From: Noviherbaspirillum suwonense
GTDB lineage: Bacteria; Pseudomonadota; Gammaproteobacteria; Burkholderiales; Burkholderiaceae_D
Assembly (NCBI RefSeq): GCF_900182955.1
Contig: NZ_FXUL01000025.1
Coordinates: forward strand, 1-64,000
Direction: 5' to 3'
Length of the DNA: 64,000 nt
Part shown: positions 1 through 64,000 of the stretch, piece by piece
Numbering within the stretch: the first letter of the stretch is position 1
How the letters are laid out: every line of letters starts with the position of its first letter
The notes under the pieces: generated by a model
Told to the model about the DNA's origin: nothing
Database searches by the model: none
Seen by the model: the letters and a program-made list of their open reading frames with translations, nothing else
Program-made: the position numbers and the translations under genes

Positions 1-118
1 AGGATCACCAGCATCGCATTGCCCAGCCACATCGACACGATCAGGCCCCAGAACAGCGTCGGGTTGCTGGTCATGACCTGCGGGCCCGGCTGGATATTGT
101 GGATCGTCATTGCGCCCC
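1..118 (-). pseudogene. tctA fragment (tripartite tricarboxylate transporter large membrane subunit), 5'-truncated remnant
   Basis: Read on the minus strand, positions ~118 to 1 encode the hallmark TctA segment GAMTIHNIQPGPQVMTSNP followed by LFWGLIVSMWLGNAM, which lies in the central membrane region of the ~500-residue TctA permease. The reading frame runs off the left edge of the window, so the 3' part may continue there. The 5' part is missing: right of ~118 the sequence becomes the coding strand of a LacI-type regulator remnant in the opposite orientation. TctA works with Bug/TctC receptors, several of which lie in this window. I see no start codon or promoter for the fragment, so it is called a remnant. 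Family identity is clear from the motif; how much survives to the left is unknown. Confidence 0.75.
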
Positions 119-540
119 CCGTCGTGGAGGCCTGGGACCTGACCGACGCCCCGATCGACATGCTCGTCGGCTTCTCGCACCGCAAGGTCGGCGAGGAGGC
201 GGCGCGCTTCATGCATGGCCGCGGGGCGCGCCATGCCGCCGTCATCACGCCAACCGACCGCCGGGCGCGCACGCGCAGCCAGGCATTTGCCGACACGATG
301 CACGCGCTGATCGAGGCGCGGGCGAGAGGGATCGCGGTGCCGGGCCAATTGCGCATCCTCGGCTACGGCGACCTCAATTTTGCGGCGCACACCGACCCGC
401 CGCTGTCGACCATGCGCATCGACGGCACGCTGATCGGCACCCTGGCCGCGTCGATGCTGATCGACCGGATCGAAGACCGTAAAGTCGCCGGCAAGGTCAA
501 GGATGTCGGTTTCAGGCTGATCGAGCGGGTCAGCGCATAG
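115..540 (+). pseudogene. LacI/GntR-type transcriptional regulator remnant (head and middle missing)
   Basis: The translated stretch starting PPVVEAWDLTDAPIDMLVGF matches the effector-binding domain of LacI-family gluconate-type regulators (family form: PVVExWDL...PIDMxVGFSN). The C-terminal signature ARARGIAVPGQLRILGYGD, ending in ASMLIDRI, follows. Only about 140 codons remain of a usual ~340. The N-terminal helix-turn-helix is absent, and roughly 80 residues of the sugar-binding fold are missing between SQAFADTMHAL and IEARARG, an internal deletion that keeps frame. An open frame can be drawn from position 19, but its first ~32 codons are antisense to the tctA fragment and are not regulator sequence. 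It cannot bind DNA as it stands. Confidence 0.75.
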
Positions 541-737
541 GCCGCGCCGTTCGGGCGAAGCCGGGCCAGGCATGGCGCATGCGGCGCCTGGTCGCGGACT
601 GCAGCTTGTCCAGGCTCATCGATACGCTGCGGGCGCGACCGGAAGCCAGGCAAACGCCGGCAATCAATGGCACCATGGCGGACTCAATCCGACAGCGCGG
701 CCGGGACCGCGCCGCATCCGGTTTCGAAGGGACAGAC

Positions 738-1805
738 ATGGCATGGGCAGAGCTACCGGGAATGGCATTCGCCGCCTTCCTTTCCATCATCACGGCGCGA
801 CACGGCCGCCTGCTTGCCGCGCTCACGCTTGCGCTGGCAGCGGCAGGGCCTGCCGCCGCGCAGGCGGCCGAGGAGCCGGCGCTGCCGTTCCAGCACTTTC
901 TGGTCGGCGACCCGGCCGATGTGGTCCCTCTCCGCATGTCCCTTCCGTCGCTGGTGCTGATGGGCGGCGGCAGGTCGGTGCCGGATGCGTTTCGCTGGAT
1001 GATAGAGCGGAGCGGCGGCGGCAATTTCGTGGTGCTGCGCGCCGCCGGAAACGATGCCTATAACGATTACCTGTATGCGCTGGGCGGGCTGTCTTCCGTC
1101 GAGACCCTGGTCATCCCGAGCCGGGAAGCCGCCAGCCATCCGTTCGTGCTGAGCCGGGTGCGCCAGGCCGACGCGCTGTTCATCGCCGGCGGCAACCAGG
1201 GCGACTACGTGCGGTACTGGAAAGATACGCCGCTCGATCGGGCCATCCATGAACTGGCGGACCATAACGTGCCCGTCGCCGGCTTCAGCGCGGGCCTGGC
1301 CATCCTCGGCGAATATGCGTTCACCGCCGAGCGCGGGGCGATCCGCTCGGCCGCCGCGATGGCGGACCCGTTCGACCAGGCGATTACGCTGAGCCATGAT
1401 TTCCTGGCCCTGCCCGCACTGCGCAACGTGATCACCGACAGCCATTTCGACACTCGCGACCGGATGGGCCGCCTGATTACCTTCATGTCCCGCCTGGTCA
1501 GTGAAGGCCGCACGGATACCGTGCGCGGCATCGGCGTGGGCAGCGGCGCTGCGCTGCTGGTCGAAGACGGCTGGGCGGAGCGCGTGGGCGGCGGCCCGGT
1601 GTATTTCCTGGAGACCAGCACGGCGCCGGAAGTGCTGCAGCCCAGGCTTCCGCTCACGCACCGCGGCATTCGGATACAGCGCCTGGAAAGCGGCCGATTC
1701 GACATGCAGCGCTGGGCCGGCAAGGACGCGCAGCTGAACCAGTATTCGGTATCGGTGGTCAATGGCATGCTCGATCCCCATGACGCCGGCGAGCGCAGCC
1801 AATGA
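738..1805 (+). CDS. Cyanophycinase-like peptidase S51 family protein, exported
   Basis: This 355-residue protein has an N-terminal hydrophobic stretch ending in Ala-rich AAAGPAAAQA around residues 27-43, so it is probably secreted or periplasmic. The mature part shows the S51 pattern: a Gly-rich LVLMGGGRS strand near 72-80, FIAGGNQGDYVRYWKDTP near 148-165, and the nucleophile elbow AGFSAGLAI with the putative catalytic Ser184. Cyanophycinases cleave beta-Asp-Arg dipeptides from cyanophycin, and extracellular forms occur in non-storing bacteria that scavenge the polymer. Start choice: ATG 738 has a purine-rich GAAGGGACAG about 7 bases upstream; the frame is open further upstream from 579 but lacks coding character there. 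Substrate is inferred from family only; other S51 dipeptidases remain possible. Confidence 0.7.
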   Translation: MAWAELPGMAFAAFLSIITARHGRLLAALTLALAAAGPAAAQAAEEPALPFQHFLVGDPADVVPLRMSLPSLVLMGGGRSVPDAFRWMIERSGGGNFVVLRAAGNDAYNDYLYALGGLSSVETLVIPSREAASHPFVLSRVRQADALFIAGGNQGDYVRYWKDTPLDRAIHELADHNVPVAGFSAGLAILGEYAFTAERGAIRSAAAMADPFDQAITLSHDFLALPALRNVITDSHFDTRDRMGRLITFMSRLVSEGRTDTVRGIGVGSGAALLVEDGWAERVGGGPVYFLETSTAPEVLQPRLPLTHRGIRIQRLESGRFDMQRWAGKDAQLNQYSVSVVNGMLDPHDAGERSQ

Positions 1806-1890
1806 CATGCAGTCACCGGCGCTGCGGCGCCATTTCCGTTAGCGCGGCATGCCCGGTCCCGCGCTCATCCACCTGATCAAGGCAGAAAAC

Positions 1891-2676
1891 ATGGACCATC
1901 GTTCAGCACAGGCCGCATCGGCGCTTCTCCAACAACACTGGATGCGGGGCAGCCTGATCCAGGAGTTGCCCGCCGGTGTCAGGCCGCACAGCCGCGAGGA
2001 AGGCTATGCGGTGCAGGCCTGCCTCGAAGCGCATTCCGGCAGCCCGCTCCACGGCTGGAAGATCGCCGCCACCAGCGGCGCCGGCCAGGCGCACATCAAT
2101 GTCGACGGACCGATCGCCGGGCGCATACTCGCCGAGCGCGTGATTCCCGACGGCGGCATGGCGCCGGCCGGTCCGAATCACATGGGCGTCGCCGAAGCGG
2201 AGTTCGCCTTCCGCATGGGACGCGACCTGCCGCCGCGCGCTGACGCCTACACCGTCGACGAGGTGCTGGCCGCGGTGGCGACGCTGCATCCGGCCATCGA
2301 GATCCCCGATTCGCGCTACGAGGACTTCACGCGCGTCGGCGCTGCCCAGCTCATTGCCGACAATGCCTGCGCCCATTACTTCGTGGCCGGCGCGGCATGC
2401 AGCGACGACTGGCGATCCATGGACCTGATCGCGCACCGCGTGCGGGCGCGCGTCGAGGGCAAGTTCGAGCGGGAAGGCTCGGGCGCAAACGTGCTGGGCG
2501 ACCCGCGCGTTGCGCTGGCCTGGCTTGCCAATGAACTGTCCGGCCTGGGCATCACCCTGAAGCAGGGCCAGATGGTCACCACCGGCACCTGCGTTACGCC
2601 TTTCGAGATCGCGCCCGGCGACCTGGTCACCGTGGATTTCGGCAGCCTCGGCACGGCCAGCGTGCGCATCGGCTGA
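1891..2676 (+). CDS. 2-keto-4-pentenoate hydratase/MhpD-like protein (fumarylacetoacetase superfamily)
   Basis: The 261-residue protein begins with the helical N-terminal half typical of the hydratase/decarboxylase group (AASALLQQHWMRG, then GYAVQ and GWKIAATSG). It has the acidic metal-binding core VAEAEFAFRMGRDLPPR and the closing segments MVTTGTCVTPFEIAPGDLV and DFGSLGTASVRIG. These proteins hydrate 2-hydroxy-dienoates or decarboxylate oxaloacetate-like acids in aromatic meta-cleavage pathways. Here no meta-cleavage partners are adjacent; the gene sits between a cyanophycinase-like gene and a D-amino-acid cluster, so its substrate is open. ATG 1891 is preferred over the in-frame ATG at 1849 because it lines up with the usual family N-terminus and follows GGCAGAAA. 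Confidence 0.75.
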   Translation: MDHRSAQAASALLQQHWMRGSLIQELPAGVRPHSREEGYAVQACLEAHSGSPLHGWKIAATSGAGQAHINVDGPIAGRILAERVIPDGGMAPAGPNHMGVAEAEFAFRMGRDLPPRADAYTVDEVLAAVATLHPAIEIPDSRYEDFTRVGAAQLIADNACAHYFVAGAACSDDWRSMDLIAHRVRARVEGKFEREGSGANVLGDPRVALAWLANELSGLGITLKQGQMVTTGTCVTPFEIAPGDLVTVDFGSLGTASVRIG

Positions 2677-2704
2677 GGCGCGCGGCGGCATTCCGCGCCG
2701 GCGC

Positions 2705-3631
2705 TCAGGCCGGCGGCCCGGGGATGGCGGCGATCAGGCTGTCGAGAAAGGATTGCACCGCGCGCGGCAGGATGCGGCCCGCCAGGGTCTGCACTTCCAG
2801 CTGGAAGGAACTGAGGTCGCGCTCGCGCAGCGGAATGGCCCTGAGCCGGCCTTCCGCGAGCAGGTGCCGCACCGGCAGCTCGGCGGAAAAGGCGATGCCG
2901 CCTTCGGCCAGCACGAAGCTGATGGTCGCTTCCAGCGAATCGCTGGTGAAGACCGGATCGATCACCAGCTGCTTGCGGGCGCAGCAGGCGTCGATGAGCT
3001 GGCGCATCGCGATCTTCCTGGCCGACATCGCCAGCGGATAGGCGGCGACATCGGACAGGGTCACCTGGTTCGACGCGGCAAGCGGATGCGACGGCTTCAT
3101 GACCGCGTAGATCGGCGCCCGCTGCGCATGATGCACCTTGACGCCCCGGGTCGCGCTGAGCGTGAACAGCAGCCCGATATCGGCTTCCCCGCCGAGCAGC
3201 CGGTTGACCACTTCGGAACTCGGCCCGACTGACAGGCCGAAATGGATGCCTGGATGCTGCCGCCTGAAGGACTCCACGAGCGTGGGCACGAAATGCACGG
3301 CGAAGCCGCTGTTGCAGGCGATTTTCACGTCGCCCCGGCGCAGGCCCTTCAGGGCCAGCAGCTCGTTGCCGATGCGCTCGGTTTCGAGCTGCATGCGCAG
3401 CGCATACGCGGCGAGCAATTCGCCGGCCGCATTGGGCACCGTGCCGCGCGCATGCCGGTCGAACAGCGGCGTGCCGAGTTCCTCCTCCAGCCTGGCGATC
3501 TGCCGGCTCACCGCCGACGAGGCCACGTTGAGCTTTTCCGATGCCTTGGTGATCGATCCGCAGCGCACGACTTCGAGGAAGTAGCGGACGGCGGTTTCCT
3601 GCAGGACGCGTGTATTGGCCATGCGGGGCAT
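2705..3631 (-). CDS. LysR-type regulator, divergent from dsdA
   Basis: A 308-residue LysR protein. The N-terminal winged helix-turn-helix ([20 protein letters not shown], then [20 protein letters not shown]) covers residues ~18-70. It is followed by a linker helix and a periplasmic-binding-like effector domain with a [13 protein letters not shown] element. It lies back to back with the D-serine dehydratase gene. The 123-base gap holds the palindrome TGCCGATTCGGCA (3645-3657), just upstream of this gene's start; a near-identical element precedes the amidase operon at 9467-9509. This suggests autoregulation and control of both units. Start: ATG 3631; ATG 3622 is three codons in, and neither has a strong ribosome site. 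The true effector is unknown; a D-amino acid or amide is plausible. Confidence 0.9.
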
Positions 3632-3644
3632 TCTGCCCAAGCCA

Positions 3645-3686
3645 TGCCGATTCGGCAAATGAACATTCGAAACAATATGCTGGTGG
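3645..3686 (+). promoter_or_regulatory. Palindromic LysR-type box plus shared promoter block, dsdA copy
   Basis: The perfect palindrome TGCCGATTCGGCA (3645-3657) is followed after 13 bases by AACAATATGCTGGTGG. The same two blocks at identical spacing occur on the minus strand at 9467-9509 upstream of the amidase. Oriented toward dsdA (start 3755). The T-N11-A palindrome fits a LysR operator; AACAATATGC may contain the -10 region. Binding by the adjacent LysR is inferred. Confidence 0.6.
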
Positions 3687-3754
3687 GATCGCAGGCGGAC
3701 CCTTACCATCGGTGCGATGGCAGCCCCTTTCCAGGCCGCAGCACAAGGAAGTTC

Positions 3755-5122
3755 ATGACCGACGCCCGCACCGACGACGACCAGACGCAATGCCTGCAGC
3801 AGCTCGCGCTGGGCCATCCCATCCTGTGGGCCAATCCGGCCCTGCCCCGGGCGCGGACGGTAGCGCCCGGGGCAGGGCCGGGCCGATCCGACATGCTGGC
3901 GGCCGAAGCGCGCCTTGTCCGGTTTGCGCCCCTGCTGTCGGACCTGTTCCCGGAATTGCAGCCGTCCGCCGGCCGCATCGAATCGCCGCTGCTGCCGGTT
4001 GCGGAACTGGGCGCGGCGCTCGGCCTGCCGGAAGTTTTCGGCGCGCTGTGGGTCAAGGCGGACCACGGCCTGCCCGTGGCCGGCTCGATCAAGGCACGCG
4101 GCGGCATCCACGAAGTGCTGGAGTTCGCCGAGCGGCTCGCCTTTGACCATGGCCTGCTGCGGCCCGACGACGACTACCGCGTGCTGGCCAGCCCCGCCGC
4201 CAGGGCCTGCTTCGGCCGCTATGAGGTGGCGGTCGGCTCGACCGGCAACCTTGGCCTGTCCATCGGCGTGATGGCCTCGGCGCTGGGCTTCCGGGCCACG
4301 GTTCACATGTCGGCCGACGCCAAGGCATGGAAGAAGGAAAGGCTGCGCGCGCGCGGCGTCAGCGTGGTCGAGCATGCCGGCGATTACGAGCAAGCAGTGG
4401 CGGCCGGCCGCGCGCAGGCGGCGCAGGACCCGACCATCCATTTCATCGACGACGAGCGTTCGCTGTCGCTGTTTCTCGGCTACAGCGCCGCCGCGCCCAA
4501 CCTGGCCCGGCAGCTCGCGGCGCATGGCATCCGCGTCGACGCGCAGCACCCGCTGTTCGTCTACCTGCCCTGCGGCGTCGGCGGCGCGCCCGGCGGCATC
4601 ACCTTCGGACTCAAGCAGCTCTACGGGCCGCATGTCCACTGCTTCTTTGCCGAGCCGACCCAGTCGCCCTGCTTCCTGCTGCGCATGCTGGACCGGCGCG
4701 GGGCGGCGCCATCGGTGTACGACATCGGGCTGAGCAACCAGACCGAGGCGGACGGCCTGGCCGTGCCGCGGGCATCGGACCTGGCGGCCGACACCATCGG
4801 CGACGACCTGTCCGGCGTATACACCGTCGGCGATGACACGCTGTTCCGGCATCTCTACCTGGCCCGCCGGCATGCCGGGCTGCAGATCGAGCCGTCGGCC
4901 GCGGCCGGCTTTTCAGGGCCGGCCATGCTGGGCCAAACCGCCGCCGGCCGGGCCTACCTGGAGCGGCACGGCCTGCTGCCGGTGATGAATGCGGCCACCC
5001 ATATCGCGTGGACCACCGGCGGCCTGTTCGTGCCGGACGCCGAGTACCGCAATTTCCTGGAGCGCGGCGCCGGCCTGGATGCGCGGCCGGGCGGCCAGGC
5101 TTCTGGTCGACCGGCCGCCTAG
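3755..5122 (+). CDS. dsdA: D-serine ammonia-lyase (D-serine dehydratase), PLP-dependent
   Basis: This 455-residue protein fits DsdA, which converts D-serine to pyruvate and ammonia. Visible features are [17 protein letters not shown] with the PLP-binding lysine in SIKARGG, the phosphate-binding loop [12 protein letters not shown], and [18 protein letters not shown]. Further on come [12 protein letters not shown] and the C-terminal [11 protein letters not shown]. DsdA proteins are usually ~440 residues. ATG 3755 is chosen because AAGGAAG sits five bases upstream; the frame is open further upstream only as antisense to lysR. It is divergent from the LysR gene and overlaps the 3' end of the convergent ridA by four bases. 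With the D-amino-acid dehydrogenase and RidA opposite, it points to D-amino-acid catabolism. Confidence 0.9.
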
Positions 5123-5490
5123 CCGCCCGTCCACGCCTGCATTTCCACCTCGACCGCGACATCGAATGCAAGCCTGGCCTGCACCGCGGAGCGCGCCGGC
5201 AAGCCGTCGGGAAAGAAGCGCCGGTAGACCGCGTTGAATGGCGCGAGGTCGCCGATGTCGGCCAGCCAGACCGTCACCCTGACGACGTCGTCGAAGCCGG
5301 CGCCGGCCGCCTGCAGCGTCTCGGCGATGCGCTCCATGACGGCCTGCGCCTGGACCGTGATATCGCCGGTGACGACCGTGCCGTCACGGTCCAGCGGTAT
5401 CTGGCCGGACAGGAACAGCATGTCACCGGCCTGCACGGCGCGGGAAAACGGAAAGGGCAATGTGCCTGGATGGCGCTTGATGCCGGGCAT
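5119..5490 (-). CDS. RidA family enamine/imine deaminase
   Basis: A 123-residue RidA/YjgF/UK114 protein with the family core [18 protein letters not shown], a central [21 protein letters not shown] and [19 protein letters not shown]. The conserved arginine of PARSAVQ is the one that contacts 2-imino acids in RidA. RidA hydrolyses reactive enamine/imine intermediates made by PLP dehydratases and amino-acid oxidases, and here it is the last gene of an operon with an FAD D-amino-acid dehydrogenase and is convergent with D-serine dehydratase. That is strong functional context. ATG 5490 follows GAGGATCACC. The upstream gap to dauA is 76 bases. Confidence 0.88.
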
Positions 5491-5566
5491 GGTGATCCTC
5501 GGTCGAATGATGGAGAAAGTCGCGGCGCGGGCTGCGCCGTCGGAAGGCGCTGCGGCAAGCCTGCCG

Positions 5567-6745
5567 TCAGGCGCAGGCCGTCGATTCGGCCGGCAGCGGC
5601 CGTCGCAGCCGCTGCGGCGACAGCGCAGCGCTGCGCACTGCGAAAGCGGCCAGGTCTTCGGGAAACGGCTGTCCCAGCAGCGACGCTGCCGCCAGCCGCG
5701 CCACGGCCGGTGCGCTCTGGATGCCGTAGCCGCCCTGTGCAGCCACCCAGAAGAAATGCGGTGCGGCCTCGTCCTGGCCCACCACCAGGTCGCCGTCGCC
5801 GACGAAGGACCGCAATCCGGCCCATACATGCCGGGGCCGGCGTATCTGCAGGGTCGACGCTTCCTCGATATGGAAGATGCCGGTCGCCACATCGATTTCC
5901 TCGGCCTGCACGTCATGCGGATCGACCGGATCGGCATTGGCCGGCGAACCGAGCAGCTGGCCGGCGTCGGGTTTGAAGTAATACGATTCGTCGATGCCGA
6001 TCACCATGGGCCATCCGGCAGTGTCCATGCCGGCGGGCGGATCGAAGGTGAAGGCGGTGCGCCGTCTTGGCTGCAGGCCGATGGGCGGCACGCCGCAGCG
6101 CGCGGCGACCAGGTCGGCCCAGGCGCCGGCCGCATTGACCAGGCTGCCGCCGGCCACGGTGCGGCCGTCGTCGAGCGTGACGGTCCACTTGCCCGCGGCG
6201 TACTCCGCCGACGCCAGGCGGGCGTCGTTGAACAGCTTGCCACCCCGGGCGCGCATGCCCTTCAGATAGCCGTTGTGCAACGCATGGACGTCGATGTCCA
6301 TCGCATCGTGCTCATACACCGCGCCGATCACGGCCTCGCGGCGGAGCACCGGGCAGCGCGCGATCGTTTCCGATGCATCCAGCTGGCGCGCGCCGACCGA
6401 GGTCTGGCGGGCAAGCGCCATGCTGTCCGCCAGTTCCCGTTCCTGGCCGCGCATGGCCACATGCATCACGCCGCGCCCGGTCAGGATCGGATTCCCGGCG
6501 AAGCCCGGCGGCGGACCGGACAGGAAGGCACGGCTGGCGCAGGTCAGGGCGCGGGTGGTTGGCGTGCCGTAGGTCTCGCTGAACAGCGCGGCCGAGCGCC
6601 CGGTGGAGTGGTAGCCGGGCTGGGACTCCTGTTCCAGCACGGCCACCCTGGCATGGGGCGCCAGTTCATAGGCGAGCGAAGCGCCGGCAATGCCGGCGCC
6701 GATAATGATGAAGTCGAATTCCACTGGGTCTCCTGGGCGATGCAT
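5567..6745 (-). CDS. dauA: FAD-dependent D-amino-acid (D-arginine) dehydrogenase, DauA-like
   Basis: A 392-residue flavoenzyme of the DadA/DAO fold. The dinucleotide-binding motif FIIIGAGIAGASLAYEL is at residues ~11-27. The next segments resemble what I recall of Pseudomonas aeruginosa DauA very closely: QPGYHSTGRSAALFSETYGT, LQPRRRTAFTFDPP, YYFKPDAGQLLGSPANADPV and FFWVAAQGGYGIQ. DauA oxidises D-arginine and other D-amino acids to the imino acid, passing electrons to the respiratory chain; RidA downstream would hydrolyse the imine. It is the third gene of the minus-strand operon amidase-bug-dauA-ridA. Substrate range cannot be fixed from sequence, so D-arginine is a family-based call. Confidence 0.82.
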   Translation of the reverse strand: MHRPGDPVEFDFIIIGAGIAGASLAYELAPHARVAVLEQESQPGYHSTGRSAALFSETYGTPTTRALTCASRAFLSGPPPGFAGNPILTGRGVMHVAMRGQERELADSMALARQTSVGARQLDASETIARCPVLRREAVIGAVYEHDAMDIDVHALHNGYLKGMRARGGKLFNDARLASAEYAAGKWTVTLDDGRTVAGGSLVNAAGAWADLVAARCGVPPIGLQPRRRTAFTFDPPAGMDTAGWPMVIGIDESYYFKPDAGQLLGSPANADPVDPHDVQAEEIDVATGIFHIEEASTLQIRRPRHVWAGLRSFVGDGDLVVGQDEAAPHFFWVAAQGGYGIQSAPAVARLAAASLLGQPFPEDLAAFAVRSAALSPQRLRRPLPAESTACA

Positions 6746-6780
6746 GCATCACGAAGCAGGCCCTTGACGGGCCGGCCGGG

Positions 6781-7761
6781 CTAGTCAAGCTTGATCGCGG
6801 CGCGCTGCGCGATCTCCTTCATCGCCGGCATCTCGGTGGCGATCAGCCTGGCGAGCTCATCGGGCGAGCCATAGGTCGGCTCGGTGCCGATGGCGAACAG
6901 CTTGCTGCGGGTTTCCTCGCTGGCGACGGAATCGGCCAGCGCCTTGACCAGCCTAATCTTCACCGCGGGCGGCAGGCCGCGCGGCGCGACGATGGCGATC
7001 CAGGTGTCGGCATTGACGCCTGCATAACCGCTTTCGGCGACGCTGGGAATATCCGGCGCCATGCTCGAGCGCTGCGCGGTGGTCACGGCGATGGCCTTGA
7101 CCTTTCCCGACTTCAGCTGCGGCAGGGCGGCGGTCAGCGTGTCCACCGTGAACGAGATATGCCCGCCCATGAGGTCGTTCATCGCCGGCGCGCTTCCCTT
7201 GTAGGGCAGATGGCGCAGCTTGATGCCGGCGGCCTGCTGGACCATCTCGCCGGCGAAATGCGCGGTCGTGCCGTTGCCGTAGGAGCCGTACGCATATTTT
7301 TCGGGCTCGGCCCTGGCGGCAGCGACAAGTTCCTTGAAATTGTTGATCGGCACCGCCGCATTGGCCAGTATGACCATCGGGCTCCTGCCGATCAGGCCGA
7401 TCGGCTCGAAGCTCTTCACGGTGTCGTAAGGCACCTTCGGATAGATCGCCGGATTGACGGTGAAGGTGGTGCCCGAACTGATGAGCAGGGTGTAGCCGTC
7501 CGGCGCGGCCCTGGCCACCGCGCCGGCGCCTACCATGGTGCCGGCGCCGGGCTTGTTCTCGATGATCACCGTCTGTCCCAGGCGTTCGCCCAGCGTCTTG
7601 CCGATCTGCCGCCCGATGGTGTCGGTCGCGCCGCCGGGCGGAAACGGCACGACCAGGGTCAGGGGCTTGCTGGGATAGTCCTGCGCGAAAGCGCCTGCGC
7701 AGCTGGCGGCCGCGACGCAGAGGATGGCAATACGGGTCAGGCGGTCAGATCGGGTCTTCAT
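6781..7761 (-). CDS. Bug-type tripartite tricarboxylate transporter receptor (TctC family)
   Basis: A 326-residue periplasmic receptor with a signal peptide (hydrophobic AILCVAAASCAGAFA, cleavage near residues 26-28). The Bug core reads YPSKPLTLVVPFPPGGATD, QTVIIENKPGAGTMVGA, APDGYTLLISSG, HLPYKGSAPAMNDLMGG and IPSVAESGY. Bug proteins bind small carboxylates or amides outside the cytoplasm and feed TctAB permeases, or act as orphan sensors. No intact TctAB is encoded nearby. It sits between the amidase and dauA, so the ligand may be the amidase substrate or product. ATG 7761 is preferred to the adjacent GTG 7764 because GGAG lies seven bases upstream of it. Confidence 0.9.
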   Translation of the reverse strand: MKTRSDRLTRIAILCVAAASCAGAFAQDYPSKPLTLVVPFPPGGATDTIGRQIGKTLGERLGQTVIIENKPGAGTMVGAGAVARAAPDGYTLLISSGTTFTVNPAIYPKVPYDTVKSFEPIGLIGRSPMVILANAAVPINNFKELVAAARAEPEKYAYGSYGNGTTAHFAGEMVQQAAGIKLRHLPYKGSAPAMNDLMGGHISFTVDTLTAALPQLKSGKVKAIAVTTAQRSSMAPDIPSVAESGYAGVNADTWIAIVAPRGLPPAVKIRLVKALADSVASEETRSKLFAIGTEPTYGSPDELARLIATEMPAMKEIAQRAAIKLD

Positions 7762-7830
7762 CACGATGCTCCAACGGGGAAGGTTTGAAAGACGGTGCGG
7801 CAGGCGCGGGCCGAAACGCGGGCAGTCCGG

Positions 7831-9366
7831 TCAGACGGCCGGCGCGCTGCCGGATGCTGCCGGCGGCGAAGCAGCGGCCGCGCCGCGCTCCGGCGCATCG
7901 ACCGCGATCGATGTCAGGTCGACCCGGCTCGTCCTGAGCCGTTCGAGGTCGGGCAGCGGCCGCGCCAGCGCCGGCTGCGCGGCAAAGGCCCGTTCGAGCG
8001 CGCCCGCGCAGGCCAGCAGGCGGGCGTCGCCGCGGAAACTGCCGACCACCTGCAGCCCGAATGGCATGCCCTTGTGGTCCACGCCGCATGGCATCGTCAG
8101 CGCGGGATTGGTGGCCAGCGTGACGACATAGGTCAGCGCCAGCCAGCGGTAGTAATTTTCCAGCGGGACGCCATTGACTTCCTTCAGGTACAGCTCGCTC
8201 CAGGCAAAGGGCGAGACGGGCGTCGTCGGCGACAGGATCAGGTCGTATTGCTCGTACAGGGCCTGGAAGCGGCGGAAGAAGCGCGTCTGCTCCGCATGCG
8301 CCCAGGCCGTATCGGCCAGCTTCATCGCCGCGCCGAGTTCGTAATTGCCCCGCGTGTTCGGGCCCAACGACTGCGGGTCGCGACGATACGCCGCCTCGAA
8401 GCCGGCGACGAAACTCTCGGCCCGTATCACGTCGAAACAGCGGTGCGCCTCGCCGGCGTCGAAGCTGATCGGTTCGCATTCCCTGAAGAACGGACGCATC
8501 GCCTCGATCTTTTCCCTGAACACCCTACGGATGCCGTCATCCACCTCGCACACGCCGAAGTCCTCGGTGTAACCCACGCGCAGCGTCGACAGGTCCGCTT
8601 GCCCAAGCATGCCGAAGTCCGCGGCGCAGACCGGGTAGCTGAGCGGGTCGGACATGTCCAGGCCGACCGTGGCGCCGAGCTGCAGCACGATGTCTTCCAT
8701 CGAGCGTCCCATCGGGCCGACCACGGAAATCGGCGTCCAGCCCAGCAGCTTGCGCTGGCTGGGCACCAGGCCGGGCGACGGCCTGAATCCATAGACGCCG
8801 CACTTCGCGGCGGGAATACGCAGCGAACCGCCGGTGTCGGAGCCGCTGCATAGCGGCAGCATGTCCACGGCGAGCGCGGCCGCCGACCCGCCGGACGAGC
8901 CGCCGGCATTCAATGCCGGATTGAACGGATTGCCGGTCGCGCCCCAAACCGTGTTGCGCGTGTTCGCGCCGGCGCCCATCTCCGGCACGTTGGTCTTGCC
9001 GACCACGATGGCGCCGGCCGAGCGCAGCCGGGCGACCAGCCTGTTGTCCTGGGCCGGCACATTGTTCCGATAGATCGCGGAGCCGTAGGTCGTCAGCAGC
9101 CCCTCGGTTTCCTCGAGGTCCTTGATGCCGACAGGCAGCCCGTGCAAGGGGCCAAGCGCCTGGCCTGCCAGCACTGCCGCTTCCGCCGCCGCCGCTTCCT
9201 TCCTGGCGCGCTCGAAGCAGGTGGCGGTCACCGCATTGATGCGCGGATTGAATTCCTCGATCCGGCCGATGCAGGCCTCCAGCAGCTCTACCGGCGAGAT
9301 CGCCTTGCTGCCGATCAGGCGCCGCAGCTCGGTTGCGCTCTTGCTTGTCAGATGGTGCTCGCTCAT
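7831..9366 (-). CDS. Amidase signature (AS) family hydrolase
   Basis: A 511-residue amidase with the complete Ser-cisSer-Lys triad in context: Lys82 in GLPVGIKDLEETEG, the GGSSGGSAAALA loop (Ser157/158) and the nucleophile Ser181 in SGSDTGGSLRIPAA. AS enzymes hydrolyse amides or acyl-amino compounds in the cytoplasm. No signal peptide is seen. It is the first gene of a four-gene operon leading to a Bug receptor, a D-amino-acid dehydrogenase and RidA (gaps of 69, 35 and 76 bases), so it may release D-amino acids from amides. ATG 9366 is taken because GAGGGAG sits four bases before it; the longer frame to 9462 would run through the promoter region. Confidence 0.88.
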   Translation of the reverse strand: MSEHHLTSKSATELRRLIGSKAISPVELLEACIGRIEEFNPRINAVTATCFERARKEAAAAEAAVLAGQALGPLHGLPVGIKDLEETEGLLTTYGSAIYRNNVPAQDNRLVARLRSAGAIVVGKTNVPEMGAGANTRNTVWGATGNPFNPALNAGGSSGGSAAALAVDMLPLCSGSDTGGSLRIPAAKCGVYGFRPSPGLVPSQRKLLGWTPISVVGPMGRSMEDIVLQLGATVGLDMSDPLSYPVCAADFGMLGQADLSTLRVGYTEDFGVCEVDDGIRRVFREKIEAMRPFFRECEPISFDAGEAHRCFDVIRAESFVAGFEAAYRRDPQSLGPNTRGNYELGAAMKLADTAWAHAEQTRFFRRFQALYEQYDLILSPTTPVSPFAWSELYLKEVNGVPLENYYRWLALTYVVTLATNPALTMPCGVDHKGMPFGLQVVGSFRGDARLLACAGALERAFAAQPALARPLPDLERLRTSRVDLTSIAVDAPERGAAAASPPAASGSAPAV

Positions 9367-9466
9367 ACACTCCCTCGGAAAAATTGCGGTGTCGCCGGCC
9401 CGGTGCAGGCGCTGCGCGGGCCGTGCCGGCAGCGGATGCGTCCAATATAGGCGCGCCGCCACCTTG

Positions 9467-9509
9467 CCACCAGCATATTGTTTAGAGTGCTGCGTTGCCG
9501 AATCGGCAA
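9467..9509 (-). promoter_or_regulatory. Palindromic LysR-type box plus shared promoter block, amidase copy
   Basis: On the minus strand TTGCCGATTCGGCAA is followed after the same spacing as in the dsdA copy by AACAATATGCTGGTGG, pointing at the amidase start about 100 bases on. The spacer between the two blocks differs from the dsdA copy while both blocks are conserved, which argues for function. The divergent MazG-like gene starts 146 bases away on the other side. Confidence 0.6.
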
Positions 9510-9654
9510 AGCTGGAGCGACATGCGCGCGGCGCGCACCGCCTGGCTCAGCCGCCAACAACGGGTGTAAGCTGGCCGGCGGCCGCGGCGCGGGCAGGGCG
9601 TCCCGGCCGGAACACGGCGCAACGCGACGCAATTCGGACCTTACTGGAGAACGG

Positions 9655-9993
9655 ATGTTCATGACGACAAAACTGCTGGTCACGCAAGGACTGGAAGACA
9701 AGCTGCTGCAGTTCGCCCGCGACCGCGACTGGGAGCAGTATTACGCGCCCAGGAACCTGCTGATGGCGCTGGTGGGCGAGGTCGGCGAACTGGCGGAAAT
9801 CTTCCAGTGGATGACCGAGGCGGAAGCCGCCGATGCAATGCGAAACCCGGAGACCGCGCAGCGCATCAGGGAAGAAATGGCCGATGTGACCATGTACCTG
9901 GTCCGCCTGGCCAGCGTGCTGCGGCTAGACCTCGACGCGGCGGTCCAGGAAAAACTCCTGTCCAATGCCAGAAAGTATCCGCCCAACGCCTAG
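9655..9993 (+). CDS. MazG-like nucleotide pyrophosphohydrolase (RS21-C6/dCTPase type)
   Basis: A 112-residue all-alpha NTP pyrophosphatase. The two metal-binding signatures are visible: EVGELAEIFQW (E-x-x-E) and REEMADVTMYLVRLA (E-x-x-D). The N-terminal DRDWEQYYAPRNLLMALVGE is typical of the RS21-C6/dCTP pyrophosphatase branch. Such enzymes hydrolyse non-canonical or excess dNTPs to dNMP and PPi as house-cleaning functions. ATG 9655 lies five bases after GGAGA; the ATG at 9661 is further from that site. The stop overlaps the convergent ridA-like remnant at the shared CTAG. It appears to stand alone, divergent from the amidase operon. Confidence 0.88.
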   Translation: MFMTTKLLVTQGLEDKLLQFARDRDWEQYYAPRNLLMALVGEVGELAEIFQWMTEAEAADAMRNPETAQRIREEMADVTMYLVRLASVLRLDLDAAVQEKLLSNARKYPPNA

Positions 9994-10395
9994 CCGATGG
10001 TGCGCGGAGACGGCTGTGTCCCGCGCCGGCGGTGACTTGCGACACGTTCATCATCTGCGCCGACCCGCTCCCGGTCGCTCCTGGCGTCAGGAGTCGCGGC
10101 GCGCCCGGCCTGCGTACCGAACGCCGGCGAGGTGCGCAGGTGGCCTGTCAGCGAGACGACCTTTTCGACATGCTGCAGGGAGCCCAGCCCGGCCTGCAGG
10201 TTCAGGAGTATCCTGCCTGCGGCCAGCCGGGCAGCCTTCCGGCCCGATGCAATGTCGTCCTCCGCGATGTCGCCGGCCAGGACATGGCCGTGTGCGCGGG
10301 CCACGACGCCGCTGGAGAACAGCAGGCGGTCGGCCCGGGTGAATGCGCTGTACAGGCCGGACGGCAGCGCCACGTCCGAACCGGACTGTATTCAT
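9990..10395 (-). pseudogene. RidA/YjgF-like gene, frameshifted at the start and degenerate at the 3' end
   Basis: In one frame (from GTG 10373) the product shows the RidA pattern SAFTRADRLLFSSGVVARA and RILLNLQAGLGSLQHVEKVV, then SLTGHLRTSPAF. The natural start looks like ATG 10395, which overlaps the phzF stop as ATGA, but that frame (MNTVRFGR) is shifted relative to the RidA frame within about eight codons. The C-terminal RidA part (GRHARSA...AVEIEA) is not recognisable; it is replaced by an Arg-rich run ending at 9990. I read this as a decayed second gene of a phzF-ridA operon. A functional short form starting at GTG 10373 cannot be excluded. Confidence 0.6.
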
Positions 10396-11339
10396 TGCGC
10401 CAGCCTCGCATCAGGCCCGGACGCGGCGGCGCCGGCCAATGCGGCGCTACCTGTCCTGCTGGCGGCAGCCTCGTGCTCGACGCGGCCGCTCAGCCAGCAT
10501 GCCCCAGCCGGGTCGTCGACCCCGGGAAGCTGCACCCGTATCTCGGAAGGGAATCCCATCGACACGCCCTGGCGCACGGTGACAAGCTCCGCGCCGGCCG
10601 ACGCCAGGCCGAGACTGCGCAAGCCGAAGGCCAGCGCGGTGGCCGCGATGCCGGTTGCCGCATCCTCCGGGTAGCCGGACGACTTCGGAAACTGCCTGGC
10701 CTCGAACACAAGGGCAGCGGCGTCGACCGGCGCGAATGGATAAAGCCCGGTCGATCCGAGGTCGCCGCATACCTTCTCCATGTCGTTGAACCGCGGCTGC
10801 AGCGATCGCAGTTCCGCGATCGTGCGCATCCGCACCAGCGTCTTGACCCGGCTCGTCGACGCATTGATGACCGGCCTGACGATCGCTTCCGGCGGGACGC
10901 GCAGCACCGCGGCAATGGACAGGACCTGCGGCTCATCGAGTATGGCCAGCGTGGCGCCCGGCTGGGAAATCTGCACGAGCCCGTCACGGAACCGGGCGGC
11001 GATCACGCCGCTCGGGGTGCGGATGCGGATCGGGCTGCCGTCCCAGCCGCCCTGCTCCCTCAGCAGCCACAGCGCGCCCACAGTCGCATGCCCGCACATT
11101 TCCATCTCATGGCTGGGGACGAAATAGCGCATGCCGACGTCATGGTCGTCGCCGGAACCCGGCAACACGAAGCCGGCCTCGTGACCGAAGCGCTCGGCGA
11201 CGCGCCGCATGTCCTCGCCCGACATGCCGTGCGCCTGCAGCACGATGGGCGCGGGGTTGCCGCCGGCCTCGCCTGTCGGCGCGCAGAACACACGGACGAC
11301 CTGGGGGTCGGCCGGCAAGCCTGTTAGATCTGGTGTCAT
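10392..11339 (-). CDS. PhzF family phenazine biosynthesis-like isomerase/epimerase
   Basis: A 315-residue protein of the diaminopimelate-epimerase-like PhzF fold. Conserved stretches are VFCAPTGEAGGNPAPIVL, AERFGHEAGFVLPG (the Glu in this loop is the PhzF catalytic position), MEMCGHATVGALWLL and GYPEDAATGIAATALA. Most PhzF relatives outside phenazine clusters have unknown substrates, and no phenazine genes are present here, so the role is open. It stands upstream of a broken ridA-like gene with an ATGA overlap, which suggests an amino-acid-related isomerisation. ATG 11339 is preceded by GCGAGGGCTGA. Confidence 0.85.
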   Translation of the reverse strand: MTPDLTGLPADPQVVRVFCAPTGEAGGNPAPIVLQAHGMSGEDMRRVAERFGHEAGFVLPGSGDDHDVGMRYFVPSHEMEMCGHATVGALWLLREQGGWDGSPIRIRTPSGVIAARFRDGLVQISQPGATLAILDEPQVLSIAAVLRVPPEAIVRPVINASTSRVKTLVRMRTIAELRSLQPRFNDMEKVCGDLGSTGLYPFAPVDAAALVFEARQFPKSSGYPEDAATGIAATALAFGLRSLGLASAGAELVTVRQGVSMGFPSEIRVQLPGVDDPAGACWLSGRVEHEAAASRTGSAALAGAAASGPDARLAQ

Positions 11340-11537
11340 TCAGCCCTCGCATCGACGGATTTCGCAATATCGCCCCAGGCGGCCGCGTCGCCTGCCGCCA
11401 CCTTGCCTGGTATTGCCTTGCCCAGCGCGCCGCCGCTTTCGGCGGAAGCGCCGCGGGACCCATTATCCCGTACCAGAGCGCGGGTCTGAAATTCGCCAGC
11501 CCCTTCGATTCGAACGTGGCGACGCGCGGTGAGCTAT

Positions 11538-11683
11538 CCGCCGTTACGGTGCTCGCGATCGCAAGCCAAGTCGGCTGGAGTCCAGGCTCCTGTCTGTCGC
11601 GCATGCTGATGAAGCGGCACGGGATGACGCCCGCCACGGTAGGGCAAACCGCCGGCTCGAATCTGCTATCGCCGGCCCGGTAA
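11538..11683 (+). pseudogene. Relic of an AraC-family regulator C-terminus
   Basis: Within the 347-base gap between phzF and the efflux operon, the plus frame encodes VLAIASQVGWSPGSCLSRML, then MKRHGMTPATV. This matches the second helix-turn-helix and closing GMTP signature of AraC regulators (IALxxGYxSxSxFSRxFKRxxGMTP). No N-terminal domain or first HTH is recognisable upstream, and nothing else is seen in the gap. I treat it as a remnant of a lost regulator; the match is short. Confidence 0.4.
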
Positions 11684-11686
11684 AAA

Positions 11687-13258
11687 TCACCGCGCCGCCA
11701 GGCTGGCCTTGACGACGCCGGCAGCCGGCTGCGCCTCCCAGCCGCCGCCCAGCGCGCGGATCAGGGCCACGGTCGTGAGCGCCCGGTCGCCGCGCAGCTG
11801 CACCGCGCTGCGCTCCACCGCCGCCAGGTTGCGCTGGGCGTCCAGCAGCTCGAGGTAGCCGGAACGGCCGGCGTCGTACAGCTTCCGCGCCAGGTCGGCC
11901 GAGCGGCGCGCCGAGGCCAGCGCCTGGTCCAGTTCCGCGCCCTGCTGCGCCAGGATGCGCAGGCCGGCAAGCTGGTCCTCGACGTCGGCAAAGGCGGCCA
12001 GCACGCTCTGGCGGTAGCTGCCCACCGCCTCCTCCAGCGCGGCCTCGCTGCGCACGATGTTGTTGCGGTTGCGGCCGCCGTCGATCAGCGGCATCGACAG
12101 CGCCGCGCCCAGCAGCCAGGAGCGGCTGCTCCACTTGAACACGTCGGCCACGGTGCCGGCCACGCCGCCCGCGTCGGCGCCGATGGTCAGGGCCGGGAAC
12201 ATGGCCGAGCGTGCGACGCCGATGCGCGCATTCGCCGCTTCCATCGCGCGCTGGGCGCTGGCGACGTCGGGCCGGCGCTCCAGCAGCGCGGACGGCAGGC
12301 CGGGCGGGATCAGCGGCAGCGCCGCCGTCGCTTCCAGCGGATCGGTGGCCGCGCCGAAGTTCGACGCCGGCTCGCCCAGCAGCACGGCCAGCGCATGTTC
12401 GGCGTTGCTGCGCTGGCGCTGCAGGCCGATCGCGTCGGCGCGCACCGTCGACAGCTCGGTGCGGGCGCGCGCCAGGTCGAATTCGCCGATGTCGCCGAGT
12501 TCGAAGCGGCGGCCGTTGATGCGCACGTTCTCCTCGCGCAGCCCCACGGTCCGTGCGACGGTGGCCAGTTCGGCATCGAGCGCGCGCAGCCGGAAGTAGG
12601 TCTGCGCAACGTCGGCCTGCAGCGACAGCAGCACCGAGCGGTAGGTCGCCTCGACGGCGCCGGCGTCGCTGCGCGCCGCCGCCACGCTGCCGGAAACCCG
12701 GCCGAACAGGTCGACCTCGTAGCTTGCGCTCAGGCTGGCGCGGTAGCTGGTGACGGCGGGGATCGAGGTTCCCGCCGGCTGGTTCACTTCGGGCGGCGCC
12801 GGCCGGGCGCGCTGCGCGCCGGCGCCGGCGTCGACCCGCGGCACGCGCTCGCTCTCGGCGATGCCGGCGATGGCCCGCGCCTGCCTCACCCGCGCCGCCG
12901 CCACCGCCAGGTTCTGGTTGTTCGCCGTCGCCTGCGCGATCAGGCTGTCGAGCCGGGCGTCGTTGAAGGCGCGCCACCATTCGCCGCGCGGCTGGCTTTC
13001 CGCCGCCTGCGCCGCTTTCCATGTCGTGCCGTCGGGCGCATTGCGCACGTCGCCGGCCGGCGCCTGCTGCGGCTCCTTGAATGCCGCCGGCACCGCGACC
13101 GCCGGCTGCCGGAAATCCGGGGCGGCGCAGGCGCTGAGCAGCAGTGCGCCAAGCAGGGCCGCAAATGCCGGCCGGAAGGGCGCGGTCGCCTTCGCAATGG
13201 CAGGCAGTGCGGGAAAGGTGGGGGTCGGATTTGCTTGCATCGTTTTCCTGTTATTCAT
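11687..13258 (-). CDS. RND efflux outer-membrane channel lipoprotein (OprM/OprC, NodT family)
   Basis: A 523-residue TolC-like channel with a lipobox LSAC (Cys44). Two repeats of the NodT/OprM fold follow: YEVDLFGRVSGSVAAARS in the first half and ALSMPLIDGGRNRNN with RSGYLELLDAQRNLAA in the second. It is the last gene of a four-gene minus-strand operon and overlaps the RND pump gene as ATGA (start 13258). It would complete a tripartite pump through the outer membrane with the adaptor and pump encoded upstream. The gene order LysR // llpE-adaptor-pump-channel is that of Burkholderia bpeEF-oprC and ceoAB-opcM, which export chloramphenicol, trimethoprim and fluoroquinolones; equivalence here is inference. 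Confidence 0.9.
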   Translation of the reverse strand: MNNRKTMQANPTPTFPALPAIAKATAPFRPAFAALLGALLLSACAAPDFRQPAVAVPAAFKEPQQAPAGDVRNAPDGTTWKAAQAAESQPRGEWWRAFNDARLDSLIAQATANNQNLAVAAARVRQARAIAGIAESERVPRVDAGAGAQRARPAPPEVNQPAGTSIPAVTSYRASLSASYEVDLFGRVSGSVAAARSDAGAVEATYRSVLLSLQADVAQTYFRLRALDAELATVARTVGLREENVRINGRRFELGDIGEFDLARARTELSTVRADAIGLQRQRSNAEHALAVLLGEPASNFGAATDPLEATAALPLIPPGLPSALLERRPDVASAQRAMEAANARIGVARSAMFPALTIGADAGGVAGTVADVFKWSSRSWLLGAALSMPLIDGGRNRNNIVRSEAALEEAVGSYRQSVLAAFADVEDQLAGLRILAQQGAELDQALASARRSADLARKLYDAGRSGYLELLDAQRNLAAVERSAVQLRGDRALTTVALIRALGGGWEAQPAAGVVKASLAAR

Positions 13259-16200
13259 TTCGCGGCTCCTTCCAGTTCGGCGCCATGCGCCGCCGGTTCG
13301 GGTGCGGCAGCCGGCTTGCCCATGCGCCTGGCGAGCGTGCGCAGCAGCACGTAGAACACCGGCGTCAGGAACAGCCCGAAGAAGGTCACGCCCAGCATGC
13401 CGGCGAACACGGCCACGCCCATCGCGTGGCGCATCTCGGCGCCAGCCCCGCTCGAGAACACCAGCGGCAGCACGCCCATGATGAAAGCGATCGATGTCAT
13501 CAGGATGGGCCGCAGCCGCAGGCGGCAGGCTTCCAGCGCGGCCTCGACGATGCTGCGGCCGTGGTCTTCGAGCTCGCGCGCAAATTCCACGATCAGGATC
13601 GCATTCTTCGACGCCAGCCCGACCAGCACGAACAGCGCGATCTGGGTAAAGATGTTGTTGTCGCCGCCGGTCAGCTTCACGCCGATCAGCGCGCACAGGA
13701 TGGACATCGGCACGATCAGGATCACCGCCAGCGGCAGGGTCCAGCTCTCGTACTGCGCGGCCAGCACCAGGAACACCAGCAGCACGCACAGCGGGAACAC
13801 GATCACCATGGTGTTGCCGGCCAAAATGTCCTGGTAGGTCAGGTCGGTCCACTCGTAGGCGATCCCCTTGGGCAGCGTCTCTTCCAGGATCTTCTCCATC
13901 TCGGCCTGCGCCTGTCCCGAGGACACGCCGGGCGCGGCGCCGCCGTTCAGGTCCGCCGACACGTAGTTGTTGTAGCGCTGGACGCGGTCCGGGCCATGGG
14001 TGTCCCTGACCTGCATCAGCGACGACAGCGGGATCATCTCGCCCTTGCTGCTGCGCACCTTCAGCTGCGTCATCTGCTCGGGCTGCGAGCGGAACTGGGC
14101 GTCGGCCTGTACCCGCACCTGGTAGGTCCGGCCGAACTGGTTGAAGTCGTTCACGTACAGCGAGCCCAGGTTGATCTGCAGGGTCTGGTAGATGGTCTGC
14201 AGCGGCACGCCCAGCTGCTTTGCCTTCACCCGGTCGACGTCGGCGAACAGCTGCGGCACATTGATCTGGTAGCCCGAGAACACGCCGGCCAGCTTCGGGT
14301 TCTGCCAGGCCTTCGCCTGCACCGCCTGCACCGCCTTGTACAGCGCGTCATAACCGACGTTGCCGCGGTCCTCGATCATCAGCTTGAAGCCGCCGGTGGT
14401 GCCCAGCCCGTTGACCGGCGGCGGCGGCAGCACCATCACGAACGCGTCCTGCACCGCGCCCATGCGCTTGTTGATCTCTGCGGCGATGGCCTCGGCCGAC
14501 ATCGACTTGTCCCGGCGCGCCTCGAACGGCTGGAGGCCGACGAATACGATGCCGGCGTTCGGCGCATTGGTGAAGCCGTTGATCGACAGGCCCGGGAAGG
14601 AGATCGAGTTCTCGACGCCCGGGATGTCCTTGGCGATGTCGGACATCCTGCGGATCACCGCATCGGTGCGATCCAGCGAGGCCGCGTCCGGCAGCTGCGC
14701 GAAACCGATCAGGTACTGCTTGTCCTGCTGCGGCACGAAGCCCGGCGGCACGGCCTTGAACATGAACAGGCCGGCCACGCCCAGCATCGCATAGACCACC
14801 AGCGACGCGCCCTTGTGCCGCAGCACGCCCCGGACGCCGCCTTCGTAGCGGTGCGCCGAGCGGCCGAAGAAACGGTTGAAGCCGGCGAAGAAGCGGCCGA
14901 ACACCTTTTCCATGCCGCGGCTCAGCGCATCCTTCGGCGCGCCGTGGCCGCGCAGCAGCACGGCCGACAGCGCCGGCGCCAGCGTCAGCGACACCAGCGC
15001 CGAGATCACGGTCGAGATCGCGATGGTGAGCGCAAACTGGCGGTAGAACTGCCCGATCAGGCCGGACACGAATGCAATCGGCACGAACACCGCGCACAGC
15101 ACCAGCGCGATGGCGATGATCGGGCCGGAGACTTCCTTCATCGCCTGGATCGTGGCGTCGCGCGGCGACAGGCCGTTCTCGATGTTGCGCTCGACGTTTT
15201 CCACCACCACGATCGCGTCGTCGACGACGATGCCGATCGCCAGCACAAGGCCGAACAGCGACAGCGTGTTGATCGAGAAGCCGAAGCCGAGCATGACGGC
15301 GAAGGTGCCGACGATCGACACCGGCACGGCCAGCAGCGGGATGATGGAAGCGCGCCAGGTCTGCAGGAACACGATCACGACCAGCGCGACCAGGATCACC
15401 GCTTCCAGCAGCGTGTGGATGACGGAATTGATCGACTCGCGCACGAACTGGGTCGGGTCGTAGACGATGCTGTATTCGACGCCCTGCGGGAAATCCTTCG
15501 ACAGCCGCTCCATCGTGGCGCGCACGTCGGTCGACAGCTGCAGCGCATTCGCGTTCGGCGCCTCGAAGATCGGGATCGCCACCGCCGAGCGGTTGTTCAG
15601 CAGCGAGCGCAGCGCGTACGAGTTCGAGCCCATCTCCAGGCGCGCCACGTCTTTCAGCAGCGTGGTTGCGCCGCCGGCATTGGTCTTGACCACGATGTCG
15701 CCGAACTGCTCCACGCTCTGCAGCCGGCCCTGGGTGTTCACCGTCAGCTGGAACTCCGCGCCCCGGCTCGGCCCCTGGCCGATCACGCCGGCGGCCACCT
15801 GCACGTTCTGCTCGCGGATGGCGTCGACCACGTCGCCGGCGGTCAGGCCGCGCGCCGCCACTTTCTGCGGGTCGAGCCAGACGCGCATCGCATAGTCGCC
15901 CGAGCCGAACAGCTGCACCTCGCCCATGCCGTGCAGCCGCGCCAGCTGGTCCTTGATGTTGAGCACCGCGTAGTTGCGCAGGTAGAGGTCGTCATAGCGG
16001 CCGTCCGGCGAATTCAGGTGGACCACCATGGTCAGGTTGGGCGAGCTCTTGACAGTGGTCACGCCGATCTGGCGCACCTCTTCCGGCAGCCGCGGCAGCG
16101 CCCGCTGGACCCGGTTCTGGACCGCGGTCTCGGCCTGCTCGACATTGGTGCCGATGGCGAAGGTCACGGTCAGCTGCAATGCGCCGTCGGAGGTGTTCTG

Positions 16201-16446
16201 CGAGGACATGTAGAGCATGTTCTCGACGCCGTTGATCTGCTCCTCGAGCGGCGCGGCGACCGTCTCGGCGATCACCTTCGGATTCGCGCCCGGATACTGG
16301 GCGCGCACGACGACCGACGGCGGCACGACATCCGGGTATTCGGAGATCGGGAGCTTGAAGATGGCGATCAGGCCGGCGACGAACACGATCACCGACAGCA
16401 CGGCCGCGAAGATGGGCTTATCGACAAAGAAACGGGAGAAGTTCAT
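13255..16446 (-). CDS. RND multidrug efflux pump, inner-membrane transporter (MexB/BpeF-like, HAE1)
   Basis: A full-length 1063-residue HAE1-type RND protein starting MNFSRFFVDKPIFAAVLSV. The proton-relay aspartate pair is present in AIGIVVDDAIVVVENVE (TM4). The long periplasmic loops and the internal duplication (GIAYEWTDLTYQDILAGN in the second half) are those of AcrB/MexB. It would use the proton gradient to drive drugs into the channel protein encoded next. It begins three bases after the adaptor gene and overlaps the channel gene by four bases, so the three are translated as one unit. I see no frameshift or missing key residue. Substrates cannot be deduced from sequence. Confidence 0.94.
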   Translation of the reverse strand: MNFSRFFVDKPIFAAVLSVIVFVAGLIAIFKLPISEYPDVVPPSVVVRAQYPGANPKVIAETVAAPLEEQINGVENMLYMSSQNTSDGALQLTVTFAIGTNVEQAETAVQNRVQRALPRLPEEVRQIGVTTVKSSPNLTMVVHLNSPDGRYDDLYLRNYAVLNIKDQLARLHGMGEVQLFGSGDYAMRVWLDPQKVAARGLTAGDVVDAIREQNVQVAAGVIGQGPSRGAEFQLTVNTQGRLQSVEQFGDIVVKTNAGGATTLLKDVARLEMGSNSYALRSLLNNRSAVAIPIFEAPNANALQLSTDVRATMERLSKDFPQGVEYSIVYDPTQFVRESINSVIHTLLEAVILVALVVIVFLQTWRASIIPLLAVPVSIVGTFAVMLGFGFSINTLSLFGLVLAIGIVVDDAIVVVENVERNIENGLSPRDATIQAMKEVSGPIIAIALVLCAVFVPIAFVSGLIGQFYRQFALTIAISTVISALVSLTLAPALSAVLLRGHGAPKDALSRGMEKVFGRFFAGFNRFFGRSAHRYEGGVRGVLRHKGASLVVYAMLGVAGLFMFKAVPPGFVPQQDKQYLIGFAQLPDAASLDRTDAVIRRMSDIAKDIPGVENSISFPGLSINGFTNAPNAGIVFVGLQPFEARRDKSMSAEAIAAEINKRMGAVQDAFVMVLPPPPVNGLGTTGGFKLMIEDRGNVGYDALYKAVQAVQAKAWQNPKLAGVFSGYQINVPQLFADVDRVKAKQLGVPLQTIYQTLQINLGSLYVNDFNQFGRTYQVRVQADAQFRSQPEQMTQLKVRSSKGEMIPLSSLMQVRDTHGPDRVQRYNNYVSADLNGGAAPGVSSGQAQAEMEKILEETLPKGIAYEWTDLTYQDILAGNTMVIVFPLCVLLVFLVLAAQYESWTLPLAVILIVPMSILCALIGVKLTGGDNNIFTQIALFVLVGLASKNAILIVEFARELEDHGRSIVEAALEACRLRLRPILMTSIAFIMGVLPLVFSSGAGAEMRHAMGVAVFAGMLGVTFFGLFLTPVFYVLLRTLARRMGKPAAAPEPAAHGAELEGAAK

Positions 16447-16449
16447 GGC

Positions 16450-17673
16450 TTATTCCTTCGCGGCGGTGGCGGCGGCCTTGCCCGGCTGGTCGAGCGCGGC
16501 GACCGTGGCGCCCTTGCGGTTCTCGGCATGCATCGGCACGATCTCCGGCGCGAGCGGCGCGCCGGGGCGCACGCGCTGCAGCCCGTTGACGACGATCCGT
16601 TCGCCGGCGTTGAGTCCTTCCTTGACGACCCGCAGGCCGTCGACGCTCGGCCCGAGCTTGACCGGGCGGTATTCCGCCTTGCTGTCCTTGTCGACGACGA
16701 AGACGAACTTGCGGTCCTGGTCGGTGCCCACGGCGCGGTCGTCGATCAGCATGGCGTTCGCGGTGGCGCTGCCGCCGCCGAGCTGGACCCGGGCGAACAG
16801 GCCGGGGACCAGCGCGCGGTCGCGGTTCTCGAAGGTGGCGCGCATGCGCACCGAGCCGGTCTGCGCATCGAGCCGGTTGTCGACGAATTCAAGCCTGCCT
16901 TCGTGCGGAAAGCCGTCCTCGTTGGCCAGCCCGATCTTCACGGCGACCGGCTGGCCCTTGTGGCTTTGCGCGCCGACGCGCAGGTAGGTCGCCTCGTCGC
17001 CGTCGAAGCTGGCATAGATGCGGTCGAGCGACACGACCGAGGTCAGCACGGCGCTGGCGTCGACCAGGTTGCCCAGCGTGATCTCGGCCTTGGACACGCG
17101 GCCATCGATCGGCGACGCGACGCGGGTATAAGCCAGGTTCAGCCTGGCCGACTCGTACTGGGCCTGCGCGGCGCGGGCGTTGGCGTCGAGCTCTTTCAAG
17201 CCGGAGGCGCGCTCGTCGTATTCGCGCTGCGGGATCGCCTTGTCGGCCAGCAGTCGCTCGGCGCGGGCCAGCTCCAGGCGCGCCAGGTCCGCCTTGGCGC
17301 GGGCCGACGCGGCGGCGGCCTCGGCGCGGTCGGCCTCGGCCTGGTAAGGGCGCGGGTCGATCACGAACAGCACGTCGCCTTTCTTCACCTCGGCGCCCGG
17401 CCTGAAGTTCACGGCGGTGATGAAGCCGGACACGCGCGGCCGGATCTCGACGCGCTCGATGGCTTCCAGCCGGCCGGAAAATTCCTGGGTCTCGGCGATC
17501 TGCCGTTCCAGCACCGCGGCGGCCGACACCGGCGCGGCGGCGGGAGCGGCTTGCGCGGGCGCCGCCTTGCCGGTGGCGTCGGAGCAGCTGGCAAGGGTGG
17601 AGGCCAGCGCGGCCGCAGCGAGCGCCAGCACGAGTGGCCTTGCGGCCGTCTTCAGGGTTTCAAGGGGTTTCAT
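16450..17673 (-). CDS. RND efflux periplasmic adaptor lipoprotein (MexA/BpeE-like)
   Basis: A 407-residue membrane-fusion protein. A lipoprotein signal ends in LASC (Cys30). The lipoyl/barrel-sandwich half starts FSGRLEAIERVEIRPRVSG, a coiled-coil hairpin follows at ~100-165, and then come RVASPIDGRVSKAEITLGNL and the beta-barrel with RVRPGAPLAPEIV at the end. It bridges the RND pump and the outer-membrane channel. The pump gene follows after three bases. Upstream there is a 156-base gap after the llpE-like gene, so expression may be from the llpE promoter or a separate one. Confidence 0.92.
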   Translation of the reverse strand: MKPLETLKTAARPLVLALAAAALASTLASCSDATGKAAPAQAAPAAAPVSAAAVLERQIAETQEFSGRLEAIERVEIRPRVSGFITAVNFRPGAEVKKGDVLFVIDPRPYQAEADRAEAAAASARAKADLARLELARAERLLADKAIPQREYDERASGLKELDANARAAQAQYESARLNLAYTRVASPIDGRVSKAEITLGNLVDASAVLTSVVSLDRIYASFDGDEATYLRVGAQSHKGQPVAVKIGLANEDGFPHEGRLEFVDNRLDAQTGSVRMRATFENRDRALVPGLFARVQLGGGSATANAMLIDDRAVGTDQDRKFVFVVDKDSKAEYRPVKLGPSVDGLRVVKEGLNAGERIVVNGLQRVRPGAPLAPEIVPMHAENRKGATVAALDQPGKAAATAAKE

Positions 17674-17829
17674 GTGATCGTTCCATTCCGGCAGCGCGTT
17701 GGTTTTGTTGATAAATAACTAATTTTTAGGCGAACAGTGTGCTTCCCGGGCTTTCATGCACAGCCAGGTCCGCCGTGCCTGGACGGCACGGTTTCTATTG
17801 GGTTTTACGGCGTTGCGGCCGCGCGCGGC

Positions 17830-18711
17830 TCAGCCGCCGGGCGGCGCCGGCGCACCGTCGAGGCCGGCAATGAAGTTGGCGATTTCGTCGAGCACATCGC
17901 CGGTGCAGGCGCATTCGTTGCGGGCGTTCGGCTCCTGCAGCCGGGCCGGCGGCAGCCGCCGCACCGTGGTCCGCACGCCGGCGCTGATCAGCTTCTTGCC
18001 ATAGGCTTCGGCCTCGTCCCGCAGCGGGTCGTCGTCGGTCGACAGGATCAGGGCCGGCGGCAGGTTCTTCAGGCGGCTCGACTGCAGCGGCGACGCGTAC
18101 GGATGGCTGCGGTCGGCGACATGCGGCAGGTAGCCGCGGTAGGCAGCCACGCAGTCGTCGACGACCCTGGCCTTGTCGACGCAGGTCGGCAGTTCGCGCA
18201 TCGAGCAGGTGGACAGGCCGGGGTCCAGCATCGGCATGATCAGGACCTGGCCGGCGACCCGCGGCGCGCCGCGGTCGCGCGCCATCATGGCGACGACGGC
18301 GGCCAGGTTGCCGCCGGCCTCGATGCCGGCCACCAGCATGCGCTTGCCGGTCCAGCCGAGCGCCGCCTTGTTCCTTGCCGCCCACTCCAGCACCGCGTGG
18401 GCATCCTCGACGGCGGCCGGGAAGGGCTTCACCGGCGCCAGCGTATAGGTCGACGACAGCACCACCGGATAGCCGCTGGCGTCGGCCAGGCGGCGCAGGA
18501 AACCGTCCGCCTCGTCCAGATTGCCGTCGACGAATCCGCCGCCATGGAAGAACACGATCAGCAGGTCGCGCCGGCCATCGGCCGCGGCGCGGTACAGGCG
18601 GCCGGCGAGCGGGCCTTCGAAGCCCGCTATCTCCAGTTCGCGCACCGCCAGTTCATGCTGGCCGGACGCGGCGGGATTCCCGCTGCCGTGCTGCGCGAGC
18701 GGCGCATTCAT
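17830..18711 (-). CDS. LlpE-like alpha/beta-hydrolase protein lacking the catalytic serine (probable pseudoenzyme)
   Basis: A 293-residue protein of the hormone-sensitive-lipase type. The oxyanion motif HGGGF is at 56-60, the YTLAPVKPFPAAVEDA segment near 89-104, and the acid region STDDDPLRDEAEAYGKKL is present. The nucleophile elbow, normally GDSAGG, reads GIEAGGNLA, so Glu131 replaces the serine. The C-terminal region also lacks the usual catalytic His in an HGF context. It is therefore unlikely to be a classical esterase. In Burkholderia the bpeEF and ceoAB efflux operons start with a lipase-like gene llpE in this same position, which suggests a conserved accessory role. ATG 18711 is the first in-frame ATG beyond the promoter region; the frame extends upstream without family similarity. 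Confidence 0.78.
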   Translation of the reverse strand: MNAPLAQHGSGNPAASGQHELAVRELEIAGFEGPLAGRLYRAAADGRRDLLIVFFHGGGFVDGNLDEADGFLRRLADASGYPVVLSSTYTLAPVKPFPAAVEDAHAVLEWAARNKAALGWTGKRMLVAGIEAGGNLAAVVAMMARDRGAPRVAGQVLIMPMLDPGLSTCSMRELPTCVDKARVVDDCVAAYRGYLPHVADRSHPYASPLQSSRLKNLPPALILSTDDDPLRDEAEAYGKKLISAGVRTTVRRLPPARLQEPNARNECACTGDVLDEIANFIAGLDGAPAPPGG

Positions 18712-18945
18712 TGGCGCACCTTGCGGGAAGCGACGCGCGTCGCGCCGGCAGGCGCGTGGTCCCGGCCGCCTGACATTCCGGCGCGGTCCGCCGCGCTGCG
18801 CGCAGATGCCGCGCCTGCAAGAATTCTCCCGTGATGTTCCATGACCCACTCCCGTTTCCACTGCCGCTGCCTGCATTGGCAGCACCGTACTCGCACTATA
18901 GACATGAACTAGAATCCGATAAACGCGCTAATCGCGAATCCATTA

Positions 18946-18959
18946 TTCAGTCTGCTGAA
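18946..18959. promoter_or_regulatory. Palindrome TTCAG-N4-CTGAA in the llpE/lysR divergent gap
   Basis: A perfect 14-base inverted repeat TTCAGTCTGCTGAA ends 11 bases before the lysR start in the 259-base divergent intergenic region. It could be an autoregulatory operator, though LysR operators more often carry T-N11-A. Single copy and short, so only a candidate. Confidence 0.35.
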
Positions 18960-18970
18960 CAATCGCCCCT

Positions 18971-19960
18971 ATGAACAACAAGCTACAGGCCATGGCCGTA
19001 TTCGTGCAGGTCGTCGACGTCGGGAGCTTCACGCGCGCCGCCGAGATCCTGCAGCTGCCCAAGGCCACCGTCTCGACCCTGGTGCAGTCGCTGGAAAGCG
19101 CGCTGTCGACCAAGCTGCTGCACCGGACCACCCGCCTGGTCACGGTCACCACCGACGGCGCGGCCTACTACGAGCGCTGCGTGCGCATCCTGTCGGACGT
19201 GCGGGATGCCGACGAGTCGCTGTCGCGCGCCCGCCTGTCGCCCAGCGGCCGGCTGCGCGTGGATGTGCCGTCAGGCCTGGCCAGCGAGATCCTGATCCCG
19301 GCCCTGCCCGCCTTCTTCGAGCGCTACCCGGACATCGTGATGGAGCTGGGCAGCACCGATCGGCCGGTCGACCTGGTGGAGGAAGGCGTCGACTGCGCCA
19401 TCCGCGGCGGCGAGCTGTGGGACACCAGCCTGATTGCGCGCCGCGTCGGCGTCATCAATTTCCTGACGGCCGCTGCGCCGTCCTACCTCGAACGCTATGG
19501 CGTGCCGAAGCACCCGCGCGACCTCGAGCGGCATCGCTGCGTGAACTATTTCTCGGCCAAGACCGGCAAGACCTACGACTGGGATTTCCGGCGCGGCGAC
19601 GAGCGCATCGATATCGCGATGCACGGCGTGATCGCGCTGAACGACTCGAATGCCTACGTGCACGCGGGCCTGGCCGGCCTGGGCGTGGTCCAGATGACGG
19701 ACTACCTGCTGATGCAGCATGTCGCCGCCGGACGCATGGTGCAGCTGCTGCCCGACTGGACCAGCGACCCGCTGCCGGTCCACATCGTCTTCCCGCAAAG
19801 CCGCAACCTGTCGGCCAAGGTGCGGGTGTTCGTCGAATGGGTGGCCGAGCTGTTTTCGAGCCACCCCCAGATGCGCCTGCGCGCCGCCGGCCAGCCCGTC
19901 GCCGCGGCCCCTGCGGCGACGGGCGTCGCATCCGCGGCTGCGCCGGCCACGGCGGTCTAG
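18971..19960 (+). CDS. LysR-type regulator of the efflux operon (BpeT/CeoR-like)
   Basis: A 329-residue LysR protein. The HTH covers MAVFVQVVDVGSFTRAAEIL, then QLPKATVSTLVQSLE (residues ~8-42). The effector domain includes RLRVDVPSGLASEILIPALP, EGVDCAIRGGELWDTSLIARR and AGLGVVQMTDYLL, the short CrgA/DsdC-unlike form common among regulators of efflux operons. The last ~25 residues are an Ala-rich tail (AAPAATGVASAAAPA). It is transcribed away from the llpE-adaptor-pump-channel operon across 259 bases, the arrangement of bpeT/bpeEF and ceoR/ceoAB, where the regulator activates the pump in response to drugs or salicylate. That role is inferred by synteny. Confidence 0.88.
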   Translation: MNNKLQAMAVFVQVVDVGSFTRAAEILQLPKATVSTLVQSLESALSTKLLHRTTRLVTVTTDGAAYYERCVRILSDVRDADESLSRARLSPSGRLRVDVPSGLASEILIPALPAFFERYPDIVMELGSTDRPVDLVEEGVDCAIRGGELWDTSLIARRVGVINFLTAAAPSYLERYGVPKHPRDLERHRCVNYFSAKTGKTYDWDFRRGDERIDIAMHGVIALNDSNAYVHAGLAGLGVVQMTDYLLMQHVAAGRMVQLLPDWTSDPLPVHIVFPQSRNLSAKVRVFVEWVAELFSSHPQMRLRAAGQPVAAAPAATGVASAAAPATAV

Positions 19961-20101
19961 GACGCTTGCGGCCGAGACAGGCAGTATCGTCGGCTAGCCG
20001 CCTGCGCTGGGACGCGGCGTTCCTGGCGCCGCATCGCTGGCGACATTGCATTGATGATGATTTTGATGCAGACTAACATCTTTTATGATGCGGAGGCTGT
20101 C

Positions 20102-20308
20102 ATGCGAACCACTGTCACCGTGGACGATGCGCTCTACGAGAAAGCGCTCGAACTGGCCGACCCGGACATGGACAAGTCGGACATCTTTCGCGAAGCGATG
20201 AAGACCTTCGTACGCGTGCAGGCCGCCAAGCGGCTGGCCGCCCTGGGCGGCGCGGCGCCCGCCATGCAGGATGTGCCCCGGCGCCGGGAAGAAACCGCCG
20301 CGCGATGA
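20102..20308 (+). CDS. vapB: VapB-type antitoxin
   Basis: A 68-residue protein beginning [20 protein letters not shown], the ribbon-helix-helix/VapB start typical of type II antitoxins, with a basic C-terminal tail (RRREETAAR) that would bind the toxin. ATG 20102 has an excellent GGAGG five bases upstream; the open frame to 20051 has no coding features. The stop overlaps the toxin start as ATGA, so the pair is translationally coupled. The preceding ~140 bases are locally AT-rich with TTGATG and TATGAT boxes and probably hold the promoter, which the VapBC complex would repress. Confidence 0.85.
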
Positions 20309-20685
20309 GCGTGATCATCGACAGTTCGGTCTGGATCGATCATTTCCGCAACGGCAACGACGTGCTCGTCAGCCTGCTCCAGGCTGACCTCGTGCTGACG
20401 CACCCGATGGTGCTTGCCGAACTGGCCTGCGGCACGCCGCCCGCGCCGCGCGCACGCACGCTGGGCCAGATCGGGCTGTTGCGAGCATGCAACCAGGTCA
20501 CGCTGGACGAGACGATGAACCTGATCGAGCGTGAAAAACTGTACGGCCTCGGCTGCGGACTGGTGGACATCTGCCTGCTCGGGTCGACGCTGATCACGCC
20601 GGCGGCCCGCCTGTGGACGCTGGACCGGCGGCTGGCGGAACTGGCGGAGCGCTTCGGCATGGCCTTCCACAGCCAGCTGCACTAG
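20305..20685 (+). CDS. vapC: VapC-type PIN-domain ribonuclease toxin
   Basis: A 126-residue PIN-domain protein. The acidic metal-binding residues are all present: Asp6 in [12 protein letters not shown], Glu39 in MVLAELACG, Asp88 in [10 protein letters not shown] and Asp107 in [12 protein letters not shown]. VapC toxins cleave tRNA or rRNA and are neutralised by VapB. It overlaps the antitoxin gene by four bases. The intact active site suggests a functional toxin. The pair lies between an efflux regulator and an HhH protein with no other mobile genes visible, so it may be a stable chromosomal module. Confidence 0.9.
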
Positions 20686-20707
20686 CCGGCGCACAGGCAG
20701 GCACGGT

Positions 20708-21397
20708 TTGCCCTCCACACAAGCCCCATTTTCGCCGTCCGCCTTCGTCCGGGAGACCGGCGGCAGCTATGCGCGGGAACTCGGCATCGACCTGTCCGGC
20801 GGCGACCCGGCCGAGATCCAGAAATGGCTGCTGGCCGCCGTGCTCTTCGGGGCGCCGATCCCGGTCGGCACCGCGGTGAAAACCTACCGGGAATTCGAGC
20901 GGGCCGGGCTGGTCCGCTTCGATCGCATCCGGCAAGCCGGCTGGCATGCGCTGGTCAGGACGCTCGGCCGGGGCGGCTATGCCCGCTACGACTTCAAGAC
21001 GGCGACCAAGCTGATCGAGGTCGCCGACCGGCTTTCGCTCGACTACGGGGACGATGCGAATGCGCTGCACCTGGCCGCCGCCGACGAAACGGACCTGGTG
21101 CGACGCATCAGGCAGCTAGGCAAGGGCATTGGCGAGGTCACTGCCGGCATCTTCCTGCGCGAACTGCGCGGCGTCTGGAGCAAGGCGCAGCCGCTGCCGT
21201 CGGCGCTGGCGGTCCTGGCGGCGGGGACATTGGGCCTGGTCGACGCCGGCACACTGGACAAGGCCGAAGTCCGGCAGGCGCTGATGACGCTCTGGCGGGA
21301 AGACGGCATGACACCGGAGACCTTCCCGGAATTCGAAACCGCGCTGCTGCGCCATGGCGCGACGCTGCGGCGCAAGCGCACGCCGAAGCCGCGCTGA
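20708..21397 (+). CDS. Helix-hairpin-helix (endonuclease III-like fold) protein of unknown function
   Basis: A 229-residue soluble protein. The segment RQLGKGIGEVTAGIFLRELRG (residues ~138-158) resembles the helix-hairpin-helix plus following helix of the HhH-GPD base-excision fold, and FGAPIPVGTAVKTYREFE near residues 48-65 resembles the family's N-terminal helical part. I do not see the catalytic lysine or the iron-sulphur cysteines of endonuclease III, so a glycosylase activity is not supported. The likely start is TTG 20708, as no ATG or GTG occurs in a usable position. It follows vapC by 22 bases but has its own weak ribosome site, so co-transcription is possible. Confidence 0.5.
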   Translation: MPSTQAPFSPSAFVRETGGSYARELGIDLSGGDPAEIQKWLLAAVLFGAPIPVGTAVKTYREFERAGLVRFDRIRQAGWHALVRTLGRGGYARYDFKTATKLIEVADRLSLDYGDDANALHLAAADETDLVRRIRQLGKGIGEVTAGIFLRELRGVWSKAQPLPSALAVLAAGTLGLVDAGTLDKAEVRQALMTLWREDGMTPETFPEFETALLRHGATLRRKRTPKPR

Positions 21398-21542
21398 CAT
21401 GCCGCGGGAGGGCGACCGGCCGGTCAGCTCCGATCGCGCGTTGCGCTGCGATGGCTGACGGACCGGCCATGCGCGGCCAGGCCAGGACCCTTTTTTGGAC
21501 AGGCGGTCGCCGTCCTCTGCTAGCATGACGCCGCATTTGAAA

Positions 21543-21562
21543 GGCCGCCCTTCAAGGCGGCC
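21543..21562. promoter_or_regulatory. GC-rich stem-loop upstream of a Bug receptor gene
   Basis: GGCCGCC, a six-base loop and GGCGGCC form a seven-base-pair hairpin 28 bases before the receptor start, followed by an AT run (TATATATATAG) and a GAGG ribosome site. There is no U-tract on the plus strand, so it is not a classical terminator. It may stabilise or regulate the leader of the receptor mRNA. Confidence 0.4.
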
Positions 21563-21590
21563 CATACCTATATATATAGAGGATGAGACC

Positions 21591-22622
21591 ATGACCTGCC
21601 TGTACCGCATCAAGAACATCGCCGTGCAACCGGCACTGCCCCGCTCGGCCAACCCCAGGCTCAAGCGCCTTGCGATGGCGGCCCTGCTGTGCGCGGCGGC
21701 CGGCGCCGCCGCGGCGCAGGGCTATCCGGACCGCATGATCAAGCTGGTCGTGCCCTTCCCGCCTGGCGGTCCGACCGATGTCGCGTCGCGCATCATCGGC
21801 CAGAAGATGAGCGAAGGCCTGAAGCAGCAGGTGGTCGTGGAAAACCGGCCGGGCGCGTCCGGCATGATCGGAGCGGAAGCCGTGGCCAAGAGTCCGGCCG
21901 ACGGCTATACGCTGATGATGCTGGCCACGCCCGCGCTGCTGTTCCCGCACCTGAGCAACGCGAAGAACACCGACCTGTTCAAGGAACTTGCGCCGATCGG
22001 CAGCGCCTACGACCTGCCGATCGTGATGGTCGTGAACCCGCAGAAGATGCCCGACGTGAACGGCCTGCAGGACCTGATCGCGAAGGCGAAGGCGCAGCCC
22101 GGCATGCTCGACTACACCAGCGCCGGCAATGCCAGCTTCGGCCACCTGTCCACCGAGCTGCTGAAGAACCTTGGCCAGTTCGACATCCGGCACGTGCCGT
22201 ACAAAGGCAGCGCGCCGGCGATGCAGGACCTGCTGGGCGGAACGGTGCCGATGATGTTCTCCGATATGATCGCGGCGCTGCCGCATATCAAGGCGGGCAA
22301 GCTGCGGCCCATCGCCGTCGGCTCGGCCAAGCGCGTCGCCTTCACGCCGGACGTGAAGACGGTCGCCGAGCAGGGTTTCGCCGGCTTCGATGCGGTCGCC
22401 TGGGGCGGCCTGATGGCGCCTGCCGGCACGCCGAAACCGGTGATCGACCGCCTCAACAAGGAACTGCAGGCAGTCCTGGCCGACAAGGACGTGCAGGCCA
22501 AGCTGCTTGGCGCCGGCACGATCGCCGCCTATGCGTCGCCCGAGAAAATGAAGGCCAGGATGCAGGAGGATTACGACCGCTGGGGCAAGGTCATCCGCGA
22601 CAACGGCATCAAGAGCGATTGA
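21591..22622 (+). CDS. Bug-type tripartite tricarboxylate transporter receptor (TctC family)
   Basis: A 343-residue periplasmic receptor. The signal peptide is long: a charged N-region to about residue 26, then a hydrophobic AMAALLCAAAGAAAAQ. The Bug signatures are MIKLVVPFPPGGPTDVASRI, VVVENRPGASGMIGAEAVA, PADGYTLMML, HVPYKGSAPAMQDLLGG and AGTPKPVIDRLNKELQAVL. It appears monocistronic, with no TctA or TctB next to it, so it may use a remote permease. ATG 21591 follows AGAGGATGAGACC. The ligand is unknown; carboxylates are usual. Sequence differs clearly from the other two Bug proteins here, so it is not a recent duplicate. Confidence 0.9.
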   Translation: MTCLYRIKNIAVQPALPRSANPRLKRLAMAALLCAAAGAAAAQGYPDRMIKLVVPFPPGGPTDVASRIIGQKMSEGLKQQVVVENRPGASGMIGAEAVAKSPADGYTLMMLATPALLFPHLSNAKNTDLFKELAPIGSAYDLPIVMVVNPQKMPDVNGLQDLIAKAKAQPGMLDYTSAGNASFGHLSTELLKNLGQFDIRHVPYKGSAPAMQDLLGGTVPMMFSDMIAALPHIKAGKLRPIAVGSAKRVAFTPDVKTVAEQGFAGFDAVAWGGLMAPAGTPKPVIDRLNKELQAVLADKDVQAKLLGAGTIAAYASPEKMKARMQEDYDRWGKVIRDNGIKSD

Positions 22623-22738
22623 GCCGGGCGTGCCGCCCTGATTGTCCGGCGCAGGGCGTCGGGCACTGGACAGGCGATTTTGTCACCCATCGAGGCGCGT
22701 CCGGACGACGCCAGGCAAGTATGCGGCCCGGCTGCGCA

Positions 22739-22767
22739 TTGTTTCTCTTAAGAAATGTGTGCATAAT
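22739..22767 (+). promoter_or_regulatory. Candidate sigma-70 promoter of the sulfite dehydrogenase operon
   Basis: TTGTTT (22739-22744) and CATAAT (22762-22767) are separated by 17 bases, about 75 bases before the sulfite dehydrogenase start. The -10 box matches five of six consensus positions, the -35 only three. The spacer holds a CTTAAG-centred palindrome. Confidence 0.4.
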
Positions 22768-22842
22768 AAGGTTCACTTCACCGCTGTGCTACCTCGGCGC
22801 GCCCGCCGAAACTCAAAACCGTCTATATCGAATGGAATGGTC

Positions 22843-24090
22843 ATGACAAAAGAATCGATCCACACCCCGGAGACCAGGCTGAACAACCCTACGCGCCGGA
22901 ACCTGCTCGCCGGCGGCACCGCGCTCGCCATGGCGGGCCTCGCCGGGTTCAGCAGAACGGCGATGGCGCAGGCGGTGGGCGCCGCCGCGCCCGCGGCCCC
23001 GAAACCGCTGCCTTCCTACGTGGCGTGGAAAGATCCGGCCGCGATGATCGTGCACACTTCCGGCACCCTGGAAACCCGGCGCAGCGCATTCGGCACCAGC
23101 ATCATCACGCCGAGCGAGCAGCTCTACATCCGCAACAACCTGCCGGCGCCGGACGCGTCCATCGTCGCCGATCGCGACGGCTGGGAAATCATGGTGGAAG
23201 GCGTGAAGGCGCCGCGCAAGCTGACGGTCAGGGAATTGAAGACCATGGGACTTGAAACCGTCACCATGGTGCTGCAATGCTCGGGCAACGGCCGCGGGCT
23301 GTTCCCGAACAAGCCCAGCGGCACGCCGTGGCAGGTCGGCGCGGCCGGGTGCGTGGTATTCAGCGGCGTGCCGGTGCGCGCGGTCGTCGAAGCGCTGGGC
23401 GGCGTCGCCGGCGGCGCGGTCTACATGACGGGCACGGGCGGCGAGAAGCTGCCGGAAGGCGTCGACCCGAAGAGCGTGATGGTCGAGCGTTCGGTGCCGC
23501 TGGCCGCGATGGCCGACGCATTGCTTGCATGGGAAATGAACGGGGCGGCGATGCCGCTGGCGCATGGCGGGCCGCTGCGCCTGATCGTGCCCGGCTACAC
23601 CGGCGTGAACAACGTCAAGTACATCAAGCGCCTGGCGTTCACGGTCGAGCAGTCCGACGCAAAAATCCAGAAGACGGGTTACCGCATCACGCCGCCCGAC
23701 CAGAAGGCTGACGAGAGCCAGCCGTCGGTGTGGGAAATGGGCGTCAAGTCCTGGATCAACTCGCCCAGCGGCGAGCAGGGGCCGCTTGCGGCCGGCCCGA
23801 TGCAGGTCAAGGGCGTGGCCTTTGGCGGCATCCATGCGGTCAAGTCCGTCGAGGTGTCGGTGGACGGCGGGAAGACCTGGCAGGCCGCCCGCTTCGTCGG
23901 CCCGGACATGGGCCGTTATGCCTGGCGCCAGTTCGTCCTCCCGGTCAGGCTCGCCGCCGGCACACACACCCTGATGAGCCGCGCCACCGATGCGCAGGGC
24001 AATGTCCAGCCAGAAGGTCGGGTCGACAACGTCGGCGGCTACAACAACACCAGCTGGCGCGACCATGCGCTGCAGGTCACGGTGGCGTAG
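22843..24090 (+). CDS. SorA-like periplasmic sulfite dehydrogenase, molybdopterin subunit
   Basis: A 415-residue protein of the sulfite oxidase family. A twin-arginine signal (PTRRNLLAGGTALAMAGLAG) is at ~19-38. The molybdenum-ligating cysteine lies in TMVLQCSGNGRGLF. The substrate-pocket and dimerisation parts follow (HGGPLRLIVPGYTGVNNVKY; VSVDGGKTWQAARFVGPD near the end). It oxidises sulfite to sulfate and would hand electrons to the cytochrome c encoded immediately downstream, a SorAB-type arrangement. ATG 22843 is used; ATG 22837 two codons upstream is equally possible. A PhnD-rhodanese fusion on the opposite strand and a SoxC/cytochrome pair 6 kb away reinforce a sulfur-oxidation role. 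Confidence 0.88.
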   Translation: MTKESIHTPETRLNNPTRRNLLAGGTALAMAGLAGFSRTAMAQAVGAAAPAAPKPLPSYVAWKDPAAMIVHTSGTLETRRSAFGTSIITPSEQLYIRNNLPAPDASIVADRDGWEIMVEGVKAPRKLTVRELKTMGLETVTMVLQCSGNGRGLFPNKPSGTPWQVGAAGCVVFSGVPVRAVVEALGGVAGGAVYMTGTGGEKLPEGVDPKSVMVERSVPLAAMADALLAWEMNGAAMPLAHGGPLRLIVPGYTGVNNVKYIKRLAFTVEQSDAKIQKTGYRITPPDQKADESQPSVWEMGVKSWINSPSGEQGPLAAGPMQVKGVAFGGIHAVKSVEVSVDGGKTWQAARFVGPDMGRYAWRQFVLPVRLAAGTHTLMSRATDAQGNVQPEGRVDNVGGYNNTSWRDHALQVTVA

Positions 24091-24423
24091 ATGAGGGCCT
24101 TCATGAACGGACGGCGGCTGCTGCTGGCAGCCGTTCTCGGCGGCGCCATGGGCGGCGCCGCCGCGCAGGGCAGCGTCGAGGACGGCAAGCTGCTGTTTAC
24201 CAAGGGCGCCGTGCCGGCATGCGCGGTCTGCCATACTCTGGCCCACGCCGGGGCCACCGGCGAGATCGGGCCGGTGCTCGACGAGCTCAAGCCCAATGCC
24301 GCACGGGTCGAAAAGGCGATCCGCAACGGCATCGGCCAGATGCCCGCCTACACCACGCTCACCGACGCGCAGATCAGGCAGCTGGCGAACTATGTGGCGC
24401 AGGTAACCGGCGCGACGAACTGA
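24091..24423 (+). CDS. SorB-like c-type cytochrome, electron acceptor of sulfite dehydrogenase
   Basis: A 110-residue monohaem cytochrome with an N-terminal signal peptide (LLLAAVLGGAMGGAAAQG), a haem site CAVCH near residues 44-48 and a distal methionine in GIGQMPAYTTLTD. The closing helix QIRQLANYVAQVTG is typical of class I cytochromes. It starts on the base after the stop of the sulfite dehydrogenase gene, so the two are co-transcribed and probably form a SorAB-like complex passing sulfite electrons to the respiratory chain. ATG 24091 is the first codon; ATG 24103 would give a slightly shorter signal. Confidence 0.88.
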   Translation: MRAFMNGRRLLLAAVLGGAMGGAAAQGSVEDGKLLFTKGAVPACAVCHTLAHAGATGEIGPVLDELKPNAARVEKAIRNGIGQMPAYTTLTDAQIRQLANYVAQVTGATN

Positions 24424-24430
24424 TACGCAT

Positions 24431-24575
24431 GCCAGGTCATGTGGCACCGGATGGGATCGACGGTTCGGAGTCGTAGGGTGTAATAAGCGCAGCGCATTAC
24501 AACGCTGGCCAATCAACCACCATCGCCTGTTCGCGGCCAACGGTGTAATGCGCTTGCGCTCACTACACCCTACGG
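24431..24575 (+). repeat. Palindromic dispersed repeat, copy 1
   Basis: A block beginning CCAGGTCATGTGGCACCGGA leads into GTAGGGTGTAATAAGCGCAG, an inner spacer (GCTGGCCAATCAACC...) and a closing inverted arm GTGTAATGCGC...ACACCCTACG. The same unit in opposite orientation lies at 28084-28235. The ends are inverted repeats able to form a long hairpin, as in REP- or MITE-like elements. Confidence 0.75.
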
Positions 24576-24641
24576 CGCTTCATCGCGCCTCGTGAGCCCG
24601 TATCGCATCCGCCCAATCGGAGCCACGCAATACGGCGCCCT

Positions 24642-25823
24642 TTACCTGGCCGCCGCCAGGGTCCCGCCGACGGTCGGCATGGATTTCTCGCGCCATTCCG
24701 GCATGCCGTTGCGATACCAGTACACGGTCTTGAACCCGCTTTCCGCGGCGATCTTCGACGCCTTGTAGGATTTCCAGCACTCGGGGCCATTGCACAGGAA
24801 AATCAGCGGCTTGTCCTTCGGCAGCTTTGCGATGGCGGAATAATCATCGAGCGCCTGGTCGAAGTCGCGCTCCTTCAGGCTGCGCTCGACATACGGCGCA
24901 TGGATCGCGCCGGCGATATGTTCATGGTCGAATTCCTTCTGGCTGCGGGTGTCGACCACCGCGACGCCGGACGCGATCAGCCTGGCGACCTCGGTTGCGG
25001 CGACGACGGTGGCGCCCTGCACCGCCTGCGGCGTCAGGATGCCCAGGGACGCGATATAGCGGTACTGGTCCTCGTCGGCCTCGGTCGCCGGCTGCAGCTT
25101 GCCGTAGCCGCTCAGCTTCGCGTCATTCGACGCCAGCCATTTCAGCACGGTCTTGCGGTCGGCTTCCGGCAGGCCCTTGCGCACCATCATCGCCGCGCCG
25201 CCCGGCACCGGGCGCGTGGACTTCAGGATGACGGCCACGTCGGGATTGGCCTTCATCCAGCGTTCCGCTTCCGCCTGCTCGGCGACCGTGACGTCGGCCA
25301 GGTTCATCTTCACAGCCAGCAGGCCCGCGCCGCTGGTCCTGCCGTAAGCGACCTGCTTGAACTGCTTGAGGTTGATATTGGCGTCAGTGAGCAAGCCTTT
25401 CGCAAGATAGGCGCGCGCGGAGTCTTCCTGCGTCAGGTAAAGCCGCTTGCCGGCCATCTGGGCGAGGCTGGCCACATCCTTGCGCGCGACAAGCACGTAA
25501 TGGGTATTGCTGGTGTCGCGCGCCAGCAGCCGGTAGCCGTGGCTGATGGCCGAGGCGGTCACATGGGGCGGCCCGACAAGGATGTCGTTTTCCTGCGTGC
25601 GGGAAGCGCGCATCACATCGGTCAGGTTCGAGGTCTGCTTGTAGATGACCTTTTTGCCCAGCGCGTCCTGCAAGGACGCCGGCAACGCCAGGAAGCCAAG
25701 GCTGCCGCCCGACTCGTCCGCGGGATCGTTGCCCACCAGGATCGTGAAGTCCGCCAGTGCGGCGCCAGGAGCGAGCACCGCGCACCACAACACGATCCGT
25801 TGAATTGTCCGGCCTAGCTTCAT
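24642..25823 (-). CDS. Periplasmic PhnD-like binding domain fused to a rhodanese domain
   Basis: A 393-residue exported protein. The signal peptide is followed by a type 2 periplasmic-binding fold of the PhnD/phosphonate kind (FTILVGNDPADESGG; NDILVGPPHVTASAISHGYR; YLTQEDSARAYLAKGLL), residues ~25-265. A C-terminal rhodanese domain (~270-393) has the VVDTRSQKEFDHEHIAGAIH signature and active-site loop FLCNGPECWKSYKAS, whose first Cys is at the sulfurtransferase nucleophile position. I infer sensing or handling of a sulfur compound in the periplasm. It faces the sulfite dehydrogenase operon on the other strand across copy 1 of the palindromic repeat. ATG 25823 follows GGAG by nine bases. Confidence 0.8.
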   Translation of the reverse strand: MKLGRTIQRIVLWCAVLAPGAALADFTILVGNDPADESGGSLGFLALPASLQDALGKKVIYKQTSNLTDVMRASRTQENDILVGPPHVTASAISHGYRLLARDTSNTHYVLVARKDVASLAQMAGKRLYLTQEDSARAYLAKGLLTDANINLKQFKQVAYGRTSGAGLLAVKMNLADVTVAEQAEAERWMKANPDVAVILKSTRPVPGGAAMMVRKGLPEADRKTVLKWLASNDAKLSGYGKLQPATEADEDQYRYIASLGILTPQAVQGATVVAATEVARLIASGVAVVDTRSQKEFDHEHIAGAIHAPYVERSLKERDFDQALDDYSAIAKLPKDKPLIFLCNGPECWKSYKASKIAAESGFKTVYWYRNGMPEWREKSMPTVGGTLAAAR

Positions 25824-25949
25824 TGACTGCGCTCCGATGAGTGGTCTGGAATGGATATCGCCTGCCACCAGTGTATCCGATTTAATTTCTCTTGGGAAAC
25901 TAAAGTGCAGCGATGGGAGGCATCGTCGGCCTGGCGGCGCGCGGTCCGG

Positions 25950-26858
25950 TCAACCCTGGTCGATCAGGCCGGATGCCGCCAGGTGCGCGACCATGAAGTC
26001 CCGGACCGTGTCCAGCGCCGGGTTCCGGTGCGCCAGCGGCCAGGCAAGGTAGAGCTCGGCAAACACATCCTTGCGCCACAGTGGCCGGTAGACGATGTTT
26101 TCCATCCGCAGCGACTGCGCCGACGCCGGCACGATGGCCATGCCCACCCCGGCCTTCACCAGCGCCAGGATCGTATGGGTCTGCGCGATCTGCTGCACGC
26201 AGCGCGGCGACACGCCGCTGGCGGCAAACAGCGCCGATATCTTCTGGTGGAAATAGCTTCCCTCGACTGGCGCATACATGATGAACGGCTGGTTCGCCAT
26301 GTCCCGCATCGCGATGCGCGGCTTGCTGGCCAGCGGATGGCTGTCCGGGATCGCCAGCAGCATGGGTTCCCGGGACGCCAGCACATAGCCGAATGCCTGC
26401 TCGCTCATCACCGGCCGCAGGAACGCCAGGTCGATGTTGTGCGCGGCGAGCGCAGCATGCTGTTCGGACGACACCATTTCGCGCAGCACGATGTCGATGC
26501 CGGGGAAACGCGCCTGCAAGGCGGTGATCAGGTCGGGAATGAGCGCATAGCCGGTGACGGCCGTATAGCCCAGCACGATACGGCCGGCCTCGCCGCTGGC
26601 GGTGCGGCGCGCGGTTTCCACCGCACGCGCGGCCAGCGCGAGCACGGCGCTGCTGTCTTCATAAAACACCTTGCCCGCCGCCGTCAGCCGCACGCTGCGG
26701 CTGGAGCGCTCCAGCAACTGCACGCCCAGCGCCTGCTCCAGCAGCTGGATCTGGCGGCTCAGCGGCGGCTGGGTCATGAAGAGACGCGCGGCGGCCCGGC
26801 CGAAATGCAGTTCCTCGGCCACGGCCGCGAAACACTTCATCTGGAACAGCTCGATCAT
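25950..26858 (-). CDS. LysR-type regulator
   Basis: A 302-residue LysR protein with the HTH FAAVAEELHFGRAAARLFMT, then QPPLSRQIQLLEQALG (residues ~10-45), of the CatR/BenM/CbbR-like branch. The effector domain has RIVLGYTAVTGYALIPDLI, ALAAHNIDLAFLRPVM and TILALVKAGVGMAIVPASAQ. It is divergent from a Bug receptor gene across 207 bases, a common pairing in Burkholderiales in which the LysR controls the receptor and carboxylate use. ATG 26858 is the natural family start. The effector is unknown. The regulator and the receptor lie between the two inverted copies of the palindromic repeat. Confidence 0.9.
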   Translation of the reverse strand: MIELFQMKCFAAVAEELHFGRAAARLFMTQPPLSRQIQLLEQALGVQLLERSSRSVRLTAAGKVFYEDSSAVLALAARAVETARRTASGEAGRIVLGYTAVTGYALIPDLITALQARFPGIDIVLREMVSSEQHAALAAHNIDLAFLRPVMSEQAFGYVLASREPMLLAIPDSHPLASKPRIAMRDMANQPFIMYAPVEGSYFHQKISALFAASGVSPRCVQQIAQTHTILALVKAGVGMAIVPASAQSLRMENIVYRPLWRKDVFAELYLAWPLAHRNPALDTVRDFMVAHLAASGLIDQG

Positions 26859-26895
26859 CGATTCAATCCTTGTATTGATAGATCCATTTTCTAGC

Positions 26896-26925
26896 TTAGA
26901 CGATTATCGATCCAGTGCCTATAAT
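26896..26925 (+). promoter_or_regulatory. Candidate promoter of the Bug receptor gene
   Basis: A perfect TATAAT at 26920-26925 has TTAGAC 18 bases upstream (26896-26901), in the gap between the LysR gene and the Bug gene. The -35 box is weak, as expected for an activator-dependent promoter. The receptor start lies 141 bases downstream, implying a long leader if this is the site used. Confidence 0.4.
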
Positions 26926-27065
26926 CCCCCACACAAACGCTGCAAAGACAGCGGCTGGGGGTTGGCGGTTGCCGACTCCCGCCTGCGCCCGCCCGCTGCG
27001 GCCCGGCCAAGGCGCACAAAGGGTCAATCACGCATGCCGCGTCGCATAAAAAACTGGAGACATCG

Positions 27066-28049
27066 ATGAAGAAAATCGTAGCGTTGCTGACCACCGCCTG
27101 CCTGGGCGTACTGGGCTCGGGGCTGGCAAGCGCGCAGGACGCGGCCGCCGGCTACCCGAAAAAACCCATCCGGATCGTCGTGCCGTTTCCCGCAGGCGGC
27201 ACCTCCGACGTGCTGGCCCGCATGGTAGGCCAGAAGCTCAATGAAGCCTGGGGCCAGCCGGTGATCGTCGAAAACCGCAGCGGCGCAAATGGCAACATCG
27301 GCGCGGACCTGGTCGCCAAGGCGGAAGCGGACGGCTATACGCTGTTGCTGATGGACGTCGGCAACCTGGCGATCAGCCCGTCGCTCTATCCCAAGCTGCC
27401 GTTCAGCCCGACCGCGAACCTGGCGCCTGTGACCATGCTGGCCTATTCGCCGCACCTGCTGGTGACCTATCCCGGACTGCCGGTGCAATCGGTCAAGGAG
27501 CTGATCGCTTACGCCAAGACGCAGAAGGGCAAGCTCAATTTCGCCGCGGCCGCCGGCACCGGCAGCGCGACCCACCTGGCCGGCGTGCTGTTCGCGAAGG
27601 AAACCGGCATCGACTGGGGCTATATCCCGTACAAGGGCGGCGCGCAGGCAATCACCGACCTGGTCGGCGGCCAGGTGGACCTGACCATGAACGGCATGGT
27701 CGCGACCTACCCGCATGTTAAGGATGGAAAGCTCAAGCTGCTGGCGGTGTCGAGCAGCAAGCGCCTGCCGCAGCTGCCGGACGTGCCGACGCTGAGCGAG
27801 ACCGTGCCCGGCTTCGTGTCCGGCAGCTGGCAGGGCGTGATGACGCCGGCGGGCGTGCCCAAGCCCATCATCAACAAGCTCAATGCGGAGCTGGTCAGGA
27901 TCGTCAAGATGCCGGACGTGCGCGAGAAGATGGCCGCGCAAGGCGCCGAGCCGCGCACCAACACGCCCGACGAGTTCGGCGCCTGGCTGAAAACCGAGAT
28001 CGCGCAATGGGGCAAGGTCATCGCAGACGCACAGATCAAGGCCGAGTAA
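27066..28049 (+). CDS. Bug-type tripartite tricarboxylate transporter receptor (TctC family)
   Basis: A 327-residue periplasmic receptor with a clear signal peptide (IVALLTTACLGVLGSGLASAQ). Bug core motifs are PIRIVVPFPAGGTSDVLARM, VIVENRSGANGNIGADLVAK, ADGYTLLLMDVG, YIPYKGGAQAITDLVGG and VPTLSETVPGF. It is divergent from a LysR gene that probably regulates it and has no adjacent permease genes. ATG 27066 follows ACTGGAGACATCG. Copy 2 of the palindromic repeat starts 35 bases after its stop and could affect transcript ends. The ligand is not predictable from sequence. Confidence 0.9.
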   Translation: MKKIVALLTTACLGVLGSGLASAQDAAAGYPKKPIRIVVPFPAGGTSDVLARMVGQKLNEAWGQPVIVENRSGANGNIGADLVAKAEADGYTLLLMDVGNLAISPSLYPKLPFSPTANLAPVTMLAYSPHLLVTYPGLPVQSVKELIAYAKTQKGKLNFAAAAGTGSATHLAGVLFAKETGIDWGYIPYKGGAQAITDLVGGQVDLTMNGMVATYPHVKDGKLKLLAVSSSKRLPQLPDVPTLSETVPGFVSGSWQGVMTPAGVPKPIINKLNAELVRIVKMPDVREKMAAQGAEPRTNTPDEFGAWLKTEIAQWGKVIADAQIKAE

Positions 28050-28083
28050 TGCCGATCCCCGTTCACCGGGCGGCGTGAAATTC

Positions 28084-28235
28084 CGTAGAGTGTAAATAGC
28101 GAATGCGCATTACACCGCTGGCCAGTCAACGTCCACCGCCTGTTGGCAACGTGGGGTGTAATGCGCTACGCATATTACACCCTACGTCGGGGTAGCCCAG
28201 ACCATCGATCCCATCCGGCACGCCGTGACCTGGGA
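28084..28235 (-). repeat. Palindromic dispersed repeat, copy 2 (opposite orientation to copy 1)
   Basis: Read on the minus strand this begins CCAGGTCACGGCGTGCCGGA and continues GGGATCGATGGT to GTAGGGTGTAATATGCGTAG, matching copy 1. The inner spacer (GCTGGCCAGTCAAC...CACCGCCTGTT) is in the same plus-strand direction as in copy 1, which is possible because the arms are palindromic. Together the copies bracket 3.8 kb with the PhnD-rhodanese, LysR and Bug genes. Confidence 0.75.
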
Positions 28236-28311
28236 TGGATGGCAGCCTGACGCAGGGCGCGGGGCGCCATGCGCTCCGGCACGAAACGCACGATCGATCC
28301 GGGAGCCGGTC

Positions 28312-28782
28312 ATGTCCTTCCACATCGAACGCGTCACCGCCGCGAACGTCACGCAGATGGATGCGCTGCTGGACCTGTTCGGCAAGGCTTTCGACGATGC
28401 CGCGACATACGGCGGCAACCGGCCCGGCCCCGGCTACCTGCGCCAGCTCCTCGACACCGATTACTTCATAACGCTCGTCGCACTGGCCGGCGACGATTGC
28501 GTGGGCGGCCTCGTCGCCTACGAGCTGAAAAAATTCGAGCAGCAGCGCAGCGAGATTTACATCTACGACCTCGCCGTCAGCGAAACGCACCGGCGCCGGG
28601 GCATTGCGACGGCGCTGATCGGCGCGCTCGGGAACATCGCGGCATCCCGGCGTGCCTGGGTCATATTCGTCCAGGCGGATCGCGGCGACGAAGCCGCAAT
28701 TGCGCTCTACACCAAGCTCGGCCTGCGCGAAGACGTGCTGCATTTCGATATCGCGGTGAAGGATCGTCCCATCGCCGGCTGA
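28312..28782 (+). CDS. AAC(3)-I-like aminoglycoside 3-N-acetyltransferase (GNAT)
   Basis: A 156-residue GNAT protein that follows the AAC(3)-I pattern through its whole length: DLFGKAFDDAATYGGNRPGP, LVAYELKKFEQQRSEIYIYD, the acetyl-CoA loop RRRGIATALIG, then VQADRGDEAAIALYTKLGLR and EDVLHFDI. Plasmid AAC(3)-I enzymes share the segments FEQ-RSEIYIYDLAVS and ALYTKLG-REEVMHFDI as I recall them, which supports the subfamily and not merely GNAT. The known enzymes acetylate gentamicin and related drugs using acetyl-CoA. ATG 28312 follows GGGAG. No integron or transposon is adjacent apart from the palindromic repeat, so this looks like a chromosomal homologue; resistance activity is not shown by sequence alone. 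Confidence 0.8.
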   Translation: MSFHIERVTAANVTQMDALLDLFGKAFDDAATYGGNRPGPGYLRQLLDTDYFITLVALAGDDCVGGLVAYELKKFEQQRSEIYIYDLAVSETHRRRGIATALIGALGNIAASRRAWVIFVQADRGDEAAIALYTKLGLREDVLHFDIAVKDRPIAG

Positions 28783-28837
28783 CGGCGCGCCGGGAGTCCG
28801 GTACGCGTACCGCTGCCCTGCCTGAAAGGAGTCCACG

Positions 28838-29233
28838 ATGAAGGTGCTGGTCAACATCGATGTTCCCGATCTCGAGAAAGCCCTGGCGTTTTACCAGGCG
28901 GCGCTGGGCCTGACCCACAGCCGGAACCTCGATTCCGATGTGGCGGAGCTGACGGGCGCCGGCTGCGTGATCTATTTGCTGGAGAAGGCAGCCGGATCGA
29001 CGGCAAGTTCGACCGGCGCCGCCACGCGCGACTATGCGCGGCACTGGACGCCAGTGCATGTGGATTTCGTCGTCGACAACCTCGAGGAAGCGATGGCGCG
29101 GGCGCTGGCAGCCGGCGCCAGGCAGGAATCGGAACCTGTCGACTGGCTGGGATCGCGATGCGCGACGTTTTCGGACCCGTTCGGCAATGGCTTCTGCCTG
29201 ATCCGGTTTGCCGGAGACACGTACGGCGGCTAG
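28838..29233 (+). CDS. VOC (glyoxalase/bleomycin-resistance) superfamily protein
   Basis: A 131-residue protein with two beta-alpha-beta-beta-beta modules: VNIDVPDLEKALAFYQAALG at the start and HVDFVVDNLEEAMARALAAG in the second half, closing with the FSDPFGNGFCLIRF signature. Members bind a metal and act as lyases, dioxygenases or drug-binding proteins. The function here is unknown; the position directly after an aminoglycoside acetyltransferase-like gene (55-base gap) hints at detoxification. ATG 28838 follows a strong AAAGGAG. The 174 bases downstream to the convergent cytochrome gene hold nothing I can identify. Confidence 0.85.
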   Translation: MKVLVNIDVPDLEKALAFYQAALGLTHSRNLDSDVAELTGAGCVIYLLEKAAGSTASSTGAATRDYARHWTPVHVDFVVDNLEEAMARALAAGARQESEPVDWLGSRCATFSDPFGNGFCLIRFAGDTYGG

Positions 29234-29407
29234 CCGTGCTGGACGCCGCGGGTAGTCAGGCGTTCCGGCCGCAAGTCGGCATTGTTCCGTGCGCCGTGGG
29301 CGCGCGGCCTCATCGCGTGCCCATGCGCCTCCGTTTCGCCCTGAGGGGCGATGCCGCGGAACGGCCTGTCCCGCAGTCAACTCGTGGCAATGCGCCGAGC
29401 AAACACT

Positions 29408-30055
29408 CTAGCGGCCGCAGTCCTTCATGCACGCGGCATTGCGCGCATCCGGCCTCGGGTCCGGGCCGATGAACCCGTCCTGGTTGGGCATCCGTACCTG
29501 CGGCAAGGTGCGCGCATCCAGCACCGCGTTCTCCGGGACAATGCCGTTCATGTAAAGCAGGTAGGCGGTTGCCGCGTAGACGTCGCTGGGACTGAGCGTT
29601 CCGGGCGCATTGAAGGGCATCGCCCTGTGGATGTAGTCATAAACGCTGGTCGCATAAGGCCAGTAGCTGCCCACGGTCTTCACCGGCGCTGCCGAGTTCA
29701 GCGTGCCCTTACCGCCCACCAGCCTGTCCATCGGCTTGCCTTCGCCCTGCTGGCCGTGGCAGCTGGCGCAGGCCTGCGCATAGAGCGCGCGTCCCTGCGC
29801 CACCGACCCGGACCCGGCGGGCAGGTTGCTTCCGTCCGGCTGCACGTCGATATTCCAGGCAGCGACCTGCGCCGGACTGGCGGCCGCGCCGATGCCGTAC
29901 TGGATTCCCGCCGCCGGCCGGTCGCCGGCATACACCGCCTGCGATGCACCGGAGGAGGACGGCTGGGCGCCGCCTTGCCCGGCCAGGTTGCCGCAAGCGG
30001 ACAGGGCCAGCATTCCCAGCGCGGCCAGGCCGGTCCTGCAGTCACGCGTGAACAT
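29408..30055 (-). CDS. Lipoprotein c-type cytochrome paired with SoxC (SoxD-like)
   Basis: A 215-residue protein with a lipoprotein signal ending in LSAC (Cys21) and one haem site CASCHGQQGEG near residues 93-103. A methionine-bearing HRAMPFNAPGTLSPSDVYA segment and VPENAVLDARTLPQVRMPN follow. This C-terminal arrangement is typical of cytochromes paired with SoxC. Its start overlaps the end of soxC by 14 bases, so they are translationally linked. It would accept electrons from the molybdenum centre. Canonical SoxD is larger and dihaem; only one CxxCH is present here. Confidence 0.85.
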   Translation of the reverse strand: MFTRDCRTGLAALGMLALSACGNLAGQGGAQPSSSGASQAVYAGDRPAAGIQYGIGAAASPAQVAAWNIDVQPDGSNLPAGSGSVAQGRALYAQACASCHGQQGEGKPMDRLVGGKGTLNSAAPVKTVGSYWPYATSVYDYIHRAMPFNAPGTLSPSDVYAATAYLLYMNGIVPENAVLDARTLPQVRMPNQDGFIGPDPRPDARNAACMKDCGR

Positions 30056-31337
30056 TGGTCACCTCGCCGTTCTGCGCCACGCCCCAGCTTTGTATCGCGT
30101 TCAGGTGATAGACCGAGTTGAGGCCGCGCACGGCGACCAGTTCGGCCAGCGTCGGCTGCACGTAGCCGGTCTCGTCGATGCACCGGCTCTGCAATATTGC
30201 CGGGCCGCCCTGCCAGTTCCACATCATCCGGAAGCGGGTCAGGCATTTCGGCAGGACCGGCGATTGCAGCCGCGCCTGCTGCCAGTTCCGGCCGCCATCG
30301 ACGGAGACATCGACCCGGCTGATGCGCCCGCGGCCAGACCAGGCGAGGCCGCGTATCTCGCGAAAGCCGGGCGCGCCGATGCGCATGCCGCCCGACGGCG
30401 AGGTGATGACGGACTTCGCCTCCATGTCGAAGGTAAACAGGCGGGCTTTCCCATCGGGCATCAGGTCGGAATACTTCGATGTCTCCTCGCGGGTATAGAA
30501 CGGCTGGTCGCTGAATTTCAGGCGCCGCAGCCACTTGATGTTCATGTTGCCCTCATAGCCGGGCAACAGCAGCCGCAGCGGATAGCCCTGCTCGGGACGC
30601 AGCCGTTCGCCGTTCTGCGAATACACCAGCAATGCATCGTCCAGCACCTTGGCAATCGGGATCGAGCGGTCCATCACCGCCGCGTCGGCGCCCTCGGCCA
30701 ACATCCATTTCACGCCCGGCCGGAGGCCGACCTGCTCGGCCAGCACCGACAGCGGCACGCCGGTCCATTCGGCGCAGCTGAGCAGGCCATGCGTGCCCTG
30801 CACCGTCTTCTCCTTCGGCCCCTTCCACTCGGTCAGCGTGTTGCCCGAGCATTCGAGGAAGTGGATGCGCGAGACCGAGGGCAGCCGCAGGATGTCATCC
30901 ATGCTCAGCATCAGCGGCCGGTCCACCATGCCGTGGATCACCAGCCGGTGCGCATCCGGGCTGATCGCCGGCACGCCCGCATGATGCCGCTCGAAGAACA
31001 GCCCGTTCGGCGTGATGATGCCGTCCAGGTCCTGCAGCGGCGTAAAGCTCCAGGACGACAGCGGCGTCGGCGTCAAGTCGGTCGGCCGGCGCACCACGTC
31101 GGCTTCATGCGGCGACGGCAGGCCGTACGGCGGCGAGAGGATGGGTTTGCCCTGCTCATGGGTCCATGCCGCGGCGCCAGCACTGGCGGCCCTGTCGGCA
31201 GCGGCCGCTCCGTGCAGGCCGTCCAGCGCCAGCACGCCTGCCGCCGCGGCGCTGCGGGTGAGGAAACGCCGCCGGTTCGCCTGCGCCAGCGGCCCCGTTA
31301 TGGGTCCCGCCCCTTCTGCATCGTCAGATACCGGCAT
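30042..31337 (-). CDS. soxC: SoxC sulfane dehydrogenase, molybdopterin subunit
   Basis: A 431-residue sulfite-oxidase-family protein with a Tat signal (NRRRFLTRSAAAAGVLAL). The molybdenum cysteine lies in IHFLECSGNTLTEWKGP; LSCAEWTGVPLSVLAEQVG, YPLRLLLPGYEGNMNIKWLR and VDVSVDGGRNWQQARL are characteristic of SoxC. SoxCD removes electrons from the SoxY-bound sulfane sulfur during thiosulfate oxidation. The other Sox genes (soxXYZAB) are not in this window. ATG 31337 follows AAAGGAACCGAG. It differs clearly from the SorA-like protein at 22843, so the window encodes two sulfite-oxidase-family enzymes. Confidence 0.88.
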   Translation of the reverse strand: MPVSDDAEGAGPITGPLAQANRRRFLTRSAAAAGVLALDGLHGAAAADRAASAGAAAWTHEQGKPILSPPYGLPSPHEADVVRRPTDLTPTPLSSWSFTPLQDLDGIITPNGLFFERHHAGVPAISPDAHRLVIHGMVDRPLMLSMDDILRLPSVSRIHFLECSGNTLTEWKGPKEKTVQGTHGLLSCAEWTGVPLSVLAEQVGLRPGVKWMLAEGADAAVMDRSIPIAKVLDDALLVYSQNGERLRPEQGYPLRLLLPGYEGNMNIKWLRRLKFSDQPFYTREETSKYSDLMPDGKARLFTFDMEAKSVITSPSGGMRIGAPGFREIRGLAWSGRGRISRVDVSVDGGRNWQQARLQSPVLPKCLTRFRMMWNWQGGPAILQSRCIDETGYVQPTLAELVAVRGLNSVYHLNAIQSWGVAQNGEVTNVHA

Positions 31338-31506
31338 CTCGGTTCCTTTCCGCTTTGCGGCGCGCCGGATGGTCCAGCCATCGCGGCGCGGCACGTGGGT
31401 TTGCTTCTTCCAGCGACGACCTGTTCGATTGATTTCCGACCGGAGAGTTCAACGTTGGCAGCTGCGCTCTACTCCATCGCCGGCCTGCAGCCAGGCCGTA
31501 CAAAAA

Positions 31507-34500
31507 TCAGGCGGCCCGATGCAGTTCGATGAAAGGCGGCCTTTCAAGCTGGTCCGATGCGGCGGCCCACTCGACCTCGGCCCGTTCCAGGTGGGCTTGC
31601 TTCACATGGCCGTAGCCGCGGATCAGCTCGGGCACCGATGCCAGCCGCACTGCCGTCTCGTAATGCGCGGGCGTGGTCTTCTCGAGGATGCGGGCCACCG
31701 ACTGCTCATAACGCGCGATCAGGCCGCGTTCGACGCGGCGCTCGGCTGAATAGCCGAAGATGTCGAAGGCGGTGCCGCGCAGGGACTTCAGCCGGGCCAG
31801 GACCCGCAGCGCGGGCAGCATCCACGGGCCGAATTCCTTTTTCTTCGGCTCGCCCGATTGCGGCTTCCTTGCGCCGATGCCGGGCGGCGCGAAGTTATAG
31901 GACACTTTGAAATCGCCTTCGAACTGCTGCCGGATGCTGTCCAGGAATTCGGGCGAAGACTGCAGCCGCGCGACCTCGTATTCGTCCTTGTATGCCATCA
32001 GCTTGAAGTAATAGCGGGCCACCGCGGTCGCGATTTCCGTCCTGCCGTTGAAGCGCTCCGACTCCCACGCCCGTACCCTGCCGACCAGGGCCGCGTAGCG
32101 CTCGCCATAGGCGGCATCCTGGTAGGCGCTCAGGAACTGCTGCCGCCTTGCGACCATTTCGTCCAGCGTGCCGGAAAGCCGGCCGGCGGCGCCCGCTCCC
32201 TGGCTGCGCGCGATCAGCGCATCGACCGCCTGCATGTCATGCGCTGCACGGCGGCCCCACAGGAAAGCGTCCTGGTTCATCTTCACCGCGGCGCCGTTGA
32301 GCGCGATCGCGTCATTGATCGCCGCCGCCGGGATGGGGATCAGCCCGCGCTGGTAGGCATAGCCGAGCATGAACATGTTCGCGGCGATCGTGTCGCCGTG
32401 GATGGCCGTGGCCAGCCGGGTGGCGTCGATGAACTCCGCCTGCGGCGCGCCGGCGGCGGCCTCGATGTTGTCCCGAAGCGACTGCGCCGGGAACCGCAGG
32501 TCGGCGTCGCGGGTGAAGTCGCCGGTCATCATCTGGTGCGCGTTGACGATCATCCGGGTGTGCCCGTGGCGCACCACGGCCAGCGTCTTGTTGCCGCCGG
32601 TGACGACCATGTCGCAGCCCAGCACCAGGTCGGCGCCGCCGCTGGCCACCCGGATCGCCTTGATGTCGTCCGGATCTGCGCCAAAACGCAGGTGCGACCA
32701 GACCGAGCCGCCCTTCTGCGCCATGCCCGCCATGTCGAGAATGCCGCAGCCCCTGCCTTCCATGTGCGCCGCCATGCCCAGCACCGCGCCGATGGTGACG
32801 ACCCCGGTGCCGCCCACGCCGGTGATCAGCATCGAGTACACGCGGCCTTCCAGCGACGGCAGCGCCGGTTCGGGCAGCGCCGGAAAGACCGCCACGTCCT
32901 GGCCCAGCCCGGCTTTCTTTTTCAGCTGACCGCCGTGGACCGTCACGAAGCTCGGGCAGAAGCCCTTGTTGCAGGAATAATCCTTGTTGCAGGCGGACTG
33001 GTCGATCGCGCGCTTGCGGCCGAACTCGGTTTCCAGCGGCACCAGGGACACGCAGTTGGACTTGACGCCGCAGTCGCCGCAGCCTTCGCAGACCAGCTCG
33101 TTGATGACCAGGCGCTTGGGCGGATCGGCAAGCACGTTCTTCTTCCTGCGCCGCCGCTTCTCGGCGGCGCAGGTCTGGTCGTAGACCAGCACGCTGACGC
33201 CGGCCACCTCGCGCAGTTCGCGCTGCACGGCGTCGAGTTCGTCCCGATGGTGCACCGTCACCCCTGGCGCCCACGGTTCCGACGGCGGGTACTTGTGCGG
33301 CTCGTCGGTGACGACGACGATCCTGCCCACGCCTTCCGCATGCACCTGGCGCGTGATGATGGCCGGGCTCAGCGTGCCGTCATGCTTCTGCCCGCCGGTC
33401 ATCGCGACGGCATCGTTGAACAGCACCTTGTAGGTGATGTTGGTGCCGGCCGCGACAGCCGCCCGGATGGCGAGCAGGCCGGAGTGGAAATACGTGCCGT
33501 CGCCGATGTTCTGGAACATGTGCGTGCGGGTCGAGAACGGCGCCTCGCCGACCCATGCCATGCCTTCGCCGCCCATGTGGGTATAGCCCAGCGTCTGGCG
33601 GTCCATCATCTGCGCCATCCAGCTGCAGCCGATGCCGGCATAGCCCTTGCTGCCCTCTGGCAGCACGGTCGACGAGTTGTGCGGGCATCCGCTGCAGAAA
33701 TACGGCGTGCGCGCCAGCGGCTCGACATGCGCGTGGCCTTGCCTCAACTGGCGCAGCAGCCCGACCCGCTGCTGCAGGTCCGGCAGCGCCTGCCGCGCCG
33801 CGATCCGCTCGCCGATGGCGATGGCGACCTGCACCGAGTCCAGCGCGAGTTCGGGCTGGAACAGGATGCGGCCGTCTTCATCCTTCTTGCCGATGATGCG
33901 CGGCGCAGCCGCGCTGCCGTACAGGATCTCCTTGAGCTGCGCTTCCAGCAGGCTGCGCTTTTCCTCGACCACGATCACCAGGTCCAGCCCTGCCGCAAAG
34001 GCCCTCGCGCCCTCCGGTTCCAGCGGCCAGGTGCAGGCCACCTTGTAAAGCCGCACGCCGGCCTGCGCCAGTTCGGCCTCGCCGAGCCCAAGGTCGTCGA
34101 ACGCCTGCAGCACGTCCAGGTAACTCTTGCCGTGGGTGATGATGCCGATCCTGGCGCCCGGGCTGTCCATGCTCACGCGGTCGAGCCGGTTGGCGCGGAC
34201 GAAGGCGCGCACCGCATCCATCTTGTAGTTGTGCAGCCGGTATTCCTGCGCATGCGGCGTATCGGGCAGCCGGATATTGAGGCCGTCGGGCGGCAACGCC
34301 ATGTCGTCCGGCAGCACGATATCCAGCGCCGGGTTGAGTTCGACGGATCCGGACGCGTCCGCGTTTTCCTTGACGCACTTCATGCCCACCCAGCAGCCGG
34401 CGTAACGCGACAGCGCCCAGCCGTAGAGCCCGTATTCGAGCAGCTCCTTCACGCCCGAGGGGCTGAAGATCGGCATGCTTGCATCGACCAGCGCAAATTC

Positions 34501-34971
34501 CGACTGGTGGCAGGTGGTCGACGATTCGCAGGTATGGTCGTCTCCCATCAGCACCAGCACGCCGCCATGCCGGGAGGTGCCGGCCAGGTTGGCATGCCGG
34601 AACACGTCGCCGGACCGGTCCACGCCCGGCCCCTTGCCGTACCAGATCGCAAAGACGCCGTCGAACTTGCCTTCGCCGCCGATTTCCGCCTGCTGCGTGC
34701 CCCAGGCGGCGGTGGCGGCGAGGTCTTCGTTCACCCCGGGCACGAAGCGGATGTCGGCGGCGTCCAGGTGCCTGGCGGCCTTGCCGAGTTCGCCGTCGTA
34801 GGTGCCCAGGGGCGAGCCCCGGTAGCCGGAGATATAGCCTGCCGTGTTCAGCCCGGCGCGCCGGTCGCGCAGCTTCTGGGTGATGGGCAGGCGCACCAGC
34901 GCCTGCACGCCGGTCAGGAACACCCGCCCGCTTTCCAGCGTGTACTTGTCGTCGAGGACTACTTTTTTCAT
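31507..34971 (-). CDS. Indolepyruvate ferredoxin oxidoreductase, fused alpha-beta form
   Basis: A 1154-residue fusion of the thiamine-pyrophosphate and gamma/beta parts of 2-oxoacid:ferredoxin oxidoreductases. Visible are NTAGYISGYRGSPLGTYDGE at the start and FCSGCPHNSSTVLPEGSKGY. The TPP site is HMGGEGMAWVGEAPF with IGDGTYFHSG. A cysteine-rich stretch INELVCEGCGDCGVKSNCVS may bind an Fe-S cluster, and ITGVGGTGVVTIGAVLGMAA is the gamma-domain motif. The enzyme oxidatively decarboxylates aryl pyruvates from aromatic amino acids to acyl-CoA. It is the last gene of the liv operon, 67 bases after livF, suggesting aromatic or branched amino-acid uptake linked to breakdown. ATG 34971 lacks a strong ribosome site. 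Confidence 0.9.
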   Translation of the reverse strand: MKKVVLDDKYTLESGRVFLTGVQALVRLPITQKLRDRRAGLNTAGYISGYRGSPLGTYDGELGKAARHLDAADIRFVPGVNEDLAATAAWGTQQAEIGGEGKFDGVFAIWYGKGPGVDRSGDVFRHANLAGTSRHGGVLVLMGDDHTCESSTTCHQSEFALVDASMPIFSPSGVKELLEYGLYGWALSRYAGCWVGMKCVKENADASGSVELNPALDIVLPDDMALPPDGLNIRLPDTPHAQEYRLHNYKMDAVRAFVRANRLDRVSMDSPGARIGIITHGKSYLDVLQAFDDLGLGEAELAQAGVRLYKVACTWPLEPEGARAFAAGLDLVIVVEEKRSLLEAQLKEILYGSAAAPRIIGKKDEDGRILFQPELALDSVQVAIAIGERIAARQALPDLQQRVGLLRQLRQGHAHVEPLARTPYFCSGCPHNSSTVLPEGSKGYAGIGCSWMAQMMDRQTLGYTHMGGEGMAWVGEAPFSTRTHMFQNIGDGTYFHSGLLAIRAAVAAGTNITYKVLFNDAVAMTGGQKHDGTLSPAIITRQVHAEGVGRIVVVTDEPHKYPPSEPWAPGVTVHHRDELDAVQRELREVAGVSVLVYDQTCAAEKRRRRKKNVLADPPKRLVINELVCEGCGDCGVKSNCVSLVPLETEFGRKRAIDQSACNKDYSCNKGFCPSFVTVHGGQLKKKAGLGQDVAVFPALPEPALPSLEGRVYSMLITGVGGTGVVTIGAVLGMAAHMEGRGCGILDMAGMAQKGGSVWSHLRFGADPDDIKAIRVASGGADLVLGCDMVVTGGNKTLAVVRHGHTRMIVNAHQMMTGDFTRDADLRFPAQSLRDNIEAAAGAPQAEFIDATRLATAIHGDTIAANMFMLGYAYQRGLIPIPAAAINDAIALNGAAVKMNQDAFLWGRRAAHDMQAVDALIARSQGAGAAGRLSGTLDEMVARRQQFLSAYQDAAYGERYAALVGRVRAWESERFNGRTEIATAVARYYFKLMAYKDEYEVARLQSSPEFLDSIRQQFEGDFKVSYNFAPPGIGARKPQSGEPKKKEFGPWMLPALRVLARLKSLRGTAFDIFGYSAERRVERGLIARYEQSVARILEKTTPAHYETAVRLASVPELIRGYGHVKQAHLERAEVEWAAASDQLERPPFIELHRAA

Positions 34972-35038
34972 GATGGTCGCGATGGCGGAAATGCCGTGGT
35001 TATCGTTTCGGGAGGCAGCCGGCGACGCCGCGCCGGCG

Positions 35039-35746
35039 TCAGGCGACGCCCAGATAGATCTGCTGGATCCGGTTGTCACTGGCCAGTTCCGCGGCCGTGC
35101 CGCTCTGCGCCACGTGGCCATGCTCGAGCACATAGACACGGTCGGCAATGCGCAGCGCCGACTGCGCGTCCTGCTCGGCCATCAGGATGGCGACGCCGCC
35201 TTCGCGTATCGTCCGGATCGCATTGAAGATCTCCACCTTCAGCCGGTGCGCGATGCCCACCGACGGCTCGTCGAGCAGCAGCAGCTTGGGCGCGCCCATC
35301 AGCGCCCGGCCGATCGCCACCATCTGCTGCTGGCCGCCGGACAGCGTGCTGACGATCTGCGACGCGCGCTCGCGCAGGATGGGGAACAGCTCGCAGACGC
35401 GCTGGTAGTCGCGCTCGATGGCGACCCGGTCGTTGCGCAGGTAGGCGCCCAGCATCAGGTTTTTCTTGACGGTCAGCTCGGTGAACAGGCGGCGGCCTTC
35501 CGGACAATGGCAGATGCCGCGGCCCACCACCGCATGGGCCGGCAGGCCGTGCAGGGAAGCGCCGTCGAAGTCCAGCCTGCCCTGTCCCGCAACCGAGCGC
35601 GAGATGGCCTTGAGCAGCGTGGTCTTGCCGGCGCCGTTCGGGCCGAGCACGGCGACCAGTTCGCCGCTGTCCACGTGCATCGTGATGTCTTCCAGCGCGG
35701 CCGCCTTGCCGTAGGAGGCCCGCAAATGCTCGATCTCAAGCAGCAT
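35039..35746 (-). CDS. livF: Branched-chain amino-acid ABC transporter ATPase
   Basis: A 235-residue ABC ATPase: Walker A GPNGAGKTT, signature LSGGQQQMVAIGRALMG, Walker B KLLLLDEPSVGIA and the H-loop replaced by the LivF-type AEQDAQSAL. The start IEHLRASYGKAAALEDI is LivF-specific. It pairs with LivG under the LivHM membrane subunits. ATG 35746 is set by AGGAGGTTGAGC directly upstream and overlaps livG by 11 bases; the longer frame to 35785 lacks such a site. Confidence 0.92.
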   Translation of the reverse strand: MLLEIEHLRASYGKAAALEDITMHVDSGELVAVLGPNGAGKTTLLKAISRSVAGQGRLDFDGASLHGLPAHAVVGRGICHCPEGRRLFTELTVKKNLMLGAYLRNDRVAIERDYQRVCELFPILRERASQIVSTLSGGQQQMVAIGRALMGAPKLLLLDEPSVGIAHRLKVEIFNAIRTIREGGVAILMAEQDAQSALRIADRVYVLEHGHVAQSGTAAELASDNRIQQIYLGVA

Positions 35747-36470
35747 GCTCAACCTCCTGGCGGCCGATATAGGCCTCGATGACACGGGGGTCGGCGACGA
35801 TTTCCGCCGGCGAGCCGGTGGCGATCACTTCGCCGAAATCGATGGCGATGACGCGCGAGACCAGCTTCATGAACTCGCGCAGCTTGTGTTCGATCAGGAG
35901 GATGGTGAGCCCCTTCTCCTGGTGCAGGCGGCGTATCAGCACGGAAAGCTCCTCGATTTCACTGGAACCCAGCCCGGCAAACGGCTCGTCGAGCAGCAGC
36001 AGCTCGGGTTCGGTGGCCAGTGCCCGGGCAATCTCCAGGCGCCGCTGGTCGCCATACGACAGCCGTTCCGCGGGCGTCTCTTCCTTGCCGGCCAGGCCCA
36101 CATCGGCAAGCAGGCCGCGCGCCCGCGTCTCCAGGTCGCATGGCGGCACCCGGGGACCGAGGCTGCCGACGATCACGTTCTCGAGCACCGTCATGCCGAC
36201 GAATGGACGGCACAGCTGGAACGTGCGGGCCACGCCGAGGCCGACGATGCGATGGGGCGGCACGCCGCGCAGCGAACGCCCGCCCAGCGTGACCGTGCCG
36301 CTGTCGGCCGGGATGAAGCCGGTCAGCAGGTTGTACAGCGTGGTCTTGCCGGCGCCGTTGGGTCCCAGTATGCCGACGATCTCGCCGCGCTCGACCTCCA
36401 TGCTCACCTGCTTGACCGCATGCAGGCCGCCGAAATGCTTGTCGAGATCCTTCACTGACAGCAGCGTCAT
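35736..36470 (-). CDS. livG: Branched-chain amino-acid ABC transporter ATPase
   Basis: A 244-residue ABC ATPase: LDKHFGGLHAVKQVSMEVER, Walker A GPNGAGKTTLYNLLTG, signature LSYGDQRRLEIARALA and Walker B LLLLDEPFAGLGSSEIEEL. LivG proteins carry the ARTFQLCRPFVGMTVLENV segment seen here. It hydrolyses ATP for the importer with LivF. ATG 36470 overlaps the livM stop as ATGA and follows GGAGAAACGAT. The deeper frame to 37244 is antisense and out-of-frame livM sequence. Confidence 0.93.
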   Translation of the reverse strand: MTLLSVKDLDKHFGGLHAVKQVSMEVERGEIVGILGPNGAGKTTLYNLLTGFIPADSGTVTLGGRSLRGVPPHRIVGLGVARTFQLCRPFVGMTVLENVIVGSLGPRVPPCDLETRARGLLADVGLAGKEETPAERLSYGDQRRLEIARALATEPELLLLDEPFAGLGSSEIEELSVLIRRLHQEKGLTILLIEHKLREFMKLVSRVIAIDFGEVIATGSPAEIVADPRVIEAYIGRQEVEHAA

Positions 36471-37510
36471 ATCGTTTCTCCATTGCCGGCGATCTTGCCG
36501 TCGCCCGCATGCAATCCGTCTTTCGCGGGCCGGGCCGCCGGCCGCGGCGCCCTGTCGCCGGCGCTGCCGGCGATACGCTGCCGCAACTTCTGCCAGGTCG
36601 GCGCGACCAGGCCGGTGGGCAGGAAGAACAGGATCGCAATGAGCACCAGGCTGTAGACCATCAGGCGCCACTCGCCGAAGTCGCGCAGCAGCTCGGTCAT
36701 CAGCGTGAGCAGCAGCGCGCCGCCGATGGCGCCGTAGATCGACGACATGCCGCCGACGTAGACCATCGTGATGATGGTGATGGACGTCACGACCGCGAAC
36801 AGCTGCGGACTCACCTGCTGCTGGTAATGCGCGTACAGCGCGCCGCCCAGTCCGGCGAAGGCCGCGCTGATGATCAGCGACGCGATCTTGTAGAACGTGA
36901 TGTTGAGGCCGGCCGCCAGACAGGTTGCCTCGTCGCCGCGTATGGCCTTCAGGATCAGGCCCCAGTTCGAGCGCGCCAGCGCGACCAGCAGCACGGTTAT
37001 CGCGACCAGGATCGCAAGCACGAACCAGTAGTAATGCAGCGGCGACGACAGCAGCGGCTCGATGCCCTGTATGCCCTCTTCGCCGCCGGTGTGCTCCCAG
37101 AAGATCAGCATGAGCCGCTGCATGATGACCGCGCCGGACAGCATCGCCAGCGCAAAGTAGGGTCCCTTGAGCCGCAGCGTCGGCAGGCCCATGATCAGCG
37201 CGAAGATCACCGCCACCACCATCGAGGCCGGCAGGCTCCACCACGGCCCGAAGCCGAAGACGGTGTTCATGAAGCCGGCCGCATAGGCGCCCACGCCGAT
37301 GAAGAGCGAGTGGCCGAAGTTTTCACGGCCGGTGAGCCCGGACATGAAATCCCAGCTCACCGCCCAGATCCCGTAGATCGCGGCCACGGTCAGCACGCCG
37401 ACCAGGTAGCGGCCGCCGAACACCAGCGGCAGCACGGCCAGGATGGCGACGGCGATGATCGCGCCGCCACGGTCGATATTCTTGTATCGCAGACTGTTCA
37501 TGATTGCCAT
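36467..37510 (-). CDS. livM: Branched-chain amino-acid ABC transporter permease
   Basis: A 347-residue polytopic membrane protein with eight or more hydrophobic segments, the LivM signature SGLTGRENFGHSLFIGVGAY and the cytoplasmic loop ALARSNWGLILKAIRGDEAT that docks with the ATPases. The C-terminus has a basic cytoplasmic tail of ~45 residues (APRPAARPAKDG). It forms the translocation channel with LivH. ATG 37510 or ATG 37501 may be used; neither has a strong ribosome site, and the stop of livH is eight bases upstream, so coupling is likely. Confidence 0.92.
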   Translation of the reverse strand: MAIMNSLRYKNIDRGGAIIAVAILAVLPLVFGGRYLVGVLTVAAIYGIWAVSWDFMSGLTGRENFGHSLFIGVGAYAAGFMNTVFGFGPWWSLPASMVVAVIFALIMGLPTLRLKGPYFALAMLSGAVIMQRLMLIFWEHTGGEEGIQGIEPLLSSPLHYYWFVLAILVAITVLLVALARSNWGLILKAIRGDEATCLAAGLNITFYKIASLIISAAFAGLGGALYAHYQQQVSPQLFAVVTSITIITMVYVGGMSSIYGAIGGALLLTLMTELLRDFGEWRLMVYSLVLIAILFFLPTGLVAPTWQKLRQRIAGSAGDRAPRPAARPAKDGLHAGDGKIAGNGETI

Positions 37511-37517
37511 CCCGAAG

Positions 37518-38378
37518 TCAAAAGGCGGCGCGGCGGCCGAAGAATCCCGCCGGGCGCAGCACGAGCATCAGCAGCGTCGCCAGGACCGACACGATTTCGG
37601 TCCATGAACTCGAGCCCAGGTAAGCCACCAGCGTCTCGGCATAACCGAGCATGAAGGCGGCCAGTATGCTGCCCGGTATCGAGCCCAGGCCGCCGACCAC
37701 GACGATGGCGAACGCCTTCACGATGGGCAGCAGGTGCATGGACGGATTGACCGACAGGAAAGGCCCGGCCATGATGCCCGCCAGCGCCGCAAGCGCGGCC
37801 GACAGGGCCATCACGACGGAAAAGACGCGGTCGCTGGGGATGCCCATGTACTGGGCCGCTTCCGGGTCCTGGGAAATGGCGAGAATGGCGCTTCCCAGGC
37901 GCGTGGTCTGGATGAACAGGTACAGGGCGCCGATGGCCAGGCCGCTCACGACCAGCGCAAGCAGCCGCTGCCCGGCGATATCGACGCCGCCGATGCTGAC
38001 CTTGGCGTCGATGAAGGACGGCACGTTCCGGTATTCCGAGCCGAACGTCAGGAACAGGGCCTGCTCCACGACCAGCGCCACGGCCAGCGATATCATCAGC
38101 ACGGCCAGCTGCGACGCCCGCATGGGCCGTATGAAGACGCGCTCGACGATCACGCCGAACAGCGCCACGCCAGCGACGGTCAGGATGGCCGCGAGCCACA
38201 GGGGCAGGTGCGCGATGGAGGTAAGCGCATAGGCGCCGTAGGCGCCCAGCGCGTAGAACGATCCGTGCGCCAGGTTGAGCACCCTGGCGACGCCGAAGAT
38301 CAGTGTGAAGCCGACCGCGAGCATCGCGTAGATCGCCCCGGTCACGGCGCCGAATATCAGTATCTCTAGCAAAGTCAT
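37518..38378 (-). CDS. livH: Branched-chain amino-acid ABC transporter permease
   Basis: A 286-residue polytopic membrane protein beginning MTLLEILIFGAVTGAIYAML, the standard LivH start, with FGVARVLNLAHGSFYALGAY and the ATPase-docking loop TRLGSAILAISQDPEAAQYM. It forms the channel with LivM. ATG 38378 is chosen because the family N-terminus starts there; AGGAG abuts the start codon, an unusually short spacing. It is separated by 189 bases with a stem-loop from the upstream binding-protein gene. Confidence 0.92.
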   Translation of the reverse strand: MTLLEILIFGAVTGAIYAMLAVGFTLIFGVARVLNLAHGSFYALGAYGAYALTSIAHLPLWLAAILTVAGVALFGVIVERVFIRPMRASQLAVLMISLAVALVVEQALFLTFGSEYRNVPSFIDAKVSIGGVDIAGQRLLALVVSGLAIGALYLFIQTTRLGSAILAISQDPEAAQYMGIPSDRVFSVVMALSAALAALAGIMAGPFLSVNPSMHLLPIVKAFAIVVVGGLGSIPGSILAAFMLGYAETLVAYLGSSSWTEIVSVLATLLMLVLRPAGFFGRRAAF

Positions 38379-38508
38379 CTCCTGGAACGAGCCGGAATGG
38401 CGCCGCGCACGGCGGCTGGCAGGCAGCGCGCGCAAGTGCGCGACAAGTGACGCGGCGCGGCGCAGCCGTGCGGCGGACCTCGGCGTTCATTAATCCATGG
38501 TGCTTGCA

Positions 38509-38540
38509 AGCCCGGCATGCCTGTGCGGCACGCCGGGGCT
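38509..38540. promoter_or_regulatory. Stem-loop between the binding-protein gene and livH
   Basis: AGCCCGGCATGCC, loop TGTGC and GGCACGCCGGGGCT form a long stem with one mismatch and one bulge. No U-tract follows on the minus strand. In similar operons such structures protect the upstream mRNA and allow more binding protein than permease; that role is inferred. Confidence 0.5.
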
Positions 38541-38567
38541 GGCCGGTGCTTGCGCCGGCTTACTTGC

Positions 38568-39851
38568 TTACTTGTTCATCCAGGGCGGCATGATGAACTT
38601 GCCGGTGCGCAGTTCCTTGGGCCACAGGACGACACGGTTGCCCGCATCCTGCCATTGGACGAAGAGCAGGTTCATGTTCTTGCCGCCTGCCTTGACGTCA
38701 TGGTTGTCGTCGAATTCCAGCGTGCCCGGAACCCCGGTCATCGAGGTCTTTTCCAGCGCCTTGATGATGCCGTCGCTATCCATGCTCTTCGTGGTTTCGA
38801 CTGCCTGCGCATACGCATAGACGGCGTCGTAGGCGCCGAAGGCGGTGTAGACCGGCACCCTGCCGGTGCGCTTCTTGAACTCGTCGAAGAAGGGAACGGT
38901 CTTGGCGGTCAGCGGCGCGCGGACGGCGAAGTTGGCGGCCACCTCGCTGATGGACTTGCCGCCCACGCGCTCGAAGAAGTCGCCGTCCATGCTCTTGACG
39001 TCGATGCCGCCGTAAGGGATGGGCACCCTGGCGTCATACCACTGCTTGGCGAACGTGTCGCTCGACGCATGGGACAGGATCACCAGCAGGAACTGCGCCT
39101 CGCTGGCGCGCACCTTCGAGAGCAGCGGCGAAAAGTCCGATGTGCTGGAGTCGAAGAACTCGGTGAGCCGGACGTCGGCGCCGACTTCCCCCGCGCCCTT
39201 TTTCAGTATGGGCACGAGGTCCTGCACCCATTTCGCGTTTTCGCCGATGATGGCGATCTTCTTGTAGCCCAGCTCGCCGATCAGCATGCCGGAGACGAAG
39301 TCGACCAGCTGCCGCGCCTGGTGCGCGGCATTGAGCGGCCCGACGCGGAAGATGTACTTGTTCTTGTCGTAGTCCTGCTTGACCTTGGCGGTGATGGCCG
39401 GGGAGGCGGCGCCGACGCCGAGGTAGATGGTCTTGGCGGTCGTGATATGCGGCAGCTGGGCCAGCGTCACGCCGCTGGTGTAGCCGCCGATCAGCACATC
39501 GGCCTTCTCGTCGGCCGTCAGCTTCTTGATGGCGCTGATGCCGGTTTCCGGGTTTTCGGTTTCGTCCGCCACGACCATTTCAAGCTTGCGCCCGAGCACG
39601 CCGCCCTTGGCATTGATTTCGTCCATGGCGATCTTGATGGCGTCCTGGGTGTCGCGCCCTACCTGCAGCTGCATTGCGGTGGGCACACCGATCTTGATAG
39701 GCTTGTTCTGGGCGGAAGCGGCTGCGGCGCCCATGATGAGTGCGGCCGTTGCCAGCAACTTTCCTATCGTGCGGGCCGTGGGGTGGGTGGAAGAATGCTG
39801 CTGTCGTAAAGAATCAGGGCGGAAAATCCCGGCCCGTACAGACTCGGTCAT
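38568..39851 (-). CDS. livK: Branched-chain amino-acid ABC transporter substrate-binding protein
   Basis: A 427-residue periplasmic binding protein of the LivJ/LivK type. An extended N-region precedes the hydrophobic KLLATAALIMGAAAASAQ signal (to about residue 48). The mature part shows KIGVPTAMQLQVGRDTQDAI, ADETENPETGISAIKKLTAD and AFGAYDAVYAYAQAVET. It delivers ligand to LivHMGF. ATG 39851 follows AAAGGAGTGAGACAT. It is the first gene of the minus-strand operon ending in indolepyruvate oxidoreductase, so aromatic amino acids or aryl acids are possible ligands as well as branched-chain ones. Confidence 0.9.
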   Translation of the reverse strand: MTESVRAGIFRPDSLRQQHSSTHPTARTIGKLLATAALIMGAAAASAQNKPIKIGVPTAMQLQVGRDTQDAIKIAMDEINAKGGVLGRKLEMVVADETENPETGISAIKKLTADEKADVLIGGYTSGVTLAQLPHITTAKTIYLGVGAASPAITAKVKQDYDKNKYIFRVGPLNAAHQARQLVDFVSGMLIGELGYKKIAIIGENAKWVQDLVPILKKGAGEVGADVRLTEFFDSSTSDFSPLLSKVRASEAQFLLVILSHASSDTFAKQWYDARVPIPYGGIDVKSMDGDFFERVGGKSISEVAANFAVRAPLTAKTVPFFDEFKKRTGRVPVYTAFGAYDAVYAYAQAVETTKSMDSDGIIKALEKTSMTGVPGTLEFDDNHDVKAGGKNMNLLFVQWQDAGNRVVLWPKELRTGKFIMPPWMNK

Positions 39852-40194
39852 ATGTCTCACTCCTTTGGTTTTTTCTTTGTCGATACCAGGTGGTGTCATT
39901 CCGTCTCACGCGGCTCCCACTTGAAATAACCATACTGCATTGCTCGGTTTGCGGTCAACTGGTAAAACCAAATTTCGCTGTGCGGGTCTTGTGGACGGAC
40001 GGAACCGGATGGTTTGCTTCGGGGTCGGAATGCACGGATCAAGCCGCCCCGCGCGGCGATGATAACGATGGCGCGCAGGAATTTGATTGCCTCGCCGCAG
40101 TCTATGCAGGAAGACGCAACCAGGCGGCATGCGGCCCGCAGGACGCCTGGCATGCCCGATGTTATTGCCTGTAACTGGATGGGAAGGGGATTGC
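39852..40194. other. Divergent intergenic region, livK // ICMT-like gene
   Basis: About 340 bases hold the livK ribosome site and presumably promoters in both directions. Short open frames here have no coding signature. I see no clear operator or terminator. Confidence 0.4.
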
Positions 40195-41391
40195 ATGTCC
40201 GCCGAACCGACCGACACAGCCGGAGCCGCATCGCGGCGGAATGCAGGTGGCCTGGCGGCCGCAGCAAGCCCATTGCCTTCACCCCGAATCGCGAAAGCGC
40301 CGTCCGCGTTCAGGCGCTGCATGCTCAGCTACCTGGCGTCCATGGCGGTCATTGTGGCCGGACTGTATTTTTACACCGCGCTCAGTCCGTATTACATCGC
40401 CCTTTACCGGGTCCACTGGACGCCTTCCTGGCTTGCCCATGGCACGGGATGGACCGTCACCTTCCCGGTGGCGCTGCAGGGTTTTGCATGCGTCTATGCG
40501 CTGGCCCTGCTGCCCTACTACGCATTGCGACCCGGCAGGTTCAGCCATGCGTACATCATGCTGCGCCATGCATGCCGGCGCCTTGCCCGGCTGCAGCCGC
40601 CGCAAGCAGCGGAGGATGGCGAGGAAGACCGGCAGGCGATGCTGTGCCTGCTACTCAAGTTCATCTTCATCCCATTCTGCATACACGGGCTGGTCGCCTA
40701 CCTGGCCTATGCGGACGACCAGCTCAGTCAGCTGGGCAGGCTGGTGGCCGGCGGGACGATGCCGGACTGGTTCTCGTTCTATAACAGCCGCCTGCATTAC
40801 CTGGTCCTGAACCTGATCTTCATCGTCGATTTCTTTCCCTTCGTCGTCGGCTACCTGGTCCAGTCGCGCATGCTCGGCAATGAGGTCGTCAGCGTCGACG
40901 CCAGCGTTGGCGGCTGGATGGCCTGCCTGGTCTGCTATCCGCCGTTCAATGCCGCGATGGCCGCCATCCTGCCGATGCAGGTGGTCGAGCTTGCGCCCGC
41001 CTACCCGGCGTTTTCAATGACCGCGCATCTCGTCATCAATGGCATGCTCCTGACCTTTTTTGCCTTGTACGCGTATGCCAGCGTGTCGCTGGGCTTCAAG
41101 TGCTCGAACCTGATGCACCGGGGCATCGTGCGCCGCGGGTTGTATCGCTTGATCCGGCACCCTGCCTACCTGTTTAAAAATCTCGCGTGGTGGACCGGCG
41201 CGATCCCCCTCCTTTACGTGCTGGCGCAAACGTCGCCGAAGGAATTTTTCTGGACCGGCTTCTGCATGGCCGGCTGGGCCTGCATCTACCTGCTGCGGGC
41301 GCTGGCAGAAGAGCGGCACCTGTCGCGCCACGCGGATTACCGTGGCTACATGCAACAAGTGCGCTTCCGTTTCATTCCCGGCCTTGCCTGA
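40195..41391 (+). CDS. Multi-pass membrane protein with isoprenylcysteine-methyltransferase-like (ICMT/PEMT) C-terminus
   Basis: A 398-residue protein with several transmembrane stretches, e.g. CMLSYLASMAVIVAGLYFYT, LLKFIFIPFCIHGLVAYLAY and HLVINGMLLTFFALYAYASV. The C-terminal quarter has the ICMT/phospholipid-methyltransferase signature: GLYRLIRHPAYLFKNLAWW, then EERHLSRHADYRGYMQQVRF and RFIPG, which binds S-adenosylmethionine at the membrane. The N-terminal two thirds is an unrelated set of helices I do not recognise. It may methylate a lipid or a terminal carboxylate. ATG 40195 follows GGGAAGGGGA. It stands alone between livK and a small secreted-protein gene. Confidence 0.7.
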   Translation: MSAEPTDTAGAASRRNAGGLAAAASPLPSPRIAKAPSAFRRCMLSYLASMAVIVAGLYFYTALSPYYIALYRVHWTPSWLAHGTGWTVTFPVALQGFACVYALALLPYYALRPGRFSHAYIMLRHACRRLARLQPPQAAEDGEEDRQAMLCLLLKFIFIPFCIHGLVAYLAYADDQLSQLGRLVAGGTMPDWFSFYNSRLHYLVLNLIFIVDFFPFVVGYLVQSRMLGNEVVSVDASVGGWMACLVCYPPFNAAMAAILPMQVVELAPAYPAFSMTAHLVINGMLLTFFALYAYASVSLGFKCSNLMHRGIVRRGLYRLIRHPAYLFKNLAWWTGAIPLLYVLAQTSPKEFFWTGFCMAGWACIYLLRALAEERHLSRHADYRGYMQQVRFRFIPGLA

Positions 41392-41419
41392 ACCTGCGGA
41401 TGCGCAGGCCAGCAGGCTG

Positions 41420-41788
41420 CTATTTGGCCTTCATGTCGCCGCCCTGGGCGCCGGTGCCCGGCACGCCGGTTTCCGGTGAGCCAGTCGTGCCAGGCCCGCC
41501 TGATGAGCCGGTCTTGGGCGCCGTGGTCGAGCTTCCCGAAACGCTGCCGGACGTGGTCCCGCCCGGCATGTTCCCGACGCCGGGCGAGCCGGAGGTGGCG
41601 GTGCCCGGCGAAACGGAGCCCGCCGGCTTTTCGGCATCGCTGGACTTCGCGCGGGACGACGGCTTGCTGGATGAGGATGAACCTGAATCGCCGGAGGTCG
41701 CGCCCTGCGCATGGGCATTCAGCCCGGCGCCGAGCGCAGCGGCGGACACGACAATCGAGGCAATCAGCGGGTGGAATAGCGGCTTCAT
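41420..41788 (-). CDS. Small exported Ser/Gly/Thr/Pro-rich low-complexity protein
   Basis: A 122-residue protein with a good signal peptide (PLIASIVVSAAALGAGLNAHAQ, cleavage near residue 28). The mature part is low-complexity and disordered: SGDSGSSSSSKPSSRAKSS, then Gly/Thr/Pro-rich SPGTATSGSPGVGN and TTSGSVSGSSTTAP, ending GGDMKAK. No domain is recognised. Such proteins are common in Oxalobacteraceae-like genomes with unknown roles in the periplasm. ATG 41788 follows CAGGAGCCTCCG. It converges with the ICMT-like gene. Confidence 0.65.
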   Translation of the reverse strand: MKPLFHPLIASIVVSAAALGAGLNAHAQGATSGDSGSSSSSKPSSRAKSSDAEKPAGSVSPGTATSGSPGVGNMPGGTTSGSVSGSSTTAPKTGSSGGPGTTGSPETGVPGTGAQGGDMKAK

Positions 41789-42187
41789 CGGAGGCTCCTG
41801 GTAAAGGTTGTCCGCTCCACAGGGATCAGATGCCGCTTTCGTTCATTCACGGCGACATAAGCGGAAAAACTTGGATGCAATCCGGCTTTTCGAGTTCCGC
41901 TGACGCGCAATTGCGCAATTGCGTCAGTCGCCGCGTTCGACGCCGCTATCGGGCAAGGCGGGCAAGCCGTCGCGCGATCGCAATGAACTATTGGTCAACA
42001 TCGCCCACGGCAAAGAGCGTCATCCTTTAAAATGCGCGAGCCTGGCTGGTCTTCCTCTCCGGCCGGTGCGATCCATTACAGGCTAACGACGGCCCTAATT
42101 TCATGCATTCTGTCAATTAATTGCATATCATTAACATTAAAAGTTGGTATAATTAACAGTTTTTGAAATCAGGCCGGAGAATTAGGG
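41789..42187. other. Intergenic region with probable promoter of the hybrid kinase gene
   Basis: The last ~90 bases become strongly AT-rich and include TATAAT at 42148-42153, about 35 bases before the GTG start of the kinase gene, with no convincing -35 box at standard spacing (TTGCAT is 21 bases upstream). A GGAG ribosome site follows at ~42176. The first 300 bases show nothing recognisable. Confidence 0.45.
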
Positions 42188-45100
42188 GTGCAAGAAAATA
42201 CGAAGGCCGCCAGCGTCCAGATGTCGCCTTCCGACGACCTTAACTGGCTCTCCGGCGGCGGCGAGATGGGCGCGCTGATCCGCTCGATGGATTGGTCCAG
42301 CACCCCGCTCGGCCCGGTGGAAACCTGGCCGCAAAGCCTGCGCACGTCGGTCAGCCTGTGCCTGTCCTCGACCTTTCCCATCCTGGTCGCCTGGGGTCCG
42401 GAGGATATCCAGATCTACAACGACAGCTACCGTCCGATTTGCGGCGCCAAGCATCCGGAGTCGATGGGACAGAATTTCAAAATTTGCTGGGCCACCGCCC
42501 TGCCGGTCGTCGGCGACGCATTCGACCGTGCGCACCGGGGCGAAGGCACCTATATCCGTGACCAGCGTATGTTCCTGGATCGGAACGGCTACCTGGAAGA
42601 AGCCTTCATGACGTTCTCGTTCTCGCCGATCCGGGACGAGTCCGGCAACGTGGGCGGCATCTTTCACCCGATTACCGAGAACACCGACCAGGTGCTCGGC
42701 GCCCGCCGCACGCAGAGCCTGCGCGACCTGTCGGTGCAGCTGAACCGGGCGAAAACCATCGGCGAACTCGGCGGCCTGCTCTCCAGCGAACATCCGAACC
42801 TGCTGCCGGACCTGCCATTCATCCTGTTCTACAAGGCCGCGCCGGATGGCGTCCTGCACCTCTGTGCCAATGCCGGCCTGCCCGCCGACGCGCCGCTTGC
42901 GCCACCGACGGTCGACTCGTCGGCCGATGGCGGGTGGCCGTTCGCGGCAGCCGCCCGCTCGCGCGCCATCGAGGAAGTCCCTGACCTGGAACGCCGCTTC
43001 GGGCGCGTCGACTGCGGGCCGTATCCGGAAGCGCCGACCTCGGCATTGATCCTGCCGATCAGCGTCGCGGGCATGGAGCAGCCATACGGCTACGTGGTGG
43101 CCGGCGTGAGCGCGCGCCGCGCGCTCGATGCCGAGTACCGCAGCTTCTACGAACTGCTGATGAATACCGTCAACACCGCGGTCGGCAATATCACGGCCTA
43201 CGAGCAGGAACAGAAGCGGGCCGAAGCGCTGGCCGAGATCGACCGCGCGAAGACCGCGTTTTTCTCGAATGTCTCCCATGAATTCCGCACGCCGCTGTCG
43301 CTGATATTCGGTCCTCTCGACGACTCGCTCACCGATCCAGAGGAACCGCTCGGCCCGCGCCAGCGCGCCCGGCTGGAGGTGACCCACCGCAACGCGCTGC
43401 GCCTGCTGAAACTGGTCAATTCCCTGCTGGATTTCTCCAAGATCGAGGCGGGACGGGCGCAGGCAGTCTATGCGCCGCTGGACCTGTCCCGGTTGACACT
43501 GGATCTCACGAGCGTCTTTCGCTCGGCGATGGAGAAAGCCGGGCTGGATTTCGACGTGGCCGTGTCAGACCTGCCGGAGCCGGTCCACGTCGACCGTGAC
43601 ATGTGGGAAAAGATCGTCTTCAACCTGTTGTCGAACGCCTTCAAATTCACGATGCAGGGCGCCGTGCAGGTCAGGCTCGAACGCCACGGCAATGCGGCGC
43701 GCCTGTCGGTGCGCGACACCGGCAGCGGCATTCCCGACGCGGAATTGCCGCGGGTCTTCGAGCGCTTCCACCGCGTCGAGGGCGCGCAGGGTCGAAGCTT
43801 CGAAGGCACCGGCATCGGCCTGGCCCTGCTCCAGGAACTGGTGAAGCTGCACGGCGGCCACATCCATGTCGAAAGCCGGGTCGGTGTGGGCTCGGTTTTC
43901 TACGTCGATATTCCATTCGGAACATCCCATTTGCCCGCCGCGCACATTGCGGCGACGCCAGCCGACGAGCGAGCGGGCGGCGCCATCGGCGCGGCCTTCG
44001 TCGAGGAGGCGTTGCGCTGGCTTCCCGAAGACGCGGCGACGCGGCCTGCCGACCCTGGCGTCGCCGAAGCGCCGGCTGCCGCTGGTCGCCAGCGGGCGCG
44101 CGTGCTGGTGGTCGACGATAACAGCGACATGCGCAATTACGTGAAGGGGCTGCTTGAACGCGACATGGTCGTCGAGACCTGCGCCGATGGCGAGGACGCG
44201 CTGGCCGCGGTGCTGCGCAAGCCGCCCGACCTGCTGCTGAGCGACGTGATGATGCCCCGGCTGGACGGTTTCGGGCTGCTGAAAAAGATACGCGCGACCG
44301 AGGCGATCAGCCATGTTCCGGTGATCCTGCTTTCCGCCAGGGCCGGCGAGGAAGCGCGGATAGAGGGATTGCAGGCCGGCGCCGACGATTACCTGGTCAA
44401 GCCGTTCGCGGCCAATGAGCTATTGGCCAGGGTAAAGAAACAGATCGACCAGAGCCGCGAGCGCCGCAGCGCCCGCAAAGCGCTGGAGGAAAGCGAAGCC
44501 TACTTCCGCTCGCTGGTCGATTCGTCGCCGGCCATGCTCTGGATCACCGACGCCAGTGGCCGGTGCACCTACCTGAGCAAGCGCTGGTTCGAGTACACCG
44601 GTCGCAAGCCAGCTGATGGTCCGTTCCTGAACTGGCTGCAGAGCGTTCATCCGGAGGAGCAGCAGCGGGTCGCACGCGTGTTCATGGCGGCAAATTCGGA
44701 ACATGCGCCGTTCGTGCTGGATTACCGGTCAAGGAGGCATGACGGCGAATTCCGCTGGGTGATCGATTCCGGCGCGCCGCGCTTCGACGCGGACGGCAGC
44801 TTCCTTGGCTACATCGGCAGCGTGATCGATGTCCACGAGCGCAAGGGCGCCGAACAGAAGCTGCAGCTCCTCGCCGACGAACTGTTCGAGACCAACCGCC
44901 GCAAGAGCGAGTTCCTGGCCACGCTCGCCCATGAGCTGCGCAACCCGCTGGCGCCGATACGCAACGGGCTCGAAGTGATGCGGCTGACAGCGGGCAATAC
45001 GACCGCATGGAACAAGGTCCGGGACATGATGGAGCGCCAGGTCTTCCACATGGTGCACCTCGTCGATGACCTGCTCGACGTGGCGCGCATCAGCAGCGGG

Positions 45101-46015
45101 AAAGTCGCCCTGCGCAAGGAACGGGTGGAACTGCACCGGATCGTCGCCAATGCCGTCGAGACCAGCCTGCCGCTGATGGAAGCCGCCGGCCACCACCTGA
45201 CGATCGACATGACCGAGGAAGTGCTGGCGCTCGATGGCGACCCGGTCAGGCTGTCGCAGGTCCTCAGCAACCTGTTGAACAATGCCGCCAAGTACACCCC
45301 GAACGGCGGTCGCATCGACATAACCGCCTATCGCGTCGGGTCCGAAGCAGTTGTCTCGGTCACCGATACCGGGGTCGGGATACCGGCGGAATCCCTGCCG
45401 GAAGTGTTTGAAATGTTCACCCAGGTCGGACGCAACATGGAGCGCTCGCAAGGCGGGCTCGGGATCGGCCTGTCGCTGGCGCACCGGCTCATCGAGCTGC
45501 ATGGCGGAGCGATATCCGCGGTCAGCGCCGGCAGCGGACGCGGCAGCGTCTTTACCGTGCGCCTGCCGCTTGCCGCCGATGCGGGTCCGGCGCCGCTCTC
45601 CTCCGTTCCGGGCGCGGCCGGCGCCGATAGCGCCGCCACCGGCTTGCGGGTGCTGGTGGTGGACGACAATACGGACGCCGCCCAGAGCCTTGCCGAGCTG
45701 CTCGATCTGAGCGGGCATGCGACGCTCGTGGTCGACAACGGCCATCGCGCGCTGCAGGAAGCCCAGGCATTCCGGCCAGACCTGGTGATCCTCGATATCG
45801 GCATGCCGGGCATGAACGGTTACGAGGTCGCCAAGGTCATGCGGAAGACTGCCGGCGTGGAGCACGCGGTGCTGGTGGCATTGACCGGCTGGGGAAGCGA
45901 GGCGGACCGGGCCAGGGCGCTGGAGGCCGGGTTCGACCAGCACCTGACCAAGCCGGTGGAGTTTTCCACCATCGACCGCATGCTGACGGCGGCGAGGCGT
46001 GCGAGACACCCGTAG
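42188..46015 (+). CDS. Double hybrid sensor histidine kinase/response regulator
   Basis: A 1275-residue cytoplasmic multidomain protein with no transmembrane segment. In order: an N-terminal PAS-like domain (~30-170, ILVAWGPEDIQIYNDSY), a GAF-like region (~180-340), HisKA 1 with His364 in NVSHEFRTPLS and ATPase 1 (N-box ~479). Receiver 1 has Asp686 in LLLSDVMMPRLDG; a PAS domain follows (~768-890, FRSLVDSSPAMLWITD). HisKA 2 has His915 in LAHELRNPLAP, then ATPase 2 (N-box ~1028, NLLNNAAKYT), and receiver 2 has Asp1203 in VILDIGMPGMNGYE. All phosphorelay residues are intact. The GTG start 42188 has GGAG eight bases upstream. No HPt or separate regulator is adjacent, so outputs are unknown. A shared terminator follows. 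Confidence 0.9.
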   Translation: MQENTKAASVQMSPSDDLNWLSGGGEMGALIRSMDWSSTPLGPVETWPQSLRTSVSLCLSSTFPILVAWGPEDIQIYNDSYRPICGAKHPESMGQNFKICWATALPVVGDAFDRAHRGEGTYIRDQRMFLDRNGYLEEAFMTFSFSPIRDESGNVGGIFHPITENTDQVLGARRTQSLRDLSVQLNRAKTIGELGGLLSSEHPNLLPDLPFILFYKAAPDGVLHLCANAGLPADAPLAPPTVDSSADGGWPFAAAARSRAIEEVPDLERRFGRVDCGPYPEAPTSALILPISVAGMEQPYGYVVAGVSARRALDAEYRSFYELLMNTVNTAVGNITAYEQEQKRAEALAEIDRAKTAFFSNVSHEFRTPLSLIFGPLDDSLTDPEEPLGPRQRARLEVTHRNALRLLKLVNSLLDFSKIEAGRAQAVYAPLDLSRLTLDLTSVFRSAMEKAGLDFDVAVSDLPEPVHVDRDMWEKIVFNLLSNAFKFTMQGAVQVRLERHGNAARLSVRDTGSGIPDAELPRVFERFHRVEGAQGRSFEGTGIGLALLQELVKLHGGHIHVESRVGVGSVFYVDIPFGTSHLPAAHIAATPADERAGGAIGAAFVEEALRWLPEDAATRPADPGVAEAPAAAGRQRARVLVVDDNSDMRNYVKGLLERDMVVETCADGEDALAAVLRKPPDLLLSDVMMPRLDGFGLLKKIRATEAISHVPVILLSARAGEEARIEGLQAGADDYLVKPFAANELLARVKKQIDQSRERRSARKALEESEAYFRSLVDSSPAMLWITDASGRCTYLSKRWFEYTGRKPADGPFLNWLQSVHPEEQQRVARVFMAANSEHAPFVLDYRSRRHDGEFRWVIDSGAPRFDADGSFLGYIGSVIDVHERKGAEQKLQLLADELFETNRRKSEFLATLAHELRNPLAPIRNGLEVMRLTAGNTTAWNKVRDMMERQVFHMVHLVDDLLDVARISSGKVALRKERVELHRIVANAVETSLPLMEAAGHHLTIDMTEEVLALDGDPVRLSQVLSNLLNNAAKYTPNGGRIDITAYRVGSEAVVSVTDTGVGIPAESLPEVFEMFTQVGRNMERSQGGLGIGLSLAHRLIELHGGAISAVSAGSGRGSVFTVRLPLAADAGPAPLSSVPGAAGADSAATGLRVLVVDDNTDAAQSLAELLDLSGHATLVVDNGHRALQEAQAFRPDLVILDIGMPGMNGYEVAKVMRKTAGVEHAVLVALTGWGSEADRARALEAGFDQHLTKPVEFSTIDRMLTAARRARHP

Positions 46016-46053
46016 CTGGCCAGGCCGCCAGTCGCATCCGGGGTTGCCAATGC

Positions 46054-46080
46054 AAAAAGCCCGCACGCAGCGGGCTTTCC
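46054..46080. terminator. Bidirectional rho-independent terminator
   Basis: AAAGCCCGC, loop ACGCA and GCGGGCTTT form a symmetric hairpin flanked by an A-run on the left and T-run on the right. It lies between the convergent hybrid kinase and ice-binding-protein genes and can end both. Confidence 0.85.
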
Positions 46081-46099
46081 GAGGGTGTAGCTGGACTGC

Positions 46100-46918
46100 T
46101 TACGCGTTCCTGCGCTTTGCTGACTGGCGGCGCGATGCGGCAACGCCAATGAGACCAATCCCCAGAAGGGCCAGAGGCGCCGGCTCGGGAATGGCCTGTC
46201 CATTTCCCGAATCAGGGGCGGTGGCGCAACTGGTCGATATCGTGTTCGTATCCATCGTCACGGCGCCGTTTAAGGCCAGCGCCCTACCGCAGCGTATCGA
46301 AGCGCTGTTGTTCAGCGTAATGCTCTGGTTCGCAAGAATGCTGCCTTCGAACAGGCTGCCGGTCCCAAGCGTGGCTGAGCTTCCAACCTGAAAGAAGACG
46401 CTGGCATTCGTCCCGCCGTTGATGAGGTCAAGGACGGCGCTGCTGGCAGTCGTCAATGCGGTTCCGATCTGGAATACGAACAGCGCACCGGGATCGTTCA
46501 TCGCGTCAAGAACGAGATTGCCCGTCAGGTAAGCGTCTGAATCAAACCGATACACACCCGGCAGAAGGACGCCCACGCTCCCCAGGTCCTGTCCGCTTAA
46601 ATTAACGGACTGGGCGGATGACTGCGCTGCCAGGAAGTTGTATGCAGCAAGCGCATCGAACTGTGCTTGCTGTGCGACCGAGTCGGTGTTGTGCACCGTG
46701 CCTGTGATGTCAATGCTGCCCAATCCGGTGATCGAGGCGCCGGGTGACAGACCGAGATCACCATTGATCATAGTGAGACCAGTATTACTGATGGTCGAAG
46801 CGCCTGATACCGCAAAGCTTTCGGCGGATCCGAGGATTGAGTCTGCAAGCGCGGGAGCAGAGCTGAAGGCAAGTGCGGCAAGGAGCGCGGCCGCTGATGT
46901 CATTCCAAAGGTGTGCAT
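46100..46918 (-). CDS. Ice-binding-like (DUF3494) protein with PEP-CTERM sorting signal
   Basis: A 272-residue secreted protein. Signal peptide ([15 protein letters not shown]) to about residue 25, then the DUF3494 beta-helix: [59 protein letters not shown] and [20 protein letters not shown]. The C-terminus is a PEP-CTERM tag ([19 protein letters not shown] followed by RR), which exosortase would cleave after export, probably placing the protein in the extracellular matrix. DUF3494 includes ice-binding proteins and matrix adhesins; ice binding is not proven here. A sigma-54-like promoter lies at 47025-47041. No exosortase gene is in the window. Confidence 0.85.
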
Positions 46919-47024
46919 GTAATCTCTTATCTGGCGCTCGGCTTATTGCCGGCTTGTCGTCGAGCTCGATTTAACTACACGCTTAATCACATATAGCCCT
47001 GCTTCTTACTAATTCCTTCCCTCT

Positions 47025-47041
47025 AGCAATTATTGAGCCCA
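47025..47041 (-). promoter_or_regulatory. Sigma-54-like promoter upstream of the ice-binding PEP-CTERM gene
   Basis: On the minus strand TGGGCTCAATAATTGCT has GG and GC separated by ten bases and matches the -24/-12 consensus TGGCAC-N5-TTGCW well at the -12 box. It lies ~107 bases before the gene start. The rest of the 403-base gap (46919-47321) is AT-rich; nothing else is recognised. Confidence 0.5.
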
Positions 47042-47321
47042 GGAAAATTACTTATAAACATCAAACAGTTACGAATTTAATCCCGCGAATTTCCAGTGAA
47101 GTGTAAATTATTCTGACAAGACTTTTTAATGATGTCCTCAGACGACAGTCTGATCGGCTAGGCCCTGAACCTGCCAAAGAGTCGCGCTAAGCTGCCAAGG
47201 CGGGCGCTGGCGGCATTGCCCAGGCGTGATGCGCCCATTGCCGTCGTGGAGACAAATGGGGCGCCATTAATGCTGAGGCGCCCCTGGGGTAACCAAAAGA
47301 TACGGGTGATCGTGGATCGAC

Positions 47322-47741
47322 TCAGGCTGGCGTCGGCTGCATGCCGCGTCTGGTTTCAAGGCGCTGGGCGAAACGCTCCCAGGCCCGGTCGTGATACGGA
47401 AGCAGAAGCATATTGCAGGCTGGCTCGAGCACAACGGCGAGGCCGCCGAACGCAGCCGAGCCGGTAGCCCAATACATCACGGCAAAAGCCACCCCCATGT
47501 GCATGCCGGCCTGGCTGAGCTTTTCGGTGGCAAGGAAGGTGACCCGTCTTGCGGAAGGCTGTCCGGCGCGGACCTTCGCCCAGGCGCGCGCGTGGAGCGG
47601 CAGCAGCACCACGTTGATCATCGGTTCGAGCAACGCGGCAAGTCCGCCAAAGGCCACCGAACCGGTCAGGAAATACATGATGCCGAAGGCGATGCCCATG
47701 TGCGTGACGACCTGGCTGACTGTTCTTGCTGCAATGACCAT
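47322..47741 (-). CDS. Small membrane protein with two DUF2061 repeats
   Basis: A 139-residue protein made of two copies of a ~55-residue module: RTVSQVVTHMGIAFGIMYFL, then TGSVAFGGLAALLEP and a tail LPLHARAW (residues ~6-55), and EKLSQAGMHMGVAFAVMYWA, then TGSAAFGGLAVVLEP and LPYHDRAW (~72-121). Each holds two hydrophobic helices. This is DUF2061, a small predicted inner-membrane family of unknown function. The tandem form suggests internal duplication. ATG 47741 follows ACGGGAGGATCAG. It stands alone; function is unknown. Confidence 0.8.
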   Translation of the reverse strand: MVIAARTVSQVVTHMGIAFGIMYFLTGSVAFGGLAALLEPMINVVLLPLHARAWAKVRAGQPSARRVTFLATEKLSQAGMHMGVAFAVMYWATGSAAFGGLAVVLEPACNMLLLPYHDRAWERFAQRLETRRGMQPTPA

Positions 47742-48352
47742 CTGATCCTCCCGTTGATTGTTCTGGACTATTGGGACAGATGATAATTATTCTCATTAAA
47801 TAGTTCTAATTGATTGATGCTAGGAAGTTCATAGGGTTGCTCTATATCGTCAATGCCTGGATTTCGGATGCCGGCACTGCCAAGTGTGTGAATCTGTTCC
47901 TGCGCCGGGCGTCGTCATGGGGAACAAGGCCACATACAGCCACTCATGGGTCTTGGGGCGCCGCTTGGGAAATAGGTGAATCTGCAAAACTTGCGTTCTG
48001 GGTACACCAAGCAGCCTGTCCAGGAAACGGTGCGTGCTCTTAGCCAGTCCGGCGGTAAACGCTTTACTTGATAACGAAGTCAATGCACGGTTCATTAGCC
48101 TGCAATGGCGCGGTCCACGGCAAAAGCTGTGAATGACCTGTGCATGGCGCGGACGGGTTTCCTGTGGACAGTGCGTTGGAAAGGAATGTGCATATGCGGC
48201 CCGACCGGTTTTTATGCAAGATGATATTTATGCTTTAAATCAAGTACTTGATCGAACTTCCCCATACATATCCACAGGCTTACGCACCAATTCTGTGTGT
48301 AACTTCTGCCTTATTTTTAGGCACTGCTTCAGATACCGAATAATGCGGACGC
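47742..48352. other. Non-coding gap, about 610 bases
   Basis: No open frame here has a recognisable domain or ribosome site. One minus-strand frame (47850-48095) contains HLFPKRRPKTHEWLYVALFP, which I cannot assign. I see no RNA gene or repeat. Confidence 0.35.
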
Positions 48353-48377
48353 AAAAAAGCCCGCATGCGGCGGGCTT
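48353..48377 (-). terminator. Rho-independent terminator of the 48398-48964 gene
   Basis: On the minus strand GCCCGC and GCGGGC form a hairpin with a five-base loop followed by TTTTTT. It lies 21 bases after the stop of the PEP-CTERM gene and is similar to the terminator at 46054-46080. Confidence 0.85.
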
Positions 48378-48397
48378 CGATGGCGCAGTTCAACTGC

Positions 48398-48964
48398 TTA
48401 TCCGTTCTTGCTTCTTGCTAACCTGCGGCGCGATGCGGCGAAGCCAAACAGGCCAAGGCAAAGCAGGGCAACGGTAGCTGGTTCTGGAACGGCTGCAACG
48501 TCTAGCGACAAAATGTTGCCGGTTCCGAAAGGTAGCCCTACAAAATTAATCCGAATCGTATTTGCATCAAAAAATATTCTGGAGCTATCAAAACCTGCTA
48601 GCGTACTTGAATCGTTGATCGTCACCGAATTAAAGTCAGGGATTGTCCCATTGACGTCCGTGAGGACAAATCCATTAAACGGTACATTGCCGCCAAAATT
48701 CCCATTGCTACCGAAATTAAGCAGCAGATTTGTATCCGAAATATCGAGGCTTGCGATGTTATCCACAATATTCGGTATTTCCACACCGGTGCGCACCAAA
48801 ACACTAGAAGGATAGGGCGTAGTGCCGGTAGCAGGATAGTGAACCCCAACCGTTGGATAGTTGTAGTCATATCCCAGAGTTTGCCCCTCAAGTACAGCAG
48901 CATGCACTGCTCCAGAAAGCAGGAATGTAGTGGCAACAATTTTCAGTTTGATAGTAAGTCTCAT
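48398..48964 (-). CDS. PEP-CTERM sorting-domain protein, function unknown
   Basis: A 188-residue secreted protein. Signal peptide MRLTIKLKIVATTFLLSGAV to about residue 22; a beta-rich mature part without a recognised domain (TLGYDYNYPTVGVHYPATG; NIASLDISDTNLLLNFGSNG); C-terminal tag VPEPATVALLCLGLFGFAA followed by SRRR. The tag directs exosortase-dependent sorting to the outside. A very good sigma-54 promoter match lies 38 bases upstream, and a terminator follows, so this is a monocistronic unit. ATG 48964 follows GAGGAGACCAAG. Confidence 0.85.
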   Translation of the reverse strand: MRLTIKLKIVATTFLLSGAVHAAVLEGQTLGYDYNYPTVGVHYPATGTTPYPSSVLVRTGVEIPNIVDNIASLDISDTNLLLNFGSNGNFGGNVPFNGFVLTDVNGTIPDFNSVTINDSSTLAGFDSSRIFFDANTIRINFVGLPFGTGNILSLDVAAVPEPATVALLCLGLFGFAASRRRLARSKNG

Positions 48965-49001
48965 CTTGGTCTCCTCGGTTTAAATTCAATAAGTTCAGAA
49001 T

Positions 49002-49017
49002 AGCAACTTACATACCA
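49002..49017 (-). promoter_or_regulatory. Sigma-54 (-24/-12) promoter of the 48398-48964 PEP-CTERM gene
   Basis: On the minus strand TGGTATGTAAGTTGCT has TGG, eight bases, then TTGCT, giving the GG-N10-GC spacing required by RpoN. It lies 38 bases before the start codon, compatible with a short leader. RpoN with the PrsK/PrsR system is known to control PEP-CTERM genes in exosortase-bearing bacteria. Confidence 0.6.
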
Positions 49018-49655
49018 TAGAGAAATAATTCTTTTAAATCAATTACTTAACTTTTTAACAACTATTCCCACGTCCTCGACTGTCAGAATTGTCGACACGC
49101 AATTATTGGGGTTAAAGTGATGGATAGGAAATAGATGCTAGCGCAAACAGACAGATTGGGCTTCCCAACATCCAACTTAGCTCCGTTGCGTATTGAGCCG
49201 GCGCCAAGAGCGTGCACTAGGTTACGCGCTGAAAAGTGATTCCAGATACTTGTAGACTGGTCGGGCGAACGGGAAAAAAATCAGGATGAGAAATCCCACT
49301 GAAAACAAAACCAGAAGAATGGCCAAAATGAATCTGACAAGTCTCATACTATAAATAATATCAAAATTGCATCTTTGCACGGGATTTTTCTGGCTCGGCG
49401 CTGGATGCTGTATCAGGTCGGCGCCGAAAATCAGCAGACGGTAAATCAGCTAAGCGGCTTTAACAAGTTCTCGTGCCATTCGGCCTAAGGCCAAGTTAGC
49501 TCCGGTTACGACACTATCCCTAGCGGGCAGAGAACCGTTACGGCGTAACGATTCTTTCCCGTCCGAATTTGACCGTTTATGGCATTCCATATAAACATGC
49601 AATTTATACAAAGGAAAAAAATCCCACGCTAGGCGAGCTTCCAACTACAGGTTGA
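49018..49655. other. AT-rich gap, about 640 bases
   Basis: No recognised gene. A minus-strand frame 49450-49644 has no domain signature. The region is clearly more AT-rich than the chromosome around it. Confidence 0.35.
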
Positions 49656-50351
49656 CTAGTTAGGCGTTGTTGCTTTTAATGATTTGCAACGGGAAGTAGC
49701 GAGATAAACTAAGCCGAGACCAACTAAAAAAAAGCTACTTGGTTCAGGCAGAGCATTCACGAACGATACGTCGAATGAACTGCTGATGACCTGAGACCCG
49801 GATGATACAAAGGTTAAAAGGTCGCCTGATGGCGAAGCTAATGTAAAAGAAGTAGACGTACCCGACGTCGATACAATGAAGTCTCCGCAATTGGTACTAC
49901 AATATAGCGCTTGGCCAGACGCAATCAAACGATCATCGCTTGATTTAAAAGTGTTCCACTCGGTAGAACCGTTTATTGGGTGGTCAAAAATGGTGTCGAG
50001 ATTTGTGTCCAGATAGATAACGAAGCTGTGTCCATCTATAAGATGGAACAACGTTGAAGCGCCTGTTTGACTGTACGTACCATTAGCTTCATAGAGGCCA
50101 TAAAGACCGTAGTAATCCCCTTCTGCCTGCCAAACCAAGGATGAACTGAAAGTGCCGCCGGTTCCAACTAGTTCACCAATGCTAGAAAATCTCTGAACGG
50201 AATGACCCGTAATTTTGTCAACGGATATCCTTGTGGGTGGCGCGCCATAAACGAGTGCCTCAGTCACGAGGAGACTCGAGTAACTTTGCGCCACTGCTGT
50301 CGAGCTTATAAGTGCAAGAATGGACGCCGCTGTCATGATTTTTCTAAGCAT
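49656..50351 (-). CDS. PEP-CTERM protein related to flocculation-associated PepA
   Basis: A 231-residue secreted protein. Signal peptide MTAASILALISSTAVAQS near the start. The mature part carries ISVDKITGHSVQRFSSIGEL, YYGLYGLYEANGTYSQTG and FVIYLDTNLDTIFDHP. These align with the pseudogene fragment at 52334-52833 and, as I recall it, with the flocculation-associated PEP-CTERM protein PepA of Zoogloea. The C-terminal tag is LPEPSSFFLVGLGLVYLAT followed by SRCKS. A disulphide pair may form at CSTNC. PepA helps hold flocs together through exopolysaccharide. ATG 50351 is used. No sigma-54 match was found upstream. Confidence 0.75.
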   Translation of the reverse strand: MLRKIMTAASILALISSTAVAQSYSSLLVTEALVYGAPPTRISVDKITGHSVQRFSSIGELVGTGGTFSSSLVWQAEGDYYGLYGLYEANGTYSQTGASTLFHLIDGHSFVIYLDTNLDTIFDHPINGSTEWNTFKSSDDRLIASGQALYCSTNCGDFIVSTSGTSTSFTLASPSGDLLTFVSSGSQVISSSFDVSFVNALPEPSSFFLVGLGLVYLATSRCKSLKATTPN

Positions 50352-50580
50352 AGAATTTTAATAAGTGAATGCAAAAAATGTTTTTATATAAACTTCTTTT
50401 GAAATAATAAAACTCAACCAATTCAACGGATTAGAATAAACTCGGGCGGACAAAATTTATTACCGCAGATATTGCTTGCAGGCACTTTCATGTCTCCGAT
50501 ATCGACTGTATCGATATAAAAAGGTACACGCTCAGCGAACTTTGAGATGTAACTCGCCTAGTGATGCATTCCGGTTCTTT

Positions 50581-51189
50581 CTACCTGCGACGCTTTGCTG
50601 CGACGCTGAGTAGGCCGAGACCTAGCAAGGCAAACGAGGTTGGTTCTGATACTGGATTTGAATTAGTAAATTTATATTTGACCGGACTGCCGGTATAGAA
50701 AATACTGTTTGAAAAATAATGAAATGAGTTGTTCTACGGTGTAGTAGTCCATTCCAACCCTGTTACTAATGCAGTCCCAAAATCAACTTCCAAACCATGT
50801 ACGTGGAATTCGCTAAATGTCGTACCGATGTAGACTTTAGTCCAAATACCATCCAACTCAAGGTCCAGCATCCCCACGGAAGCACTGCCATCATGGCTAT
50901 GGTACTCAGCAGTGCATAAACCACCACACGCAACGTACAAATCAGAAGCAATTACTTTAAGATGGCTTGCTTGAATAGCATCAACCGTCAATGATGATGT
51001 ATCGAAATCGGCAGCGCCGGTCCATTCAACATTTACCGCAAAGGCTGCATTCACCAGCAGCACGCTTGCCACAAGACCAGACTTAATAACGCTCTTAGCT
51101 ACTAGCAAGTTTAGTTTTTCACTTTGGGTTTCCAAGTGCGAGAAATCTTTAGTTTTTCTACCTAGCAATAACCATGCCGAAGTTTCCAA
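50581..51189 (-). pseudogene. PEP-CTERM protein gene interrupted by an in-frame amber codon
   Basis: The frame from 51189 encodes a signal-like SGLVASVLLVNAAFA, then VNVEWTGAADFDTSSLTVD and a beta-rich region, and ends at TAG 50734-50736 after LEWTTTP. The same frame then continues open for 50 codons (NNSFHYFSNSIFYTGSPVKY...) to SEPTSFALLGLGLLSVAA followed by KRRR and a TAG at 50581, a complete PEP-CTERM tag. So one nonsense codon separates the body from its sorting signal. Without it the product would be secreted but not sorted. Either the gene is inactivated, or there is readthrough or a sequencing error. The start is uncertain: TTG 51189 gives a long N-region; a TTG near 51111 would suit a signal peptide. 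Confidence 0.75.
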
Positions 51190-51530
51190 AACAGAATAAG
51201 TCGTTGTAAATCAAATATTTGTCAATTATCAATTGCTGCAAAAAATATTACTGTAAATAAATTCGACATTGCATGACTCTTGAACCGCAGAATATTTATA
51301 AAGGAAACCTTTAAGACCATATGCAAAACGTTACTTTCGGCTTTGTTAAAATATATCGCTTTCATACCTATCTGAATTGGAAGCCTTGCGCCTACCAGCA
51401 CATGCGGGAAAGGCAAATGCCCGTATCCCTATCCGCGTACGAGTGTAAGCACTGAAGACCAGGCAACAAGGAAGCCGTGGCTCAAGCTCGGGCGCGCTCG
51501 CTAAAAGATGGATCACTGGTATGCCGATGA
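51190..51530. other. AT-rich gap
   Basis: About 340 AT-rich bases between a PEP-CTERM pseudogene and recombinase debris; no gene, repeat or clear promoter recognised. Confidence 0.35.
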
Positions 51531-51539
51531 GGGAGTATC

Positions 51540-52010
51540 AGGGAAGTCCACGCCTGCGGTCCGCCAGAGTGCTCGACCAGATCCTTGATGGCGGGACGCC
51601 CATAGGCTCGAAGCCGACCGTCTTGGACGCGATGCACTTGATGTCGGCGGCACGAGCAAGCTGCCAGGCGTCCGCAACATTCAAATGATTGCGCTGTAGT
51701 CCAGGAAACTGGGTCTGACCTTTCGCCTGCCAAGGCGATGCTGGCTATGCTCGCGGCATTTCGGCGAAATGGAGCGTGTTTGTTCTACGCGTAGTGCGCA
51801 CATAGGGCGAAAAAGAAAGGCAAGAAGCTGTGCCGTCCGACCAAGACCAGCGTGACACAGCGCAGGCAGATACTGGCCGAGCACCAGGCCAGTATTACCG
51901 TTAGGGCACTGTACCGGCAATAGGGTGTGTCTCGCTTCAGCATTGCCCGTATTGCGAAGCCAGCAGGGGCCTTGGCCCAGGTCGAACCCATTGTTGCATC
52001 GACCTGCTTG
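51540..52010 (+). pseudogene. Decayed serine recombinase (resolvase/invertase) gene
   Basis: Plus-strand fragments of a resolvase are visible in order. DRLGRDALDV (51616-51645) is the family KLDRLGRD motif. FGEMERV in the same frame (51760-51780) is the FxExER motif. After a frameshift, VTQRRQILAEHQASITVRAL is followed by YRQ, a stop, and GVSRFSIARI (~51852-51960), the C-terminal HTH. Several stops and at least one frameshift break the frame, and no catalytic serine region is found, so it is non-functional. It is debris of a mobile element in the accessory region, next to a broken PEP-CTERM gene fragment. Confidence 0.65.
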
Positions 52011-52333
52011 CGGAGCGCATCATGAGAACGGTTGCCGGGCGAGAGAGGACATACTCGGCACTAACTTGAGCCGCTACAGTTAATCTCTATAGTGACTTCT
52101 TTTAATCCTGGAACTTCATGTCGCCCTGCGCCGCTCCATGGTGCAGGCGCGTGCGCGGCTCCTTTGGGTAACGCGGGCACTGCGCCAGGGCGCTACCCTT
52201 GATGGCGATGTGTGACGCGTAACTACGCCGCTCAAAATGAAGCCGGCATTATGGATGAACCAAGGAGCCGGGATAGACTTGCTTCCTGCGTCTTCCCTAT
52301 GACTTTCTGCTTGTCGCCGGCGGGAGGCGTTGA
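52011..52333. other. Gap between recombinase and PepA-like relics
   Basis: About 320 bases. No gene, terminal inverted repeat or target duplication recognised. Confidence 0.3.
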
Positions 52334-52833
52334 CCAAAACTGCGCAGACAGTCTATTTCCCCTGACTTGACGACCCAAATCCCTGGCACTTCCAGCACGG
52401 CGAATCAATTTGTCGCCGAAAAGGTAACCGGTAACTATGTCGATATTGCCACCTTCAATCCAGACAACACATTCAGCGTCTTCACGTACTGGAAGGCAGC
52501 AGCCTGCGTTGCAAATGACGGCACCTCGCAACTCGACGCACGCCAGACCCGCCAGGGAGTTGACTACGGCATCTACGCACTGTACACCGCGAGCGGAACG
52601 GTATCGAAAAGCGGCTCGGCAACCACGTTCACCCTCGTACCTGGCACCGGCTCCCTGTCGATCTATAAAGGTCCCAACCGCGACACCGTCTTTACTGCGT
52701 CTGAACGGCCCGCCACTCCACCAGCACCGGCACCACTGGCGACATCCGGCTGGCTAGCGGCGGACCTCTGGCAGGCCAGGGCACCCTGAACTCGACATTG
52801 CAGTCGTTGCAGCAATCCCGCTGCGTGATGCTC
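52334..52833 (+). pseudogene. Fragment of a PepA-like flocculation PEP-CTERM gene, truncated and frameshifted
   Basis: The frame open from 52334 encodes NQFVAEKVTGNYVDIATFNP, then FSVFTYWKAAACVANDG and YGIYALYTASGTVSKSGSAT with FTLVPGTGSLSIYKGPN. It is homologous to the 49656-50351 protein and to PepA-type proteins. There is no signal peptide or start codon context. Around 52700-52715 the frame shifts: the family segment DIRLASGGPLAGQGTLNSTL continues in another frame to ~52830. The C-terminal PEP-CTERM tag is missing. It is plus-strand whereas the other PEP-CTERM genes are minus-strand, which fits a rearrangement near the recombinase relic. The next 270 bases contain nothing recognised. Confidence 0.65.
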
Positions 52834-53106
52834 GTTGCCCCGTCGTGTCAGGCGGGACTTTCGTGGAAACGTTGCCCGGCCATCCCTCCGCCACTTGTTT
52901 GATTGTTATGCAATGTGCAGCGCCGCGCTCGATTTGGTTATTCCGATGCATGCCCAAGCGCGCAAATCGTGTCCCGGAACCACATCAACCGCAATATTAT
53001 TGCCATGTAGAAATTTACTTATGGCAAAATAAGCGTCAAACGGACGTGGGCAACTTGCCGGGGTCCGCAACCTCGAATAAATTTCCCGGCCGGCCACTCT
53101 CAAGCG

Positions 53107-54480
53107 ATGTCATTCATTACCAGCCATCCTGGTCCCGCCCTTGCGCTGCATGCAGTGCTGCTTTCCCACCCGCGGCTGGACGCCGCGGCTGCCGACCTGG
53201 CGACCCGCCTGGCCGGGATTGCGCATGCCGACCGCGTGGCGATCGGCCTGGTCGAAGGCATGCAGGTACGCGTGATCGCGCTGTCGCACGGCGTGACCGT
53301 CGATGCCGGGCAGGAGTTGCCTACGCTGCTCGCCGCTGCCATGGACGAGGCAATCGACCAGGCCGCCAGCATCGCCTGGCCGCAACCGGAAGGACAGCCG
53401 CGCATCGTCGCCGCCCAGCGCGAACTTGCCGGCCGCCACGGCGGCTCCGTGTTCACGGTTCCGCTCGCGGTCGAACAGCGCATGGTGGGCGCCATCACCT
53501 TCGAACGCCACGGCGAAACCCGGTCCGACGCGTTGTCGCTGGCCGACTGCGAGGCGCTGGCGCAATCGCTGGCGCCAGTGCTGCTGCTCCGGCGCGACGG
53601 CGAACGCAGCCTGCGGTCGCATGCGCTGGCCACCCTCAAAAGCACCGTGCGCGGCATCCGCCAGACCGGACCCAGCCGCGCCGCTGCCGCCACGGTGCTG
53701 GCGGGCGCGCTGGCTGTTTTCTTCTTCGTGCCGCTGTCCTACGACGTGACCGCGCCGGTGCGCCTCGAAGGCGCGGTGCAGCGCGCGCTGACCGCGCCGG
53801 ACGACGGCTACCTGCAGCAGGTCAATGTGCGGCCCGGTGATGCGGTCAAGGCGGGACAGGTGCTGGCCGAACTGGGGCAGCAGGATTTGCAGCTCGAACG
53901 CAGCAAGACCGAGAGCGAGCTGGCGCAGCATGAAAGCGGCTACGGCGCGGCGCTGGCGCAGGCCGACCGTTCGATGCTGGTCGCCTACCAGGCCCGCGCC
54001 GAGCAGGCCCGCTCGCGGCTCGACCTGATTGCGCGCCAGATCGCGCGCGCCCGCGTCAGCGCGCCGTTCGACGGCGTCGTCCTCAGCGGCGACCTGACCC
54101 AGTCGCTCGGCACGCCGGTGCAGCGCGGCAGCCCGCTGATGGTGGTGGCGCCGCTCGACCGCTACCGGCTGATCGTCGAGGTCGACGAGCGCGACATCGC
54201 CGATGTGGCGAACGGCGCGGCGGGCCGCATCACGCTGACGGCGCTGCCGGAGCAGGCGTTCCGCTTCCGCACCGAGCGCGTTGCGCCGGTCGCGGTGACG
54301 CGCGAGGGCCGCCATTTCTTCGAGGTGGAAGGCAAGCTCGATGCCGGGTCCGGCGTCCTCCGTCCCGGCCTCGAAGGCGTTGCCCGGATCGCCGCGCCGG
54401 CACGGCCGCTGGCCAGCGCGCTGGGACAGCGGCTGCGAACCTGGCTGCGCATGTCGCTCTGGTCGCTGGGGTGGTGGTGA
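53107..54480 (+). CDS. GAF-like domain fused to an HlyD-type membrane-fusion adaptor
   Basis: A 457-residue inner-membrane protein. Residues ~10-165 form a GAF-like sensory domain (TRLAGIAHADRVAIGLVEGM; SVFTVPLAVEQRMVGAITFE). A single transmembrane helix (AAATVLAGALAVFFFVPLSY, ~192-211) leads to a periplasmic HlyD/barrel-sandwich half: APDDGYLQQVNVRPGDAVKA, a coiled coil at ~265-325, then RARVSAPFDGVVLSGDLTQ and a beta-barrel. A cytoplasmic GAF on an HlyD adaptor is unusual. It is the first gene of the 53.1-64 kb operon and overlaps the next gene by ten bases. I infer a structural or signalling part of an export complex. ATG 53107 lacks a strong ribosome site. Confidence 0.8.
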   Translation: MSFITSHPGPALALHAVLLSHPRLDAAAADLATRLAGIAHADRVAIGLVEGMQVRVIALSHGVTVDAGQELPTLLAAAMDEAIDQAASIAWPQPEGQPRIVAAQRELAGRHGGSVFTVPLAVEQRMVGAITFERHGETRSDALSLADCEALAQSLAPVLLLRRDGERSLRSHALATLKSTVRGIRQTGPSRAAAATVLAGALAVFFFVPLSYDVTAPVRLEGAVQRALTAPDDGYLQQVNVRPGDAVKAGQVLAELGQQDLQLERSKTESELAQHESGYGAALAQADRSMLVAYQARAEQARSRLDLIARQIARARVSAPFDGVVLSGDLTQSLGTPVQRGSPLMVVAPLDRYRLIVEVDERDIADVANGAAGRITLTALPEQAFRFRTERVAPVAVTREGRHFFEVEGKLDAGSGVLRPGLEGVARIAAPARPLASALGQRLRTWLRMSLWSLGWW

Positions 54481-56615
54481 GCGAGCCGCTGCTGAGCGCG
54501 CACTGGTACCGGGTGGCGCACCTGCAGCCGCGGCTGCGTCCGCAGGTGCGGGTACAGCGCCATGCCGAGCGCGGCCAGGTATGGCACCAGCTGGCCGACG
54601 CCGCCAGCGGACGACGGCACCGGATCAACCAGGATGCGTGGCGCTTCGTCGGCTGCCTCGATGGCGAGGTCACGGTCGCCGAGGCGTGGGACGCCGTGCT
54701 GGCGCGCCACGGCGACCGAACGTTGACGCAGGACCAGGCGATCCGCGTGCTGGAACAGCTGAGCAGCGCCGAGCTGCTGCAATGCGATCTTCCGCCCGAC
54801 ATCCATGCGCAGTTCCGGCAGAAGCAGAAGCAGGAGACCCGCCAGCGCTGGCTCGCGATGAATCCGCTGGCGATACGGCTGCCTCTGTTCGACCCGACCC
54901 GCTGGCTCGACCGCTGCGCGCCGGCGCTGCCGCGGCTGTTCAGCCGGCTCGCGCTGCTGGCCTGGCTGGCGGCGCTGCTGCCGGCGTTGCTGATGCTGCC
55001 GTACCACTGGCCCGAACTGAAGGCGTTCGCACTGGGCCACGCGGGCACGCCGCGCTTCCTTGCCATTGCCTGGCTGGCCTACCCGCTCATCAAGGGCCTG
55101 CATGAAGCCGGCCATGCGCTGGCGGTGCGGCGCTGGGGCGGCGCGGTGCGCCAGGTCGGGCTGACCATGTTCCTGCTGGTGCCGGTGCCGTATGTCGACG
55201 CATCGGCCGCGTCGGGATTCACGCAGCGCTCGCACCGGGTCGTGGTCAGCGCGGTCGGCATCATGGTCGAACTGCTGCTGGCGGCGCTGGCGCTGTATTT
55301 ATGGACCGCGATCCAGCCCGGACTGGTGCGGGACATCGCCTTTGTCACGCTGCTGACCGCGGGCCTGTCCACGCTGGCGGTGAATGCCAATCCGCTGCTG
55401 CGCTTCGACGGCTATTTCCTGCTGTGCGACCTTGCCGGCCTGCCCAACCTGGACCAGCGCAGCCGCGCCTGGTGGTCCGGTTTCCTGCACCGGCGCGTGG
55501 CCGGCACCGATGCCGCGCCGATGGCGCTGGCGCCGGGCGAGCGCAAGTGGCTGGTGCTGTATGCGCCGCTGGCGCTGGCATACCGGACCGCGCTCGGCAT
55601 CCAGACCATGCTGTGGGGCGCGGGCAAGTCCGCGCTGCTGGCCGGGCTGCTTGCGGCCGCATTGGCGGCGGCGCTGCTGGCCGGCCCGCTGCGCACCGCC
55701 GGCCGCATCGTGCTGCAGGTGCTGGGCGACGGCGCACGGCCGCGCGCCCGCATCGCCATGCTGGTGGCCGGCGCCGGCCTGCTGCTGGCGCTGGCGGCGT
55801 TGCCCCTGCCCTTCGGCACGTCGGTCAGCGCCGTCGTCTGGCTGCCCGAGCAGGCGCAGGTGCGCGCCGGCACCGCGGGCGTGATCCGCGAGGTGCTGGC
55901 GCGCGACGGCATGACGGTGACTGCCGGCCAGGTGCTGGCGGTGCTGGAAGACCCGGACCTCGGCGACAGCCGCGTGGAAGCGGCCAGCCGCCTGGACGCG
56001 CTGCTGGCCGAGCAGTACAGCCTGCTGCGCAGCGCGCGGGCGCAGGCGCTCGGCCTGGAGCAGGCGATTGCGCATGCGCAGGCCGAACTGGCGCGGCTGG
56101 ATGAAAAGATAGCCGGCCTCGTCATCCGCAGCGGCGTGGCCGGCCGCCTCGCGCTGCGGCGCCAGGACGACCTGCCCGGCGCCTATCTCAAGAAGGGCGC
56201 GCTGCTGGGCCATGTGCTGCCCGACGGCGACGCCACGGTGCGCGCGCTGGTGCCGCATGCCGACGCCGCGCTGGTGCGCGAGCGCAGCCATGCGGTCTCG
56301 GTCTGGCTGGCCGACGGCGGCGGCGCGGTCCCGGCCCGCCTGCTGCGCGACGTGCCGGCGGCGACGCAGACGCTGCCGTCCGATGCGCTGTCGGATCGCA
56401 ACGGCGGGCCGCTGGCAACCGATCCGGCCGACAAGGACAACCTGCGCGCGCTGGAGCCCTACTTCCTGTTCGACGTCGCCTTGCCCGACACTGCAGGCGG
56501 CCGCGCAGGCGCCCGCGCGCAAGTCCACTTCGACTTCGGCCGCGAGCCGCTGGCCTTCCAGTGGGCGCATGCGCTGCGCCAGCTGGCCGTCCGCCAGTTC
56601 GGAAGGGACAGCTGA
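54471..56615 (+). CDS. PqqD-like domain, M50 site-2-protease-like membrane domain and HlyD-like domain fused
   Basis: A 714-residue protein. Residues ~40-100 look like a PqqD-type winged helix (RINQDAWRFVGCLDGEVTVA; LEQLSSAELLQCD), the fold used to bind peptide leaders. An M50 membrane protease domain follows with zinc motif HEAGHA (His211-His215) and NPLLRFDGYFL (Asp313) in the second half, and multiple hydrophobic helices to ~460. The last part (~475-700) is HlyD-like: VRAGTAGVIREVLARDGMTV, a coiled coil, then IRSGVAGRLALRR. It starts at overlapping GTG codons (54471-54479) across the previous stop. Within this operon it may recognise and cleave the exported protein; this is inference. Confidence 0.8.
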   Translation: MVVSEPLLSAHWYRVAHLQPRLRPQVRVQRHAERGQVWHQLADAASGRRHRINQDAWRFVGCLDGEVTVAEAWDAVLARHGDRTLTQDQAIRVLEQLSSAELLQCDLPPDIHAQFRQKQKQETRQRWLAMNPLAIRLPLFDPTRWLDRCAPALPRLFSRLALLAWLAALLPALLMLPYHWPELKAFALGHAGTPRFLAIAWLAYPLIKGLHEAGHALAVRRWGGAVRQVGLTMFLLVPVPYVDASAASGFTQRSHRVVVSAVGIMVELLLAALALYLWTAIQPGLVRDIAFVTLLTAGLSTLAVNANPLLRFDGYFLLCDLAGLPNLDQRSRAWWSGFLHRRVAGTDAAPMALAPGERKWLVLYAPLALAYRTALGIQTMLWGAGKSALLAGLLAAALAAALLAGPLRTAGRIVLQVLGDGARPRARIAMLVAGAGLLLALAALPLPFGTSVSAVVWLPEQAQVRAGTAGVIREVLARDGMTVTAGQVLAVLEDPDLGDSRVEAASRLDALLAEQYSLLRSARAQALGLEQAIAHAQAELARLDEKIAGLVIRSGVAGRLALRRQDDLPGAYLKKGALLGHVLPDGDATVRALVPHADAALVRERSHAVSVWLADGGGAVPARLLRDVPAATQTLPSDALSDRNGGPLATDPADKDNLRALEPYFLFDVALPDTAGGRAGARAQVHFDFGREPLAFQWAHALRQLAVRQFGRDS

Positions 56616-56616
56616 C

Positions 56617-58545
56617 GTGAAACCCATCCATTTGCCGCCCATGCCAGGCCTGTGCTTCGGCGACTATCCGCAGCGCCTGGCGCAGCCTGCTGCCAGGCCG
56701 GGCGGCGCGTGGCTGATGTCGCGACTGGCGCGCCTGCGCGGCGGACCGGCGCGGATGAACAGCTTCGTCGCCTCGGTGCGCCGTCACGAAGCCCGCTTCG
56801 GGGCAATGGCGGAGGCCGCACGCGCGGCGCAGCTGCAGTCGCTGCGCGCACAGACGGCGCGCGACGGGCTGGGCGATGCGCTGCTCGCGCCGGTGCTGGC
56901 CCTGGTCTCGCTGGCCTGCGCCCGCACGCTGGGGCTGACGCCGCACGACACCCAGCTGGCGGCGGCCCACATTCTGCTCAACCGCCAGCTCGCCGAGATG
57001 GCGACCGGCGAAGGCAAGACCCTGGCCGCCGGCATCGCCGCGCTGGCTGCCGCCCTGGCCGGCGTGCCGGTCCACGTGCTGACTGCCAACGACTACCTGG
57101 TCGGACGCGATGCGGCGATGCTCCGCCCGCTGGCGGCCATGCTGGGCCTGTCGGTCGGCGCGGTGACCCAGCCGATGGACCAGGCCGCGCGGCAGGCGGC
57201 CTACCGCTGCGACATTGCCTACTGCACCGCGCGCGAACTGGTGTTCGACTACCTGCGCGACGGCCTGCTGCAGCGGCGCGGCGCGGGCTCGGGCCGGCTG
57301 CTGCGCGGCCTGTGCATGGCCATCGTCGACGAAGCCGACGCGATCCTGATCGACGAGGCGCGCATTCCGCTGGTGCTGTCGCAGCAGCAGCCGGCCGACC
57401 CGCGCGAACTGCAGGCGCTGGCGCTCGCATGGCGGCTGTCTGCGGAGCTGGAAGGCGGCCGGGATTTCCGGCAGGACGGCGCGCGCGGCATCGTGCTCGG
57501 CAGCGCCGGGCGTACGCGGCTGCGAACGCTCGCCGGCAGCGCGCCACCCTGGCTGGCGGCGCGGCGCGGCGAAGACCTGGTGCGGCTGGCGCTGACCGCG
57601 CGCCACCTGCTGCTCAAGGGCGTGCATTACCACGTCCGCGACCGCAGGGTCTGCCTGATCGACGAGACCACCGGGCGCAATGCGGAAGGACGCAGCTGGT
57701 CTGGCGGCCTGCAGCAGATGGTGGAGTTCAAAGAGGGATGCGAGCTGACCCCGCCGGCGGCCAGCTGCATGCAGATCACCTACCAGCGCTTCTTCCCGCG
57801 CTACCTGTGGCTGTGCGGCATGAGCGGCACGCTGGCCGAGTCCCGCGGCGAGCTGTGCGCCAGCTATGGGCTGGTGGTGCAGCGGGTGCCGCTGCACCGC
57901 CCTGCCCGCCGTACGCTGCTGCAACCCGGCGTGTTCGCGAGCGCCGATGCGCAGTGGCGTGCGGTGGCGGCGAAAGCGGCGGCGCTGCGCAGCGCCGGGA
58001 GACCGGTGCTGATCGGCACCGACACGGTGGCGGATTCGGAAGCGCTGTCGCAGGCGCTGTCGGCGGCCGGCCTGCCGCATGCGGTGCTCAACGCCCGCTG
58101 CGACCGGCATGAGGCCGCGGTGGTGGCCGCCGCCGGCGCGGCCGGCGCCATCACGGTTGCGACCAGCATGGCCGGCCGCGGCACCGACATCGCGCTGCCG
58201 CCGGACGTGTCGGCGCGCGGCGGCCTGCACGTGATCTGCTGCCAGCAGAACAGCTCGCCGCGCATGGACCGCCAGCTGATCGGCCGCTGTGCCCGCCAGG
58301 GCGAACCGGGCAGCGCAGAGCGCGCGATTGCGCTCGACGGCAGGCTGCTGGCGAAGCAGCCGCTGGCGGCGGCGCTGCGCCGGCTGGCGGGAGCCAGCGG
58401 CTGGCATGCGCGCTGGGCGGCGCGGCTGGCGCTGCAGGCCGCCCAGTCGGCTGCGCAGCGCCGTGACCGCCGCGAACGCCGGCTGCTATTGCAACGAGAC
58501 ACCGAACTGGCTGGCTGGCTGAGTTTCAGCGGCCCGGCCGAATAA
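56617..58545 (+). CDS. SecA-like ATPase lacking most of the C-terminal translocase domains
   Basis: A 642-residue SecA homologue. Walker A AEMATGEGKT (128-135), DEAD-box VDEADAILIDEARIPLVLS (237-255), DETTGRNAEGRSWSGGLQQM (349-368), CGMSGTLAE, ATSMAGRGTDIAL (515-527) and RQLIGRCARQGEPGS (552-566) are all present, so both motor domains and a short preprotein cross-linking region are intact. E. coli SecA has about 320 residues after its RGRSGRQG motif; here there are about 80. The helical scaffold, two-helix finger, wing and zinc-binding tail are therefore largely missing. It starts at GTG 56617, one base after the previous stop, with GGAAGGGA upstream. It is encoded in the adhesin export operon, not beside secY genes. 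Confidence 0.85.
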   Translation: MKPIHLPPMPGLCFGDYPQRLAQPAARPGGAWLMSRLARLRGGPARMNSFVASVRRHEARFGAMAEAARAAQLQSLRAQTARDGLGDALLAPVLALVSLACARTLGLTPHDTQLAAAHILLNRQLAEMATGEGKTLAAGIAALAAALAGVPVHVLTANDYLVGRDAAMLRPLAAMLGLSVGAVTQPMDQAARQAAYRCDIAYCTARELVFDYLRDGLLQRRGAGSGRLLRGLCMAIVDEADAILIDEARIPLVLSQQQPADPRELQALALAWRLSAELEGGRDFRQDGARGIVLGSAGRTRLRTLAGSAPPWLAARRGEDLVRLALTARHLLLKGVHYHVRDRRVCLIDETTGRNAEGRSWSGGLQQMVEFKEGCELTPPAASCMQITYQRFFPRYLWLCGMSGTLAESRGELCASYGLVVQRVPLHRPARRTLLQPGVFASADAQWRAVAAKAAALRSAGRPVLIGTDTVADSEALSQALSAAGLPHAVLNARCDRHEAAVVAAAGAAGAITVATSMAGRGTDIALPPDVSARGGLHVICCQQNSSPRMDRQLIGRCARQGEPGSAERAIALDGRLLAKQPLAAALRRLAGASGWHARWAARLALQAAQSAAQRRDRRERRLLLQRDTELAGWLSFSGPAE

Positions 58546-58554
58546 GGACAGGAC

Positions 58555-59502
58555 ATGATGATCAAGACTGCTTACTTTCAAATGAACGCCGCCGCCTGCG
58601 CAGCGCTGCTGGCGACCTTCGGCCAGGCGCATGCCGCGGGCGCGGTCGGCTGCCTGATCGAGCCGGAACGGGTGGCCGACCTCGGCACCCCGACCGCCGG
58701 CGTGATCCGCTCGATGATGGTCGAGCGCGGCGACCGCGTGCGGCGCGGGCAGGTGATCGCGGTGCTGCAGGACGACATCGAACGGGCCTCGGTGGATGTC
58801 GCCCAGACCCGGGCGCAGGCCGACGCCGAAGTGCGGGCCGCGCTTGCCGGCCTCGACCTGGCGCAGCAGAAGCGCGACCGCTCGCACGACCTGCACGGCC
58901 GCGGCTTCATCTCGGCGCAGGCGCTCGAGCAAAGCCTGGCCGAGACCCGCGTCGCCGAGGAGAAGCTGCTGCAGGCGCGGGAGCAGAAACGCTCGCTGGA
59001 AAAGGAATCGGCGCTGGCCCGGGTGCGCCTGGGCGAGCGCACCATCCGCAGCCCGATCGACGGCGTGATCGTCGAGCGCTATTTCACGTCGGGCGAACGC
59101 GTCGAGGAAAAGCCGATGGTGCGGGTCGCGCGGGTCGACCCGCTGCGGGTCGAGGTGATCCTGCCGAGTTCGATGTACGGCAGCGTCGGGGCCGGCAGCA
59201 GCGGCCGCGTGACGACCGACCTGCCGGGGATGGCGCCGGTGCCGGCCACCGTGTCGCTGGTGGACAAGGTGCTGGATGCGGCCAGCGGCACGTTCCGCGT
59301 GCGCATGCTGCTGCCGAATCCCGACGGCCGCATCCCCGCCGGCCTGCGATGCAAGGTCGAGTTCAATGCGCCGGCGCTGACGGCGACCAAGCCGGCCGCG
59401 CTGCCCGCCTCGGCGCCCGCAAGCGCCAAGCCCGCCCTCAGGATGGACTTCCGCGGCATGACGATGCTGAATCCCGCGCCGCCCGGCAGCCGGCGGATGT
59501 AA
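58555..59502 (+). CDS. HlyD/RND-type periplasmic adaptor protein
   Basis: A 315-residue adaptor. Signal peptide MNAAACAALLATFGQAHAA to about residue 28, then LGTPTAGVIRSMMVERGDRV with RRGQVIAVLQ (lipoyl half), a coiled coil ~85-160, the second lipoyl half TIRSPIDGVIVERYFTSGER and a beta-barrel. A Pro/Ala-rich C-terminal tail (AALPASAPASAKPAL) is added. It lacks an N-terminal transmembrane helix, so it is periplasmic. With the two HlyD-bearing membrane proteins upstream it makes three adaptor modules in one operon and would span the periplasm. No outer-membrane channel gene is seen before the window ends. ATG 58555 follows AATAAGGACAGGAC. Confidence 0.85.
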   Translation: MMIKTAYFQMNAAACAALLATFGQAHAAGAVGCLIEPERVADLGTPTAGVIRSMMVERGDRVRRGQVIAVLQDDIERASVDVAQTRAQADAEVRAALAGLDLAQQKRDRSHDLHGRGFISAQALEQSLAETRVAEEKLLQAREQKRSLEKESALARVRLGERTIRSPIDGVIVERYFTSGERVEEKPMVRVARVDPLRVEVILPSSMYGSVGAGSSGRVTTDLPGMAPVPATVSLVDKVLDAASGTFRVRMLLPNPDGRIPAGLRCKVEFNAPALTATKPAALPASAPASAKPALRMDFRGMTMLNPAPPGSRRM

Positions 59503-59516
59503 GGCCGACCGCCCCG

Positions 59517-62500
59517 ATGAAAACCTCCCGCCACGGCCATGCCGCAGCAGCCGGCCTGCTTGCGCCCGTCGCCCGCATTGCGCGCGCCTGGTCCGCATGG
59601 CGCGCGCGGCCAGGGCACGCACGGCCGGCGCCGCTGGTCGAGGAACTGGAGGCCCGGCTGCTCTACTCGGCCGACCCGGCGGGCGTCGGCCTGGCGCTGG
59701 CCGGCGCGGTCGTCGAGCAGCGGCTGGTCGATGTCAGCGGCGCATTCATCGAGCCCGCGACCGTCGCGCACCAAGGCCGCGAACTGCTGATCGTCGCGGC
59801 CGGCATCGCCGACAGCCGGACGCTGCTCGACGGCCTGGCCCGCGACGGCCGCGCAATCGACGTGCTCGAACTGGACCCGGCGCAAGACAGCCTGGACCAG
59901 ATCAGCGCCGCGCTGGCCGGCCGCCATGACCTGACGGCCATCCACGTCCTGTCGCACGGCGCCAGCGGCGCGCTGCAGCTGGGCGCGGGCGGCGACACGC
60001 TGGACGCCGCCACCCTCGCCGCGCGGGGCGCCGAGATCGGGCGCTGGGGCGACGCGCTGCAGGCGGGCGGCGACATCCTGCTGTATGGCTGCGACGTGGC
60101 GGCCGGCGACGCCGGCGCGGCCTTCGTGCGCCAGCTGTCGGCGCTGATGGGCGCGGACGTCGCCGCCAGCGACAACCTGACCGGCGACCGTGCGCTGCAT
60201 GGCGACTGGACCCTGGAGTTCAGCACCGGGCGCATCGACAGCGCCGCCGCGTTCACCGCAGAGGCCCAGGCGCAATGGCACGGCGCGCTGGAAATCCCGG
60301 TCAACTCAGTGACCAGGGACAAGCAGCACCAGGCGGCCGTCGCGGTGGCGCCAACGGGCAGCTTTGTCGTCACCTGGACGGCCGACAAGGACCAGGATGG
60401 CAACAATACCGGCGTATTCGCACGGCGCTTCGACGCCACGGGTACGCCGCTCGGCGGCGAGATCCAGGTCAACACCGCTTTCAACGACCGTCAGGAAACG
60501 CCCACCGTCGGCATTGCCGCCGACGGCAGCTTCGTCGTGGCCTGGGCCAGCCGCAGCCAGAAGGACGGCGACACCGACGGCTGGTCGGTCAGGGCGCAGC
60601 GCTTCACCGACCAGGGCCAGAAGGCAGGCGAGGAATTCCTGGTCAACCAGACCACGGCCAAGGACCAGTGGCAGCCGTCGATCTCCGTGGCGGCCGACGG
60701 CCAGTTCGTGATCGCCTGGACCAACTCGACCGCCAACGACATCTTTGTCCGGCATTACGACAAGTCGGGCAATCCGCTGCGCGGCGAAGTGCTTGCCAGC
60801 GGCGTCAATGGCGCCGGCAGCCAGACGGTGCCATCGGTGGCAATTGCCGCCGACGGCAGCTACGTCGTCGCCTGGCAGTCCGACAGCGGCGGCACCGCGA
60901 AGTCGATCTATGCGCAGCGCTTCAATGCCGACGACACGCTGCGCGGCACAGGCTTCCGGGTCAACACCTATGACGCCGACGACCAGACCCAGCCCAGCGT
61001 CGCCATGAGCGGCGCCGGCGCCTTCCTCATCGCCTGGACCAGCGCCAAGCAGGACGGGGATGGCAACGGCGTCTATGCCCAGCGCTACGGCACGGACGGC
61101 GTTCGCGCCGGCGGCGAGTTCCGCGTCAATACCACGACCGCCAAGGACCAGAAGGGCGCCACCGCCGCGATGGACGCGGGCGGCAATTTCGTCATCGCAT
61201 GGACCAGCGCGGGTGAGGACAACGGCGCCGGCACCGGCGTCTATGCGCAGCGCTACAGCGCCGACGGCGCGGCGCTCGGCGGCGTTTTCCTTGTCAATAG
61301 CACCACCGCAGGAAACCAGGCCGCTCCTGCGGCGGCGATGAATGGCGGCGGCACCCTGGTCGTCGGCTGGGAAGGCGCCGGCCTGGGCGACGGCGACGGC
61401 GTCTTCGCCGCGCTGTACAACGCGTCCAACGCGCCCCCCGGCGCCAGTCCCGACGCGCTCAGCCTGCCGCAGGGCGGCCAAGCGGACACATCGGCGGCGG
61501 CGGGCGTCCTGGCCAACGACCTCGACCCGGACAGCACGGGGATGCTGGTCGTGGACGCGGTGCTGTCGCCGGTTGACGGCAGCGTGCTTGCCGTCACCGC
61601 CGGCGGCGTCAGCGTCGCCGGCATCTACGGCACGCTGCTCATCCGGAGCGACGGCAGCTATGTTTACACCGCCGACACGGACGCGGCCAGGGCGCTGGCG
61701 GCGGAAAAGCCCGGCATCGATGTCTTCACCTACATCATCCGCGACAACGACAATGCGAACGCGTCGTCCACGCTCACGGTCACCGTCACCGGCGTGAACG
61801 ATGCGCCGGCCGCCGGCAACGACAATTACGCCGTGGAACGGACCGGCAGGCTGGACGTGCCGGCCGCCGGCGTGCTGGCCAACGATACTGACGTCGACCG
61901 CAATCCGGCCGACCGGCTGACCGTCGTGTCCGTCAACGGCGCGACGGCATCGGTCGGCGCCAGCCTGCCGACAACTTATGGAACCTTGCGGCTGGACGCC
62001 GACGGCACGCTGAGCTACGTGCCGAATGCGCTGAATACCGCGCTGCAAAGCCTGCTGGCGCTCGGCCCGGTCGTCGAGACATTCAGCTACGAAGTCTCCG
62101 ATGGCACGAGCACCAGCAGCGCCACGATCCGCATCACGATATTGGGCAAGAACTTCGCGCCGGTCGCCAACGACGACAGCGGCGCGAACTACACGCTGCA
62201 GCAGGGCGGCAGCCTTGCCGTCGGCGCGGCGACCGGCGTGCTGAAAAATGACACCGATCCCGACGGCACCGCACTGACCGCGCATCTGGTCAGCGGACCG
62301 CTGCATGGCGTGCTCGGCTTCAACGCCGATGGCTCCTTCGTCTACACGCCGGACGCGAATTATTACGGCACCGACAGCTTCCGCTACCGCGCCAGCGACG
62401 GCTCGCTCGACTCGACCGATGCGACCGTCACGCTGACGATCATGCATGTCAACCATGCCCCATTGGCCGCTGACGACCATGCCACGGTAACCGCCAGCGG

Positions 62501-64000
62501 CAATGTCGCGTTCACGGCCGCACAGGGCATGCTTGCGAACGACAGCGACCGCGACGCGGCGGACCTGCTCAGCGTCACCAGCATCCAGTACGGCGACCAG
62601 GTCATCCCGCTTGCGCCCGGCGCGACCGCCATCCTGGTCACCGAGTACGGCAGGCTCTCTGTCGACAGCGATGGCGGATTCCGCTACGTGGCCAACGGCG
62701 CGGCCAGCATGCGGCTGGGCCAGGGCGCGGTCAGCGGCGACAGCTTCAGCTACACGGTCGCCGACGGCAACGGCGGCACGGCCACCGCATCGATATCGAT
62801 CGACATCGCCGGGGTCAACGACGCGCCTGCGATCGGTATCAGGACGAGCGCCGCGCAGGCCGTGTCCGACCAGGGCAGCCTGCAGCCCTTTGCCGGCATC
62901 ACGATCGCCGACGTCGACAGCCCGGCGCAGCAGCTGGTCGTGCGCATTGCGCTGGACGATCCCGCAAAGGGCCGGCTGGTCGCCAGCCAGGGCGGCAGCT
63001 ACGACGCGGCCACCGGCATCTACACCTTCAGCGGCAGCGCGGCCGACGCGACCGCCGCGGTGAGCGCACTGGTCTTCGTGCCCGCTTCGAACCGGCTGGC
63101 GCCGGGATCGACCGAGACGACGCGCTTCACCATCACCGCCGACGACGGCCTGACCGTCACCAGCGACGGCAGCGTGACGGTGGCGGCGACCTCGGTCAAT
63201 GATGCGCCCGCAATTGCCGGCACAGCGACCGGCCAGGCGATCGACGACACCGGCAGCATCAACCCGTTTGCCGACGTGACCATCGCCGATGACGACAGCC
63301 CGGCCCAGCAGCTGACCGTGCGCGTTGCGCTGGACGATCCGGCCCGTGGCAGCTTGTCCGGCGCGAACGGGAGTTACGATGCCACGGCCGGCGTCTATAC
63401 CCTGAGCGGCACCGCGACGCAGGTCACCGGGGCGCTGCGCGCGCTGGTGTTTACGCCAACCGCGAACCGGGTTGCGCCGGGACTGGCCGAGACCACGCTG
63501 CTGACACTGACCGCCAGCGACGGCGTCACGACGACCAGCGCGGCGGCAATCAGCGTGGTCGCAACCTCGGTCAATGATGCGCCGTCCATTAGCGGCGTGG
63601 CGGCTGGCCAGCGCATCGACGACAAGGGCAGCCTGAACCCGTTCGCCGGCGCGGTTGTCTCCGATGTTGACAGCCCGGCGCAGCCGCTGACCGTGCGGGT
63701 GACGCTGGACGATCCGGCACGGGGCACGCTGTCCGGCGCGGGCGGCCGCTACGACCCGGCGAGCGGCGTCTACCTGTTCACCGGCACCGCGGCAGAGGCC
63801 GGCCAAGCGCTGCGCGCGCTGGTATTCAATCCGGCAGCCAACCGGGTCGCCCCCGGCGCCAGCGAGACCGCGCTGCTGACGCTCTCGGTCGACGACGGCC
63901 GGGCCGTCGCCCGGGCGGCCACCCGCATCACGGTGCTGTCGGTCAATGACGCGCCGGTACTCGACCTGCCTGCCGGCGTGCAGACGATCAACGACAAGGA
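59517..64000 (+). CDS. Giant DUF4347/cadherin-VCBS repeat adhesin, 3'-incomplete
   Basis: At least 1494 codons, open to the window edge. The basic N-terminus lacks a classical signal peptide and carries EELEARLLYSAD (41-52), close to the LEPR-XLL motif of large repeat proteins. DUF4347-like domain at ~88-240: AIHVLSHGASG (His146) and DILLYGCDVA (Cys191). Then seven ~55-60-residue repeats with an FVVAW core (~275-620), fitting a seven-bladed beta-propeller. Four cadherin/VCBS-like domains follow (GVLANDLDPD, GVLANDTDVD, GVLKNDTDPD, GMLANDSDRD; ~645-1095). From 1100 there are 124-127-residue repeats starting VNDAP. It is probably a biofilm or surface adhesin and the cargo of the genes just upstream (14-base gap to the adaptor gene). 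Confidence 0.88.
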   Translation, partial: MKTSRHGHAAAAGLLAPVARIARAWSAWRARPGHARPAPLVEELEARLLYSADPAGVGLALAGAVVEQRLVDVSGAFIEPATVAHQGRELLIVAAGIADSRTLLDGLARDGRAIDVLELDPAQDSLDQISAALAGRHDLTAIHVLSHGASGALQLGAGGDTLDAATLAARGAEIGRWGDALQAGGDILLYGCDVAAGDAGAAFVRQLSALMGADVAASDNLTGDRALHGDWTLEFSTGRIDSAAAFTAEAQAQWHGALEIPVNSVTRDKQHQAAVAVAPTGSFVVTWTADKDQDGNNTGVFARRFDATGTPLGGEIQVNTAFNDRQETPTVGIAADGSFVVAWASRSQKDGDTDGWSVRAQRFTDQGQKAGEEFLVNQTTAKDQWQPSISVAADGQFVIAWTNSTANDIFVRHYDKSGNPLRGEVLASGVNGAGSQTVPSVAIAADGSYVVAWQSDSGGTAKSIYAQRFNADDTLRGTGFRVNTYDADDQTQPSVAMSGAGAFLIAWTSAKQDGDGNGVYAQRYGTDGVRAGGEFRVNTTTAKDQKGATAAMDAGGNFVIAWTSAGEDNGAGTGVYAQRYSADGAALGGVFLVNSTTAGNQAAPAAAMNGGGTLVVGWEGAGLGDGDGVFAALYNASNAPPGASPDALSLPQGGQADTSAAAGVLANDLDPDSTGMLVVDAVLSPVDGSVLAVTAGGVSVAGIYGTLLIRSDGSYVYTADTDAARALAAEKPGIDVFTYIIRDNDNANASSTLTVTVTGVNDAPAAGNDNYAVERTGRLDVPAAGVLANDTDVDRNPADRLTVVSVNGATASVGASLPTTYGTLRLDADGTLSYVPNALNTALQSLLALGPVVETFSYEVSDGTSTSSATIRITILGKNFAPVANDDSGANYTLQQGGSLAVGAATGVLKNDTDPDGTALTAHLVSGPLHGVLGFNADGSFVYTPDANYYGTDSFRYRASDGSLDSTDATVTLTIMHVNHAPLAADDHATVTASGNVAFTAAQGMLANDSDRDAADLLSVTSIQYGDQVIPLAPGATAILVTEYGRLSVDSDGGFRYVANGAASMRLGQGAVSGDSFSYTVADGNGGTATASISIDIAGVNDAPAIGIRTSAAQAVSDQGSLQPFAGITIADVDSPAQQLVVRIALDDPAKGRLVASQGGSYDAATGIYTFSGSAADATAAVSALVFVPASNRLAPGSTETTRFTITADDGLTVTSDGSVTVAATSVNDAPAIAGTATGQAIDDTGSINPFADVTIADDDSPAQQLTVRVALDDPARGSLSGANGSYDATAGVYTLSGTATQVTGALRALVFTPTANRVAPGLAETTLLTLTASDGVTTTSAAAISVVATSVNDAPSISGVAAGQRIDDKGSLNPFAGAVVSDVDSPAQPLTVRVTLDDPARGTLSGAGGRYDPASGVYLFTGTAAEAGQALRALVFNPAANRVAPGASETALLTLSVDDGRAVARAATRITVLSVNDAPVLDLPAGVQTINDK
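62814..64000 (+). repeat. Tandem ~125-residue adhesin repeats
   Basis: Repeat starts (VNDAP codons) fall at 62814, 63195, 63570 and 63942, spacings of 381, 375 and 372 bases. Each holds PFAGxxxxDxDSPAQ, LDDPAxGxL, a YDxxxGxY turn, LVFxPxxNRxAPG and a closing T-rich strand. The fourth continues past the window edge, so copy number is unknown. Confidence 0.9.

Follow-up and report, generated by a model that had tools for sequence, protein, structure and literature searches.

The described system closest to the locus reported here is a gene module in which SecA_DEAD, M50-HlyD, GAF-HlyD and HlyD proteins are encoded together, in some loci with an OEP gene, as reported by Kamneva, Poudel and Ward in 2015 (PMC4452313). 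These authors proposed a type I-like secretion role, with SecA as the ATPase and the M50 protein as the membrane part, and stated that what the secondary-SecA module does more broadly was completely unknown; one locus that they name is META1p2402-2399 of Methylobacterium extorquens AM1. In the same paper, SecA2 proteins are described as working with the canonical translocase, the SecA of the module is placed beside actinobacterial SecA2, and the wing of SecA is tied to SecYEG binding. The terms 'cadherin', 'DUF4347', 'calcium', 'adhesin' and 'surface' are absent from its main text, so that the link between the module and LEPR-XLL/DUF4347 cargo proteins, for which we present evidence below, appears to be an addition to a known module. 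The hit lists of a literature search, short of most subscription journals and of all bioRxiv preprints, showed no further description of it.

Other relatives are more distant. Type I secretion (HlyB-HlyD-TolC) shares with our locus the HlyD adaptors, a TolC-type channel gene in some loci and a large repeat-rich protein as presumed cargo; in contrast, the unit described here has an M50 membrane protein and a SecA-like ATPase in place of an ABC transporter, and its cargo bears an N-terminal LEPR-XLL motif. The accessory SecA2 systems of Gram-positive bacteria likewise employ a second, divergent SecA, but here HlyD adaptors and an M50 protein adjoin it and the C-terminal loss is larger, as PMC4452313 also states for the module.

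The five-gene run and its relation to the described module

The window is the whole stretch of DNA that was analysed, 64,000 nucleotides of Noviherbaspirillum suwonense (assembly GCF_900182955.1, contig NZ_FXUL01000025.1, positions 1 to 64,000, forward strand). Five genes, A to E, all on the + strand, are packed in one run from position 53107; A and B overlap by 10 bases, and the gaps that follow measure 1 base (B-C, with the GTG of C at 56617), 9 bases (C-D) and 14 bases (D-E). The features are as follows.

53107..54480, +, gene A: GAF domain and HlyD-type periplasmic adaptor, 457 aa
54471..56615, +, gene B: PqqD-like N-terminus, M50 (site-2-protease-like) membrane domain and HlyD adaptor domain, 714 aa
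55101..55115, +, zinc-binding HExxH of B at residues 211-215, located by way of the translation
56617..58545, +, gene C: shortened SecA-like ATPase
58555..59502, +, gene D: HlyD/RND_mfp periplasmic adaptor, 315 aa
59517..64000, continuing to contig position 65381, +, gene E: LEPR-XLL / DUF4347 / cadherin-like repeat protein, 1954 aa
59634..59684, +, LEPR-XLL motif of E (NF012209)
59784..60290, +, DUF4347 domain of E, caspase-like in a structure model, with conserved His and Cys

The five genes, their general domain make-up and their tight packing are thus as the first-pass annotation had given them, and matches to curated families together with joint recurrence in other genomes rule out chance reading frames. 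The same annotation had called the system undescribed, a claim that falls, as the four-protein machine had already been reported in PMC4452313. Our locus and its relatives have the same four machine proteins as that module: a second SecA_DEAD protein whose SecA_SW is lost or fragmentary, neighbours of the Peptidase_M50-HlyD, GAF-HlyD and HlyD kinds, and an OEP gene in some loci. The main text of PMC4452313 names no cargo, whereas here LEPR-XLL/DUF4347 proteins are tied to the module; in addition, a kinase and a c-di-GMP regulator are tied to it in some loci, and genomes with the M50-HlyD protein and no second SecA were found.

Gene A matches GAF_3 (1.2e-7) and HlyD_3 (3e-16) of Pfam and encodes a single hydrophobic segment (residues 192-210), and D matches RND_mfp over cut-off (128.6 bits). 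B, which starts with GTG, carries HlyD_3 (3e-6) and a Peptidase_M50 match (6.1e-4) that, at 19.6 bits, lies under the Pfam cut-off of 27.2; the PqqD match of this copy is weak (E 0.057). Among 29 aligned homologues of B, however, Peptidase_M50 is matched in all 29 and PqqD, at E<=1, in 24 (best 2.2e-9), and the zinc-site residues H211, E212, H215 and D313 are invariant. Of the NCBIfam models, NF041824, for the daptide intramembrane metalloprotease and thus likewise for an M50 HExxH membrane protein, matches B best and aligns to its residues 20-407; its 150.9 bits compare with a cut-off of 300, and the model stops short of the HlyD part.

Downstream (3') of E lie genes for a hybrid histidine kinase and for a response regulator with GGDEF and EAL domains, followed by those of a two-partner secretion pair. 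The unit showed no ABC ATPase, in agreement with the first-pass annotation, and an ABC type I exporter just downstream, the competing source of export named in the first-pass annotation, was looked for on the contig, downstream genes included, and none was seen; an LssB-type exporter is encoded on another contig. No TolC-type channel gene adjoins the operon here; TolC families are encoded elsewhere in the genome.

Recurrence of the module with LEPR-XLL and DUF4347 proteins

Eighty SecA loci were fetched and split by length and neighbours into 37 short SecA-like and 43 other loci, a division with which the SecA tree agrees. The short SecA-like loci contain A in 30, B in 32 and D in 26 cases, and neither A nor B was found at phmmer E<=1e-4 in the other 43; the link between the genes, first drawn from operon structure, is thus upheld by a conserved unit. 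An OEP outer-membrane channel gene is the first gene of the operon in four other loci, the ones given to Pfam. A protein of about 300 aa, protein X, matched no Pfam family (copies at loci L034, L039 and L042) and no NCBIfam family (L039 and L042); L032 has a further copy.

LEPR-XLL was found over cut-off in 32 of the 37 module genomes, compared with 2 of the 43 genomes of ordinary SecA loci; all LEPR counts use NF012209, because our own LEPR profile was built from the same loci. We then compared 369 genomes of the window's class (GTDB Gammaproteobacteria), of which 30 have a full B, 25 a distant B and 314 no B found, the full-B line of 600 bits having been chosen after the scores were seen. 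In that order, LEPR-XLL occurs in 24/30, 7/25 and 4/314 genomes, DUF4347 in 26/30, 10/25 and 11/314, and either of them in 29/30, 13/25 and 15/314, on Fisher tests that ignore shared ancestry. Among the four genomes with LEPR matches but no B is a complete one, in which the matching frame is 7373 aa long. Among 149 Planctomycetota, LEPR-XLL was present in 8 of 11 full-B, 1 of 21 distant-B and none of 117 no-B genomes; a B can be missed in such counts, as at most three first-look candidates were scored per genome in the class sample and at most seven in the Planctomycetota. Cargo lies within 10 kb of 17 of the 35 full-B matches and was not found within that distance for the other 18, many of which are on short contigs; many cargo frames also stop at contig ends. 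Such co-occurrence was the check that the first-pass annotation had put forward; DUF4347/LEPR-XLL proteins tend to be found with the module across both samples, which suggests what it carries. A module that exports a small peptide or other substrate, in the manner of daptide or NHLP M50-HlyD proteins, with large surface proteins merely sharing its islands, would fit the sub-cut-off daptide match of B; the recurrence of the LEPR/DUF4347 association in two phyla makes this highly improbable in our view.

The E protein runs beyond the window to a stop at contig position 65381, and at 1954 aa the supposed giant repeat adhesin is a LEPR-XLL/DUF4347 protein of large rather than giant size. Its LEPR-XLL match is weak (20.3 bits against an NCBIfam cut-off of 17; E 0.0047), and its DUF4347 match is strong (1.2e-50, Pfam). 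LssB-type ABC proteins export LapA-type adhesins, and the genome encodes one (G000:C23:60970-63045, 933 bits, over cut-off) as well as a TolC over cut-off on contig C6. E might accordingly leave the cell by that exporter, the module only regulating or processing it, but the measured association of the cargo is with B, E ends in a hydrophobic segment (at about residues 1870-1888) followed by an acidic tail, and no RTX family was matched by NCBIfam in its C-terminal 792 aa or by Pfam in the part inside the window, so we consider this reading improbable.

The DUF4347 domain is probably a caspase-like protease, an activity predicted from its structure model and its conserved dyad (Cys132 in 22/22 and His87 in 21/22 aligned sequences). 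The top Foldseek match of the model is 9qpe (E 1.8e-5), one of only two matches at or below E 0.001; caspase entries fill ranks 2-22, with TM-scores of only 0.3-0.4, and flavodoxin-like and other folds appear from rank 23. Sequence searches against solved structures returned chiefly designed proteins; a profile search gave 9qpe an E of 0.0019. The chain in 9qpe, named DUF4347, is the type VI secretion effector Tce1 (PA0256), a putative His-Cys protease (PMC13323088); unlike the domain in E, which forms the N-terminal part of a repeat protein, Tce1 is a stand-alone type VI cargo.

The SecA-like ATPase

Gene C starts with GTG, and its product matches SecA_DEAD (1.1e-78), P-loop_SecA (3.9e-39) and PP_bind (2e-13). 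The preprotein cross-linking domain is retained along with the two nucleotide-binding domains, and the ATP-site residues do not vary among 25 aligned sequences. The scaffold/wing region at the C-terminus is mostly missing; Pfam gave no SecA_SW match, and alignments to solved SecA chains, which are about 770-1000 residues long, stop at residue 505-603 of these chains. Another contig encodes a canonical SecA of 923 aa, which makes C the second SecA of the genome and not its only one. In a tree of our own sequence set, which does not include the sequences of PMC4452313, the 59 rows of short SecA proteins, C among them, group as a single branch (SH-aLRT 100) apart from the 44 rows of other SecA proteins; locus L017, where the C gene is split over three frames, was for that reason left out, and its pieces were kept apart.

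The search for C covered 59 of the 369 class-sample genomes, and no second SecA was found in 6 of the 30 full-B genomes, all six at least 93% complete; C is thus not always needed, and an obligatory role for it is ruled out. The idea that a SecA-like motor takes the place of an ABC ATPase thus fails as a universal rule. These six genomes also speak for the alternative in which C is an accessory, SecA2-like SecA acting on ordinary SecYEG, with housekeeping SecA serving where C is missing and A, B and D acting later, in the periplasm and outer membrane. The domains that C keeps and the placement of the module SecA beside actinobacterial SecA2, which uses the canonical translocase (PMC4452313), point the same way, as do mild hydrophobic stretches directly behind the LEPR motif (up to 1.52 among 19 cargo N-termini; 1.49 in E itself, comparable to 1.45 at the start of D), which may include a signal-like segment. 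However, none of the 19 cargo N-termini, which a motif search had picked out, has a hydrophobic stretch before the LEPR motif, and C lacks most of the scaffold/wing, the wing being the part that PMC4452313 ties to SecYEG binding. We therefore regard action on SecYEG as an unlikely but not negligible alternative.

A proposed export route

We favour, with a probability of roughly 60%, the reading that A to E constitute a dedicated export route for the LEPR-XLL surface protein. In this model, B would be the inner-membrane part, and A and D would continue its conduit across the periplasm as far as a TolC-type channel whose gene lies elsewhere in the genome; C would push unfolded E out of the cytoplasm. 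E begins with a short basic stretch that bears the LEPR-XLL motif and probably serves as its address tag; cleavage of this tag may fall to the M50 protease of B. The DUF4347 domain may process E once it is exported, and control of the system probably lies with the kinase and the c-di-GMP regulator encoded downstream. Gene order, domains, catalytic motifs, the grouping of C in one branch and the joint occurrence of module and cargo are observed, and from these we infer export, its direction, the part that each protein plays and any cleavage. Full-B genomes in which no second SecA was found and the ABC type I exporter on another contig speak against a strictly SecA-driven version. Only tentatively do we extend this model to a route separate from the numbered secretion types, in which a SecA-derived motor (housekeeping SecA where it is missing) would feed the M50-HlyD protein, B would recognise the LEPR-XLL tag, cargo proteins with lengths reaching about 14,000 residues would cross TolC, and M50 and DUF4347 would trim the cargo.

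For a previously unexplained module, the co-occurrence points to a family of cargo proteins, to LEPR-XLL as a candidate address tag and to candidate enzymes for processing, which makes the question testable by single-gene removals. If the proposed route is true, a SecA-type motor would drive proteins through a type I-like conduit, and this would account for the way in which certain predicted bacterial proteins of very large size are released from the cell.

The operon and its neighbourhood

The contig that carries the window is 91,243 bases long, and the window takes its bases 1-64000. The tight packing of five genes reported by the first-pass annotation is borne out, with all five on the plus strand, A and B overlapping by 10 bases and the subsequent gaps measuring 1, 9 and 14 bases. 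Two further genes prolong the operon beyond E (domains of A to E from Pfam and NCBIfam):

53107-54480, plus strand: gene A, adaptor with GAF and HlyD domains
54471-56615, plus strand: gene B, membrane protein with M50 and HlyD domains
56617 (GTG start) to 58545, plus strand: gene C, short SecA-like ATPase with SecA_DEAD, cross-linking and second P-loop domains
58555-59502, plus strand: gene D, RND_mfp/HlyD adaptor
59517 to contig position 65381, plus strand: gene E, presumed cargo of 1954 amino acids with a DUF4347 domain and with cadherin-like, VCBS and tandem-95 repeats
contig 65378-67969, past E: hybrid sensor kinase, overlapping E by 4 bases
contig 67966-69756, past the kinase: GGDEF-EAL response regulator, overlapping the kinase by 4 bases

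The M50 match of B is the only one there that scores below the Pfam cut-off. The kinase and regulator together (contig 65378-69756) correspond to L002:2378-6756, L002 being a stretch of the window's contig. Because this pair recurs elsewhere behind the cargo gene (loci L013 and L141) or behind D (L138), our data suggest that it controls or senses the surface protein; the sensor part of the kinase recurs without the rest of the pair in L050, L117, L119, L134 and L136. Downstream of the operon lies a two-partner secretion pair (L002:7169-11384), showing an N-terminal domain of filamentous haemagglutinin as well as weak matches to the Omp85 family. Upstream, on the minus strand, three proteins match PEP-CTERM families: those at 46100-46918 and 48398-48964 score above the cut-off for the PEP_CTERM domain, a third lies at 49656-50351, and the one at 46100-46918 is in addition similar to ice-binding proteins.

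Conservation of the module and its association with LEPR-XLL/DUF4347 proteins

Using C as the query against genome contigs, we retained the 80 best loci, of which we classed 37 as short SecA-like. A, B, C and D were found in 30, 32, 36 and 26 of these 37 loci, respectively, several of which are cut by contig ends, and neither A nor B was found in the other 43 (phmmer E<=1e-4). The 59 short SecA rows form a single branch (SH-aLRT 100) in a SecA tree of 103 rows; the tree is a quick one, with many of its rows uneven in composition and one (L099) very long. The ATP-site residues of C are invariant among 25 aligned sequences, as are H211, E212, H215 and D313 of B among 29, and C aligns with solved SecA chains only up to their residues 505-603. 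The AlphaFold model of B (pLDDT 86.5, pTM 0.63) predicts a small N-terminal domain and a long-helix bundle, followed by a helical hairpin and beta domains that appear adaptor-like; PqqD matches weakly in the window's B and at E<=1 in 24/29 homologues. An OEP (TolC-type) gene comes first in the operon in all four loci run against Pfam (L016, L034, L039 and L053).

Several other genes were observed at module loci. A protein of about 300 amino acids is encoded downstream of C (L034:10377-11273, L039:11713-12654, L042:5165-6124 and L032:4766-5746), with no Pfam match in the first three copies. SapC genes adjoin the module at L012:4663-5481 and L034:971-1762, both confirmed by Pfam PF07277, and at L107, L122, L124 and L089 according to a two-sequence profile. 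At L017:7324-9357, in the one locus of the 37 not counted for C, the SecA-like gene beside A and B is split into three frames, by decay or sequencing error.

The LEPR-XLL model NF012209 scored above its cut-off in 32/37 short-SecA genomes (31/36 excluding the window's genome) and in 2/43 ordinary-SecA genomes, both of the latter being weak matches in frames of 114 and 732 amino acids. These two sets differ in taxonomy, and we therefore repeated the test within the window's class, using 369 evenly drawn genomes. B was found in 55 of them (29-sequence profile, E<=1e-30), which we divided into 30 with full B (at least 600 bits, plus G173, where the gene is split across two contigs) and 25 with distant B (at most 464 bits), a line drawn after the scores were seen. 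LEPR-XLL (E<=0.01) was present in 24/30 full-B, 7/25 distant-B and 4/314 no-B genomes, and DUF4347 (E<=1e-4) in 26/30, 10/25 and 11/314, respectively. At least one of the two was present in 29/30, 13/25 and 15/314 genomes, respectively. Fisher tests of full B versus no B, which ignore shared ancestry, gave p = 2e-27 (LEPR), 2e-26 (DUF4347) and 5e-30 (either), and for LEPR in full B versus all others, with the window's genome omitted and shared ancestry again ignored, p = 6e-23. The full-B group covers 23 family codes, with LEPR in 19. Among 149 Planctomycetota, LEPR-XLL occurred in 8/11 full-B genomes (7/10 if G020, on which the sample was centred, is left out), in 1/21 with distant B and in 0/117 with no B.

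A cargo frame lay within 10 kb of B for 17/35 full-B matches; for the remaining 18 the nearest cargo was farther away, on another contig or not found, many contigs being short. Upstream of B, frames of 10327 (G186), 14112 (G319) and 3186 (G132) amino acids end 1.8-3.2 kb away, and motif-bearing open frames, not annotated proteins, exceed 12,000 amino acids in G015, G017, G018, G031, G132, G186 and G319. A Phycisphaerae LEPR-XLL protein (L026:13350-17750, minus strand) has weak matches to PorU-type sortase models. The complete genome G292 carries a LEPR-XLL frame of 7373 amino acids (G292:C57:21725-21784), and we detected no B there (among three candidates scored) and no second SecA.

The candidate motor, the probable cargo and the proposed route

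The first-pass annotation proposed a SecA-like motor in place of an ABC ATPase. No ABC exporter was seen on the contig beyond E. The distribution of C speaks against a simple SecA-driven reading: C is present in 24/30 full-B genomes but was not found in six (G131, G173, G269, G285, G369 and G429), each at least 93% complete. In four of these six (G269, G285, G369 and G429) a cargo gene is clustered with A, B and D, and LEPR is no rarer in full-B genomes without C (5/6) than in those with it (19/24). Because cargo and A-B-D occur without C, A-B-D tracks the cargo most closely, and C usually accompanies them without being obligatory. Two genomes (G389 and G160) have C away from B, and among distant-B genomes a second SecA-like match was found in 1/25 (G139, 239 bits). 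Related systems with no adjacent SecA have the order D-A-B and the cargo motif LEPRxxFD (L088, L091 and L093), or a LExRVVLD frame adjoining B (L101 and L103).

No hydrophobic stretch precedes the LEPR motif in any of the 19 cargo N-termini from the motif search, the top 19-residue hydropathy there being 0.65, compared with 1.45 within D's first 40 residues; because of this low hydropathy, these N-termini do not resemble ordinary signal peptides. Mild hydrophobic stretches follow the motif, reaching 1.49 in E and at most 1.52 in the set of 19, and this segment may have a signal-like role. The C-terminal region of E, with a hydrophobic segment (1.59), recurs in the cargo of L013 and L141.

Within E, DUF4347 follows the LEPR motif, close to the N-terminus. 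The best structural match (Foldseek) of its model, built from 22 sequences (pLDDT 78.6, pTM 0.75), is the T6SS protein Tce1 (9qpe chain G, E 1.8e-5). Caspase entries fill ranks 2-22 (E 8e-4 to 4e-3) with TM-scores of only 0.3-0.4, two of them complexes with the matching chain not specified; other alpha/beta folds begin at rank 23, and just two matches overall reach E 0.001. The model places His87 after strand 79-85 and Cys132 after strand 121-130, and these residues are kept in 21/22 and 22/22 sequences, respectively. Tce1 (PA0256), in which DUF4347 has been named (PMC8262886), has been described as a putative cysteine protease in which a His-Cys pair is aligned (PMC13323088). Based on the fold matches, the conserved His-Cys pair and the likeness to Tce1, DUF4347 is probably a caspase-like protease.

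The window's genome encodes, elsewhere, an ABC exporter of the LssB type as well as TolC proteins, and thus a classical type I system may export E. The most likely route takes LEPR-XLL-tagged E to the surface by way of B, A, D and a TolC channel, with C driving it; apart from the matches cited, we infer its steps. E would be synthesized in the cytoplasm and its LEPR-XLL N-terminus recognized; C would then drive E into or past B, with housekeeping SecA in its place where C is missing (the window's genome encodes a canonical SecA of 923 amino acids on a different contig), and E would pass A, D and the TolC channel. The tag may be removed by the protease of B, and DUF4347 may carry out later processing.

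Relation to the module described in 2015

The module is real and well conserved, but it is not an undescribed system, as had been suggested: Kamneva, Poudel and Ward reported it in 2015 without a function, calling its broader role completely unknown (PMC4452313). The main text of that paper, whose supplementary neighbour table may name further genes, contains none of the terms cadherin, DUF4347, calcium, adhesin and surface, and no link of LEPR-XLL or DUF4347 to this module was found in the literature searched. The window carries a new member of the module plus its probable cargo, and the new element is the strong association of the module with LEPR-XLL/DUF4347 proteins in two phyla.
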